A DNA stretch of 64,000 nt from Polytrichum commune (lineage: Eukaryota > Streptophyta > Polytrichopsida > Polytrichales > Polytrichaceae): contig OX485808.1 of NCBI GenBank assembly GCA_950295325.1, forward strand, positions 19,860,527 through 19,924,526, in the 5' to 3' direction. The position numbers and the translations under genes are program-made. Position 1 is the first letter of the stretch; every line of letters begins with the position of its first letter. Of this stretch, positions 1 to 64,000 are shown in pieces. Under the pieces are notes generated by a model, which ran no database searches, was not told where the DNA came from, and saw nothing but the letters and a program-made list of their open reading frames with translations.

Positions 1-1112
1 TTCACTTTATCTCTCACCCTTGGATACAAATTTTGGAATGCTCTTCATGGACACACTTTTGGTTGGACACATGGGTCTACATCATTATTATTATTATTAT
101 TATTATTAGTAGTAGTAGTATTTCATTAGTATTTGAAATTCGGATGGTTGATAATAAGGAGAGTCACTTGACACTTGACCCATGAGATAGTTTGGTACGG
201 ACAATATTAGGGTGGACGGTTGGTCTCATGTTGCTACTAAAGTGAATGATGGACTATTGAAACACTCAAGTTTGACACTCTTGGTTGTACCACACATCGC
301 AAAGAGAGGATCAGCTCATGTTGTTAGGACTCTTGATATTTAGTACTTTCACATGGCCCCCACTTCATGACAACAACCACGTAATTCAACCCCGCCGGGG
401 GGGGGGGGGGGTCGGTCACTCTATGTATATTTGAGCAATCACGTCTTTTGGGGCACCTTAAGAAGGGTTACACTTTTGGAATACTTTTGATATACTCTAG
501 GTGAGTTCATTGTGCAAAAATTTATAAAACTACATGTGCTAAAAACACTAGATATTTTATGTTCTTCAAGATTTTAAAATATGATATAAAACTTAGTAGT
601 ATCATAGGGGTTGAATGGATTTTTCCAAGGGTATTGTTAATAATATATGTATCTAAAACATTTAGGGATTTATATTTTATTATTTGTAATATACGGTATC
701 CTAGATGTAAGGTAAAGTAAAATAAATTGTATAGGATAAGTTGTTTAGCTTATAAAGCTTTGTAGATGGATGAAATGTGCAATCAAAATTTGAAAGGATG
801 GATAAAAATGTGAGTTGCAGATTTTTATGACTACCTTGTTTATTTCAATTTCCTTTCAATGTGATGTCCATCTTTTGGCATTGCATGTTACTGTTGGAAG
901 GGAGGGGGGTTGTACTTTTGATGTGTAAAAATAATCCCTACCAAAATACTTATGAGTAAAAATATAGTTACAATAAGTGTGGAAAATTAGCTCATTGCAT
1001 AATTGAAGGGTAGTTTGAAATTTCAACACTTACCAAGATATCCCCCACTTGAATAACCCATAATTGTAGGTGGTTTCTCAAAAAACACATGGAGTGCATT
1101 CTCTGAGGACCC
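1..1112. other. AT-rich sequence, no gene seen
   Basis: No convincing coding sequence. It holds an (ATT)n run near 84-118 that passes into (AGT)n, and a run of 15 G at 397-411. The rest is AT-rich and unassigned. Confidence 0.6.
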
Positions 1113-1606
1113 GGGGGGTGCAGTTTACTAAACATGTACAAGTATACATGAGTGCACAAAAGGGGTTAATAATTTGAACTTCGCCATACTACGTATACAT
1201 ATGCTCGTAGTTGTATGGAGGACCTTTAAGAATATACAACATTTGTACTTGTATGGTAGTGTCACTAGAATAAATAGCATAAGTTTCTTAATGTACAATA
1301 ATTGGACATATGATGTTACTCATCATTTAATGATAAACTTAGAAATAATAATTGCATTCTCTTTTATAACATATATCACAAGATGCTTATGAGTTACATC
1401 CGGGAGGTGAAAAAGTCTTTGACAACCTTATTGATGAATGCTAGGATTTTTCATTATACATTTCATAGGGTTGATTATTATTCAATAGTATATTTGTATA
1501 TTTATGTTAATGAATTTATATGAATTTCATTGTAAAATAACTACAAATATTGATGAATGATTCAATATTCTAACCACATGTGCCAGTGTGTAAGCAGAGG
1601 ATGATG

Positions 1607-1969
1607 GGAGCTAAACAACTCCTAGTTGAAGATGGATGGATTGGAGTTAGACAACTCCAGATTAACAACATGTGCACTGGGGTTAGACAACTCTGCATAT
1701 AGTGCATTGGAATTAGACCATTCCATATTGAGAACATGTGCACATGAGTTAGACAACTCTCGATGAGGTGCACTGGAGTTAGACCACCCCAGAATTGGAA
1801 AGATGAATGTTATTCATTGGAGTTAGACAACTCTAATGAATAAATAGATCTAGTTGGAATTAGATAGTTCCAACTAGAAAGAAGGATGGATGAATCCAAT
1901 TGGAATTAGACAGTTCCAATTGGAAGAATGAGGTTGAGATAAGAGATGGAAGAAGGTTCTAGAAGAACC
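1607..1969. repeat. Array of about ten hairpins sharing the core GGARTT-AGAC-AAYTCC
   Basis: Short inverted repeats follow one another at 1607, 1643, 1679, 1709, 1745, 1775, 1811, 1849, 1895 and 1955. Most share a loop AGAC or AGAT between arms such as GGAGTT and AACTCC. Arm sequences differ between units but stay largely complementary within a unit. At 1849-1878 and 1895-1924 the pairing extends to 11 bp per arm through unit-specific flanks. At 1811-1842 it is 14 bp with one mismatch. The first units are spaced 36, 36, 30, 36 and 30 bp, and 1667-1732 and 1733-1798 form a 66-bp higher-order repeat. The minus-strand frame across it (1570-1773) is only the repeat read as protein. Confidence 0.8.
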
Positions 1970-2258
1970 AAAGATAGAAGATTCATTGTAGAACTAAAAG
2001 ATAGAGCTATGAATAGAATAATTTTATTATATGTAAAAATAGAAAGTGAAAGTAGTGCTTCGGCATAAGAGGAGGCTCGGGGGAGGAGAGAGGATCTTTT
2101 TTGTCTCTCTCCTATGGTCGGGTAGTTGAGCTTAGACCAAGACCTACTTTGGTCTACGATTGTAATTTGACGATAAATAAACTGAGTGTTTCAACTTGTC
2201 ATTTTGATTGATAATTGTGATTGTGAAAGTAGGTGACAAAGATGTGAGAGGTTTGTTA

Positions 2259-2261
<3 letters not shown>

Positions 2262-2289
<28 letters not shown>
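2262..2289. repeat. (CA)n microsatellite
   Basis: About 14 uninterrupted CA units. It lies just before the third conserved block of the dispersed element. Confidence 0.95.
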
Positions 2290-2423
2290 GTATTGTCCCT
2301 TGTGTTTTTATCATTGAAATTGTATGTGTATTGCATTTCTTTTCATTTTAACTTGTATATAGATGGTTTTAAGAGTATGTTGCGAATGCATGTGATGCTT
2401 GGTTTTAATGAGAGGTGCACCCT

Positions 2424-5335
2424 CAAGGCCTGTGGATATACTTTGCATGTTGAATGTAATCTTGAAGTGTGTCAATGAGTTTCTTATTTATGAGCATCTT
2501 AAGGTAGAGGGTGCAAATGTAGTTCCCTTCCCAAAAATGCAATCAATGCATGCCTCCTAAATCCATGACCTAAGCACAACATAAATTGGTCGAATGCTTC
2601 ATGATCACATCATGGTAGTATTTGAACAAAAAGTGGGATGGTTTTGGGGAAATGCAAGGTTAGATTTGTGCAAGTGTCAGGAAGTAGCTACGGGTGGGTT
2701 ACCTAAATGTTTCATTTGAATTCCACATGTAAAATCTATAAGGGCTCAATTTTTCTTATCGGGTGGAGTGTTGGGTTTTAGTGTGAGGTAGATTTGGGGG
2801 ACATCAAGTTGTCTTTGAACAAAAAAATGGGGGTGGTTTTAACCAAGTGCCAATACATGTTCGCAATCACTTGCAATAAATAAATAAATAAAGTGTGAAT
2901 CTAGGGAGGGATCAAATAAATGACTTAGAAATTTGTACTATGTTCATATAATGTGTTATTTAGATTTCTTTTCGTTCTACCACGTCCTAACCGATTTGAA
3001 AACCAATCATGCATACCATGAACCCATGTGGACTTCATAAATAGACCAAAGGAGTGGTTTAAGCATCTTCTACGTTAAATCGCTTTCAAGATTTCTACCT
3101 AAACCCACTATGTTTCCACCCTATGTTTGTTTGCGATGCAATGTTATAAATTTGGGAGCAACCTTGGAGCAATCCCCCCCCCCCCCCCCCCTTCTCCCCT
3201 TTGCGTTTGCAAGCGGAATGGTTATTAATCCAAAGTTGCCTTTCTTCTCTTGATGGTTACGACTAGAGCATTTAAAATAGTGGGGAAATTGATTATGTAA
3301 TTATTATGTGTGTTGTAAATACTGTGGACTACGTTATTAGGCATGTTTCTCTAAGTGCGAGGTGTTCAATATAGTGTGGCGCCGTAGTAAGTAACTATAC
3401 TAATACTAGCATATCCTTTTCCAAAACAAATCATGCCAGCACAATAATCATCTTCCCGAAAATGCAAGTAAAACCAAAATCTCAAACCTAGAGCCCTCAA
3501 AATGTTTAACAACATATACATATCTCGTGGTGAGGTCATAGAATCTCGGCATCACTAATGTTCACGAACTCAACCTTGTGGTTGATTTGTAGACCCGAGT
3601 TTTAACTTTCCTAGAAACAACTTTCTTTAGGTCTAGGATTCATGGCACTCATGGTAGAAATATAGGAATACGTTAAAAATCTACCTCATATATTAGATAA
3701 TAGTCTATTATCCCCACTTTATTTCACTAAAACCAATTTCAAATATTTGATGTCGATTCCTTGCTTGAATCAAGGTTTATCATTTGTACATTTTTATTAT
3801 CTTCATGTCAACCTATAGGAGATCCTAATGTTGTCACCTCTCAACTTGAGGTGTGTGGTCTTATAGTGGGCACTTCCAACTCCATGCATAATTTTGACCA
3901 TTGGTTTAAATCGAGAATTGCCTCATGCAATTAGAAGTTTTAAATTACATAGATTGTGATTTCAAGTTTATAATTGGTATTCGGTTTTGCATGTTTAAGG
4001 ATTAAGGGTGACTAGCCTAAGTTTTACTCAACTTGCACAAGTTTTCAATATGATGGTAGTTATGACGGTGTGAATTTTGTGGTCCACTCCATTTGTGTTT
4101 AATTATTACTAAATTTAAACTGAATATCATATTTACGACTTATCTTAATTTGGAGAGTGAAAATGATACAACAATAAAATTTTATGATTTTTGAATGTAT
4201 GTAATTTTGGATGACGTAACAAATAGTGTGGTCCACCTTGTAGTGGAGCAGAGAGGAGATGAGGAAAATGGGAGGCATGTATTACAAAAAAGTTGGGCTA
4301 CTCATTAGTTTAAAAAAGTTAGTTGGCATTAGAGGTATGGATGAGTTAAGATTTCTTCATGGAAACAAGGTTTGAATGGTTAGCTAACTTCTAGTTTGAT
4401 AAATTTTATTTAAACCTTAATTCTAACATAAGAATATCCAAGTGCCTCTATATGTTATGTTAAGTGGGGCCAAGAACAAGCCAAATTCTATTCATAATTG
4501 TACTTTGTTTATTCTCACAATAGAACATTGCATTGGTAGGTTCATGTTGAAAAACTCTGGTGAAGCAGTGTATTGATAATACTGGAATGGAACAGTTGAT
4601 AAGAACTAAATAATGTCATGAACAGGGGTTGCGGGACGAGCTATGTCATATGTTAACTAATTCTCTTAATTGGGTGGTGTAGGTACAATACATCTAATGT
4701 GAGTGGTTATTAACTCTAAGCAGATCCTTAACCGGGAAGTGCAAGTGGACCCTCACATGGGTGCCACCGAACGTTTGCCCATATCTCCAATTTCACTTTG
4801 TACTCTTTTAGAGTACAAAGCTTCTTGGAAATGAAAATTAATAAAGAACGAAATATAGAAAGATAGATAGATAGATATGTATGAGATGACAAGACGACAT
4901 ATGATAAGAATGTGTAAGAGTTGGTCCGGAGTAGGAAGGATCTCTGACATGTCAAAGAATGTCTCAAGCTCAATTGTCTAGGGGCAACCAAATGACTGGT
5001 GGCACTGCAACTAGATTTTCTATGGTACTTATATATGTAGCTAGGTTGCCATTTCGGAACCTCTCTTCTTGCAACACTAGAAAAAAACGGACTCCATGAT
5101 TTGCACATTTGGGGTTGAAGTACGTTCGTTTACCTGCAAAGAGCTTGGGAGTTGACTCTCTTGGTTATATTGTGGACACTTCTAACTTCACAAACATTTT
5201 TGCAAAAAGGAAGAAAAAAATCCAAATGGCATGGTAGTTTTATTCCTAAACTCAAATTGAAATTGGGTAATGTTTGGGATAGAGCTTGTAGTAGAAAAAA
5301 AGGGGCTTTCATTTCGTTAATATGACACATAGTTG
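2424..5335. other. No gene recognised
   Basis: AT-rich sequence without a convincing frame. It contains a run of 18 C at 3174-3191 and a short (GATA)n run near 4860-4877. The frames at 4728-5330 on the minus strand are low in information and not recognised. Confidence 0.5.
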
Positions 5336-5339
5336 TTTA

Positions 5340-5855
5340 GTTGATTCATGGAGAACCAAATCCATCGCGGATAATAGTGATAAATGTCATATGTGCATGG
5401 ATGACATTCCAAAAACCATCGCACATAGATTTTAAGGATGTAGGGTTGCCTGCGGAGCCTAGGATTTCTTCATTGGCATCAGTAATCCCATGAAAGGAAA
5501 TTAGGGGCAAAAGGGACTTTGGAGACCTCTCAATTGAAAACATGGGATCTCTGGAAGGAAATTTCCTTCCTCACTTAGCAAATTCCCTAGAATTTGTTTG
5601 TTACTGAGAGATATTACCATTGTGGACCATGTGGGTGGAAAGAAAGAAATGACACTTTCATCAACAATAGATGGGATGTCATAAAAAATGTGATTTGGCA
5701 AAGTTTGCTTAAATACGCTCAAATTGCTTGGGACATTGTCCATAAGGATGTAGATATGGTAGCCATCTATGATGATACACTTGGGAATTATGATGGTATC
5801 TGGGGAGGAAGCAAATTTCTCTACCACATAGATGACACTCAAACGATGCATTGAA
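5340..5855 (+). pseudogene. LINE 3' end remnant (zf-RVT-like region)
   Basis: Read on the plus strand, about 5345-5440 encodes a decayed zinc-binding block with spacing Cys-x2-Cys, then His, then Cys (DKCHMCMDDIPKTIAHRF, then a stop, then GC). This is the arrangement of the zf-RVT domain found after the reverse transcriptase of plant LINEs. About 5612-5760 continues with LWTMWVERK and, after a frameshift, ERNDTFINNRWD, which resembles the W-x-x-W-x-ERN tail of the same proteins. Several stops and at least one frameshift lie between. No reverse transcriptase domain is visible upstream, so this is a truncated insertion or an old remnant. The family assignment rests on motif spacing, not on a search. 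Confidence 0.55.
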
Positions 5856-6225
5856 ACACAAGAGCGCCTAATGTGGGCTCAGTAGTCATGTATAGGTTGT
5901 TTAATTATTGCAGTTTGTTCTGGTTCCATCAAGTGCACCCAAGAGAACCCACCACATTCTCTTAGTTGGGTCTTTGGTGGCTTCAGATTGTTTTTTGGCA
6001 TTGAAATGAAGTGTTTTAATTGCCTCAAACCAAAAAAAGAAGAAAACCCAAAACATGCCCACGAACATTTTTGGTTGTTGGAAGTTGGATCCGATTGGAA
6101 TTCGTCTCATCCGATGGGTATTTGAAAATCACAAAGTTTCGGGAGTGGGAGTTGAACCATGAAATTTATAAGACATCAAAACCTAAGCTTATTTTTCTCC
6201 TTGGATGATTGTATAGATCCTTCTA

Positions 6226-6400
6226 GTTGTGGAAACTATTGAGCCTAGAATGGTATTTTATTCTAAGCGCATAGTCCAATCTCCTTGTAACATTGTCTTT
6301 TTAGTGTCCTTTTTACAACAACAAGTTTTCCCATATACCACTCAAGTATAGTTATCTGGTTCAAAAGTCTAGTGACCACATAAGGCCCACGCACTTTACC
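6226..6400 (+). repeat. Copy of dispersed repeat family C
   Basis: Contains 'ctattgagcctagaatgg' and 'gcatagtccaatct', followed by 'ataccactcaagtata'. The same order recurs at about 8984, 9715, 23540, 36960, 59460 and 61100. No coding sequence. Confidence 0.6.
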
Positions 6401-6436
6401 ACTCTTTTAACCCTAATTGTAGCTAGCTTTTAATTA

Positions 6437-6685
6437 GAGCATCTCCACTCATCAAGTTGCAAACAACAACTACCATTTGTTTTCTCCTCTTTTATAGTAA
6501 CATTGTATGCTCCAAAGTCCCTATCGCAGAGGCCCATCTCTCTAGAGCCCTTTAATGTGCCATACTTAATCGGTCTTAGATACAAATAGGGGCTTATGGG
6601 TGAAATATACCATGCTACTTTACTTTTGAAGGTCTAATACACCAATGATAGTGGTTTGTTTGTGGCTCCATGAGTGGAGACGCTC
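6437..6685. mobile_element. PIF/Harbinger-like (Tourist) MITE, 249 bp
   Basis: The left end GAGCATCTCCACTCAT is mirrored by ATGAGTGGAGACGCTC on the right, a 16-bp terminal inverted repeat with one mismatch. TTA stands on both sides (6434-6436 and 6686-6688). A 3-bp TTA/TAA duplication is the signature of PIF/Harbinger. There is no open frame, so it is non-autonomous. Confidence 0.8.
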
Positions 6686-6688
6686 TTA

Positions 6689-8330
6689 CCTAAGAATATT
6701 GATGAGCTCAAGACAATGTAAATTCTACATTAAGATGATTGTCAATGTCCTCTACTTTAATATGTATAATATATGAAAGAACACCACTTGACCAAAAGAT
6801 TTTCCTCCTTGAGTGATTTTATAAGGGCCAAATGTCATTTGTAATGCATAGTTTTCACGTGAAAAAGCAAAGCGATTCATATAATACTTCAAATCAAAGT
6901 TAAGTTAACTCCTAAATACATGGGGGTTCCAACTTGGATGAAGACATTGATATAGAATGTGCATTAAGACATTGTTGGACTTGACATACGTCAAAATGTT
7001 GTAAGGGCTAAATTTTAGACTACATCCATGCAAGTAGAATAAGGATCGCAAAATTTTGATCCCCACCAAATCAATTTTCTAGAATTTTCCTTGACATAAA
7101 AAAATAGATCAATTTAAATGTGAAATAGAGCAAAATAAGTTTCTACGTAATCTTGTTGTAATATGAGTTTTATAACTTCATAAGAGAATGAAAGAAGCTA
7201 ACGTTGACATGAACCTTCTTGATTTCCTAGAATATTGATGTTTAAAAATAAATTTAGAGTTCCAACTACTTGAAGGTTCATAAATGAATAGTTTTTGAAT
7301 GTCAATTCGACCGGTTCGGTTGTGATGGAATTAGAAGCTAACGGTTCCAAAGGCAAGGGAGGAAAACAAAGACTAAGAGAAAATGGAGTTCGCCTTGAGG
7401 AAAACATCTTTGAAAATGACTCACAACCACTTCATGACTTCTTAGGCATGTAGGGGTTAAGGTTCTTGCAATGACCCCCTCTCATTTGCATGGTGAGAAC
7501 ACAACTATGACAAGAATAGTTAACTCAAAACCCAATTGGAAAATGCCGTCATTGAGCATGTACTAGGGCATACTTGGTACGAATGAATGGCGCATGCAAT
7601 AAGTAAACAACAACTACAACATGAACGGTAACTAATATGGGGATTCGAGTGTCTATCTAGCTAGAATCCTTTGATCTATTTGAGAAGTCATCCATTGCCC
7701 CCAATAGGCTACCATTGACCCCCCCCCCCCCCACCACCACCACCACCACCATTTACATGATTGTTGGGTCAAATGTGTGGACTAGAAGCCAAAGAGATTG
7801 ACAATCGGGTCCCTCAAAACACGTCAACTACACAAGAACTTCCCATGTCTACATGTAGTACAAAGCAAGAACGTTGGTATTCAAACCTTCAACGTGTCGG
7901 TAATAATCTCACCATGCTACCACCGCTTCGTTCCCTTCAAACCGTGTTATGTGGAAAGGAGCACAATGCCTCCGAGTTGTCCCCACTTCATCGAACATTA
8001 GCGTGTGTTTGCGGAATCTAGCGAGCGAAAGTCCACACTAACTTAGTTGGAGGAAAGTGTGGTTACCACCATTAACGGTTATTGGGCTTGTGGCATGGTT
8101 GAATTCGGGAACTCGTGTGAGGCGAACATAACATGCTATGCTTGGTTGGGAAGTGGCCGTGCAAGAGGAGCCATGATGGAAGGGTGGCCAATTAGTCAAT
8201 ACATTCACGTCCCAACACCTGACAGTCGGCGGACATGCAGAGTTCGACCGACTACCACTACCACTACTACTACGACTAGTGTGGCTGCCACTAACTCACC
8301 AGAGGCCTGACATTTGGGTGGCATTGTTGA
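6689..8330. other. No gene recognised; C14/(CCA)n tract
   Basis: Contains 14 C at 7719-7732 running into (ACC)n up to about 7751. Overlapping frames at 7761-8310 sit in slightly GC-richer DNA. The 87-residue frame at 8047-8310 ends in a threonine run made by an (ACT)n repeat. No domain is recognisable. Confidence 0.5.
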
Positions 8331-8349
8331 CATAAGGGAACCGGGTCTT

Positions 8350-9180
8350 ATGTGCTTACCTTTTTCCGACTAGCCCACTTCTTCTAGGATACAAAACACA
8401 CGACCTAAGGTCGAGGCCTTTAGAGCCAATAAAATAGAATACGATTGCCGTTTGCACCTGTTTAGGAGGAGTGCCTACTAATCGCGGGGGATTATTTCTC
8501 TCGCGAAGAGAAACAAATTCTAAGAAGAGTGCAAATTTTCAGTTTTATTTTTATTTTTATTTTTATTTTTATTATTATGAATGTGGAATTTGTTACATGT
8601 TTTGAAGCGGTAAAGTTTACTGGAACACAATCAACCAGTCTAGGGTAACACATAACCGTGCATCTAAATTCTAATTGTTGGCTACGATGGTTGTCAAAAC
8701 TGATTAATCGCAAGATGCCACCACATAAACCTTAATTCCGTTGGCCTGAAAAGATATGAACCAACAACATATGTCAGCCATGTCGGCATTACAAGTATCC
8801 TAGTGAGCAGTTAAATGAACTTGGTTGGTTGTGGATGTTTTGACCTTAGTACAAGATGGTTAGCAAATTTAATTTCCATTTGTAGCCATTTGCCTCACGG
8901 TTTTTGGGGCTCATGTGAATATATTCTTTATTATCAAAATGAAGATTCTCATGCGAGTGGCCATATAGGTCCCCCCCCCTCAATTGTGTTGACTATTGAG
9001 CTTAGAATGGTGATAATGTTTTGAGCATGTACTTCAATCTATTCTAAACACATGTCATTTTGGTATATGATCCTGGAGTCACACAAAACCACAGACCACT
9101 CAAACATTGGTGTCCCAATAAGAAAAGTAATTGAATATGGGAGGCCGACCTTATGTGGCTTTATTGTGGGGACTTCCAAC
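8350..9180 (+). repeat. Copy of dispersed repeat family C (long version)
   Basis: About 8360-8400 ('actagcccacttcttctagg') matches 36795-36830. About 8900-8960 ('ggggctcatgtgaata') matches 36885 and 48345. About 8984-9150 ('gttgactattgagctt') matches the family core. A middle part has no counterpart and contains (TTTTA)n at about 8540-8574. This is one of the longest copies and suggests a unit of at least 400 bp. Confidence 0.55.
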
Positions 9181-9196
9181 CCCACATACAATTCCC

Positions 9197-9533
9197 TAAC
9201 ATTACCCAACCCAATACTCTTAACTCCGGCGCGGAGTTCGATGCAGCTCCGGGGAGGTTCGGATGCCAGCTCCGGTGGGTCCATTTTTCTGGCCCTCCCC
9301 GTTTTGGCCCCTTGATGACTTTTTTTGGTTTTTTTTTGCTAAATTTGGGTTCTACAACCCCAAATTACTCTAGGAGGCCCCTTATGAGATCAAGTAAGGC
9401 CCCACCCAATCAAAAAAATAGGGGGCAATTTTTGCCCCAACCCACCCGAACCCACCGAAGCTGGCATCCGAACCTCCCCGGAGCCGCATCGAACTCCGCG
9501 CCGGAGTTAAGAGTATTGGGCTGGGTAATGTTA
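9197..9533. mobile_element. Foldback MITE with 84-bp inverted ends, 337 bp
   Basis: The first 84 bases, beginning TAACATTACCCA and running through CTCCGGCGCGGAGTTCGATG, are repeated inverted at the other end with three mismatches. Half of the element is therefore stem. TCCC flanks both ends directly (9193-9196 and 9534-9537). Alternatively the terminal TA on each side is the duplication, as in mariner relatives. The arms are far more GC-rich than the neighbourhood. There is no coding capacity. A transcript would form a long near-perfect hairpin. Confidence 0.85.
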
Positions 9534-9714
9534 TCCCATACAATTTGGGCCATTGCATCGGATCAGTAAATGCCTTATTCAACTACCAATTATAGATCAC
9601 ACAGTTTTTTGTTTCAAGTTTTGTAATCGCACCTGAGATGCAAAAGTTATAAAAGATAAAAGGAGTGTTCATATCTTCTTGAATGAGTAAATAGGCCCTC
9701 CTAAGTATGTCAAA

Positions 9715-9835
9715 TTTTGAACCTAAAATGGTGTTTATAACGTTTGCACATAGTCCAATCAAATTCTTACACATGTTCATTATTGGATATAATCTTGACA
9801 TATACGGCTCAAATATGGTTGACTAAAAAGAGCGA
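9715..9835 (+). repeat. Fragment of dispersed repeat family C
   Basis: Contains 'gcacatagtccaatc' and 'acacatgttcattattgg' in the family order, heavily diverged. Confidence 0.4.
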
Positions 9836-10099
9836 CCACATACTTTAGCATCATGCATACATTGCCAAGCAGCTACATGGCGGTCTCTTTCCAAAGAGAG
9901 ACATTGCAATTAAAACCTATGATAAATTATAGTTGCTTGTCGAAAAGTTCACTGTATAGAGCTTGAGTGCTCCCCACAAACAAAGAATCCCATAATTAAA
10001 GGAGAATTATGTTCATGTGATACATGGTCCCATGGAAAACAACCAAGAAATTGTGTGATGTTATTAGTGACAGCCCGTGCTGGACACTGGCTTGGTGAC

Positions 10100-11033
10100 T
10101 ACCGTACGTTAAGGGCAGCTTCGGCGCTCTCTTGCCGAATAATTATTAAAAGTAAAAAAACAGTGTTCGGCGGCAAAAAAAAAATTACTAAAAATTTTGG
10201 CATTTTAAATAGTTTAATAATGCAATTTCGGCACACATCCAAGAAGTTATTATCTAACAGTAAACAAGGATGTTCATTCACGATTTCACAATTTGTGTGA
10301 AGAGTTGAGAATGCTCTGTGCTTTATACAAGTAGAGTGGAGCTGTGTTCAACAATGCATATGGGATATGTAAAGTTTGAGGTGAAGCACCTAGTTAGACT
10401 TCATTTTTATAACACGCATAACTTTTGCATAGAGTCTTCAAATGACATAAAATTTGTTGGAGGTGGAAGATTACTTGATTTCTAAACTTTTCTTAGAGCA
10501 AAAAAATTCCAAAAAAGTTGATCTTCTATGCACAAATGAGCTCCGAAAAACTGTTATGAACGCATTTTAATTTTTTGATCTTTACACGGCTGCAATGTTT
10601 TGTCCATATCTTTCGCATAAAGACTTATTTTGACACAAAACTTGTTGGAGGTGGAAGATTACTTGATTTCTCAACTTTTGTTAGTCGGACAAAATTCTAT
10701 AAAACTTCATCTTCTATGCTCAATTGGGCTCCAAAAAATTGTGTACAACACATTTGAAAAGCCTCACTTAGAGTCTTGCTACTTCTTGACCCATATTCTT
10801 TGTGGACTAATGTAAGTGAGCTTGATTACAAAAGGAGCACCTTCTCTCCTTCAGAATTCATATATGCTTCCAATGTAAGTAAAATTCTAGTGAGAAGTTA
10901 AAATTTCTTACTTTTCGGCAATTTTGAAAATTAATTAATTTTATATTCGGCAAAAAATGTCAATAATTTTCCAAAATTTTCGGCATCTATTTTTAGAATT
11001 ATTTTGTGCCGAAGCTGCCCTTAACGTACGGTA
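10100..11033. mobile_element. 934-bp non-autonomous DNA transposon with subterminal TTCGGCA motifs
   Basis: The termini are perfect inverted repeats of about 24 bp: CCGTACGTTAAGGGCAGCTT continuing to CGGC on the left, its exact complement on the right. Each is bounded by TA (10100-10101 and 11032-11033), which fits a TA target but does not prove the superfamily. Inside each end the motif TTCGGCA or its complement recurs about four times (left 10119-10230, right 10914-11012), as transposase-binding subterminal repeats do. The middle holds two direct copies of a block of about 150 bp offset by 188 bp (about 10419-10570 and 10606-10756), both containing TTGTTGGAGGTGGAAGATTA. No transposase frame is seen. 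Confidence 0.85.
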
Positions 11034-11474
11034 TATCATTCAAATATATATTGAAATTTAAAAATACAATGGGTGTTTCATTTTATATTAATAATTGTGA
11101 ATGATACTCTAAATCTCTTCTTCAGAATAAAGCTCCTATGAAGACAATTCTAAAACCACTCCAATCTCGCTAGTCTTGGTGTTGCTTGTGTTAGGTTGAG
11201 TTAGCAACGTGATAGCATTGTTTCTTTGTGCCAAGGTTGTTGCTTCATTACGGGCCATCCTTGGAATTTGTTCCTATATCACATTGGTTAGTGTTGGACA
11301 CCCACTTCTTTGAGTTGGGCCCCCACCACTATTACCAAGGTGAAGGGGATCTAATTAGATATGAACCCCATAGATCAATAAATTACAGATTTTCTTCTTC
11401 TTAGTTTACTATAAAATATTCTTGAACAAGGGCATGATTCTATAAATGCTAAAATTACTCAAAGATGGAGTTCT
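11034..11474. other. No gene recognised
   Basis: AT-rich sequence without a recognisable frame or repeat. It ends close to a run of 11 G at 11500-11510. Confidence 0.5.
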
Positions 11475-11539
11475 CTATAACATGGCAACAAATAATTGAG
11501 GGGGGGGGGGAGTGTTAAGTTTGTGTTGGATGGATGAAA

Positions 11540-11800
11540 GTATGCTTATATGCGATAATCCCTCTCGGGTTCTGATAACTTCACTTATATGTGCAATTAG
11601 GTTTCCTTTGCCAATAAATTTACTGCAACTAGATTTACAAATAATCACTATTAGTGTGATCCATGTGATAAGCTCAATGGAATACATGGAACTGGCCTTA
11701 ATCATCTTTTCTAATTTCTTCCTCACCAACAATTCAAATCGAGGATTAATTTGCTATTGTCTTTGTCTTACTGGATTTGACTTGGAAATCAAAGGGATAG
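11540..11800 (-). pseudogene. Ty3/gypsy reverse transcriptase N-terminal remnant
   Basis: Read on the minus strand from about 11800 downwards, the frame gives a block reading PVRQRQ, a stop, QINPRFE, then RKKLEKMIKASSMYSIE and TWITLIVII. It matches the opening of gypsy-type reverse transcriptases, where a KPVRQRQ-R-NPR block precedes an (E)LEKMxKAGxIYPIExSxWVSPIVIV block. The glycine and proline of that second block are changed, and an in-frame TAG interrupts the first. After IVII the similarity stops. Minus-strand sequence up to about 12250 may be older pol sequence but is too damaged to assign. No LTR was recognised. Confidence 0.5.
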
Positions 11801-11805
11801 AATGA

Positions 11806-14800
11806 CTTGCAACTTCAATTAGTATCCTCTTCCATAAATCCTCATACAACCAATCAAACATGTCAAGAAATTATTTTATCAATCTTTTTAGGCCCTTCAC
11901 TTGTTCATCATACAATTGTTTGTCCACCTTGTTGTATTTCGGATCCTCTCTATCGTTCGGCACATGAGATGCCTCATTTGGAATATGATTCCAATCTTTT
12001 ACCACCCCTTGGAGATTTTTGGTCACCACATTCGTTCATATAGGAAACTTTATGAATCTAGAAGAAGGGCTACCTTGATCCACATAAAAAAAAGTTATTT
12101 TTCCATGTATGACATAGGGGGTCGAATACGGTTAGTATACTTCATCTCAGCTAATTCATTTTTCATACTCATGAAGTCATTCACCATGATCACCTCCAAT
12201 TGCAAAATATTTTTTCAAATGAGAATAACATAATTACAATAAAAACATTAATCAATAAGAATCAATGGAAAGAGGTGTACCTATGCTCAAAATAAAGCTC
12301 CAATAATCTAGTATTCAAAGTCAAATTCTTTTACATTGCCAAATGGATATCATATTGACTCCTTTGTTATGGAGTCTTGTAATCTGTTTCCATGAGAGTT
12401 GTTAAAATATGAATTACATATTCATAAAGGGATGAACATATAAAAACAATGATGCAAAAACAATTTGCAAATTTTTTGTTTGCGGGATTTTCCATTAACA
12501 ATTTTTATGCATGATTCTTCACATGCTTGGTTGACACATTTGCTAAGAACCTTTGCTATTGTGCCTTTCACACTTAAATCATTGGGACACATTAATGACA
12601 AGGAGTTCCCAGCATGGTTGCCAAAATGATGAATACCATAAGTCGTTCCTTTGTAATAAGCTAGGTAGACTTTCAATGCAACATCATGTTAATTTAAAAT
12701 CGCTTGAACGTGAGAACAACTAAGATGGAGTGAGCTTTTAGATGTTTGTCAACATCCTAAAGTTCCATCCATATCTTTTAGAACTAAAGTATGTCAATCG
12801 ATATCATTAATTGTAGGTGACAAAAAAAACTCTCCGAGAGCTTTAATTAAGTTTCCCAAAAAAATGTCAAATTCATAATTCATTTTATGATTTCTATGAT
12901 ATATAATTTCTTCAACATCAAATCATACATTCATATGGTTGTGTTCATTTTACATAATTGTCATTATAAAGTAAGTTATTTTGCATAAAATCAAATCACT
13001 TCTTTGATAAGCTATAGCAGTAGTGAGAATTGAATGTCAATATTTTAAATAGAAATGTATGTTCTTGTATCTTTCTTCTTTAAGCTCAAATGTTACAACT
13101 ATGATTCTTGTAAGTGTATGAAGAATGTATATGATAAGTTTAACCACATTGACATAATTGTGACTACAATACTTCTCATACTTAATAATATATCATCATA
13201 GATCATCTCATTGATAATGTAATAACCAAAATATGCTTTGGTTGTTGTTTTACAAAGCACAAGCTAAAATTCTTTAGTTTATGAACAATGAATTTCAACA
13301 CTTCTTTTTGAGGAGTTCAATCATAAGTGTTCCTTTATGAACAGAAGAATAGACTTGATCTTAATTCTATCAAGTTATTGATGAGAGTTAAGGTTTGATT
13401 CAACATCACTTTGTTCTCAATGTTCCATTAATTCTTCAAAGTCTTAAGCGCTTCAATCTTATCCTTACACTGCTCTTTTGGGTGTTTGTTCAAAAGAGGC
13501 TACTTTCCTTTGAATTGACAAATCAGTCGAGTATCACAACATCCAATAACTCACAAAGGATTGAGAAAGAAGAGCTAACAATTATTGAGTATAAAGAAAT
13601 TGTTTGTGTATTGAGAAGGATGCCTCGAAGAAGGTGATATATAAGATAAGCTCAGGTGTTGTTTGAAACTCCATCTTAAGATAACTTCGTTGTTATGGAA
13701 AGAGGTCTTTCTCCCAAGAACATCATCCTATATATAGTCTTCTACTATAAACCCAAATTTATATTTTATGTGGTCACTATCTTCTTCTTCCTAGATATTA
13801 GCTTATCTATAACATTTGTACATGGGAGCCTTCTCAAACGGTTATAATTGTCAAGCTCCTCAAATGTTCATATTCTAAGTTTTAACCATATCTATGTGGT
13901 GGTTACATATGAACATAGGTAAAACATTTTTTGAGAATGAACCCAATTCTCACGACATAATTGTAGTGAAAAATTAAAATGATATGAGTTGGCAAAAATC
14001 CTCAATTTGTATACTAATCACTAGTCTTATATTCTTCTTCCTTTATGGCCTAAATTATCCCCATTATTTGTTCTTCCAAATGATGGCATTAATGTTCATA
14101 ATTTTCCTTGTAATCTTTGAGATTTTTCTTATTAATGCCACTGCCTACCCTCGCCCTGTGGATTGTTTATCTTATAACCATGCTTCTTCCTCTTAATTCC
14201 ACGGCCGAGTGCCTATTTCACTGGCAGAATGCCTAATTCCATGGACGCCTTCCCCTTCACTCCAATGTGTTATGTTCAGCTTCCTCCTGGTCATTGTGTA
14301 TTCCGGAGTACTAAATCTTGCTCCAACATGCTTGGTTGCCTTGCTTGGATCTCTCTTGTATCCTCTTAATAACCAATAACTCTTACAATCCAGGATAAGT
14401 TGTGGTTTGTTGCTACCTGGAGGTGTGAAGCTTGTGGTTCCATTTTCTTGCTTCAAGTGCAATCTCTAACCTTTACATCAAGTTTTTGTCTCATCAATTG
14501 TTTGTAGTGACACAAGGTCTATGCTATCAAGGGAGCTAGATTTCAACCTATGAAAGTTCTTCTCTGCAACTCTTTGCATTGTTTGGTAGTCTTTATATAT
14601 GGCCTTCTTGGTCTTACTCATGTGCACTTGTATGTTTATCTCGTGATTCTTCACGCTAACCTTCAAGGTCATATCCAAGATTGTAAGAGTTATTGGTTAA
14701 TCCGCTAAACTTGATTGTTGTCTTGAAGAATCCCACATTTCAACTACGGTCAACATGACTGGCTCCACAACAAAAATTCTCATGAAGCAACTTCTTAACA
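11806..14800. other. No gene recognised
   Basis: Long AT-rich stretch. The minus-strand frame at 12422-12676 (84 residues) and the plus-strand frame at 13395-13637 have no recognised domain. An inverted pair of 'gattgtaagagttattggtt' lies at about 14371-14391 (minus) and 14678-14698 (plus), just upstream of the copia remnant, and may belong to it. Confidence 0.45.
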
Positions 14801-15700
14801 ATGCATTCTTGTTATGAGGCGGGCTCCAATTCCATTAAATTTTATGTTTATGTGCCCAATTTGCAAGAAAATTTGCTATCGGTGAGCAAATTTTTGTCGA
14901 ATGAGTTGAAAGTGCAATTCAACCTAAATGAATGTATTGTGAAAAGCGGGGATGGAGAGGTGAATGCAATAGGCCTACATAAAGGAAATTTGTATGAAAT
15001 ACAACTTTCAAAGGTCTATAGAGTAGATGTGGCCAATTTGGCACAATCATTGGTGAAAGGCCGTGCACATGAGCTTGGGCATCGTTGGCTTGAGCATTTG
15101 AATGTGAAGTGTATGTATGCACCTTCAAAACTCTATAAGTGAGTTGAACATTGGCAAAGTTCTTTGTCACACATTTTCGTCGATTTATGGAGGATCTATT
15201 GAGGGTAAACAACTAAGGACGGCATATACAAACGTTGGAAAAAGGCGAGCAAATACGCCTTTGGAGATAACACATTTGGACATGTTTGGCTACATGGGAG
15301 ATGTTGTTTTTATAGACGTTAGTACGAGTAGTTGGAGTGAATTGGAAATGCGTCGCAGTGGGAGAAATGAGGCTCCCAAGATAATTGGGATGGCCAAATC
15401 TTCCAAATCACCTTCATTTGAGATTGAGGAGCGTGAGGAGCAAGTTGGAGACAAACTAATTGCATTTCAAAAACCACAAGGAGGACCAACAAGCAAAATG
15501 TGTTCTTCAACACCACCACCTCGAGACAATTGTATTGATTGAATGCAACCAAGTTTCCATATTGATGGAGAGGGGCAACCTTTAGAGGAGCAAGGCTTAC
15601 AAGGTTGTGATGGATATTTGGAGAATGATGGAAGAACCACATAATGCACCAATATGATGTAGAAAGGGCAAAGCGCATCCTTGAATGATTATTTGAAGTT
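14801..15700 (+). pseudogene. Ty1/copia polyprotein remnant (protease tail, GAG-pre-integrase, start of integrase)
   Basis: The frame from 14801 contains YVPNLQENLLSVSKFLSN, the protease-to-integrase linker typical of copia. It continues with GNLYEIQ and HELGHRWLEHLNVK, the GAG-pre-integrase histidine block. Near 15117-15140 the frame shifts by one. The downstream frame carries EGKQLRTAY and ANTPLEITHLDMFGYM, the segment that leads to the first catalytic Asp of copia integrase. It then jumps to ELEMRRSGRNEAP, like the RRS.R block between integrase and reverse transcriptase. Most of the integrase catalytic core is therefore missing, as is the whole reverse transcriptase and RNase H. Stops follow after about 15540. 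A deleted, non-autonomous copy. Confidence 0.75.
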
Positions 15701-15800
15701 ATTTTGAAACTATGTCATTTGAGAATATGCTAATTGCGAATGATATGAAAAACACTCATTATCAAGGTGAATGAATTCACATTCCTTTGACTACTCACAA

Positions 15801-16593
15801 AGTGGGAGTGTGGAAGGTAGAGCATTAGGTTGCTCGTAGTCATAGGATAGTGTTTGTTAGAGATTTAAGAGTGAATAAGGTTTGAATAAACTCATATGGT
15901 TTGTGGAAAAGTGGAACTTGAGATATCCCATATTCATTGTATGAACCAAAGAGGAAAATACAATAAAGGACAAGGCAAGGGCTGGAGGTGGTCATCTCAC
16001 TCCAAGCATTGTTCACATGCCTTTGTGTGTTTGCTTATGCAATCAAATCTCTAGTACTATTGTGCTTCAATACCGCACTCCGCCACTCTAGAGAATTAGG
16101 TGATTCAAGACCACCTTGATGTACTTTCAAACCCATTAGCCTTTTCGACTTCCTGGACTTTAAAATCAATTTCATTTCATTACAATATTGGGGGACGTTC
16201 CAACCTTTTTTTTTTTTTTTTTTTTTCAATAGCATTTTTAGACTCAAGGGGCACTCAGCTACACTAATTAATGGGGTGTTCTCCCATCCCACACACACAT
16301 ACATTTGACTTCACAATAAATATATAGATCCAAGAGGGTATACTTTAATGCAATAGATAGGTTAGTATACGACAAGGTGACGCCTCCATCTCATGGACGG
16401 TGTGGGTACTCCACAAAGCTCCTAGCTCCTATCAATAACCTTGCATAAGGAAGGGATTGCAAGTTTTCTTCACCTTAGGGTCCTTTTGTACTCTTTTTAC
16501 TTGGTGAGTCCTTGCTATGGTGTTTAGCCTAGATCCTACAACTAAAGGGTTGTCATCTCAGATACCCCAGCTAGTCCTCCGCTAGATGTTGGA
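15801..16593 (+). mobile_element. Possible copia LTR after a polypurine tract
   Basis: AGTGGGAG at 15801-15808 resembles the copia polypurine tract and is followed by TG, the expected LTR start (15809). About 785 bp later, at 16594, 'tggcatcaaagac' resembles the copia primer-binding site (canonical TGGTATCAGAGC). A 3' LTR followed by a primer site would imply a tandem or recombined array, so one of the two signals may be chance. No second LTR was found. A poly(T) run lies at about 16207-16226. Confidence 0.3.
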
Positions 16594-16701
16594 ACCTGGC
16601 ATCAAAGACTATTTACATAATAACGAGAAATAGCAAGTTGTGGTTGTAGTGGGTGAGCACCCAACAAGGTCGATTGTACCATCCATGTCAATGGTATTAA
16701 C

Positions 16702-17076
16702 TACACTAAATATGATAGTTAGTGTCATATGGTATTTTATGCCACTATGGTAACGTTTTGGATGACACATCTTATGAATAATTGAACAAATATTGTCATG
16801 GATGATGGAAGAGTTCATCCATTGGCCAAAACCCTACCTTCTCTTGTCAGCAACTTGTGATGAAATATTGTCATGGATGATTGAAATTTGGATGAATAAT
16901 CACTTGGTAAGTGACGGTAATTGTAACACTGTGAATCTATAATAATCCATAAAATTACAAGGAATGACAAATATTGTTGGGTTAACATTTAGTGTTGGTG
17001 ACATTGCACCGCGGTTTACAATTAGTATTGAGCAAGACAATTAGAATTGGTGTCACTAAATATCATATTTACTGTA
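16702..17076 (-). mobile_element. Palindromic-end MITE, copy 1
   Basis: Reverse orientation relative to copies at 19897-20246 and 60514-60915. Shared internal blocks include 'ccaacactaaatgttaaccc', 'atttgtcattcc', 'catcacaagttgctgaca' and 'ttaccatagtg'. Each end is a near-palindrome of the form ACACTAAATAT-N-ATATTTAGTGT, and TA bounds both ends. No frame. The TA boundary fits the mariner/Stowaway group. Confidence 0.8.
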
Positions 17077-17365
17077 GATATTGGAATGAGGCGGAGTCCC
17101 ATTAACAAGCTAACATGCACTCTATATCCAAAGTAAACATCGGAGCAACAAGTTGAACATGTATTGGCGACTCATAATGTTGCCTTGGGTTTGAGGGATT
17201 GGGTTGCATCCGATGTTAACAACCTTGGTTAATATCCAGTGTTAGTGAAAGTGCAATTGGCATGACAAGTGGCATTGTGTAATGCACACCCTTGGCAACG
17301 GTGGTGCCATATGACATATTCACAACATATTTCTATTAATTCACTTTATAATATATTATGTATTT

Positions 17366-19176
17366 TATTCCATCGGTAAGATGAATCTATAGAAGTGCAA
17401 ACTCAATTTCATGATTTTACAAACCAATTTAGGATTATGTTCTATCAGTTTCATTTGAATCACAAACCAAGTTCACTATATAGACAACCAAATTAACTAA
17501 ACTTCCAATCAACTTCACTACATGTTGTGAACTTCATGATTTGGTACCCATATTCACAACTTTACAAAATTGATTTTATGAATTGTATACTCTTAATTTA
17601 CAAAGAATGGTACATCATGTATAAGGTTCTCCTAATCGCTCCCCACGACTAGCTCTACCAAAATTTATATTGACCTTGCTTATCCAACCTTGGACCATGT
17701 CTGTAGTGATTGTTTGTGCACCATCATTAATGTGACCTAAACATGTTTGGAGATCATTTAGTTGGGCATATCTTTTGATGTGTCCATTCTGCAGCATTGA
17801 GAAATGGACAATATGATGGCAAACAGAAGCAGGTGTGTCCAACATCTTCAAAAGCTTGTGGTATTTTACAAAATTTGTGAAATGGGACATTGTCCATGAA
17901 CCTTTGTCTACCAAGGCTAGGAATGACCTTGGCATGAATGAACTCTAAGAACTTGTTTGAATTGTAGGCACCGAGTGTGACATTGTGTGCAATGACAACT
18001 TCACGACCAACTGCAACCACCAAAGATAAATTTCGTCCCCTTTGAGTTGGACGAGTTCGTTGGCATCTTTGTCCTCGACGAGCCATTCCAAATCGATGCG
18101 TCAAGTGTAAATTGAAACCAACCTCATCCACATATACAACATCAACCATATTGTCACTAAGCTCTAAATTTTTTTGACACCACTCTATATGCTCTCTAAG
18201 ATGCTATTCATTGTTATAATCATTTGGTACATAGTGCATCAACTTGAGGGTAAATCCAGCTTGACTTTGAATGGCTTTGGAAATACAACTACTATATACA
18301 AGGCGTGGGACTTGAAAAACTTCATTTAGCTGGCGATGACGAGATTCGACAATGATGTTTGGATCTACATGAAGCCTCTCTACAAACCATTGCATGTGTT
18401 GGTCTTGTAAAATTGGATAGCGAACACCACCTTTGTGTTTGGGCACTAATTGACCATTTTCATCAAAAACCTCGGCTATGCTCTTGATAGTTTTGTAAGG
18501 ATAACTGTCAAGTTTACTTGTATCAACATAAGAAAAACCTTTATTAAAAATAAAATATATGATTCATGAGTGTAGTACATAATCTATGCAGTTATATCTA
18601 CACGGATGACTAGGCATAGCGATTGAGTTGAACTAGTTTAATTCTCTAATAAATGTGTAAGCAAATTGAGACTAAGTGTACCATCAATTTCTAGAAGTGT
18701 AAAATCTACCACATGCACAATCTCCATGCGGAAAATTCTCAATGGCAAATTGGACCTTATATGTTAGATGCAATTCACGTTGCAATGGTTTTTAAACACA
18801 TACTATAGCAGAGAACCCTCCTTACTGAATGGCTTCGGCCATCCGAGATCAACTAAGGTGGAAAAATACTCCTACAACCACTACCTTTAAGAGACACATA
18901 GACAAAGCAGTTCAAACATCTTTCCTTTATGGCAAATTCTTGTCATTGCTTGATAACATTGCCGTATCCAATCTAATGATAAAGAATCAACTACCATAAG
19001 TCGAACCTATCCAATTTAGAGGGAGACTATTGCATAGACTAAACTACAGACACCAACAATCTCCAACAAGAATTTGTGGCAACCAAGTTCTCAACGGTTG
19101 ATCTAAATGTTGTGTGTCCGCAGCAAAATATTTAAAGGAACATTACAAGCAAGTGGATAGTCTTTATTTCTCAAAT

Positions 19177-19213
<37 letters not shown>

Positions 19214-19703
19214 TGCCTACACAAAACTCGATGCGTCTTTTGGAAGGAATTCAACTATGATTGAGGTGATCCTGCACTAACGGTTGCGACCTACATTGCT
19301 CCAAATCAATTCTCTTATCAAACCTAGTACATAGACTTTCACCAACAACCGGATTTTGTGAAACAAGAAGACAAAGAATGCAAACTGAAAGGGCAAAGAA
19401 TGCCAAATGAGGAGGCAAGAAGTTGAGGAATTGAGAATATGAGGACCACTAGGTTTGGAAGATTTATAAAATTGGTTTGGAGGATTCATGAAGTTGTTAG
19501 AGGTAAAGGTCCACTATCATGAAATTGAGGGGTGCCACATGTCAAGTTAGTTTAGAAGAATCATGAACTAATTTACTAATTTAGAAGGATCGTGAAATTG
19601 GTAGAAAACTCTGGTAAGATGGGTTACAAGGTTCATGAAATAGCTTGGAACCTTCATGAAATTCGAATTTGCACTTCCGCGAAGTCACCTTACCAAAGGA
19701 GCA
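17366..19703 (-). mobile_element. IS630/Tc1/mariner-type transposon, about 2.34 kb, near full length
   Basis: The left end reads TATTCCATCGGTAAGATGAA, followed by a block containing AGAAGTGCAAACTCAATT. The right end is its inverted counterpart, with CACTTCCGCGAAGTCACCTT followed by ACCAAAGGAGCA. Comparing all copies in the window gives an end of TA-CTCCTTTGGTAAGATGA. The TA here fits a TA target; the right-hand TA has become CA. A decayed minus-strand DD34E transposase lies inside (17615-18545). Related deleted copies are at about 33056-34097, 34098-34453 and 38131-39056. The region 18550-19390 holds a (CT)n run at 19183-19209 and no recognised frame; it may have held the 5' exon. Confidence 0.85.
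17615..18545 (-). pseudogene. DD34E transposase (DDE_3/IS630-like), broken
   Basis: The frame is open on the minus strand from about 18545 (no ATG seen; an upstream exon is possible). It starts with a helix-turn-helix-like region (KTIKSIAEVFDENGQLV, then VRYPILQDQHMQWFVERL). After one in-frame TAG (18204-18206) the catalytic part follows: YVDEVGFNLHL (first Asp near 18128), RFGMARRGQRC, FMDNVPFHK (second Asp near 17894) and LPSYCPFLNAAEW (Glu near 17789). Thirty-four residues lie between the second Asp and the Glu, which defines DD34E. A frameshift near 17780 moves the C-terminus (GHIKRYAQL to ASRGERLGEPYT) to another frame. The catalytic triad is intact, so one stop and one frameshift are the visible lesions. 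Function of the family: cut-and-paste transposition at TA. Confidence 0.85.
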
Positions 19704-19896
19704 TTTTGAACACAATATTTTTCAAGTCCAATGATTGAGCGGTTTGATGCACACCAATGACAAGAATAGTGCTAAGTCGCAAATATACAAGATTCACTAA
19801 AATAATGAACTACGCAATATAGGTACATCTCATTGAACATAAAATTGTATTTTGTGGAACCCACCAACATAAACCACTTTTTTCACAGGCAAACAC

Positions 19897-20246
19897 TACA
19901 TTAAATATGGTATTTAGTGTCACCAATTCTAATTGTCTTGCTAAATACCAATTGTAAACCAAGGTGTAGTGTCACCAACACTAAATGCTAACCAAACATA
20001 TTTTGTCATTCCTTGTATTTTTTGGGGATGAATATAGATTTAGAGTGATTATTCATCCAAATTTCAATCATCCATCACAATATTTCATCACAAGTTGCTG
20101 ACAAAAGAAGGCAGGGTTTTGGCTAATGCATGAACTCATCCATCATCCATAACAATATTTGTTCACTTATTTGTAAGAATTGCCATCCGAATAGTTACCA
20201 TAGTGACCTAAAATACCATATGGTACTAAATATCATATTTAGCCTA
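19897..20246 (+). mobile_element. Palindromic-end MITE, copy 2
   Basis: Starts TACATTAAATATGG and ends near TATCATATTTAGCCTA. It shares with copies 1 and 3 'catcacaagttgctgaca', 'ccaacactaaatgctaacc' and 'ttaccatagtgac'. It lies 194 bp beyond the right end of the DD34E transposon, in the opposite orientation to copy 1 on the other side. Confidence 0.8.
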
Positions 20247-20347
20247 GTAATATGTTTTAATTAATATTCATTGTCATCCACATTAATTGAAAAACTCGGA
20301 TGATTCAAATTGGCTCTAGTCCACACGATCTAGAAATATGGTGTACT

Positions 20348-20372
20348 TACACTAAATATGGTATTTAATGTA
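20348..20372. repeat. Isolated palindromic end of the same MITE family
   Basis: TACACTAAATATGGTATTTA followed by ATGTA: a 25-bp near-palindrome bounded by TA, identical in design to the MITE ends but alone. It may be a solo end or the far end of a longer, eroded element beginning at 19897. Confidence 0.6.
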
Positions 20373-21120
20373 GGGCATGTTGGTTTTGAGCCTTGACTTA
20401 ATGTGGGCCCAAACAAGTGCTTTGCAACTTCTTGAAGGTTAGACAATCATTAAGGACACATACATATTTATAGTAACTGCACATGGTTAGATGTTGCAAT
20501 GAATTTGAGAAATAAGCAGGTGTGGGAGATGTGAAAGGCCACAACGTCTATGCAATCGGTTTAGGGAGGCAAACGTGTTCTTTAAAAAAATGGATTGGGA
20601 TTCATGTCTCCTAAAATAGAAGACATGTTATTCATGTTGGACAATTTTTCTTCATACTATGCAAGGTTAAGGCTAGAAAGAACTTTATTTTGGGAAAATG
20701 TTATGGGCCAACATATAGTAAGCAAGTGTGATTCCACGAGGTCTGCATTTTTGGCATGCAACTACTGTGGGTAATTATTTGGAGTTATGTGACGCTATCA
20801 CTCATACTTTAAATTCAACCTTTTATGAACGTATTATCGAGAGGCCATATGCACATCATTGCGCACAAGATAATCAACATAAGTCGAATTTGCCTTGCCT
20901 ACATTTTGTATCGTAGAAGTCATAGTTGATCTTCAAAGGATTACACCATTTATAGCCACCCCATCGGTTGGGCACTTGTAGCATCCCATACCAGAATCAT
21001 ATTCCACCATTGCAAATGTAGATCAACAAACATGAAGACTCTCTATATGCTTCTGTTTGCCACTGTGGGTTCTCAAGGTTAATATGTAAGGTATGGTGAC
21101 ATGCTTGTTTTTCCATTTAC
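20373..21120. other. No gene recognised
   Basis: Mixed AT-rich sequence. The 62-residue frame at 20728-20916 has no recognised domain. Confidence 0.5.
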
Positions 21121-21408
21121 AATAAATAAAGACATAAATAAATAAAAATATCCAACGTCGGGCAATCCGACGTGAATATGAGCCCGTTGACTCTACCCTG
21201 CTCAAGAATCCTCGTGGTGCAAGGTGGGGTTCACTACCTACCTTGCGATGGGTGGGCTCTTGGCTTCCTACCTACCTTGCTAGTTTTTTCCGTCACATAG
21301 AGAAAAGATTTCACAGCGGGAATCGAACCACCAACCACTCCATTCGGAAACGGGTGGTACCTCTCCACTATCACCCAGTAGTTTAGGATCATCTCGGACC
21401 ACAGTTAC
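21121..21408 (-). mobile_element. tRNA-derived SINE, copy 1
   Basis: On the minus strand a pol III box A-like sequence TGATAGTGG (21365-21373) is followed 44 bp later by GGTTCGATTCC (21319-21329), a perfect box B. The 5' flank 'tggtccgagatgatcctaaa' and the post-box part ('tgtgaaatc', 'tgac', 'aaactagc') recur at 53943-54085 with box A and box B in register. The homology therefore spans a full SINE head, not a chance tRNA-like motif. The body continues to an AT-rich (ATTT)n tail near 21121-21150. Confidence 0.7.
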
Positions 21409-21427
21409 AATAACAACATAACAAAGT

Positions 21428-21596
21428 GTATTACCCGAGGTTTATTCTTGTAAATCTTGCTTGAGCCAATGTTCTCATATCTGTATGTAATTTCTTTACT
21501 AGAAATCCCTGCCAAGTCATACTTGGGTAGTAATAACAAACTGGTTATATACAATGCCACAACTGTACCACCATACCTTACAAATTTCAAATAAAT
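21428..21596 (-). other. Candidate exon, unidentified hydrophobic segment
   Basis: A minus-strand open block encodes GGTVVALYITSLLLLPKYDL and then SSKEITYRYENIGSSK, ending at CGG-GTAATAC, a plausible splice donor. The N-terminal half could be one membrane helix. The run YGG, VAL, S, LPK, YRY, SSK faintly recalls thylakoid CURT1 proteins, but the second hydrophobic helix of that family is absent, so I do not assign it. The SINE begins directly downstream. No continuation was found. Confidence 0.2.
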
Positions 21597-21765
21597 ATTG
21601 AGATACAAAAGACATTTGTTTTCTCTAAGTCACTCGATACAAGAACGCAGAACTCCGAATCACAACCCAAACTATCTGTTCGCACGAAGATGGTGACCGA
21701 AACTCATTCACGGTCGTGTACGATTCCTAAAATCTATCGAACCAAAAACAAGGCACCAAAACAAC

Positions 21766-22032
21766 TCAACTGTCAATCAATCGTTTTCGCTTCGTACGAG
21801 TCACCTCATCGCCAGTGAGTGAGTGAGTGAGGGAGCCAGCCAGCCATTCTGCGATGTGGAAACTATCACTTCCGCAATGAGGGGCCGCCGAAATCCTCAA
21901 CATTCTTGAGGCCACCCAGTCAGAACGTCCGTCCGTCCGATGATCGATCCTGCCGACTCTGAGTGGACAGAAAGTGGTCAGATCGATCCTACAGATTGGT
22001 TTCGTCGCAACCTGAAAGCAGCACGTCGCCAT
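21766..22032 (-). CDS. Hypothetical 88-residue frame, possible 5' exon
   Basis: Starts with ATG at 22032 and reads MATCCFQVATKPICRIDLTT, rich in Arg, Ser and Thr early on, as plastid transit peptides are. GATGAG-GTGACT near 21809 could be a splice donor before the frame ends in a basic tail. The region is GC-richer than its surroundings. The opposite strand carries a competing frame (21963-22199), so at most one is real. Not recognised. Confidence 0.25.
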   Translation of the reverse strand: MATCCFQVATKPICRIDLTTFCPLRVGRIDHRTDGRSDWVASRMLRISAAPHCGSDSFHIAEWLAGSLTHSLTGDEVTRTKRKRLIDS

Positions 22033-22199
22033 TCGAAAGGGATGGGAGGCTCCGACGTCAACAATATCTGCACGAAGTGAAGCATGAAGAATGTATCTAA
22101 CTCCAAAAGTTATCTTGTCAACAAGCTGAAGCTGATGCTGCTGCAGCAGATGATGATGCTCCCTCCTCGGACGCAGCCCTCGAAGATCTCATGAAATGA
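21963..22199 (+). pseudogene. Possible 3' exon with acidic C-terminus, one internal stop
   Basis: A plus-strand frame runs from 21963 to the stop at 22197-22199 with a single TAA at 22098-22100. Before the stop it reads ERDGRLRRQQYLHEVKHEE, charged and helix-prone. After it, QQAEADAAAADDDAPSSDAA ends in LEDLMK. Such alanine/aspartate tails occur in real plant proteins, but the GCT/GAT run could also be a decayed microsatellite. A CAG at 21968-21970 could be a splice acceptor. It overlaps the minus-strand frame 21766-22032. No family recognised. Confidence 0.2.
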
Positions 22200-23290
22200 C
22201 GTGTGTGATGGGGTGGTTTTGGGTGGGGTAGGGATGGGATCACACTTTGTCACCTGTTGTTTTCCGCCTACCTCACTTCACTGTCGAATCGATCGAACTG
22301 CTTTCTTTTTGGCTTCAACTCCCCAAAGCCCCGATCTCCACATCTCGTGAGATGGAGGTCAGTCAGGTCTGCCGATACACAAGTCACTTCCCTGAACGCA
22401 GGTCACGATTGAGGTACGAGGGGATTTTTGTTTGGAAATTGACAGTCGAGTGAGTGAGTTAGGTAGTTAGTTACAAGATATGAAAGGCTTCTGTGGGTCC
22501 CCGTGTGGTCACTCTCATTCTTTATCGGATACCCAACATCAAGGCACGGGCAGAGCTGACCGCTAGTTATAGGTGAACTGATGGAGTTTGAGAAACAATC
22601 GGCTGAAGGTTCAAGACTTCAGGAAAATGACCGATCGTGTACGAGGAATCTATGGAATATACCTTGAATTGATGAAAGAAAAACTGAAAGATCACAACGT
22701 GTAACTGGTTACACTTGGAAACACTAGGGTTTGATTGATTACGTTCAAAAACCTCCATGGACAGTGTCTAAGGTATGTAGTGGATGACCAATTGAGCTGC
22801 ATAGTGGCGAGTCGGTTATTAGACATAATCCTCTCTTCCAAACTAGATCGAGATCAATGATGGGTAGGTATTGAAGTTGGCAGCAAACCCTCGTTGGTTC
22901 TTAGGGGGGTTCTTTGAAATTATGACCGGGGTTTATAAATTTTCAAACAACCGGACTTGATTCATAATTGTGGTTCTTAGAAAATCAAAACCCAGTCAAA
23001 TCACCTGCTAAAGAACCACTGGTTCTTTCTCAGTTCTTTCATGAAAACCACCGGGTCTTTGAATCTTTTCAAATATTTGGGACCGGACGTTCTTTAAATG
23101 TAAATTTTTTTAAAAACCCCAAAACTAAAGATCCTTTGTTTCTAATTTGTCTTTGAAACCAGAACCAAAGGTCAGCAAAAATTAAATACTCACCCAACAT
23201 TGATTGAGACCCTTACATTTGTGGAGATCTACAACTCTCTTAAAAAATGAGTGTTGGAGAGGATTATGACTTTAAACCACCCTCAATCTT
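22200..23290. other. No gene recognised
   Basis: 22200-22460 is somewhat GC-richer and could be promoter or untranslated DNA of whatever gene stood at 21.4-22.2 kb. 22460-23290 is unassigned. Confidence 0.4.
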
Positions 23291-23299
23291 CCCAATTAT

Positions 23300-23715
23300 C
23301 TTGCACCATGTGGCAATGAAAGTGACAATGAGTGTTATGTGGGTATTTTTGGGTTTCTTATTCCTATTCTTCAACTTTTACCAAATGGATTTGCACAACA
23401 AGACTTGTGTTGTTTTAGCAAAACCATGATGACATATTAGCCAAAACCATGTTGAAAATCAGGATACTCCTTATTTGATTATGGTTATCAAAAGTGCATG
23501 TGTGTTGATTCTTCATATAAATATATAGGTACTCCCAATTGTGTTCACTATTGAGTGTGGAATAATTAATAAATTTTTGAACATGTCGTCCAATCTTGTT
23601 AAAATATGTGCCTTTATGTTGTTTGTTCTTTGATCAATACCAATCCACACACCAATCAAATATAGATGTCCGAGTAAGAAAAGTAACTGAATAACACCCA
23701 CATACCTCATATTGA
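23300..23715 (+). repeat. Dispersed repeat family C with its upstream block F
   Basis: About 23320-23430 (block F) matches 60985-61075 and, inverted, 45283-45440. About 23525-23715 is the family C core ('ttcactattgagtgtgga', 'cgtccaatcttgtt', 'aagaaaagtaactgaata'). F and C are adjacent here and at 61 kb, so they belong to one longer element. Confidence 0.6.
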
Positions 23716-25513
23716 AGTGGTAGTAATGGCAAGAATAGGAGTTATGAATGACCCCAATAAGATATGTGGTACAATGCTCAAACTACAAACACCAATATTA
23801 TTGATAACGAAATTAAGAGGGCCAATGCGTTCATTTAAAGAGAAAGAGTATCTTTATTATAATATTTTGCATCTTTGTGTCCATATTAAAACTTGAAAGT
23901 TCATATTGTTGATTCGCAATTGCTAACCAAATGGTACCATGACAGATTTCGTCCAACAACCGAAGTGGAATGTAGAGTTGGAAGTGCCCACAATACACCT
24001 ATAGATCTTATCACTTACATTGAGAGTTTTCTTTCCCCTTGTTGCAATCGTTTCTAGAGCACCAACGCAACAAATAAAATTGCATGACGAATTGAAGTCT
24101 ATCGAATTTCATTACCATCATACGAGTCTCATATAGGATTAGAATGAAGAGTCCACCCTCGGGATCATAAACAAGCTACATGAGCATGTTGACAAATCCA
24201 AATGAGAAATATGAGAGAGTTAAAATTGTTATTTGTGTACTAAAATGAATTTCTCATAAGTCCTAAAATATTGCTTGTATTCAAATAGAGCAAACCATTT
24301 TCCTCCTTTCCCTCAAGCCTTGAGATAAGGAGCAAAGTTGTTTATAAGTAAAACTAGACACATTTTGAAAAACCTGACATTTTAGTTACTTCAACTCTAT
24401 GTGCAATATACTTTACAGGGGCTTTATAGTACATATGTGCAATCTCAATTATTATTTGAATATATTGATAAGAAAATATGATGTAAAAATATTCTATGTT
24501 TTTTTAATTTTATATATATAATCAAAACAAGTATTTTAGTATCTCATAATGAACTCTACATATTGTACCAAAGGATCCTACTACACCATTTCGCATTTGC
24601 AACTCTAAACGAGGGGGGGACTAGACCTTGATCCATATTTACTTGAATATTAGTGTGGATAACCATATGAAATTATGTGTTGTTGTGATTTTTGGGTTTA
24701 TCGAGAATATCATTATTTGTACCAAGTAAGTTATTTTCTAATCTTCACCTGTGTACCAATTATTTATGCTAAATTGGTCAAATTGATACTCTTGGGTAAT
24801 TTTCTAGTAACCGGCAACTCCATATTCCAAATGTTAACTGACTCTATTTGGACAAATTGGTGTAGCTTTCCAACTAGCAAGCTACGCATCAATAGTCAAA
24901 ATCGTCTTTGAAGTTGAAGGTGCCTAGAACATGGTTGACTACTTGAGAGACTTGAGTTAATGTTATGGTCAATGAACAATTGATGTGCTCACCTCTAATT
25001 ACTAGAAAATTACCCAACACCAAATCCGCTTTTGTTCCAAAAAAATTTGTATTTCATTCAAAATCAACCTCATTTTTGCCCAACTTTTATCCAAAACTAC
25101 TCATGTACTAGAACCAACACTTCACCCAATTCCACACCCTAAAATCTATAGGTACGAACAAACCTAAGTATGTTGTACACAAACTCAACTTTGGCTCCCA
25201 TTGTCAGCCGATTCAAATCAAAAAACAAAATGATGAAGTGTTCAAAGCAAGGGTCCAAGTAATCAATTGCATAAATGTGAAACTAAGAAGTGAAAAGGGT
25301 TTAGGTTTTCTAAAATAGGAAATGTCAAAGTGGTTAGGGTTACAATACTCGCTTTTGTTCGCCACCATTCTTCCAACATTTGACATCTATGTGTGCATTG
25401 CATAGTTGAGAATGTTGTGAGATTTCTTGTGCATTGTGTATCCTTGGTTCGATAGTACGTGAGGTGCAATTTGTAGAATCGTGTGTAGTTGTATGCCTCC
25501 ATTGTCTCAAGAA
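23716..25513. other. No gene recognised; possible left flank of the Tc1 element
   Basis: AT-rich sequence. The terminal inverted repeat of the Tc1-type element should lie in its last part, but I could not match one with the right flank. Confidence 0.4.
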
Positions 25514-26487
25514 TAGAAGCACCAAGCTTTGGTGCAACTTAGAAGTGGTGTTTCTACTCGCAAAGTTGCCGCTTTAGTGGGCATGAGCCAATCTTCTATA
25601 GTGCATTTAAGGAAGGATGTAGGGGGCGAGATTAAGAGACAAAGAGGAGGCCGTCCAAAGCTTCTTGCAGACCGAGAGAAGAGGCGTTGTATCACTCTCG
25701 TTATTGAAGGTCGACTTGAAATTGCATTTGCGACAACAAAAACAAGGTCGATTTGAAACATATAAATTGTTGCATGACATCACTGTGAGGCGTGCTTTGA
25801 GAGAGGTTGGATTGGGCGCACAAGTGCAGCAAAGAAAGCCATTTCTGAGTCGTAAACATGTTCTTGCACACTTGAGGTTTGCTCAAAGGTATAACGATTG
25901 GATCATTGATGATTGGAAATGTGTGATTTTTAATAACGAGACAAAGATAAATAGGTTCAACTCAGATGGTAGGTCATGATGTTGGATTGGAGATGAAGAA
26001 CGTGTTGGACCTCAACATGTCCATTAGACCGTAAAGTATGGTGGTGGGTCAGTGATGATTTGGGGATGCATGACAACTTTTGGGCGGGAAGCATGGTACG
26101 GAATTGAAGGTAGGATGGATAGACATCTATACAAATTTATTTTAGAAAGTTTCTTGTGGTCCACTATACAAAAGTACAATATGGATCCAAGTAGGTTGGT
26201 CTTTCAACATGACAATGATCCCAAGCACACGAGCAACATTGTGCAAAATGGTTGACATCGCAACTGTTTCACCTCCTTCAATGGCATGCACAATCTCCGG
26301 ATTTGATTCCCATTGAACACTTCTCAAATGGCGCTTGAACGAATTTACGACACCTCCAAGAGGTATTCAAGAAGTGTGGGAGCGTGTGTGTTCAATCAAT
26401 CCTAATTTTAATGAACATGATTGCATGGCACTTTATGAGAGCATGCCACAGAGAATTGACAATGTGTTGAAGAGTAAGGGTTACTAG
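25514..26487 (+). pseudogene. Tc1-type DD34E transposase, broken
   Basis: From a region after the stop at 25514 the frame gives VQLRSGVSTRKVAALVGMSQ and SSIVHL, a helix-turn-helix, then RQRGGRPKLL, the GRP AT-hook-like linker of Tc1 transposases. A frameshift near 25740 leads to ITVRRALREVGLGAQV, RKPFLSRKHVLAHLRFAQRY and DDWKCVIFNNETKINRFNSD. Here the first catalytic Asp (normally FSDES) has become Asn (near 25936). Stops follow at about 25977 and 26022. GGGSVMIWGCM and LVFQHDNDPKHTS (second Asp at 26211) are intact. A frameshift near 26250 puts QSPDLIPIEH (Glu at 26315) in another frame. The C-terminus, to VLKSKGY, ends at 26487. Clearly inactive. About 320 residues in all, close to family length. 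Confidence 0.85.
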
Positions 26488-27708
26488 ACCAATTACTAAA
26501 GATTTTGCAGACAACTTGAACAAAACTAAGTATATGTATATAGTTTCTCATTTGTCTTTGCAACATACTTTCTTACTATCAATGCAATGTGAAAGTTTGC
26601 ATACATGTGCATAAGTTTGTGTAATATCATATCCAATTTTCAAATCTGAAAAAAAACATGCGAATGCTAGTGATTGTTTGTTGAAGATGAGTTTGTTCAA
26701 AGTGTACTCAACTTTATTCACAACTGTATATGTTTGAAGGTTGGTGGGCTCATGTGCCCCTCCTCCTTCCAATTAGATCTCAAAAATGTCAAGTGAAACT
26801 TACTAGTGTTTGAAGCTTTCTGAAGAGGACCTGGGCCACTAGTAACCACCAATTTGGTTCTAATCCTCCACACAATCTCAATGTCTGCCACTCAAAACTC
26901 TTAATCTTCAAAAGAGGCAAGGCAACAAAGCTTGAGATGTCCAAATCCAAAACCCTAGCAATAAAAGTGAAGATTCCTATGTGAAACCCTAGCCCCGGTC
27001 TCATATTGTTGATGGTATCACCTGATACCCTCTGATACCCACTTTACATTCTAGATCCACCTTTATCCTATTGACATGATCTTAAACATATTGTATTGTT
27101 CCCCACTTATAGTAGTTAGAAGATTTCTCTATTCCCCTTCATTATCTAACATCAATTTCTTTTTTAAATTGTAACATATTTATACACGGGCCATTTCAAA
27201 TCTTTTGTTGATGGAAGTAGTGGATTTTTTTAATGTTTTTGAGAAAAAAATCATTTTCTTCCTTTAGCATAGTTTACAAGATCTAAAGTAAGTGCCCCAC
27301 ACCCCCCCCCCCTTCTCCCCTTTCTCTCGACACAAAAAGACAGCTTAGGTATGTTATGACTCTAGGTCTAGGAGGTGCGTATATGTGCAGGTGTTGGAAG
27401 GGGATAAGTTAAGGTAAGTAAATCTGAAACCAACACATGACTTAGAATCAACACCTAGAAAGCATCTATAATAAATACTTGTTGATTACAAAAATGTATG
27501 CTTTTTAAAAATATCTCATGAGTGTGAGGTTTTAGATGGCCTATAACCAAAACTAGAACCCTAATTAGTTCTTATACAAAATTTCTTATGTGTTTTGTAG
27601 TGCGTTGGAATTTTCTTAACCTTGCAAAAGTAAATATGTAAAAATTGACATTTCTAGTAACATGTATTATGCTCAAAGCTTATTAATATGTCAGTTTTAG
27701 GCATACTT
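26488..27708. other. No gene recognised
   Basis: Presumably the right flank of the Tc1 element, then unassigned AT-rich sequence with a run of 11 C at 27302-27312. Confidence 0.45.
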
Positions 27709-27963
27709 GGGGGCGTTTTAGATGGGGTTCCACGGTCCAAAAAACATTGGGACCAATTTGAAGCAAATTGAACCTTTGACGCGGACCCTACCTTTCATCT
27801 TGGGTCTCCAAAACATGAGCTCTTCTTTGAACTTCATTTCTTGGATCATATCATTAGTGGTTCCCTCCAAAATAATGCCATGTAGGAGACACCTAATCTA
27901 AATGCATTCAGTCCAATTTACACCGCTTGACCCTCTCCCTTGGACCCCATCTAAAAGCACCCC
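27709..27963. mobile_element. Small TIR element, about 255 bp
   Basis: GGGGCGTTTTAGATGGGGTT at the left is mirrored at the right by ACCCCATCTAAAAGCACCCC, an inverted repeat of about 22 bp with small differences. No frame inside. I could not fix the target duplication, so the superfamily stays open. Confidence 0.7.
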
Positions 27964-29295
27964 TCACCTTAGTACACTATACCTTAAGACTTTCACGGTG
28001 AGCTAAATTAACGGCACTCTAAGAGATACCAAAGAGATGAGGGGTACCTAGCTATTCTAAAGAATACCGAATGACATCTACAACAAAGGCTCTTCCACTT
28101 GCTCCTTTGAGCTTCTAGAACCTCTAAGTTACTTAGTACATAGCTACAGAAGTCACATGCCACGGTTGACAAGAATGCAATACTTACTAGAAGCTAGTTT
28201 TCTAGGTCAATTCTTGCGACTCCATAATGCTAATGAAGTGTTATTATCTTCCTTATTATGGCGGACTTCGATGTGCCAACTATTTTGACAAAGGAAACTA
28301 AACTTTAGTTGATATCGGCGAAGCTTTGGACGGGATTTCCTAACATGTTGTCGGTTGAACACTTTTATGTGAAGATTCTTTTTCCTAATCATTTCTTTGG
28401 GGTGGGGGGAGGGGGAGATATAAACGTATGAGAAAATGAGATTTGTTTTGATGTGAAACATGGAAGTCGGAATGCAATCATCATCACTTTTACCCACTAC
28501 GAGCTATGCATGAGGGAATATACTATATTCTATGTCTTTACATCTTAGAGAATTTTAAGTAAATCCCAAAAATGGAAATTCAAAGAAATGTTTGATATTG
28601 AGAATATGCCAAAATGAAATTATTTAAGTACAATAACCTAGTGAAGCATACCAACTCAAACCAAAATTCATTCTTAGTTTCAAAAACACAAAGGTTGTAA
28701 ACTCCCCTCATCCCCTCTCCCCTTCCATCCCCTCAAACTTCAACTTCCTACTATAATAATGTTAGATACCCATGCTTGCTCTCTATAGTAATCTTATGCA
28801 CACTTCCATGTGGAGGATGGGTCTTCTTCCTCCTCCTCCTTACATTTAGCGGATATTGTTAACTTGGCCAACACGTGAAGGTGTGCCCTTATTCTTGAAT
28901 AACATGTATAAATAGTTACAAATTTTAGGGAGTATTTTGGACGTAGTCTTGTGGGGTTAGAATACCATCACATTACCCCCTTTCTATTGGGAACTTTGTC
29001 ATCACAACATAAGGAATTTACAAAGAATCCATATTAGGTGATGACATGCCTTACAATAAGCCCAAAGAGTGCAGCAAAAACTCGATACCGGACTCAATAA
29101 GGGCATCGCTAAGTAAGTCCCAAGTCTCCAGCTCTTGACATGTATTTCAATAGACCACTTTGGTATGTTGGGGGCATTCTCTTAAATGAAATGTGGTTGT
29201 ATCACTGTATTAAGCAACATAATATGCCATTCCTAGTGCATTCCAATCACAAGGCCCCCTTTGGCTCCCACCCAAACATTACTACGTTTAAACCC
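27964..29295. other. No gene recognised
   Basis: AT-rich sequence. The 96-residue minus-strand frame at 28207-28497 has no recognised domain. Confidence 0.5.
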
Positions 29296-30669
29296 AGGGG
29301 TGCACTTTTTGTAACATTTATAAGTATATGTGAGTGCACAAAAATGGTATTAAAATGAACTTTGTCATATTATGTATACATGTTTTATACAAATTATAGC
29401 TCGTAATTATGTGCATGTATTAAGAACCTCTACAAAGTATGCAAGATTTGTGTTTGTATGATAATATCACTGGACTTTATGGGATAGGTTTTCCATATTG
29501 GATAAAACTAAAACGAATGAATCTCTCATTTCCTTATCTCATCCATACATGTATGGAAGAGGCAATATTAGGGTTTTGGAAGGGGTCATTGAGTTGAGAA
29601 TGAGACCACATCGTGCTTAGGGTTGCAAGAGGAATGGGCCACGCTTCTTTGTGGTTTTGGGGTTTAGAAGGTAGGTCTTGTTGCAAAGGCCAATAGAAAA
29701 GGTTGTTGAAATTATGAAGGTGCTCAAAACTCCTCCTTTCCTCATTTGTTTCATGTGTTACACATAGCCCTTACCTCCTTACGGGTGCTCTCCTCATTAA
29801 TGGTTTGTGTATTGGTTTGTGGAAGCAACAATAAGTGTGTGCATATAAATTCTTCCATCAATCAAATTCTTGATTTTTGATAGAGAACATAATGCTTGCC
29901 TTGACTCCGAATCAAGTTGTGGATATTATGAAAGCATGCATGTTAGACAATAACTAACAAGTGGAATATAATGGTCAAGTGGTTTATTTCTTGTCCAAGG
30001 AACTTTGAGTTTTGATTATTATTAGAACTACAAGATGCATGCAAGGAAAGTCAAGACAAGAACACACTTGAACCTTGAATCCTCATAAATGTGTTAGACC
30101 AAAAAAATTAGCTCCAGTTAAGGTTTGGTTTGTTGGGAGGGTTTATAAGATGTGTGAAGAATTTGGTAATCGTTGGGTGGAGTATAGGGGTCCAATTGAC
30201 TTGATGAATCATCCATCAAACATGAACATTAGTTTATGTTGGTATCAAAAAGGGCAACAACAAGTGGACTTTACAATCTCAATAATCATTTCATTAAAAA
30301 AACTTCATGTGATCTTATTGATCTTTTAAAACAATAATTGCATTAGCTTCTACTATATTATAGACTTAGATGCTTAAGAGTTACATCCGGGGGATGAAAA
30401 GTCTTCAATGACTTTATGATGAAGGCTAGGGTTTTCCATTTTACATATGATAGGGGTGGATTGTTACTCAAAAGTATATTTGTATAGTTATGTTAATGAC
30501 TATATATGAATGTAATTATTTTTTATGTATACATATTATCACTTGAATTTTTATCATTGAAATTATACATGTATTGCTTGATTGTACCAAAAAAACACTT
30601 GTATACAAGGGGTTTAGAGTATTTTGAGAACACATGTGGTTCTTAGGTTTTAATGGAAGTTGCACCCCC
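29296..30669 (+). mobile_element. Dispersed element, copy 2, about 1.37 kb
   Basis: The ends AGGGGTGCACTT and TGCACCCCCAT form a short inverted repeat. The three blocks shared with 1113-2423 lie at about 29296-29480, 30340-30520 and 30540-30669. TTTAAA occurs just outside both ends but not directly adjacent. The middle (29480-30340) is absent from copy 1. It contains an 84-residue frame (30075-30329, with PIDLMNHPSNMNISLCWYQK) that I do not recognise. Confidence 0.55.
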
Positions 30670-31324
30670 ATGCATTTAAATGAAATTTCCAACATTGTAG
30701 CTTTGGATTTCCATCCCAACGATGACTTTAAATGGGTGAGGACAACTAGTCCGAATTATACTTTAATTTGTTATAATTCCATTCCAAATAAGTCTTACTA
30801 GCCTAAATTGGGGTCTTTGACCACAATTTAAGGGTCATTTCAACCACAAACAAAAAATTCCCAAATTATACAATGTTCTCTTGTGTTTTTGCTCTCCCCC
30901 ATGTTAGGTGTCACAAAACTTTACCCATAGAAATATGGTAAATTGGTTGCATGATGAACCCCTATTGACAACTTTTAGGAGAAGTAAAAAATGTGTTTCA
31001 TGATGTACTATCCTTCAAGGATCCTTTATAACTTATGTTCAATGAAATGAGGTTGATGTTAAGGCAACAAAGCCAAAAGACTTATGGGAGAATTGTAGCC
31101 ACATGTGATGGCCCTTTAATTTTGGCCCCACTGGGTCGGCGTTGGCGTTGACCTAGCCGGCCGGTGCTCAATTACACATGGGGTCCAACATGCTACCATG
31201 CTACCATGCATTGTTGAGACCTTTCATATTTTTTTGATTAGAGAAAAAAATTGGTCAACCAAACTTGGGTCCAACCCAACTATCAGTTTGCCTTTGCAAA
31301 ATGAAGATGGCTCGGGTTGCACAT

Positions 31325-31366
31325 TGTTCCTTGTGTAAGGGTACCCAACATAGAACATTAGGGTGT
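31325..31366 (+). other. CCHC zinc-knuckle-like coding scrap
   Basis: The frame reads CSLCKGTQHRTLGC, exactly Cys-x2-Cys-x4-His-x4-Cys, the spacing of retroelement Gag and MULE transposase knuckles. The surrounding 98-residue frame (31265-31561) shows no other domain, so this is either a transposon remnant or chance. Confidence 0.3.
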
Positions 31367-31392
31367 TGCACAATGTGCAACACCCTAATGTT
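31354..31392. repeat. Perfect 39-bp palindrome
   Basis: Two 19-bp arms (AACATTAGGGTGTTGCACA and its exact complement) separated by a single A. It overlaps the end of the CCHC motif. Confidence 0.9.
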
Positions 31393-33055
31393 GAGCAATG
31401 TTATGAAAAATGATAATACAAAACATATATTGACATTTTGGAGGGTATGTCAAGGGGAAATAATCTTTGTGTACCCAAGTTATTACTTGAATCATTATTT
31501 GTTTTACACCATAGTGATACTAAATCAATTTTTGCCTAGGTCAAAGGTTGTTGCATGTTAAATAGACCCAAATGGTATTGGGAAAAAAAAAAAAAAACAA
31601 ACAAACAAACAAACACCCATACCCTACTAATATCAAAAAGAAAACTGTGAAATACTCATACATGCATGGTGTCCAAGAAAAAATTAAACAACATCATACC
31701 AAAAATGATCTCATCCCGTTTCACCAACATAGGTACCAATTGATTTCATATAAAATGAATTTCAAAACACTATTCAACGTTCACTACATGCTAGGTGGGG
31801 CCAAGAATAAGTCGTATACTATTTGGAACTATACCTTACTTATTCTCTCTTACCATCAGATGCAACATGATAAGCTCGGGTGAAAATTTGTCACTGGTAT
31901 CATTATAATGAAATGGTTGATATCAGCTAAATGATGTTGTTATGTTCTCATAATGGACATAAATTCTTTGATAAACGGATATAGAATTTAATACACTTGA
32001 CTATTTGTATCTCATCCCATGAACTCCACGCATGATTATGAGTTGGAACTTGACAATATAGATGACGTGAACATAAGAGAAGACCCAAAGGAAAGTGATA
32101 ACGATGTTTGATCTACATATTCACTTTGTACAATCATGTCGCAAAAGCATAGAAGGGTTAACACATGGTTAGACTCTTGGTGTATTTGGAGGGGCCCCTT
32201 CCAACGGGGTGGACATGCTTTCAAATGACTTTATGGTTATAGCATGCGAAAGAACTCCCGTAATATACACGTGTATGGATCAACTTGGGTCAACGAAGCG
32301 ACGGGATGTATGCAAATTGTGGGCGGCTTTAGCATGTCACAAGAGGGGCAAGGACGGATTTGGGGATGCTACACCCCCTTACAAACTTAAGTTACCAAGT
32401 ACACCTCATTTTTTTAATCCCAACTATAGTAACTTAGAGGGCTCTTTGTGGCTAGGCAATTGGTACATGACTTAGAGAGATAGCATCTATGTAATAATCT
32501 ACTCAGCATATCATGTGCGAATTATCCAAAATTAGCCTCCAGGTCCTACCAAAGATTAATTTTGAAATAAAGGAGGTTGTATTTATTTGTGTGAAGTGAC
32601 TAGGTATAGGAATACAAGTATTGAGTAGTTTGAAGTCCTTTTTTCCAATTCGAACATCAAGTTGATATTAGTTTCTATCTTATTGAGGTCACTACACTTC
32701 ATTACTTTAGGGAATTAGCTTTTTGACATCATTTTGATGAACATCCAAACTATTACAATGTCATCCTTTGTAACGTCACACTCTCTCTTATATCCCGAAA
32801 CCTTAAGGAATGGATGTGCTCAATTTAAATCTCCCTCCTTGTTGTCACATTTCCCTCTCTTATATCGCAGCCAACCTCTAGGACCCTCAACATACTATAG
32901 GGATTTAAACTTATCGTCGATGCAACCATAAGGAGTGGTTACATACGAGCTTATGTTTCATCATTCATCAATTGAAAACAATATGCATCAATTATAGTTG
33001 AATTTTTACTTTCAAAGTTAAACTCGTCACTATAATGTATACCATTGGGCTCTCT

Positions 33056-34097
33056 TGGAAGAAAAAGGAAGATGAATTCACAGAAATGCAAACTCAATTC
33101 ACGGGGAGGTCACTCCATTGTCAAGTTGAAAACCACATGCGAATAAAAAAAATCTACTTTTTCTAAGTTGCATCAACAAAATGGGTCAAACTTTTATCAA
33201 AAAAAATTAGGAGTACATATACATGGTATCTATTACATAGTAAAAATTGATAACCAAATTTAATAATTTGTTTTTTCTAGAAAACATACCGTTTCTAACT
33301 AGAATGACGCAGAATTGAACTAATAAAATTACTAGAAAAAATGGAGATGACTAAAAATATTAAAAAAATATCAATGGATATGTATATATAGAAAAAATAT
33401 CATAATTTTTAAAATTATCTATGGCATATAATATAGGGGTAGCAAACTTTGTTCGCACGTGGTTTTCAACTTGACAATGGAGTGACCTCCCCGTGACTCA
33501 ATTTCATGATTTCACAAACCAATTTAGCACTATGTTCCACCAATTTCAATGGAATCACACACCAAGTTTACCATGTAGTTAACCAATTTAACTTCGAATT
33601 TCAACCAATTTCACTACATGTTGTGAACAATTTCATGATTTGGTACCCACCTTCACAATTCCACAAAATCAATTTCATGAACTATACAACTTTATTTCAC
33701 AAACAACAATACATCATGTATAAGATTCTTCTGATCGGTCTCCACAACTAGCCCATCGTCAAGGCTCTGCTTCCGCATAAACACGTAACAAATAGGAGCC
33801 AATGAACAGTGAGAAGGCAAAGAATGCAAAACAAGGTGGCAAGAAGTTGAGAATATGAAGACCACAGAGTGCGAAATTGGTTCGGAAGATTCATGAAGTT
33901 GGTAGAGGCAAGTTCACTATCATGATATTGAGGTGTGCCACATGTCAAGTCGGTCTAGAAGAGTCATGAACTAATTTAGAATGTTCATGAAATTGGTAGA
34001 CCACTATACAAACATTGCTTGGAAGGTTCGTGAACTAGCTTACACCCTTCATGAACTTGAGTTTGCAATTCTATGAAGTCATCTTATTAGAGGAGTA
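33056..34097 (+). mobile_element. Deleted derivative of the DD34E transposon, split by a MITE
   Basis: The left end, near 33056-33099, reads 'aagatgaattcac' and 'gcaaactcaatt'. After the inserted MITE it resumes at 33496 with 'actcaatttcatgatttcac'. It follows the left part of 17366-17660 to about 33760 ('atacatcatgtataagatt'), then jumps to sequence matching 19370-19700, and ends TTAGAGGAGTA. The transposase core is missing. Total own length is about 640 bp. Confidence 0.8.
33100..33495. mobile_element. hAT-like MITE, 396 bp, with 8-bp target duplication
   Basis: Both ends carry CACGGGGAGGTCACTCCATT, continuing as an inverted repeat of 44 bp with a single mismatch. ACTCAATT stands directly on both sides (33092-33099 and 33496-33503). 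Removing the element and one copy restores the sequence of the host transposon as seen at 17394-17420. An 8-bp duplication and a CA start fit hAT. The interior is AT-rich with no frame. Confidence 0.9.
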
Positions 34098-34453
34098 TGT
34101 GTTTACCTGGAATCCTCTAGCCTTGACGTAGAGCTAGTTGTGGGGAGCAATTAGGAGAATCTTATACATGATGTACATTTCTTTGTGAAATATAGTTATA
34201 TAGTTCATGAAATTGATTTTGTGGAGTTGTGAAAATGGGTACCAAGTCATAAAATTGTTTACAACATGTAGTGAATATGGGCACCAAAATACAACATGTA
34301 GTAAAATTGGTTAAAAGTTCAAGTTGATTGGTTATCTATATGGTAAACTTGGTTCATGATTCCAGTGAAATTGGTAGAACCCATCGCTAAAATACATTCT
34401 AAAATCATGAAATTGAGTTTGCACTTTTGTGAATTCTTCTTACCAAAGGAGTA
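34098..34453 (-). mobile_element. Half copy of the DD34E transposon abutting the previous one
   Basis: Inverted relative to 17366-17660: from the transposase C-terminus ('gtggggagcaattaggagaa') out to the end 'cttaccaaaggagta'. Its inner edge (34098-34135) matches 38498-38520. It touches the outer end of the copy at 33056-34097 without spacer, so the pair looks like one rearranged insertion. Confidence 0.75.
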
Positions 34454-36094
34454 ATATTGACATTATACTGATGTTTTGGTATAGGATTGATAGAATATAG
34501 ATTTGGAATATTAACCCACAATAATTCATGTTTGTGTAAAATACATGGCTTTCATATTCCTAATTTAGAGTGTACAATATGTGGGCTAAAAATTGCGTGG
34601 GTCAAGACAACTTATATTGACCAAAATTATCATGATATGACAAAATTATTGTGGGTCATGATAATAGGCGGAAGGTGTACATATAGTTGGGTTCGGAAAA
34701 AAAATGTGAGGCTAGGGCATGTCCTGGCATGTTTACAGACGACCACCACTTTCTAAATTCCTTTAGTGGTTGAGAAATGAATGGTGGTTTCACTTCTCTT
34801 TACACAAGATCACCAAAAATAAGACTGACCATGTCAAAGAACGGATGAGAAAATGACACGGAATCCTACATGTCCAGAATCATATATTGTTTGGTGGGCA
34901 CCCAACCTTTGCGATTAGACAACCCAATTTTGTTGTCAAGGGGTGGGAGACCCATTTTGTATGACATATTACTAGTAGCATCTATTTTAAACACACTTTA
35001 TTTTGTAAAAACGTTTTTAATGAATTTAGATTTGGACCGCTAACCATGACCACAAGAAATCTTAAATCATTTTTTTTTCTACAGTCCTTGGTCACATGTG
35101 TAAAACGCTCTAAGATGGTTTGGGATTCACTTAAGGTAGCTAACCCATTCCCAACTACCACCCCATTTTCACAGGTTAGGCCAACCTATTTTTGTGCACC
35201 ACAATATCAATCTATGATCATATGCTAACATGTCATGCTCAAAATCCAACTTAGCCAACTATCAATGGCTAATAGCCCACCCACACTTATCGGTGTGGAC
35301 CACCAATGAATGGTTTCTACCAACATTGGTTACACCCAATGGCTATCACTAGGCAAATTGGAGCTAAAAGTGACCCATGTTAGGAGCCATTTATTGGTCA
35401 CCCACACTAGTAAGTGTGGGCATCCTATAAGTTGACAACTAGGTTTAAGTTGCAAGCATATTTAAGTGCCACAATTATCAAGTATGGAAATCAAGTGTTA
35501 TTGATTTTGTAAGCGATTGGCAATCGGAAAGAGGGTAGTTTATATCACGTTTATACGTCAAAGAGAATATCCACTCAAAAATTTCATAATAATTTGATTA
35601 TTATGAGATTTTTTGAAAAAACAAAAAAAACAATCTCTACATGAAGGATTTCTTCTATGATCATACCCAGACTACATATATGCTAAATTGCTAAACTGGT
35701 CAAGAACGGGTTGGCTACCTTAATCTCATGCAAAAACTTGGAAGTTTCAAGGTTGTTGATGTTAAGTATGAAATCAATGCATTTCTCTTTGTTAGAGATC
35801 TTGACCGGGAATGCCTCGTGGAGAATCCTTTTTTAACATAGAGCTCACTTAGACTCCACCAAACCCAATAAAGGAGGTGATTGGCCTCCCCATGTGCTTT
35901 ACATGGCCTCTGCTTGGAGCTTTGATGAGGGATTTGAACCAAAGTTACACATCAACTTTCCCACAAGTTCCTGGAGGATTTGGGCAAACTAACCATACAC
36001 TCGTTCTTTGTTGGGTGTTTAAACCCTTGCCTCCAAGGAACCAATGTACGGGTCGGTTCGCCCCAGTCCTCCCAAAGGGCAAGGTTGAGCTTAC
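34454..36094. other. No gene recognised; one small foldback
   Basis: Unassigned apart from the foldback at 35280-35420. A tRNA-like box B (GGTTCAAATCC on the minus strand, about 35931-35941) has no convincing box A. Confidence 0.45.
35280..35420. repeat. Foldback element, about 140 bp
   Basis: CCCACACTTATCGGTGTGG and the next 15 bp are mirrored at the right end with a few mismatches, giving arms of about 34 bp. No clear target duplication. Confidence 0.65.
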
Positions 36095-36097
36095 TTA

Positions 36098-36433
36098 GAG
36101 CCACTTCACCATGAGCCAAGGGCTGTGATCATGTAATTGTCAGGGCATTGATTCTCATCCAAAGGCCGTACCACTGACATGGTCCACCGGAATTTGCGTT
36201 GGGACTATCTCTTGAAGGTGGGCCTAACACAATTTTTCGTTGATCATGAAACATATTTATTGTCTATCAGGTAGGAATCCATGTAAACTTTTCATTCATG
36301 ATAACTTCTTTGGGCCCTTAGGCCCTTCGCTTACTAGTGTGAAGTGAACTTGGATGATCTCGGCCTTTTTGACCAATGAGTGATCTTAGAATGCAATGGT
36401 CATGGGCTTTCAACCTCGTGTGTGAAGTGTCCC
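36098..36433. mobile_element. Tourist-like MITE, family T copy 1, 336 bp
   Basis: Left end GAGCCACTTCACCATGAGCC, right end (complement) GGGACACTTCACACACGAGG. TTA stands directly on both sides (36095-36097 and 36434-36436). The ends match those of 52650-53106. The TTA duplication indicates PIF/Harbinger. Confidence 0.75.
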
Positions 36434-36769
36434 TTAAAGAACCCAACTTCCTTAAATTACATGTTGTTGTTAATCAAGAAAGGAAATGCTTAGAAAATGC
36501 TATGATGTTTTAGTTGTACTTTGGATCAAAAAAATGCCTATAGCATCATGGACCACTAGGATGCAGGGAACTACAATTGAAAGAAATTTGAGGAATTCAC
36601 CGAGATATTGATCCATGAAGTTTGCCAAACTATAAAGAACTCAAGTCACCAACTACACCTTTCACACCTAGTACTATGGTTTACCATTTAGAATTACAAT
36701 TGCAATATGGGTTAGTTTGCATGCCATTGGATGTCACCAAGTGTGGTCGCTAAAGTAGATGGGTGTTAA

Positions 36770-37210
36770 GTGGTTAGTTTTTCCAACTACCCCACTTCTA
36801 CTAGGACATGAGACACACAATTAGCACGAGATGGTTAGCATATCCAAATCAAGGGCATAGTCACTTTCCTCTTAAACATTTGGAGCTCGTATGAATCTCT
36901 TATTCAATATCAAAGTAAGAGTCTTGTGCTCATTAAATGGTCATATATGTTTCCTAATTATGTCAACTATTGAGTATAGAACAATTATCATATTTTGAAC
37001 GCATAGTCCAATCTTTTTAAAACACATGTCGTGTGTGTGTGTGTGTGTGTGTCCTTGGAGGCATCCCTATTCACATACCACTCGAATACAAGTGTTCCAA
37101 TCTAGATAAGTAATCAAGTCAGACACATCTACCTCATATTGATATGTGCAATCAGGTTGCCTTCACAAAAAGGTTGCCTCTTTCTCCATACAAATTACCT
37201 TGGTCAAAAC
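36770..37210 (+). repeat. Dispersed repeat family C, long copy
   Basis: Contains in order 'ccacttctactagg', 'ggagctcgtatgaatc', 'gtcaactattgagtatag', 'catagtccaatc', a (TG)n run at 37029-37052, 'accactcgaatacaagtgtt' and 'aggttgccttcac'. The last block also occurs at 54790. The (TG)n replaces family sequence, so it grew inside the element. Confidence 0.65.
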
Positions 37211-37429
37211 AAGGTCACCAAAAATTGTAGATTTGTTTATACAATCTTATAGACACCATAGTAAGAAACATTTACAGCAATTAGTTTAAACTCTGGTAGT
37301 TAATGTGCAAAACAATACATGAATTGGGAAACCTTGAGTCAACATCACATGTTCCTCGTAGCATCCAATGCCAAGTTGGTCCCAGAGGCGGTTTGTGAGT
37401 TTGCCCATGATTAAGTTAGACATGCCTTA

Positions 37430-37790
37430 TTTGCTTAATTTTCTTAATGGGACATCTTTATTTGAGTGGTATGTGGTTAAGTGTGGCTTCAAGAACAAAT
37501 ACCAACAAGAATTGTTCTTTAAACAAAACTAAACTACTTGCACAAAATATGACATAAATTTACTTAGCCATATGGGCCCTCATAATATAAGAGTGGGATG
37601 TTGGGAACTCAGTCTGAATTTGAGTCTTCTTGCACAACTTTTTTAGTATTGGAATACTATATTATAAGGTCCCACAAAACGAGAGTTGAGTGCTCATAAA
37701 AGTGACTACGGCCTTGATTTGGAATTGCTAATCATCTCGTATTTGTAACGTGTTTCATATCACAGGAGAAATGGGATAATCTAAAAAGAG
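37430..37790 (-). repeat. Dispersed repeat family C, inverted copy
   Basis: 'tttgagtggtatgtggttaa' and 'ttgctaatcatctcgt' recur in the same order at 45825-46080 and are the complement of the family's 'accactcaaata' block. Diverged, no frame. Confidence 0.5.
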
Positions 37791-38130
37791 TAAACATTGA
37801 AGAAATGTCTAGCTTTTAGAAAGTTGGATGTCAGAAGTTATGGTTGCAATGGAGGTTCCATGACTCACACTCCTAGTTCTACACACTAGGCCCACACTAG
37901 GCCCACATTAGGTTAATTAGTGTGACTAACACTACTTTCTTGACATTTTATAGATATCCAAAATAATTACTTTGACTGTAATTCAAATTGTAATATTAGG
38001 CCAATGTTATTCTAGGATATAGTTTAGCGTCATAAATGAGTATGAAGAGACACTCACAAAGGATACGGTAGTCATACATACTCACATTCTCCTCACAAAG
38101 CTTCACAAGTCAATGAAGTGGGATTGAATA

Positions 38131-39056
38131 TACTCCTTTCGTAAGATGACTTCATAGATGTGCAAACTCAATTTCATGAAGGTCCCATGCTAGTTCATGT
38201 ACTTTCAAAATTAGTTCATGATTCTTCTAAACCGACTTGACTTCTGGCACATCAAGTTGTGTGCATGTGGCCTTTGGTTTTGGTTCACTTATCAAATGCT
38301 TCCGCATGGTTCTACGCCACTAACCATGTATTTTATTCTTATGAGTTGAGAAGTTTCATGATAGTGGACCTTCACCTTTAGCAACTTCATGAATCTTCCT
38401 TATCAAATTCATAAATCTTTTACCACATTGTGGTTTTTGTATTTTTCAACTTCTCGCCTTCTCGTTGTTCATTGGTTCCTCTTTGTTTTGTGTTTACGTG
38501 GAAACCTCTAGCCTGATGTCGATTTTTCTTTGGTCTTCCATTACAACACCTCAAAGCCAGGAGCCGGTACTTCTATGGTCTGTGATTATCATACATCGAA
38601 GCAAGCAACATAAACCTAACGTAGCTAGAGTGCGCGATCTTGCGGATTTGAAAGTCTAGTGTGATTGTGGAACTGATCGTGGGAAGAGTGTTGGCCACAT
38701 TAGGTCACATTAATGATAATGTACAAAGCAATCACTACAGTCATGGTCCAAGGCTAGATAAGGGAGGTCAATCGAAATTTTGATACAACCAGTCGTGGGG
38801 AGAGATTAGGAGAATCTTATACATGATGGACCGGTCTTTGTGAAACAAAGTTAAACAATTTATGAATTGAAGTTGTGAAGTTGTGAGTACAGGCACCAAA
38901 GCATGAAATTGCTCGCAACATGTGGTGACATTGGTTGAAAACTTAAGCTAAATTGGTTGTCTACATAGTGAACTCGGTTTCTAATTACAATAAAAATCGT
39001 TAGAACATATCGCTAAATTGGTCTGTAAAATCATGAAATTGGGTCGCACTTCAACA
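38131..39056 (+). mobile_element. Deleted derivative of the DD34E transposon, about 926 bp
   Basis: Starts TACTCCTTTCGTAAGATGAC and ends in a diverged inverted end ('catgaaattgggtcgcactt'). Orientation is opposite to the 17.4-kb copy. It keeps the transposase C-terminus: about 38770-38840 reads VNRNFD then SRGERLGESYT, close to the end of the 17.6-kb pseudogene. The catalytic core is absent. The middle (38525-38760) matches no other copy here and may preserve 5' sequence lost elsewhere. Confidence 0.8.
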
Positions 39057-39157
39057 AAACATTGATTTAATCAATTACTTACGAACCCAAATTGTTCTAG
39101 TCCAAGTCATTTGAGAGACTAAACAATCACAAAGCTTCTAGGAGTCAAGTTTTCACG

Positions 39158-39676
39158 TTGGATGAAAGGTGCTCTCTCTCTCTCTCTCTCTCTCTCCTCT
39201 TATATCATAAAGCAACGGGAGGGTCCCATGAATTGAAGTCTCTCTTTTGGGAATGTGAGAGGACTTTTGTTGTTGCGAGGGCTTCGTCGATTCGTGGCCT
39301 TATTAATAAAGAAGCTCCAAGATGCAAAGGAGGAAGAAACTTGGAAGAGGATGGAGGCCCAAGCAAGGTGGAAGATGCGGTAGGTGGCGCTTTTGCTTTT
39401 GGTGGGGGCCAACCAGTCAGGCGCCCACCTGAACAGGTCAAACTTACACTCCACTCCCACCAATTCTACTCCTTTCTCCTTCACCCCCAACAGCTTTGGT
39501 TTCAAAGTTACTTCATGCTCCTGCTCCATGCTCTCGCTCTCTCTCACTCTCTCTCTCTCTCTGGCATTCCTACACAACATTATCGTCAACTGAAAAAACA
39601 AAGAATGAATAACAAACAAAATAAAAATCAAACTAACTTGGTGGTGCAACTATTAGGATCACTTTTTGGAGTTTAG
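39158..39676 (+). CDS. Hypothetical 172-residue frame
   Basis: The longest uninterrupted frame in the window. It begins inside a (CT)n run (39172-39197), giving a Ser-Leu repeat, and ends beyond a second (CT)n run near 39533-39560. The part between encodes a charged, glycine-rich stretch (39240-39420) with no domain I know. A minus-strand frame of 149 residues overlaps it completely. Likely chance or untranslated DNA. Confidence 0.15.
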   Translation: MDERCSLSLSLSLLLYHKATGGSHELKSLFWECERTFVVARASSIRGLINKEAPRCKGGRNLEEDGGPSKVEDAVGGAFAFGGGQPVRRPPEQVKLTLHSHQFYSFLLHPQQLWFQSYFMLLLHALALSHSLSLSGIPTQHYRQLKKQRMNNKQNKNQTNLVVQLLGSLFGV

Positions 39677-39679
39677 CAT

Positions 39680-41279
39680 GCGTTGAGGGTTGACTACCAA
39701 GTTACAAATTACATGTGCACATGGACACCTTTCAAATGAGGTCTCACCATGAAAGTTGAGATAGTTCTTTTTGAAGTCATAGTGGATATATTTTGAGGTG
39801 GAAGTCATGGATAACATAGTATGATTTTTCTTCTTCTTCTTCTAATATGTATCTCTATGTTAGATCTATGATATTATGTCACAAACACGAGGGCGAGGGC
39901 GAGGACTGACAATACTTAGGTTGACCGCAGATGCCCGAGTCCTGACATGCAAAGGGAGTGGAATATACTAGAAATGTGGATTGTTTATAACTGCTAGATA
40001 TCTTGTTGCTTTGTAGATATTTGCTCCATTGACATAGATTTTGAGGGTTACACATGTAGCCTTCACGCATTTTAGTGTTGTCATGTCTCGCATAGTTGGA
40101 GGTACTTCTGACTTTACTTGTTACTATATTTGGATTTCCCATAGTTTTTCATTAGATAAAAGGGAGTGGCTACCCATCATGGTTTGTATTTGAATACTAA
40201 AGTAGAAGCACTCAATACAATCAGTCATTTCAATTTTGACACGTATCCCCCCCCCCCACTTCTCCCCAAAGTGAGCAACCATAGACTTCAAGATGTAAAT
40301 TATTGATAATATTGTTCTAAGAACTACAAACACAACTCAAGGTTGAAGGTGACAAAATGCCAATGATCAACACTCCCCAATTGTTGGGGTGGGAATGGGG
40401 GGTCAAATGAGGTTTGCGACTATGAACATTTCTATAAAAGCTACACTAGACATTGTATACAATGTCATTTACTATTCAGAATTACACAATACTATAAAAA
40501 TTTATTGTATGACACATTTTTTTGCCAAAAAAAAGTCGAATCGGTTGTTTGGACATCATAGAACATCAACATATGTACTTAGAAAAAAGCTACATAAATA
40601 GCAAGAAGATGTAGTATTTTGTAAATACAGCTAGTAAGTGATACTAAATACAATTCTTAGTGTAGATGTGGTAAGATTCATGTGATATATAATGTCGTTG
40701 TGGTCATCATGACGTAATTGCTGATCCGAATAAAGAATGTTTTTTAATCTTTTTTTTAAATTTAATTTTGCTTTGTTGGTGTGGGTGTGGGTGTGGGTGT
40801 TAGTTGTGTCTGTTGCTGTTCAAAGCAAGCTGCTGCTGTGGTGTGGACCAGCACACGGCATGACACATGCACTTCGAATGTGGCAGTGGCTACCGAGCGA
40901 CTACCAAATCAAATGTGTTAGAAGAAGTCATGCCATTAAATCGAAGTCAGAGGAGCATCCATTCCCAATCCCATTCATGGCATTATATCGGTCCTAATAC
41001 AGTTTCAACTCACTCAAGCACATGGCACCTCATAATTCTCAAATCTCCAAAACCCACCTCCTCAATCTACGTGTGATAAATTGCCACATGACCACCACCA
41101 CCACATCATGTGGGCCAAGTCCCCCCCCCCCCCCCCCCAACACACACACACAAAAGAGAAGAAAAAAACAACTTAAACTAAAAAAGTTGCCAAGGAACCC
41201 CTCATGAGATGCTGCCCGATTATTATTAAGTCTTGTTACGTGTCTTCCCAGTGCTACCGAAATGAAACCTGGGCAGAGC
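39680..41279. other. No gene recognised
   Basis: AT-rich to mixed. Holds C11 at 40247-40257, (GTGTGG)n near 40776-40800 and C18 at 41121-41138. Confidence 0.5.
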
Positions 41280-41970
41280 AGACAAACGCCTGCCCGGGGC
41301 CGACTTGCCAAATTGGGGCGGGTCGGGCGGGCGGGCGGAAAGAAATCATATGAAACCAACACCCCTACTCATCACCGGGTGGGCTGAGGGCCAATTGGAA
41401 AACAGTTGCTCGCGAAATTAATTGCCCACAACCTGAGGAGCCAAATGATTAAAGGGACTCACAATATTATCAATATTATCGAAATTTGGCAGGTTGGGCC
41501 CGGACCCGCCCGCCCGACCGTCCGGTGGGGCCCAACGGAAAAGGAGGGGGGGGGGGTATAAGTAGAATAGAAATGGGTGTAAGTTATAGTATCCGATCAT
41601 CTGACTTCATTCCCTTGCCTTGCCTTGCCTTCCCCTCCCCAAGCGAGATCCTCATCATACAAAAAGTGCTTTGGTCTCCAGGCCTCCTTCCCCTTTTATA
41701 TGTGTCATGGAACTAGGCGTTGGGGTTGGGGGGCGGGCAATACGGTCGGACGTGCGGGCGGGTGGATACTAACATTCATTCCGCTGCCCGAATAACATAC
41801 CCTACCCCACCCGCTTCTCTTGCAAGGCTATAAGCTCCTCGGACCCTACCCTTGGTGGAAAAGTGTCCAATACGTCCAAACGTAATTCAATATCTCACGA
41901 ATACCTGCCACCTGGAGATACTTAAAGAGCGAGGAAAGCTGCCCGCCCGCCCCGCCCCGCCCGGCGGATG
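41280..41970. other. GC-rich island with G-quadruplex motifs on both strands
   Basis: GGGGCGGGTCGGGCGGGCGG (from 41317) has five G-runs on the plus strand. CCCGCCCGCCCCGCCCCGCC (from 41942) gives the same on the minus strand. Further GGGC blocks lie near 41500-41515 (complement) and 41733-41762, and G11 at 41546-41556. The order CACCCCTA (41359-41366) next to CCCGC-type sequence on the minus strand resembles the ends of GC-rich plant hAT elements. No gene was recognised. Confidence 0.5.
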
Positions 41971-42744
41971 TCGGGAAGGGGTTTTGCCGAGCACGTTGTT
42001 AAAGAGTGCAACTCTTTCCACCTCGCAAAAAAGAAGAAAAAGAAAAAGGAATGAGATTAACTTCACTCAATTTTAAGGATTTTCTCGACTGTGGATGTGA
42101 ATTGTATTGAAGCAACCATTCAATGGCACCACCCCAGTGGGATAATCATGGTTGCTCACTGCACCTCGAATCATAGACTTGTCATTGAAATTGGTTGGTG
42201 GTCGATTACCCCGATTTACAGGGCTTATAATAACTGAACGTAGTTAAAGGTGGGTTCATAGCATGTCCAAGAAAGTTGGGTCCAAACTCCTTGACATTGT
42301 AGATTTTTATTTTCAGACCCAAGATTGGACTCACGCTTGAAAGACTGACCTCTCAAACCAAGAGGAGTGTTTTCTTGAACCGTGCATTTTCACATACCTT
42401 CAGTCCAAAATTTAGTGCAAATCCCTTGCATCCCAGACCTTGCTCTCGACCAATAAGATTGCTTGATTTTAGAGTTTATATGACCTTGGACCTAATGGTC
42501 CCCCCCTCTACGTTAGCCTCCAAGTGCCGGCAAATCCAAAGTAGTACCGTGTCTCCACTCCGACTTGTACTCACGGCCCGACCGACCGATGGGTCAAAGT
42601 GAGGCCTCGGAATGAACCCCGTGAGTGAGGGAGGGATGGGGTGAGTTGCCATAGTTTTCTCCCATTTTGTGTTGACCACGAGAGACCACTTTGTGTGGGC
42701 AAGAGGGACTCGGGTCGTCGGCGTTGTCAACTCTTTCGTTGGCG

Positions 42745-42900
42745 GCCTAGGGAGTTGCGTAAACTTTTGACAATTCACAATCCTAGCTAGTTGGCCTTTG
42801 AGTGAAGCAAAACCGAGCATGTAGTAGTAGTAGGAGGAGGAGGAGAGTGACATGTGCTCATGTTTTCCTCCTTCACATTGACTTCATGTTGGCGGTAATG
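42745..42900. repeat. Short dispersed repeat, copy 1
   Basis: 'ggcctagggagttgc', 'gagtgaagcaa' and 'cttcatgttggcggtaatgt' recur in order at about 43850-43995, and a weaker third copy lies near 43550-43640. A (TAG)n/(GGA)n stretch interrupts this copy. Confidence 0.55.
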
Positions 42901-42986
42901 TGGCTACACCAATAAAGTGTTGGATCCAACGCTCGTACAAGGCGTGGTCACAAACAACAAGGTTTTTTTTTACCTCACGTACTTGA

Positions 42987-43163
42987 CGCAACCAATCTTT
43001 GCGGGTCTAGATTGATCATATCGATGTAATAAATTAGTTGTTTAGAACCGTGTTGTTTAGGATTTTTTTTTTTACAATCCTATAACATGGTTCCGAACAA
43101 CACGGTTATACACAATTACTTTATTCATGTGCCCGATCTAAATCCCTCGTAGCATTGGTTGTG
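42987..43163. repeat. Imperfect inverted repeat, about 177 bp
   Basis: 'cgcaaccaat' through 'accgtgttgtttaggatt' is mirrored by 'aatcctataacatgg' through 'attggttgtg'. Arms are about 80 bp with many mismatches around a T-rich loop. A decayed foldback element is likely. Confidence 0.55.
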
Positions 43164-43849
43164 AGGATTTTACAATGATGCTATTTGGAATCATGTTGTT
43201 TGGGACTTTATATTGAAAGTAGTGTAAGGTGAACATATCCCAAATCAACACTATGTATTATTTTTATACACATGAAACCTCTAAATCTATGGTCTTGGTC
43301 CATAATATTTGGTTTCGGTACAAAGAGGACGGCTCACATTCACGCTGGTGCACAAACATTGACATTTGTTCTTCTTTTCTTTACTTCTTTGTTTTGGATA
43401 TGCACAAATATTGGACCTATGACCATTCTATAGTGACAATGTATTCAAGAGTGACGTGTGCCCATCGTGTGTCTATTTATGTGGAAATTTATTCTAAGCC
43501 ACATGCACAGTTTTTGCCATTTAAACAAGAATCGATTAACATCATCTTGTTACAATAGCATGAACAACCCTCATTTGTCAAATCCCCTTAACCTATGGTG
43601 TTGTGGAAACTTTGACAATTTGCATTAAAGAGTTTCAAATAGGACGAGAATCACATGTAGATGTATGTGTCCATAACATTGTTTTTTTGTTGGTGGTGTT
43701 ATGGTCATATCGATGAGGTATGTAATCAATAATGAACATATTTGACTCTACAATCAACAACTTTGTCAAGATATAGTGTCTCAAACCAATCTCCATATTC
43801 TTTACCTTGTTACAATCACGCTAACCACCGATGTTGACAATTCTCCTTG

Positions 43850-43995
43850 GCCTAGGGAGTTGCCGTTCGACTTTGACAAATAGCACCCAAGTTTCGTTAG
43901 AGTGAAGCAATTCACACAGTCGGGGAATGACACGTAACCATATGCACTCACATTTTCCTCCGCCACATTATCTTCATGTTGGCGGTAATGTACCA
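43850..43995. repeat. Short dispersed repeat, copy 2
   Basis: Matches 42745-42900 in order and orientation. No frame. Confidence 0.55.
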
Positions 43996-45282
43996 ACAAG
44001 GAGTATGACCTATACGTAATGTTGGGTTGAAAGTGGACAACATAATGACCATAGAATGGGATGTTGCAGTTGTCATACATTTGCGGTCATTTTGACATAC
44101 CTTGTCAAGATTCCATTAAGCATTTGCTATAGTGTTGAGCATGATGTTGTTTTTATGACATTTGTTATTTTGGTTTTCCATGTAGCCTCGTCACCTCATC
44201 GTCATGCCCTCTCAACCATAAAAATGAGAGGATGTCCACATTGTTTTTTATTTGATAATGTGGTGATTCATATAGTAACCTTGTTGCATACCTCCTTTTG
44301 AGTAGTAAATGGTAAATGTTTGCCTAATCACTATATTTGTTAATCAGAGACTTTCGAAAGTCTCAAAATAAATGAAAATGGTTTAATATCTTGTTCAATT
44401 TCTTAATGTAGTGACATATATTTGTGCCAAATTGGTTAGTGCTACCCATGCCAATCACTTTGTTAAGTCACATTAAATATATATTTTTGTATTTTTCTTG
44501 TTCTTTATTTGAAAACCACGTCCTTAATTAGTCTCAAAATCATGAAAAAGTCTCCAATCACCGAATATAATGACCCTAGGCAAAATATAGATGCTCAACC
44601 CAAGTAACAAGATGGAGGAAGAAGTGCGAAGATAAAGGAGGAGAGCTGAGGAGAGTTGCCACGATGAGAGGCTAATTGAGGAAGACACGGTTCCCCTCAT
44701 GGGAACGACAACAAAGGCTCAAGAATTGGGAACGAGGCTTGGGAACTGCACCGAAGGCTCGAGAACCGAGAACAAGGCTTGGGAAATCGCAACGACATCT
44801 TGGGAACTTAGGGAACTTGGATGCTTTACTAATTCATTTAATGAACTATGGATGAGGTTAAGTAGATCAAGAACTAACTCTTTGGATGACAATCCATTGG
44901 AGGGACATAACTACCTTAACCATTTTTGGGATGAATACGGTGAATGGAAGTTCATGGGATAAAGGTCATATATATATGTATGCGTATAAAATAGGTTCAA
45001 CATGCTAGCGCCTGCATTAGGGGCCATGGGATGTTGATGATTATATATTTGTAGTTTCCAAGAGTTTTGGAATTCGAGTGAGTGCACTTAGGTATCACCT
45101 CACCGGCACCATTCTATCACATAATAAGGGGAAACATGGTATGTTGTCATCCAAAGAGAATGAGGAATTGGTTCAATATCTTCTATAAATGGCATTCCTT
45201 TGACAACCTCTCACATTGCTACAACGAAGGTTGAAAGTGGTCAAGATGACTCATCTTGAACCCTAATCTCTAAACCTCAATA
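43996..45282. other. No gene recognised; decayed tandem at 44699-44825
   Basis: At 44699-44825 the words 'gggaac', 'aaggct' and 'gcttggga' recur at about 30-bp intervals, a decayed tandem read through by an 87-residue frame. The rest is unassigned. Confidence 0.45.
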
Positions 45283-45440
45283 ACCCATCTTCAATCCAAT
45301 TTTTCCAGATTGTTTCATTGTAGATTTGCTAATGCAACACGACTTTGATTGTGTAAATCTAACCAGTATAAGTTGGAGAAAACGAAATACAAACCAAATA
45401 ACATCCACATACCTTAGATGAAGAAGACACTTCACCTTAA
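45283..45440 (-). repeat. Block F of dispersed family C
   Basis: Its complement contains 'aaggtatgtgg', 'gttatttggt', 'tctccaactt', 'ttagatttac' and 'gcattagcaaatctacaatg', in the order seen at 60985-61085. Confidence 0.6.
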
Positions 45441-45794
45441 GGAAGTTAATTGGACTCAACTCACCCACATAAGTCTCAAAATGGTGTGAAAGAGGATGCG
45501 AAAACCACAAGTTGTTGTGGAGGTCACGTACACATTTCCGCCAAAGGAGTTGATTGTTTCCTAGTTTTTGACACTTTTGATATTGCCAGAGTTGGGTGGT
45601 AGAAGGTGGAAAGGGAGCGAGCCATCATCAATTATAGCAATAGCATTTTGATGACATCAAATGAGTACATTTTGTAATAGAAAGAGAAAACCCCATAAAT
45701 GGTTCCAAGTGTAACGGTGAGAGAGTATAGAAAACTTGTACCAATCACAACATAAACGACTTTGTACGTTCAAAAACAATATCATGTAAGTCAT

Positions 45795-46105
45795 GTGGGC
45801 CTAATTTGGTTACTTATCTTAATCATACACCTATATTTGAGTGGTGTGTAGTTAGGTATGGCTTTAAGATTTGGCACCAAAAAGACATTGTCTGGAAGAG
45901 ATTGGAATGTGTTCCTAAAATTTGTTAGCTATCCCAAGTTTAGATGTTCAATGTAATTGAGGGACCTATATGAGAATTCTCCACTTTGATAATACAAAAG
46001 CTATTTAAATGAGATCCAAAAACTATGAGCAAAATAGTTATGGCCTTGGCTTGGCTTGGCTCTGCTAATCATCTCATCCTCATTGTGCGTTGGATTCCTA
46101 GGAGA
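45795..46105 (-). repeat. Dispersed repeat family C, inverted copy
   Basis: Matches 37430-37790 ('tatttgagtggtgtgtagtt', 'gctaatcatctcat'). A short (GGCTT)n expansion lies near 46042-46060. Confidence 0.5.
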
Positions 46106-46161
46106 AGTTATACAACGGGAAACGCAATTGTTTAATCCTTAAAGGACCACATTTTTTTGGA

Positions 46162-46688
46162 CCCGGGTAGGGCACTCACTCATACATGTATTTAATAACC
46201 CATGTGCGACGGAAGGGTATTTATCATGGGGCTATTTATCTAAGAAATTGGAATTCTTTACACCCTATCAGTACAGATAAATCTAAATTTTGTCATTTTA
46301 GATGACCCTATTTGTATTTATAAAGTCGCAAGTGAACTAGTTTCTAGTACCATATGTTCCTTATAATTTTTATATTTGTCCCCATGAATGATGAATCATA
46401 GGACTCTTGAAAGTTTATAGTGAAAATTCAATAAACCATGTCTAGACTGAAGACATCAAACAATGTTTTTTTTCTTTACCTACTATTCCCAACCCTATTT
46501 TAGATTGAAACAATTAGATAAATTGATGCATTATATGGTACCCTTATTTTTTTATACACACAACTTTGTAATTGAAGAGGTGCTTCATTATATCGAAGAA
46601 TTGTATAAATTTTCTCACAAATGAATTAAAAATACCCTACATTCTTTCTCACATGGTTTAATCAATTTTCGCAAGTGCCCTACCCGGG
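46162..46688. mobile_element. Non-autonomous element, 527 bp, 8-bp target duplication
   Basis: Both ends carry CCCGGGTAGGGCACT as inverted repeats. TTTTTGGA stands directly outside both (46154-46161 and 46689-46696). An 8-bp duplication suggests hAT, although the terminus does not start CA. No transposase frame. Confidence 0.85.
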
Positions 46689-46696
46689 TTTTTGGA

Positions 46697-49600
46697 GAAA
46701 TAAGATAACTTGAGATGGAAGGTTGAAGAAATTATAGATTCATTTATCCAAAAATAGACTTTGTTGAAAAGGACTGAAAGATAACATCCATATTGTTGGA
46801 AGTTACATACATGCATGTGTTGCGGTGGAAACCGCATTTCATGTTCTTAATGCTAGAACTGTATAAATTATTCATGTGAGAATTATAGAAAGTTGTCTAC
46901 ATACAAACTCTAAACTAAACCTAACACACACAAAAAATTCACAAGAAACAAGTAAAGATTGCAATAATATATGGCAATGGTGACCAAATGTACTACATAT
47001 GGAAAGAAAACTAAGTTAGCATATTCAAATGCATTCTTAAGTACTTGTTCTCACTCAAGACACACGTATTAGACCGATCGGATAGTACGATGGATGTATT
47101 GACTAATTTGGGATAGGATGTTTATTGGCAAGTATACACAAGTAGCTGTAAGATACATGAACATCGTGCCACACAAAAGAAGCCTCCCTCCAAAGTGGGT
47201 GTCTCTTTGTTTTTGTTTAATTTGCACTTGACATTGGCCATTTGGCTTTTTGTCTCCCACAAAAGTAAAGTAAAACATAAACATAATCGTAATCATGAAC
47301 ATAGACAATATTTCATAAGCCCATTTTTGGCTCCTTGGGTATTTGAGGATTAAGATTTGTTTAACTTGGCATTGAGACCCACATTGGAAACTTACTACAT
47401 TGATTATTCCAATTAATGCGTGTGACTATTTGGCGTTACACAACGCTATAACTATTTAATGAGATTGCAATATTTTACCAAGCAAAGTCACGTATAATAT
47501 TCTATAATGTCCGAACAACCAATTGAACTTTTGTTAGTAAAACTTGAACTTGTGAGTAAGATGCTATTGCACTATGTAACTCGGAATAATAACATGCACT
47601 AATCGGGATAATCAATGTAATATATGTGTGGAATTATTCAAATTATTGCTACATCCTCATGTATGTTCCAACACTTGTCTAGTCACCAACGGAAGTTTTA
47701 AAATATCTATATTAGCAATGTCAATGGGTCATTAGTGTGGCCCAAGCCTTAACCAAGCCCAAACAAAATTTGAAAACTAGCCTTGAATTTCTACTTACGA
47801 CTTTGGGTCTTCTTAAGATTAGAAGTCAAGAGGGGGCAATCACTTTAACCCTTGAAATCCCAAGAGCCACACTCTATGCCCCTACACAAATAGAAACGCG
47901 TAATTGAATGTCCTTATGGTCTTGTGGTGTGTGGTTTGGTCAGAGGTCTATTGGCTTTGTACATTACTAGCTTGCATTCATGTTGTTATGATCCATTGCA
48001 CCCATGCATATGAACCATAACCCAATGGCATGTCTACATGCCTCTCATGTCCATACATATCTATCATATGCATGTATGTCCATGTTCGTGTTCTTGTCCC
48101 TCCTCCAGCACCCCGCATCTGTGTGATGGCCACCTTTCTAGAATGGTGGGAAACAGTGGGGCATTGACATTGCCACTGCCTTCATTGTATATTAGATGTT
48201 ATATTTGTGGGCTATATAAGGTAAGCATGTGTTATATATACATTTTCTCTCTACACCCACTTCTTGTAACATGTGAAACATATAAGTAGTGTGATTGATA
48301 ATTAGGAAATCCCAGTCATGGGTGTTGTTGCTTACCTCATAATTTTTGGAGCTCATATGAATTATTCATTGTCAGTGAAGATTCTCTAAGCTAATAAATG
48401 ATTGTATCATCCATCACACTCCCCCCCCCCCCAACACACACACACACACACACAATATTGTGTTGAGTGTTGTATTGTCCCAACCCCTTGCATATGTGCA
48501 TAGAAAACAACCCTTAATAACCCCAAGGTTTTATGTATTTTGAAGATCAATTATAAAAAAAGATTTACATGCTTGCTCAATGAAGATGACATTAATTTTT
48601 CAAAGAAGTTCTTTAGATGTGTTTATCTTATGAACAATTATACCATCTTATGGAAAGCATAAAAGAATATGATCATTTTTTAGAATGTGAACAACATTTA
48701 ATGATGGAAACTAACAATTTATCATTCAAGACACTAAAAGTGGTTTTTATTATTTTTATTTTTATGTTGAATACATAAGTATCTTAGTGATACACATACC
48801 AAATTTGAAATGAAACAAATAAAATCAAAATTGTCATGATTAATTCAAGTTTAGTGCTTTGAAAATCGATATATGGATTATTTCCATATAATTATTTTTA
48901 GTATATTTGGTTTTTTTTTGCAACAATAGAGAAGACTATCCATGTGAACACAAACTTTGGTCATTAGTTTCACTTTAGGCACATGCAGAGTAATTTGATG
49001 AAAGAAGTGAATTATGGAAGGCTTTTCAAAGTTGGAACTATGAGTATGGATTTACAAGACCTAAGATAGTTAGAATTACCGGCTTGCTCGCCTAGCCTAA
49101 GGAGGCTAAGTGAGATAAGGTAGGCATACATTTCTTCAAGGAAGCTTGAGCGCATAGTTTCACCTAGAAAACTTGTGTCCCTTGGCATAGTGAATATGCA
49201 AGAATAATAGTTGAACTAAATGTTATGGATATAGATAACAATTGTCGTAACGATTGTTGGATTGTAGCTTTGTGATAAAGCTTCTTGCTATTTTTCAATA
49301 TGAGTAATACAAAATTCATTGAAGTCGTTGAGTTTTTTTTTGTTGTTGTGTGAAATTATGAACTTTTGTCTTTTGGTGTGCTTGCACTTGACTAATTTTG
49401 AAACTGCAAATGTAGTTGTGAAAGTGTATGTTGGTGAGAATGCTTGGTTGAGAGATGTGCAGATGTGTAAACTTGTATGTGATAAATTGCTATAGTGAGA
49501 CATAAAGCTGAGCAAGATGCTCTATGAAATTGAAGGCATTGCATACCCTTTGTTTTGGATTTGGGGAGTCTTCAATGTAGAAGAGAGGAAGAATTTGATA

Positions 49601-52600
49601 GAACTAAGTTGAGAATGAGCAAATGAATATTATTAGCAAAGTGTCAAAATAATGAAGATAGAGTCCAACCTTGATGGAGTTTGAGAAATGCCCTATAAAA
49701 AGAGGAAGGTTTCAAATTGAGAGCATTACCCACGACTAACACACAAATTGAGAAGGTGCCAGCTACGCCCATCTAATTGACCACCATACCACAATGGAAT
49801 CCATGGAAAACCCAAGAAACATAACCATCATGATTCTAAAGCACAAGGATTGACCCTCCCCCCCCCCCCCCCCCAACATTTGGAACTAACAAAGCACTCA
49901 AACATCCATATCATCACCACCATCCCACCACCAGCACCCGGATGGCCTACCTACTACCGCCACCTAGAACCATCGCAAACTACAATCATATGCATCCATA
50001 GTCAAGATTCTCCCTCCATGCACTCCTCCTTTGCCCCATGTCTCCAAAAAACAATACAAGAAGCCGGTGCCACCAATATCCATGAGCAGAAAAATGAAAA
50101 TAGTTTTCAGTAAGACTATTCATTCAAAGAGACTTATTCATCTCACAAATTTCTTACATTAATTGTTGTTGTATAAGAGACAGGAGACCCTAAGTTCATA
50201 TTTATTTTTTCTTTGGACCCTGAAAATAATAATAATAATAATAATAGTTGTTGTTGTTGTTGTTGTTAAAAATTGGATGAGGCAAGGGAAAAGAGCTGTG
50301 TATGAGAGGTGATAGTGGAGAAACACTGCCAAATAATCGAAGTTCAAACACTTCGCTATTCAAGGTGAATGTTTGTATGAGGGTATTGGCGGTGCCGCTA
50401 GTACCTTGGAAATCCAATGTTTTGTATTGTAGTAGGAGTTATTGGCATTGCGAATATGTAACTTATGAGTGAAGCTATAGTATGAGGATATTGGCAATGG
50501 TGCCAACACCTTTGTAAGGATAAATATTAAAGTTTACCCAAAAATATGAGTACTCCAAAGTAGTTTATAGGACATGTTCCAGGGTATTTCCCGTGCCACC
50601 AATGGCTAAACTTCAATTGCCAACAAATTTTAGAATATGTAGAGGGCTCCCTATCTATGTTGGGACTATGGCTTTTGTTCTTGTTGCTCAACCTTCCCCT
50701 TCAATGCATAGAAAAATTAGACATTATGGTTTCCAGGTTTTAGATTTCATAAAGTTAGAGGTTGAATCATGCTTAACATCCATCACGACAAGCTATAATG
50801 ATGGTTAGTTTTTGGTTAGCACATGTTCAACTTTCACCACGGAAGGTTTCATTATTGGTATTATTTTTTTAATATACTTTCCTGTACTCCATTCCTTGGA
50901 GTTACACATGTTTTGTGTCCAACTCTATTTTCTTTGCCCTCTCTGTGTTTGTATTGCATCATTGTCTTATTACAAAATTAAGTATCCTTTGCAAAATGTT
51001 TTGTTTTAAAAAAAAAAATTGATACTATGAATGTTAACGATAATCAAATTCAAGATGTCATAGGGCATGTAGTACAACTATGAAAATTTGTGTATGATAT
51101 ATATGGCCATAGTCGTGTACATATTGTTCTTTTCTCATTGTTCACTACTCAATGTTCATTTCTCACTATGTACAATCTAGCTTTCATGTTTTTAATCCTC
51201 CCTACCCTTCTTTTTACTAAACCCTAAAATTGTTATTCTTCGTGCCAAAATATCACAGTTATAGGATACTAGTGGGCCTATCACCAAAAATGTTGCCTTC
51301 CTCATCGCTCACAAGATAGCACTCCCAATTACAATAGTTATGTTGGATGGAAAATAATATACATTTGAGAGACTTCCACAAAGTAATATCCGGTTCATAC
51401 ATATTTAACCTGAGTGGTTCTGAATTTAAGATTAGAAAATGTGATTCATTTTCAAAAATCAACTTAAAAAATTTGAATTTTTCCTTTTGTCAAGAATTTA
51501 TTTGCTAGATGTTATCAATCTTAAAGTAGAATTTCAATAAACTATAGTGCTTAATAAAATAATATAGCTTTCATGAAAGGTTGATGGGTAAGACAAGTAT
51601 GTGGAGAAATCCTTGGCATGGTAGCGAGGCCACGTTCGAACCAATAAAGAAGTGAAAGGTGAAAATACTATGGAACCATTTAGGGCTCACCTTGTGTCTC
51701 CCCTAGTGTCTTGTTCCTAATTGAGTCAATTTGGAGGAAAACAAAAATGTATATTGAATTTTAAGTTTTTTAACACGTACAACTTAACCTTTCCTCGCTT
51801 TAGTTTGTTCAACGTGGGTGGCCCTAATTTAGTATAGGGGGACCTAACTTGGATAGATTAACCACAAGCTTGTGAGAGTGAGTAGTATTTTATCACATCA
51901 TATATGATACTTTAGTTGTCATGCCAGGTCTCACGTGGTGTTTTGGGCATATGTTCACGAAGGACGTAACGGGTGTATCATTGGCTGTGAATAAAAGAAA
52001 GACTTAAAACCACCCACCTCCTTGTACTTACTATTCCAAGCTTTCATGTTCCCAAATTGAGCACTATAAGCTAGACCTTTGTTCAACCTAGCACCGAGGA
52101 CCAACTTATTGTTAGGCTCATAATTAAGCCAAGCAATTGTCGTTTGAGCGGTCTTTTTTTGGGGTGCCTCACCCCACCATTACCTAGTATTGTGATTTGC
52201 ATTTTAAAGGTCGATTTGGAACTTAGAGTGTGGATCGCCCCATCATGCATGGTTGCATGATTTGGGAGTCCGATACTCATGGCTTTATTTTTAGAGGTTT
52301 TTTTTTTTTTTGGGCTGGTCAAAACTTGACTTTGACCGGTGACAAGAAATTGGTGACTGGTCATCAAAAGTGGGTTGAAGGAAGTCCCACAAATAAGTTG
52401 GTATTAGATATTCAAATAAGAATTTCTAACATTGGCTTCAAGTCATGACAAACTTCACATCGTTTTTCTATAGAAAAAAGCATGATAACTAAATCTAGAT
52501 AATGCACTTTTTTTAAAGCACACTTATGTGAAGGAGTCTGATTAATCTAAGCATTTCGTGTTTCATTTTTCATTTTTGGAAATAGGAGGCCAATAAGCCG

Positions 52601-52649
52601 TCGTCAAGATCATTAAAATAAGAGGAAAGCACGATCACTTGGAGATTAA
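46697..52649. other. Long stretch without recognised genes
   Basis: A family C fragment lies at about 48330-48480 ('ggagctcatatgaat'). Simple repeats are C12 at 48421-48432 followed by (CA)n, C17 at 49858-49874 and (AAT)n(TTG)n at about 50226-50266. An imperfect duplication of 'gtatgagggtattggc' occurs at about 50375 and 50480. A TATA-like CTATAAAAAG stands at about 49692. All frames are short and unrecognised. Confidence 0.45.
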
Positions 52650-53106
52650 GGGCCACTCCACACACGAGACTGAGAGCCCGTGACCATTACACTTCAAGCA
52701 CTCTCATTGGTGGGAAAGGAGGAGTATGTGAATGTAAGATGGACGTAGAGGTTACATGGATTTCTACATGGCATCAAATGGGTCATGTTTCATGGTCACT
52801 TGGACTATTTTCAAAAACCACCTCTTGGAGGTAGGCCTAACACAAAACCATCGGGAGACATGGCACTCTGAACGCTTACAACCGTTGATTTAATCTATTT
52901 TTATTATGTGTGAGGACCCAAATGAATAGAAATTCATTGGAATAGCATTTGGTTGAGGGCCCGGTCACATATGGCTTCACACTACACTAGAAGGTCCGTG
53001 ACCACATTACATGATTTTGAAGGTGTCTTGAGATGGCCCTTTGGACACTTTCTTTTGGGCTCTCACAATTTCATGGATGGCTCTTGGCTCGTGTGCGAAG
53101 TGGCCC
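52650..53106. mobile_element. Tourist-like MITE, family T copy 2, 457 bp
   Basis: Left end GGGCCACTCCACACACGAGA, right end (complement) GGGCCACTTCGCACACGAGC. TAA stands directly on both sides (52647-52649 and 53107-53109). The inner part shares 'ggaggtaggcctaacacaa' with 36215-36233. PIF/Harbinger-type, no frame. Confidence 0.8.
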
Positions 53107-53942
53107 TAATCTAAGGATTGCATGACCTATAGACAACATGTTCTATATGACATCAATCTAGAGATGTTTTGAACTTATGGAGGTGTTTTACAATTAGTTT
53201 CTCTTTATGGAATTATAAGTTGGTTGATTTATGGGTTTCTATCGCATGGAGGAGGAGGTTGAGAAAGAGAAACTAGACAATATTTATTTACAGTCCATGA
53301 CACTCATGACATGAAATTGAATCCCCTGTCTTTAATTACATGAAGGTATTAAGTCGATGTTAAGACTGCTTTATAAGTATAGTAAATTTGGACAGAGTTA
53401 CTTTTGACATAGTTGATTGAAATGAAAGCGTGTTGTTCAAATACATGTTTTGTGCATGCAAGTGCCTATGTTGGGCCCTTCGGAGGCTTAGTGGTTAAGC
53501 CTAACACAATTGTAATCAAAAGTTTCATATTTGTTTCTCATCTATGGAAGAATTCACACGGGTTTTAAAAAAAAATGCAATATTCAATGGAAGTTGGCAT
53601 AAAGTAGAGCACTTGTGAAGGTGACTTGTGTATAAGTCTAACATGGGCTACAAATCTAGGTAATGAAAGAACAAGTAAACCAAGGAAAATCTTATAAAGC
53701 TTTGTAATGAGCATCAAAGACCTTGAATTAACACAAGGTGGCTCCTCAAACACGGATCAATCATTAACCTTAAGGTTTGCTTTAACTTTAAAGGCTCTTA
53801 GTGACATTGTCATTGATATTGATACATGTAGCAACCATGTTATGTATATGTGGGCCTTGTTTCATTTCGGATTATTGGTTTGGGAAGGCCCATAAACATA
53901 TAGAAATGAAATATCAACAATGAATGAGAACAAAGGCAATGT

Positions 53943-54110
53943 ATGGTCCAAGATGACCCTAAACTACCAGATGATAGTTGAAAAGAACCCAAGTCAAATG
54001 GAGTGTTCGGTGGTTCGATTCCCAACTATGAAATCGTCTCTCCACTTGACACAAAACTAGCTAGATGGTCAAGCGCCTCTTGTGTTCCAAAAAACAAGAA
54101 GAAAAAAGGC
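53943..54110 (+). mobile_element. tRNA-derived SINE, copy 2 (head)
   Basis: Matches the SINE at 21121-21408: 'tggtccaagatgaccctaaa', box A-like TGATAGTTG (53972-53980), a perfect box B GGTTCGATTCC (54012-54022), then 'tatgaaatcg' and 'aaactagct'. The tail is lost or unrecognised. Confidence 0.65.
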
Positions 54111-54469
54111 AATGCCATAATCTAGAAGGGAGGGATAAACCTAGAAGAATGAGGGTGGGGACTTATGAGGTCATGCTCACCTTTTTGAATAATCATGACC
54201 AATAGAATTAGATTGAAGCATGCAATTGTCAATCCCAACCGTCCATGTAGTATTTCTTGTGCTAACTATCATTGATATCGTTTAACTTCCTTGGTTATTT
54301 CATTGATACTTTCATGCCTAGGTCTTTAAAGGGAAACGTAGTCATAATTTGAACTCATTAGACACTATTTGAACACAATAAATAAGGGGGCAAGGGAGCA
54401 AGAGGATGAGAGGAAGGAAGAAAGAGGGTAGGATAGGACTGGCTTTCGGAATGAGGGAAGGCGAGATGG

Positions 54470-54700
54470 GATTAATGGATACGAGGGTATATCTCATTTC
54501 ATCCAACATAAAAGACTCAAAATAATGTGCACCATGATAGTAATTTTGTGAAGTTGATTTGACATCCAAACTAGCTTTATAGACGTTGAATTAATCTAGT
54601 CAAAGTTATGTGGGATGAATTGGCCACAATCTCACATGGGATCAAGTTTTTACATTGGATGCAATAATTCCCTCCCGTTATAAAAAAGAAGAAGAAGAAA
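54470..54700 (+). repeat. Dispersed repeat G, copy 1
   Basis: 'catccaacataaaag' and 'tgcaataattccctcccg' recur in this order at about 61700-61910. Function unknown. Confidence 0.4.
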
Positions 54701-54729
54701 AGATATATTGATTTCAATTTCAAATTTAT

Positions 54730-54910
54730 GTGGTCATCTTTCCAACAACATGCTCATGATGTGGCATTTCCTCATTGGTACATGCGATTAGGTTGCCTTC
54801 ACGAGCAAATTGCCCCATGCAAATTACCTTAGATCAATACCAAATTATGAAACCCTATAACTTTGTTACTTTATCCATATAACAACCACCGTTTAAGAAA
54901 TAAGCTACTC
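54730..54910 (+). repeat. Fragment of dispersed family C
   Basis: 'gcgattaggttgccttcac' and 'catgcaaattacctt' match 37140-37200. Confidence 0.5.
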
Positions 54911-55499
54911 CATCTTGTTACTGCTATAATAATGAATATTCAAAGTAATGTAAAATATCGACATATTAGTGTATAGAAGTGTCTTCCTTTATGTTTGGGG
55001 GTGGAAGGGAGGGGGGGGGGGGTAACTCTTTGCAACAAAGGGTTAATAATGCGAAGAACAGAAGGTAAATAACATAGTAAATACGTAGTGAAAAACGACG
55101 TTTGATATATGAGATAAAGTTGGAGTTGGTGTGGGACTTATGGTTAACACCTACCAAGACTACCAATAATCCTCACAATCAAAGTAACTGAAACTGAATC
55201 AGTTGAGCCATTCATTTTGTTTGAGAGGACAGTGTTAGTACCTTTGTCCTTCCACCAATGTAATTAAAGGCATAAGTAAAGCACACAGGTGACAGGGTTT
55301 CTGAGCGTGGAAATTGTGTAAACGGAATTTATTAACAAACTCTGAAAGACAGAAAAAAAAAGAAAAAAGAAAACGTCGGTGTTCGTGCACCTAAAGTAGA
55401 GGGTGCTACAACCAACAACCCACCCAAAACCAACACCTCTAAACACCTCCTCATTGTCAACACTCTATTTCTCAATGGGAGGTGTGGCCATATGTCCCT

Positions 55500-58180
55500 A
55501 TCATTTATTTCAAAATAGTGTGCAATTAGTATTAATGTATGCAAGTGTCCAATTTGTTTTTGGTATGGTTTTTCCATATATTGTGTGTATTTACAAATTA
55601 ATGTTTATGTGATTTGTGCATTGGTTATGCCTTTTTCTTTCCCAAAGAAGTCACAAAGTTTATGATTGAATTTTTTATTATGAGAGTCATTATTTCATGT
55701 ATGTATATTTGTTTTTGGTTAGGTCAGACTTTTCTTTTTGTGGGCTTTGTTAAGAAACTTTTGTAGGTTTCGGATAGAGTCATCATGCATTTTGGATGAG
55801 TAGCTAGCAAGCCAAAGTGGGATGTGTGTGCGGTGTGTATGTGGGGGTGGGGATCTCTATGTCATTCCATGCATTGTCGTATGTTGAGGCGTACGGTATT
55901 TTTTTTTAATGATTCCAACATAAACTTGACCTTTTTGTCTAGTTGTTTTGTGTTTGGTCTAGTATATTTGATGGACTATGGCAATGACTAGGGTTTTATC
56001 TGGGTAGTGGTGTTGAGAGGATGGGTGTCTTATATGGTTGTTTTTCAAGAAGATATTGTTTAGGTTGTCCATGAAGATGTGGGTGACTTGTTGGGTGGTT
56101 TGTATTCTCCTAATCATGTTGTGCTGCATGTTTTGTGACCATCGTCTTTTCTTTCTTTAAATTTTCTCCTTTTTTCCTTTTTTAGGGGGGGGGGGGTAGG
56201 TTGAAGGAACCACCCATATATATGTCATTTTGTTGGGCATACTTCAAGGGGTGTATGTAGTTGTATATGGCAAGCTCTTGGTGGGTATGTATTTGTGTGT
56301 ACGTTATATACATTTTGTTGGGATTATTGTAGGTTTTGTGGGAATTGTGCGTAGCCCAAGGGGATTTGTTGGTTATGTATGCATATGATTGATGTGAGGG
56401 AGGTTTATATTTGTTGGTAGTATTTGGGCCATTATGGGTAGATGTGTGAATGAGGGAGTTGGGGATTTGTCTAGAGGTATTTGTTGCTTGGATGGGTCCT
56501 TGTGGTTATGAGTATGATGACTATCTTGGGTCATCTTTGGCCACCAATCTTCCCTAATGTAGTGCTTCTAGTGAGGTATTATGATCGGTGGGGTGCGCTA
56601 GACCTTTTCATATCGAATGGAGTTGAATACGATATCTCTATGTTGGAGGAAGTTGTAGTGTGTGATTTGGAGTAGGCATGTGTGGGGGATGAATAGTATC
56701 TATGGGTAATATTAAATATGTCCATGAGCGGTCTGGTAATTGAGGGGTGTAGGGTGTGGTGTTGGTTGAACACTTTAATGGTTTTTTGGTTTTCTTTTTC
56801 TTTTTGTTGCATAGTGTCTATATATATATTGATATTGTTGTACTAACCTTAGAATTTTAAATGTGGAAGTTTGACATGGGTGGTTGGAGGAAGTTTGGGT
56901 AGTGGGTTTGGGTAGTGTGGGATAATTTATTCAACATCCAATGAAGTTTTTCTATGGTAATGGTGGTAATGTAGCTTCCTTGGTGGGTACATATGTGTGT
57001 TTTTGGTCCTTAGATTTGGATTATGGGTTTTGTGTGATAATATCCTTGTGTGAGTTACATTCTTGTGTGGATATGATAAGGTTGTTGATTGGAAGGGGGT
57101 TTCTTATATATCTTAAGTATTTGGATTGGGTGTGGTTGATACAACTTTGGTATTTGTCCTTGGTTTGTTTTGTGTATGTGTCATTATGGTATTTAGTAAG
57201 GAGGAGTAAATTGTGGTCTAGCATGACGTTGTTGTTGTGTAGGAGGTCAGGTTCTTCTCTCCATGTTTGTGTGTTACCTTGTGTTATTCCATTGACATAG
57301 GGAGTGTGTTTTTATGGATTGTGTGCCCCATTTGTCCAATCTATTGGTTATTTTGGTGTCAATTAGATATTGGATTTTTCTCTCCTAGTGTGTTGCTTGG
57401 GTTGGTAGGTTCACGGTTGTTGGTAGGGATTTGGTCTATTTGGGGGTGGTTGGTGGGAACAATAAATTGGCTAGTTTTAAAGCTTTTAAAAGAGTTTGGG
57501 GCATGTTGATAATCTATATGGAATTAATCTAGAGTTAGTATGGTAGTTAGGCTTGTGTTTTGTATTTGTTGGAGGGTGGTGATCCTATACATGTAGAATT
57601 TGTTGAGATATTGTTATTTTCCTTGGTTTTGGGAGGGAGTGATGAGTACATGAGGTTAGCTTGCTGTCCATTGTCTAGTGGGGTGGTGTTCATTGGGAAG
57701 GCCTAATTGATGGTATGGATTTGGTTTTTGATTTTTTGATTTTTTTGATTTGTTTTTGCATGAATAGGGTTTTGGAAATGGATGATCTTGTGCATGCTTG
57801 GTATTTTTAGTTTGTGGAGATGCAATGAACCACTATACTTGGCTAATGTATGTTTTGAGATTCCTTGGTAGATTGTGCCCAACATGCCTTGATCATTCAA
57901 TACTTGGATGAGTCTATGTCTCATGAAATTAATGTAACCTGATAGTAGCGATGTTGCATTTTTGCCGAAATCTTCTACGTCAATGTGGGTGGGGATGTTG
58001 GCAGTGTTTTTGGTAGGTTGCATATGTTTTTTCATGAAATTGCTGAGGATTATGTCTAGTTTCTAATATCAAGTTTAGAGAATGGTATAACGTATTATGC
58101 GTAGGCATTTCCCGATCTGGTGATGGCACATTTAAAGTCCGTGTGGGATCATTCTATGAACTATTATAATTTGTGGACTT
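55500..58180 (-). pseudogene. LINE C-terminal region, decayed
   Basis: The plus strand is strikingly G/T-rich here, so the minus strand is A/C-rich, continuous with the reverse transcriptase at 58190-58533. Minus-strand frames include GYINFMRHRLIQVLNDQGML (about 57900), LLLLTKYHNDTYTKQTKDKY (about 57200) and YSTPFDMKRSSAPHRS (about 56600). They are plausible spacer, RNase H-side and post-RNase H parts of this LINE type, but no catalytic motif is readable. The 3' end of the element is not defined; a G12 tract at 56185-56196 interrupts it. Confidence 0.4.
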
Positions 58181-58189
58181 ATGGTCACA

Positions 58190-58533
58190 TGTTGTGGATA
58201 TTGCCGGTGATTAGGACAAGGTCGTTTGCGTAGGCTATGGTGTTGCACCCAGCGGGCAAGGTGTTGAAGTGGTAGCTTATGTCATCTTTGTCAAGCCACC
58301 TTAAGAGAGGTTTAAGGAAAATGATAAATAGGAATGGGATTTTTGTATCCTTGTATGTTGCCTCTACTTAGTTGTATGGGTGGAGTAGCTCCGAAGTGGT
58401 TTGCAAAAACGAAGGTGGTTAAGTTCATGTAGATGTTGTCCACTAGTTGTATTACGTCGTGTGGGTAGCCTAGGGCTTCCATGAGGGCCAATAGTCTAGC
58501 ATGACCTATAAAGCCAAAGGCTTTCCTTAACTG
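58190..58533 (-). pseudogene. LINE reverse transcriptase fragment
   Basis: Minus-strand translation gives KAFGFIGHARLLALMEALGY, then DNIYMNLTTF and SRGNIQG (the RGxxQGD motif with Asp lost). After a frameshift come IIFLKPLLRWLDKDDISYHF and AYANDLVLITGNI. The catalytic YADD box reads YAND (58218-58232), so one essential Asp is gone. Order and spacing are those of non-LTR reverse transcriptases. The endonuclease and fingers upstream of 58533 are missing. Confidence 0.8.
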
Positions 58534-58543
58534 TGAATATGTA

Positions 58544-58930
58544 ATGATATGGTTGAGCCTGCCATACTACTACAATAGAGTTTTATTGGTTGAGAGTGCC
58601 TCGGGTCCTTACTTTAGTTTACATGAGGGTAGGTTTGGACTCCAACCCATAACATTTTCAATGGATGAGGAACCTACATGGAATCCCACATGGCAAGTAT
58701 GGATAATTTTGGCCGTGATTGTAGAGGACTTTTCAGAACAACTCTTGAAGGCAGTCATGAGTGGAATATGCCGCGGGCCCTGGGGGACAACCCATGACAA
58801 CTTATTATACTACATATTCAAATACTATCCACGTTCAATTCATAGTGTGATTGTTGGAGCTACTATAGTAGGTTTCCTTCCGTGCAACTTATGTGCAATA
58901 GTTTTTCTAATATGTAATAAACAACCCTAA
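58544..58930 (+). CDS. Hypothetical 128-residue frame
   Basis: Opens just beyond the LINE fragment. It contains no domain I know; the C-terminal third is hydrophobic. It ends shortly before a TATA box. Possibly LTR or upstream regulatory DNA read as protein. Confidence 0.15.
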   Translation: MIWLSLPYYYNRVLLVESASGPYFSLHEGRFGLQPITFSMDEEPTWNPTWQVWIILAVIVEDFSEQLLKAVMSGICRGPWGTTHDNLLYYIFKYYPRSIHSVIVGATIVGFLPCNLCAIVFLICNKQP

Positions 58931-58946
58931 TTCTCCTCATTTGTAC

Positions 58947-58956
58947 CTTATAAATA
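58947..58956 (+). promoter_or_regulatory. Strong TATA-like box
   Basis: TTATAAATAG matches the plant TATA consensus TATAAATA exactly. A start about 30 bp downstream would fall near 58980. No gene follows, so it could belong to an LTR or be chance. Confidence 0.25.
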
Positions 58957-59221
58957 GATCTTGAATGCTCAAAATATTATTGAATTAGCATATACAAACA
59001 CCAATACATAATCAAAGTTGTAAGCACTTTCTTACTTCTCTCCTCCATGATGCATTCTAATTTCTAATTATAATATTGCGAGGTCTTTTAGGTTTACACT
59101 TAGTACATGTGACTTTGGACTATGGTCCATGGACTTGTCTATGATCTCATCCAGAAAGTGGGGTACAATGGTCATTTAAGAGCCATGGCCTAATGCATGT
59201 AGTGTAAAATAACCCTTATAT

Positions 59222-59222
<1 letters not shown>

Positions 59223-59255
<33 letters not shown>
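59223..59255. repeat. (CT)n microsatellite
   Basis: About 16 CT units. Similar runs lie at 19183-19209 and 39172-39197. Confidence 0.95.
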
Positions 59256-59259
<4 letters not shown>

Positions 59260-59399
59260 CGAGATTGATCGTCTCGAACTATGGGCACCCCCAATAGGGA
59301 CAAAGTAAACAACTTAATCCATAAGGTTCACTATAGGGTAAATGGGTTTTAAATGAACACTTTTGCCTCTACATGAGCAAGGTTTTTCATAATCTAATC

Positions 59400-59620
59400 C
59401 AAAATACACAATTAGTGTGGGATGATGAACAAATATAAATTGTGTTCATAGGAATATTCCCATTTATGTTGACTGTTGAGCCTAGAATGGTTAACACATT
59501 TGGGGCATTTAGTCCAATCTCGTTTATTCCCATATTTTTCCAGTGTCCATTCTTAGATCCACACCTAACCACACACCACTCAAACATATGTGTCCACATG
59601 TTAGAGATGTTTGAAGAACA
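59400..59620 (+). repeat. Dispersed repeat family C
   Basis: 'gttgactgttgagcctagaa', 'tagtccaatctcgtt' and 'caccactcaaacatatgtgt' are the family core with few changes. Confidence 0.6.
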
Positions 59621-60513
59621 TTGGTCTATCATACACACCCTAGTAGTGACCCTTGTTTGTCGATGGTTATAAGAAAGAAAAACAAAACATGGAACTTGTA
59701 AAATGTTGGAGTCATGACAATGAAACTTGAAAAATTAAACCTTGACTTAGAAGCAAAAAACTATTTGTGAAGTCTTGTTCTCTCCGTCATTTTAGCATGA
59801 CGCATTCATATTTCCAATATATATCATGAATGAATGACGAAATCAATGAAAAAAAAATCCCCTTAAACCTTATTAAATGCTTTCATCCAAGTAAATAAAT
59901 TTATGGCGACTCCAGTGATGAACTGACCTCATTCTTATGATATTGAAATTTGATGATATAAGAAAAAGGAAAACAAAAGAAAAACAAAAAGACATGTTTA
60001 AGGCATTTAGGCATCAAATAAGTACCTCACTTTGGTCCCCAAGTGCACACATGGTGTCCGCATTGTAACTTGAGGAATAGGAAAAGGATTGATTGGCATA
60101 AAACAGTTAAAGAGGACCATAAAGCTCCTCTGGTTGCTCATCAAAGCATCTTGAATTCATTCAATGTTCGATGGTGTAATAAAAACTAATTGCTTATAGG
60201 AGCAATTTAGTGGTATTGTTGGAATTCTAAAGGGGCCAATTATAAGAACCCGGTTTTGGGCTTGGCCTTCTTGGAGTTGTAGCTTAGATTTGTCCTCTTG
60301 CTATTGAACTTATGTCGCTTTTGCTCCCCAAATACAAGAAACTACTTTGGACATAGCCGAGGTGAAGAACAAATTAAGACTCATGATGGTGGATCATTTA
60401 AGGGCTGAGAATCAACGCCTTTTCCATGACTGGGTCTTACGTTAGTCTCATCACTCTCATCTACATAGCACATTCTCTCATCATTTAAAACACACATAAA
60501 AGATTGCAACAAC
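59621..60513. other. No gene recognised
   Basis: AT-rich sequence without a recognised frame or repeat. Confidence 0.5.
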
Positions 60514-60915
60514 TACACCAAATATGATATTTGGTGTCACCGATTTTGATTGTCTTTCTCAATACTATTTGTAAACCGTGATGTAGTGTAACCAACACTA
60601 AATGTTAACCCAACATTATTTGTCATTCCTTTGTATTTAATATATATGTATATATATATTGGGGGGGGGGGGCATTATAGATTCACAGTGTTGTAATTAC
60701 TGTCATTTACCAAGTGATATTTCATCCAATTTTCAATCATCCATGACAATATTTCATCACAAGTTGCTGACAAGAGAAGGTAGGGTTTGGCTCAATGGAT
60801 GAAGTCATCCATCAACCATGACAGTATTAGTTCACTTATTCATAAGAAATATCATCCCAAAAGTTACCATAGTGACATTAAATACCATATGACACTAAAT
60901 ACCATATTTAGTGTA
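60514..60915 (+). mobile_element. Palindromic-end MITE, copy 3
   Basis: Starts TACACCAAATATGATATTTG and ends ACCATATTTAGTGTA, with TA at both borders. It shares all internal blocks with copies 1 and 2. A (TA)n/G12 tract (60640-60672) expanded inside it, which explains its greater length of 402 bp. Confidence 0.85.
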
Positions 60916-60969
60916 CTTGCTCACTTCAGAAATAAAGGAATGGTGGGTTCCATGTCGTGTGGAAAACCA

Positions 60970-61265
60970 CCTTCACTCCAAAATGTAAGGTATGTGGGTG
61001 TTATTTGGTTCCTTTTCATACTCTCCAACTTTTGCCAATTAGATTTACGGAACGAAACATAAGTTGCATTAGCAAATCTACAATGAAGCATAAGTCATCC
61101 CAATTATATTCATTATTGAGTGTGGAGTACTTAATAAAATTAGAAGACATAATCCAATCTCATTTAACCATGCGTCATTCTAATGTTTGTTCTTTGATCC
61201 TTATTGAATTGCACAATTGGGGATTGACTAAGAAAAGTGGCCGAATAACACGTGCATCCCTTAGT
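60970..61265 (+). repeat. Dispersed family C with block F
   Basis: Block F at about 60985-61085 followed by the C core ('attcattattgagtgtggag', 'ataatccaatctca'), the same arrangement as at 23300-23715. Confidence 0.6.
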
Positions 61266-63575
61266 AGTCATTAACTACAAATTGGGAGGGGATTTTAGAA
61301 ATAGAGTAAGTTGCAAACTTCTTAGGGTCAAGTTCCTTGGAGCAAACCAACTCACCAAAATACCTTTTTTGACTTCATGGTCAAAGACGCGTTCATTAAG
61401 GATTGATGAAGGCTTAAAGCCTAGCCCCCCCCCCCCTCCACACACAACACACGGATAAATACTCCAAAATTGCGACGTATGTTGATAAGGCCACCGGCAT
61501 GGTCAATGTTATCCATGAAATGAAGAGTTTTGATTGGATGATAGCTTAGATGTTACTTAGAAAAGCAACATACACATTCTCACCATGTCTCCTGGAGACA
61601 CCTTGAGAGCTTATGAGGGCATTGTAGGCATACAAACATCCTTGCCACCCCCTCCCATGGAACTTGACCATTATGGTGAGAGGGAGTTCTCGCATACGAG
61701 TGTACCTTACACTCATCCAACATAAAAGCTTGATCCTCTATAGGTGTGTGACAAATTATCTCAAATGACTTGGACTAGACTAATTCGAGGACTTTAAAGC
61801 GAATCCCAACATTAATTCCAATTTTCTTAAAGTCCAAGACACATATTGTTTTGAGGTTTCTACAATGGATGAATGAGACATACGATCGTATGCAATAATT
61901 CCCTATCGCTCTATTTTAGTACATGAATTAACTCAACTATCATTTTTGAGAAAGTTTTTGAGAGGTAGAGCTCAAATTTGTTTATTTATTCTCAACCCTT
62001 TTTCTCCGAGGGGTGCACTTCATTGAGGATAGAAAGTTTAGGCCACCATTGACGTTGATGGCCTTTCATTCCATTTGCCACCATAATTTCTTTGACAAGT
62101 CACTCACAAAGAGTAGCTAACTTCAATACAAGGTTATGTGTGAAGTCACCCAAGTTAGAATTAGCATGCAAAAAGCGTGGGGTCTAGGCTATTAAAAAAA
62201 CTTGTGATTCTAGATTGGCATGCTAGGATTAGCAGGCCAAGCTAGTCTTGCATAGGCCAATCCAAGGTTCAGGGTGATGGGTCCCATGTTCATACCCTAC
62301 TTGGATCCTAAACTTTCTCAATTTTCTTAAGATAGACAAAGATCATCCAAGGAGATTCACAGAACTTTCAAAATTGGGCTTCAACAAAAGAGAGTCCAAT
62401 GGGCTCTCCATAGAAAGGTTTCATCAAACTCTTGGTTTGTTCCCTCTTTGAGAGACTTTACAGATAAAGATGGGAGGTGTTTAAGGTTATTTCTCTATTT
62501 TAATCCTAAATTGTCAAACATAATGAGAGTTTTCTATATAACATTATCATGTAGAATTTAGTCAAATATTTTCTTGTTTTCACTTCATATGGTTACTTTG
62601 TTTGAATATAGTTTTGGTCTTATACAAGTATCAACCAAGTAAACATTGACTTTATTAGGTACTTGTTGCCAGTACGTACAAACTCAATTTACTTGATAAA
62701 AAAAATGGTCTTCTCGGTGAAAAGTAGAATCAGCTCATAACACCAAATGATTATTTGCACTAATTCAAGAACATGGGATAACAAGAACTTGGGGTTTATA
62801 GGTTGGGCATCTATTATATATTGGACACAATATTGTCAATTTGGAACACTCCAAGTCCTTACTACTGCAATTTATCAATTTAATGAAACTTGCTAATATT
62901 CAAAATTCGCATTAATGTTAAGTCCCCATAAAGGGAGAGCTTCCATGTAGGTCGTTCGCCATCATATTCTAGTGGGAATAAGGACAAGCTTGTCCAAATG
63001 TAGATGGAATATGGTGGGGTAGGGTTTCATATGTGCAAAACTATCTACTCTTATCTTCTCAAATCCAGGTCCACTTACTAAACCTCCTCCTATGCTTAAA
63101 TCCCATCTTCAATCTTTTGGTGACTAGCACCTATAGGTTTAAAAGTGCTTTGTTGGGCACGTGGAAGTTTAATGGCTCATGCCCATAGTCCTCCACATTC
63201 TAGTAGGCTGCCATAATGTGGTTAGTTGAAGGCTTGTGCTTATCTACATGAGAACACCTTCTACCCCCTATATTCTAGAATATGGTGGGCAAGCGGCCTA
63301 CATGAAAACTCACCTCAAGTGGACTAACAACGACTTTTAGTTTTTACTATTCCGAATAGTGAAACCTGACTGTTTGATCATATTGTAGAAAACTCAAACC
63401 TTAATCATGTGTTAAATCTCAATGTGACTCCATGGTATGAATATTAAAGCTCCTAACTTGATTGTAGACAATACTTGGAGTCACATTAAATATTATGGTA
63501 ATACTTGGGTCCATCATATAATATTAAATCTTAGTTCATTAAAAATTAAAATGTCATACTATACCACGAATCGGT
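61266..63575. other. No gene recognised
   Basis: Holds C13 at 61424-61436 and repeat G copy 2 at about 61700-61915. The rest is unassigned. Confidence 0.5.
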
Positions 63576-63953
63576 TTAGGTCCACGGTGTTGGCACCGGG
63601 CATCCTACTACTAACCCTATTTTAACCTCGTATAAACCCACTATACTACAACTCGAAAGCAAGTCTAGGTAATGAAACCCCATTAGAACATTTAATGGAG
63701 TTAATAAGACCACGGTTTGGTGTAACATGAAAGTTTCAAGTATTGGGTTTGAACTTCCAACCAATTCTCGCACAATGTTGTGTTCATTGCCTTTGCATGC
63801 CCCGGTTCTTTTCCACAATCTCAAGTAAACGTCAACATGATTCCCAAGTGCCCGATTTCCTACGAATGGGATGGAGACTTGTGGAGTCTTTGCTAACGTA
63901 GGCTCCGTGTGTCCCGTGATTGTAAACGCATGCAAATGACCTCGGCGGAGCAT
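63576..63953 (-). CDS. Hypothetical 125-residue frame
   Basis: A minus-strand frame in slightly GC-richer DNA at the window edge. It contains PFVGNRALGNHVDVYLRLWK and a hydrophobic C-terminal half. No domain recognised, and no splice context visible. It could be the edge of a gene or retroelement beyond 64000. Confidence 0.2.
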   Translation of the reverse strand: MLRRGHLHAFTITGHTEPTLAKTPQVSIPFVGNRALGNHVDVYLRLWKRTGACKGNEHNIVRELVGSSNPILETFMLHQTVVLLTPLNVLMGFHYLDLLSSCSIVGLYEVKIGLVVGCPVPTPWT

Positions 63954-64000
63954 GTCTCGGTCTTGGTGCCCAAGGCTAGACCAAAATCGCCCTTGCTTAT

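Follow-up and report, generated by a model that had tools for sequence, protein, structure and literature searches.

A tandem array of dyad-symmetric hairpin units in the putative U3 region of a Ty3/gypsy LTR from Polytrichum commune

What kind of element carries a tandem series of hairpins with a shared core, and whether the pairing of their arms is kept by selection on DNA or on RNA, are the questions raised by a locus of Polytrichum commune (assembly GCA_950295325.1, contig OX485808.1), analyzed here as a window of 64,000 nt read on the forward strand. An initial annotation had described positions 1607-1969 of this window as an array of about ten hairpins with conserved loops and covarying arms.

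The region lies within a sequence of 730 bp (TGTAAAATAA...GTTTGTTACA; positions 1531-2260, forward strand) whose ends are common to dispersed copies and which, in an alignment of genome copies, displays the termini TGT...ACA at 1531 and 2260. It is flanked by a 5′ target-site duplication, TTCAT (1526-1530), matching at four of five positions the 3′ copy, TTCAC (2261-2265). The 3′ copy runs into a (CA)13 microsatellite (2263-2289) that starts directly at the 3′ end of the LTR and may have changed the duplication. Among the 23 LTRs listed with both ends, six (L002, L010, L016, L018, L030 and L035) bear perfect 5-bp duplications (CACCC, GGCGG, CCAAT, CATTT, CTCTT and GTTGG), the remainder being ends of longer elements, decayed or mis-ended. 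Since ends of the TG...CA type and 5-bp target-site duplications are LTR features, we read the 730-bp sequence as the solo LTR of a Ty3/gypsy retrotransposon, presumably left behind by LTR-LTR recombination. A search of the P. commune genome (407.8 Mb, 64 contigs) with window positions 1560-2300, in which 40 of 700 candidates were scored, yielded at least 52 matches to the LTR in at least about 40 places.

The array-bearing LTR belongs to a multi-copy Ty3/gypsy retrotransposon. Two such LTRs, 94% alike, occur in an 8.6-kb stretch (L036) and enclose Pfam matches to Retrotrans_gag, RVP_2, RVT_1, RT_RNaseH_2, Integrase_H2C2 and SH3_Tf2-1, in the domain order gag, PR-RT-RNaseH-INT; six of seven ORF pieces matched Pfam, and the piece at 5914-6252 had no Pfam match. 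The sequence ahead of the 3′ LTR of this element (CGACGGTAGTGTCAT) contains no clear purine run. An RT search of the same genome recovered relatives (81-91% identity), of which several contain an open frame of 1539 aa, and the array is retained in two sampled elements with such a frame (L095 and L096), the LTRs of which are nearly identical (99.75%). After the 5′ LTR of L096 lies a PBS-like TGGTATCAGAGC, which we take to be assigned to initiator tRNA-Met; similar sites, with at most two mismatches, are found in L096, L103 and L105.

Several side observations concern the mobile elements of this genome. In L036, GGTAGTGTCAT stands ahead of both LTRs (116-126 and 7230-7240), which suggests that an internal 3′ end precedes the first LTR as well, and elements may be chained as LTR-internal-LTR-internal-LTR. 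The RT matches comprise many elements with 1539- or 1551-aa open frames and identical RT scores, which suggests recent activity of at least two Ty3/gypsy families. Elsewhere in the window, an ORF piece on the reverse strand (17757-18203) with a DDE_3 Pfam match (E 5.8e-18) represents the remains of a DDE transposase, presumably Tc1/IS630-like.

On this sample from the P. commune genome, the array appears to be a trait of this one Ty3/gypsy family. It is present in all four sampled elements whose RT is 81-87% identical to that of L036, and no matching units were found in the upstream pieces of eight RT relatives at 49-67% identity. Six of these eight (L098, L100, L101, L104, L106 and L107) are informative, the region before their PBS-like site lying inside the piece; L097, with that region mostly outside the piece, and L099, without a PBS-like site, are not. 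A ninth relative, at 66% RT identity (L102/L108), contains a truncated piece of the array-bearing LTR with two units. We therefore rejected the array as a wider trait of related Ty3/gypsy lineages, given that all six informative relatives are devoid of its units. Some of the pieces from RT relatives hold unrelated hairpins, from one to seven per piece, and L101 (reverse strand), from a related Ty3/gypsy lineage, carries a perfect palindrome, TGGACTTCCA-TGGA-TGGAAGTCCA, at 449-472 and 2046-2071, about 230 bases ahead of each of two PBS-like sites (677 and 2277).

The LTR is ordered as a short 5′ part, the array, a heat-shock-like motif, a TATA-like box and a presumed R-U5 with AATAAA. The TATA-box-like TATATGTAAAAATA lies at 2028-2041 and the AATAAA, a candidate poly(A) signal by inferred role, at 2176-2181, both on the forward strand; with a loose expression, a TATA-like string was found anywhere in a 135-base piece in 64 of 74 aligned pieces, which include some DNA counted twice. 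Because the array is located upstream of the TATA-like box and of the presumed transcription start, we place it in U3; with start and poly(A) sites as inferred here, its transcript would also form part of the genomic RNA, close to the 3′ end. Downstream of the units, GAAGGTTCTAGAA (1952-1964, forward strand) resembles GAAnnTTCnnGAA, which we take to be the heat-shock element, and is seen in 59 of the 74 aligned pieces spanning the site. It is overlapped by a palindrome, GGTTCT-AGA-AGAACC (1955-1969, forward strand), which accounts for the end of the annotated feature at 1969: the reported series of about ten hairpins is borne out as nine homologous units at 1607-1924, but the palindrome is separate from them. 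The forward strand of the window contains five heat-shock-like motifs, against about 0.24 expected on both strands, and the presence of four more besides that of the LTR (19648, 33885, 33979 and 34022) makes the LTR motif alone weak evidence. The retrotransposon family may be heat responsive, as is the LTR of the Ty1/copia element ONSEN; the likeness to heat-responsive LTRs of that type consists of a GAAnnTTCnnGAA heat-shock-like motif in the LTR.

The nine tandem units are of the form GGARTT-AGAC-AAYTCC and were delimited on the forward strand from sequence, stem counts, folding and comparison of typed copies. Unit 1 (GGAGCT-AAAC-AACTCC, 1607-1622) has a C.A mismatch, units 2 (1641-1660) and 3 (1678-1695) form stems of 8 and 7 pairs, and unit 4 (GGAATT-AGAC-CATTCC, 1709-1724) has T.C as its loop-closing pair. 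Units 5 (TGAGTT-AGAC-AACTCT, 1745-1760) and 6 (GGAGTT-AGAC-CACCCC, 1775-1790) are followed by unit 7 (1810-1843), with an uninterrupted stem of 15 pairs in the window copy, and by two tail units with stems of 13 pairs, one of type T (1849-1878) and one of type Tn (1895-1924), the latter with TCCAATTGGA inside each arm. TCCAATTGGA reads the same on both strands, so that each arm of the last unit is at the same time a direct repeat of the other, and in L024 this unit has been lost between them. The initial picture needs correcting here, since units 1, 4, 5 and 6 are mismatched.

These hairpins are real and exceed chance expectation. First-order Markov simulation of 1000 sequences gave an average of 0.93 and a maximum of 4 stems with 6 or more pairs (WC+GU) and a 4-nt loop, against 5 observed, and none of the simulated sequences contained a stem of 13 pairs or more with such a loop, against three (15, 13 and 13 pairs) in the array. 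The suggested folding check, made on RNA, gave z-scores of −5.95 on the forward strand and −6.20 on the reverse strand, far better than shuffles, none of 100 equaling either. The recurrence of the core was likewise confirmed, with 991 exact genome-wide matches to TTGGARTTAGAYARYTCCAA (466+525) against 0 for the reversed pattern. No matches to Rfam 15 at gathering score were obtained in the window, and a tRNA search found none.

Variation among copies was analyzed in 93 arrays (86 distinct) from 91 of 101 loci, split into 827 units. The ten loci without an array comprise L037 (a partial LTR), the RT relatives L097-L101, and L057, L060, L080 and L086, which were taken for LTR similarity, failed the two-anchor rule and were left out of counts. 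All 93 arrays are short, with 7-14 units, and lie between the same LTR flanks, which leads us to reject a free-standing satellite or new repeat class; this result holds partly by construction, since an array had to show both flanking anchors to be sampled, and LTR flanks were checked for part of the 991 TTGGARTTAGAYARYTCCAA matches. Eight or more units are present in 83 of the 86 distinct arrays and seven in the other three. Head units are spaced mostly by 30, 36, 38 and 44 bases. Tail units recur with a period of 46 bases; most arrays (76 of 86) contain 2-4 of them, the range being 1-6. These counts are approximate, since unit types were assigned by nearest reference and in 15 of 86 arrays this procedure placed the last unit in a head type. 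Ordinary tandem duplication multiplies this last, 46-bp unit type, and two compensated pairs are all that distinguishes the two tail units in the present LTR, so that the template switching or foldback replication put forward to explain the paired arms need not be invoked, though either may have contributed.

Across all ten unit types AGAC is the commonest loop, even where the flanking pair is broken, and the half-sites are conserved as well. The imperfections are themselves widely shared: a C.A beside the loop-closing pair in 76 of 80 typed copies of unit 1, T.C as the loop-closing pair in 75 of 81 copies of unit 4 and 76 of 78 of unit 6, a sixth pair T.T in 72 of 86 copies of unit 5, and T.G beside the closing pair commonly in several unit types. 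As scored with a regular expression, unit 7 has one extra base in its 3′ arm in 49 of 86 arrays and none in 4, the other 33 being unfitted; the uninterrupted 15-pair stem of the window is hence unusual among copies.

The arms covary in part, through few independent events. Compensated differences between unit types were observed at offset 3 (G-C/A-T), offset 9 (G-C/A-T) and offset 11 (T-A/C-G), and only the last two of these, both compensated, separate type T from type Tn in the window. Covariation of the arms, as initially proposed, is therefore upheld for these two pairs, although on few independent events, and the claim that the flanks are unique to each unit was overstated, the arms at 1849-1878 and 1895-1924 differing at two stem pairs. 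Tail arms form, at offsets 7-13, 6.23 of 7 pairs with their own partner against 5.61 of 7 with the partners of other units, and head arms form 2.81 against 2.54, an advantage that is real but small. Compensated changes within unit types are few, with seven cases listed, the largest being a change from G-C to A-T at offset 6 of unit 1, in 11 of 80 copies against 2.3 expected if independent, which is possibly one inherited change.

Evidence of constraint is similarly divided. In tail units, shared and rare variant types stand at 29:88 in stems versus 13:15 in outer spacers (Fisher p=0.035, with totals rebuilt from per-site values), and tail loops are as free as spacers (common/rare 0.90 versus 0.87). 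Constraint is no stronger on head stems than on the sequence beside them (common/rare 0.49 versus 0.51-0.59), and head loops are low (0.21). The proposition that pairing has been kept and not left to decay accordingly finds support in the scarcity of shared changes in tail stems and in the persistence of units in elements with the 1539-aa frame, but not in the head stems or the tail loops. Selection on the array is plausible, and it would be modest and uneven.

We interpret the array, with a rough probability of 0.55, as a multi-site, dyad-symmetric cis-regulatory region in the U3 of a Ty3/gypsy LTR, upstream of its TATA box. A host DNA-binding factor, probably a dimer, would bind each of the near-palindromes, in which a GGARTT half-site and its inverted counterpart enclose the spacer AGAC; with about ten of these sites, transcription of the element would be additive and tunable, unequal exchange or slippage would provide new sites, and selection among replicating copies would keep their dyad symmetry. 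The array is located between the LTR ends, upstream of the TATA-like box and beside the heat-shock-like motif, both strands fold alike, and the prevalence of AGAC even beside a broken pair fits a site recognized in duplex DNA. Against this reading, retention of the asymmetric AGAC spacer is not required of a simple dimer site, stems of 13 pairs exceed the usual dimer site, tail loops vary like spacers and head stems like flanks, and shared stem changes favor G.U, which hints at RNA. Selection of a sense RNA hairpin predicts that changes making G.U should be tolerated more than those making A.C, whereas a DNA palindrome should treat both equally. Shared stem changes (in at least 4 units) comprise 21 G.U and 7 A.C variant types, against 24:23 among rare ones (1-2 units), which are mostly post-insertion changes (Fisher p=0.053); leaving out offset 2, the ratios are 18:6 and 22:22. 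On a tree of 70 arrays, 16 of the 86 having been dropped for want of a typed unit 1 or unit 7, G.U and A.C changes stand at 23:8 on internal and 54:45 on terminal branches (Fisher p=0.061). Such numbers, together with the frequent T.G beside the closing pair and the strong sense-strand fold, speak for hairpins that act in the element RNA, near its 3′ end and before the poly(A) site, with possible roles in packaging, stability, dimerisation or 3′-end processing. The asymmetry nevertheless fades when all variant types are pooled (50:40, p=0.34) and reverses among types found in exactly three units (5:10). Unpaired columns on internal branches lean the same way, with C>T exceeding G>A 1.4-fold and A>G exceeding T>C 1.5-fold per base, so that the 23 G.U among 31 changes compare with an expected fraction of 0.59 (p=0.10), and unit types and related copies, though not independent, entered the variant counts as if they were. 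The wobble asymmetry (p 0.05-0.10 with controls) thus leans towards RNA but falls short of proof of RNA selection. The frequent C.A and T.C mismatches of units 1, 4 and 6, the equally good antisense fold and the absence of an Rfam match also weigh against a role in RNA, which we regard as unlikely. Doubtful to a slightly greater degree is its more specific form, in which about ten AGAC-loop hairpins would be kept by compensatory, G.U-tolerant change, for example to offer Gag or a host RNA-binding protein a repeated platform on which to dock.

The array might, finally, have no function, its palindromic tandem repeats being homogenised by unequal exchange, slippage or hairpin-templated copying in reverse transcription, and propagated as passengers of the element. 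The 46-bp steps in which tail units change number (1-6 per array), the loss of the last unit of L024 between arms that double as direct repeats, and the lack of excess constraint in head stems and tail loops are all in keeping with such a by-product, but shared changes are rarer in tail stems than in spacers, the loop and half-site core recur in ten unit types, and both are also found in the four sampled elements at 81-87% RT identity. We deem it improbable, if the least so of the alternatives to the cis-regulatory reading.

Comparison with known systems places the array among LTR features described in part before. According to the portion of PMC2829016 considered here, the LTRs of 13 Sireviruses contain palindromic repeated motifs (RM) with dyad symmetry, clustered upstream of the TATA box in at least 8 copies per element and 3-14 in the 3′ LTR, for which that portion proposes, and only proposes, a regulatory role. 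Hence the array does not fall outside known repeat classes, as first suggested: it belongs to the U3 part of a Ty3/gypsy LTR, and LTR motifs of palindromic form had already been reported for Sireviruses in that source. The likeness extends, on the same portion, to many short dyad-symmetric motifs in the upper half of the LTR, some of which have intervening bases as the present units do. Sireviruses, however, are Ty1/copia elements, whereas the present element is Ty3/gypsy, with RT before integrase and Ty3-type domains. As far as that portion describes them, Sirevirus motifs have a CGG-CCG core (except in Tnd-1) and lie in CpG islands, while the present core is GGARTT-AGAC-AAYTCC, with stems of up to 13-15 pairs and an ordered set of distinct unit types. 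Further motif copies upstream of an envelope gene and multiple polypurine tracts are also characteristic of Sireviruses. A Sirevirus array proper was thus rejected, the element being Ty3/gypsy and the CGG-CCG core absent, although several LTR palindromes upstream of the TATA box are shared. For Tnt1 and retroviruses, the part of PMC3601003 consulted describes U3 tandem repeats that lie before the promoter and are linked to the regulation of transcription; by that partial account, compared by layout, the present array has more units, and each of them is nearly palindromic. The Drosophila gypsy insulator is presented in the consulted part of PMC2374998 as 12 related sites for a host factor, Su(Hw), within 340 bp, and is likewise a dense array of related sites inside a gypsy element; on that description, limited to position and factor, it resides in the 5′ untranslated region and its factor is known, whereas the present array lies in U3. 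The literature searched, with most subscription papers outside its scope, yielded neither the exact array motif nor, among the papers listed, a Ty3/gypsy counterpart of a palindromic U3 array or a cis-acting retrotransposon RNA element consisting of a string of AGAC-loop hairpins.

Palindromic U3 motif arrays, which the consulted portion of PMC2829016 presents as Sirevirus-specific among the Ty1/copia elements compared there, occur in a Ty3/gypsy element as well, with a different motif. Their presence in both groups suggests a repeated origin by tandem duplication, favored in LTR promoters. With its many copies and ordered unit types, this family of P. commune offers a usable system in which to ask whether dyad symmetry serves a DNA-binding dimer or an RNA structure.
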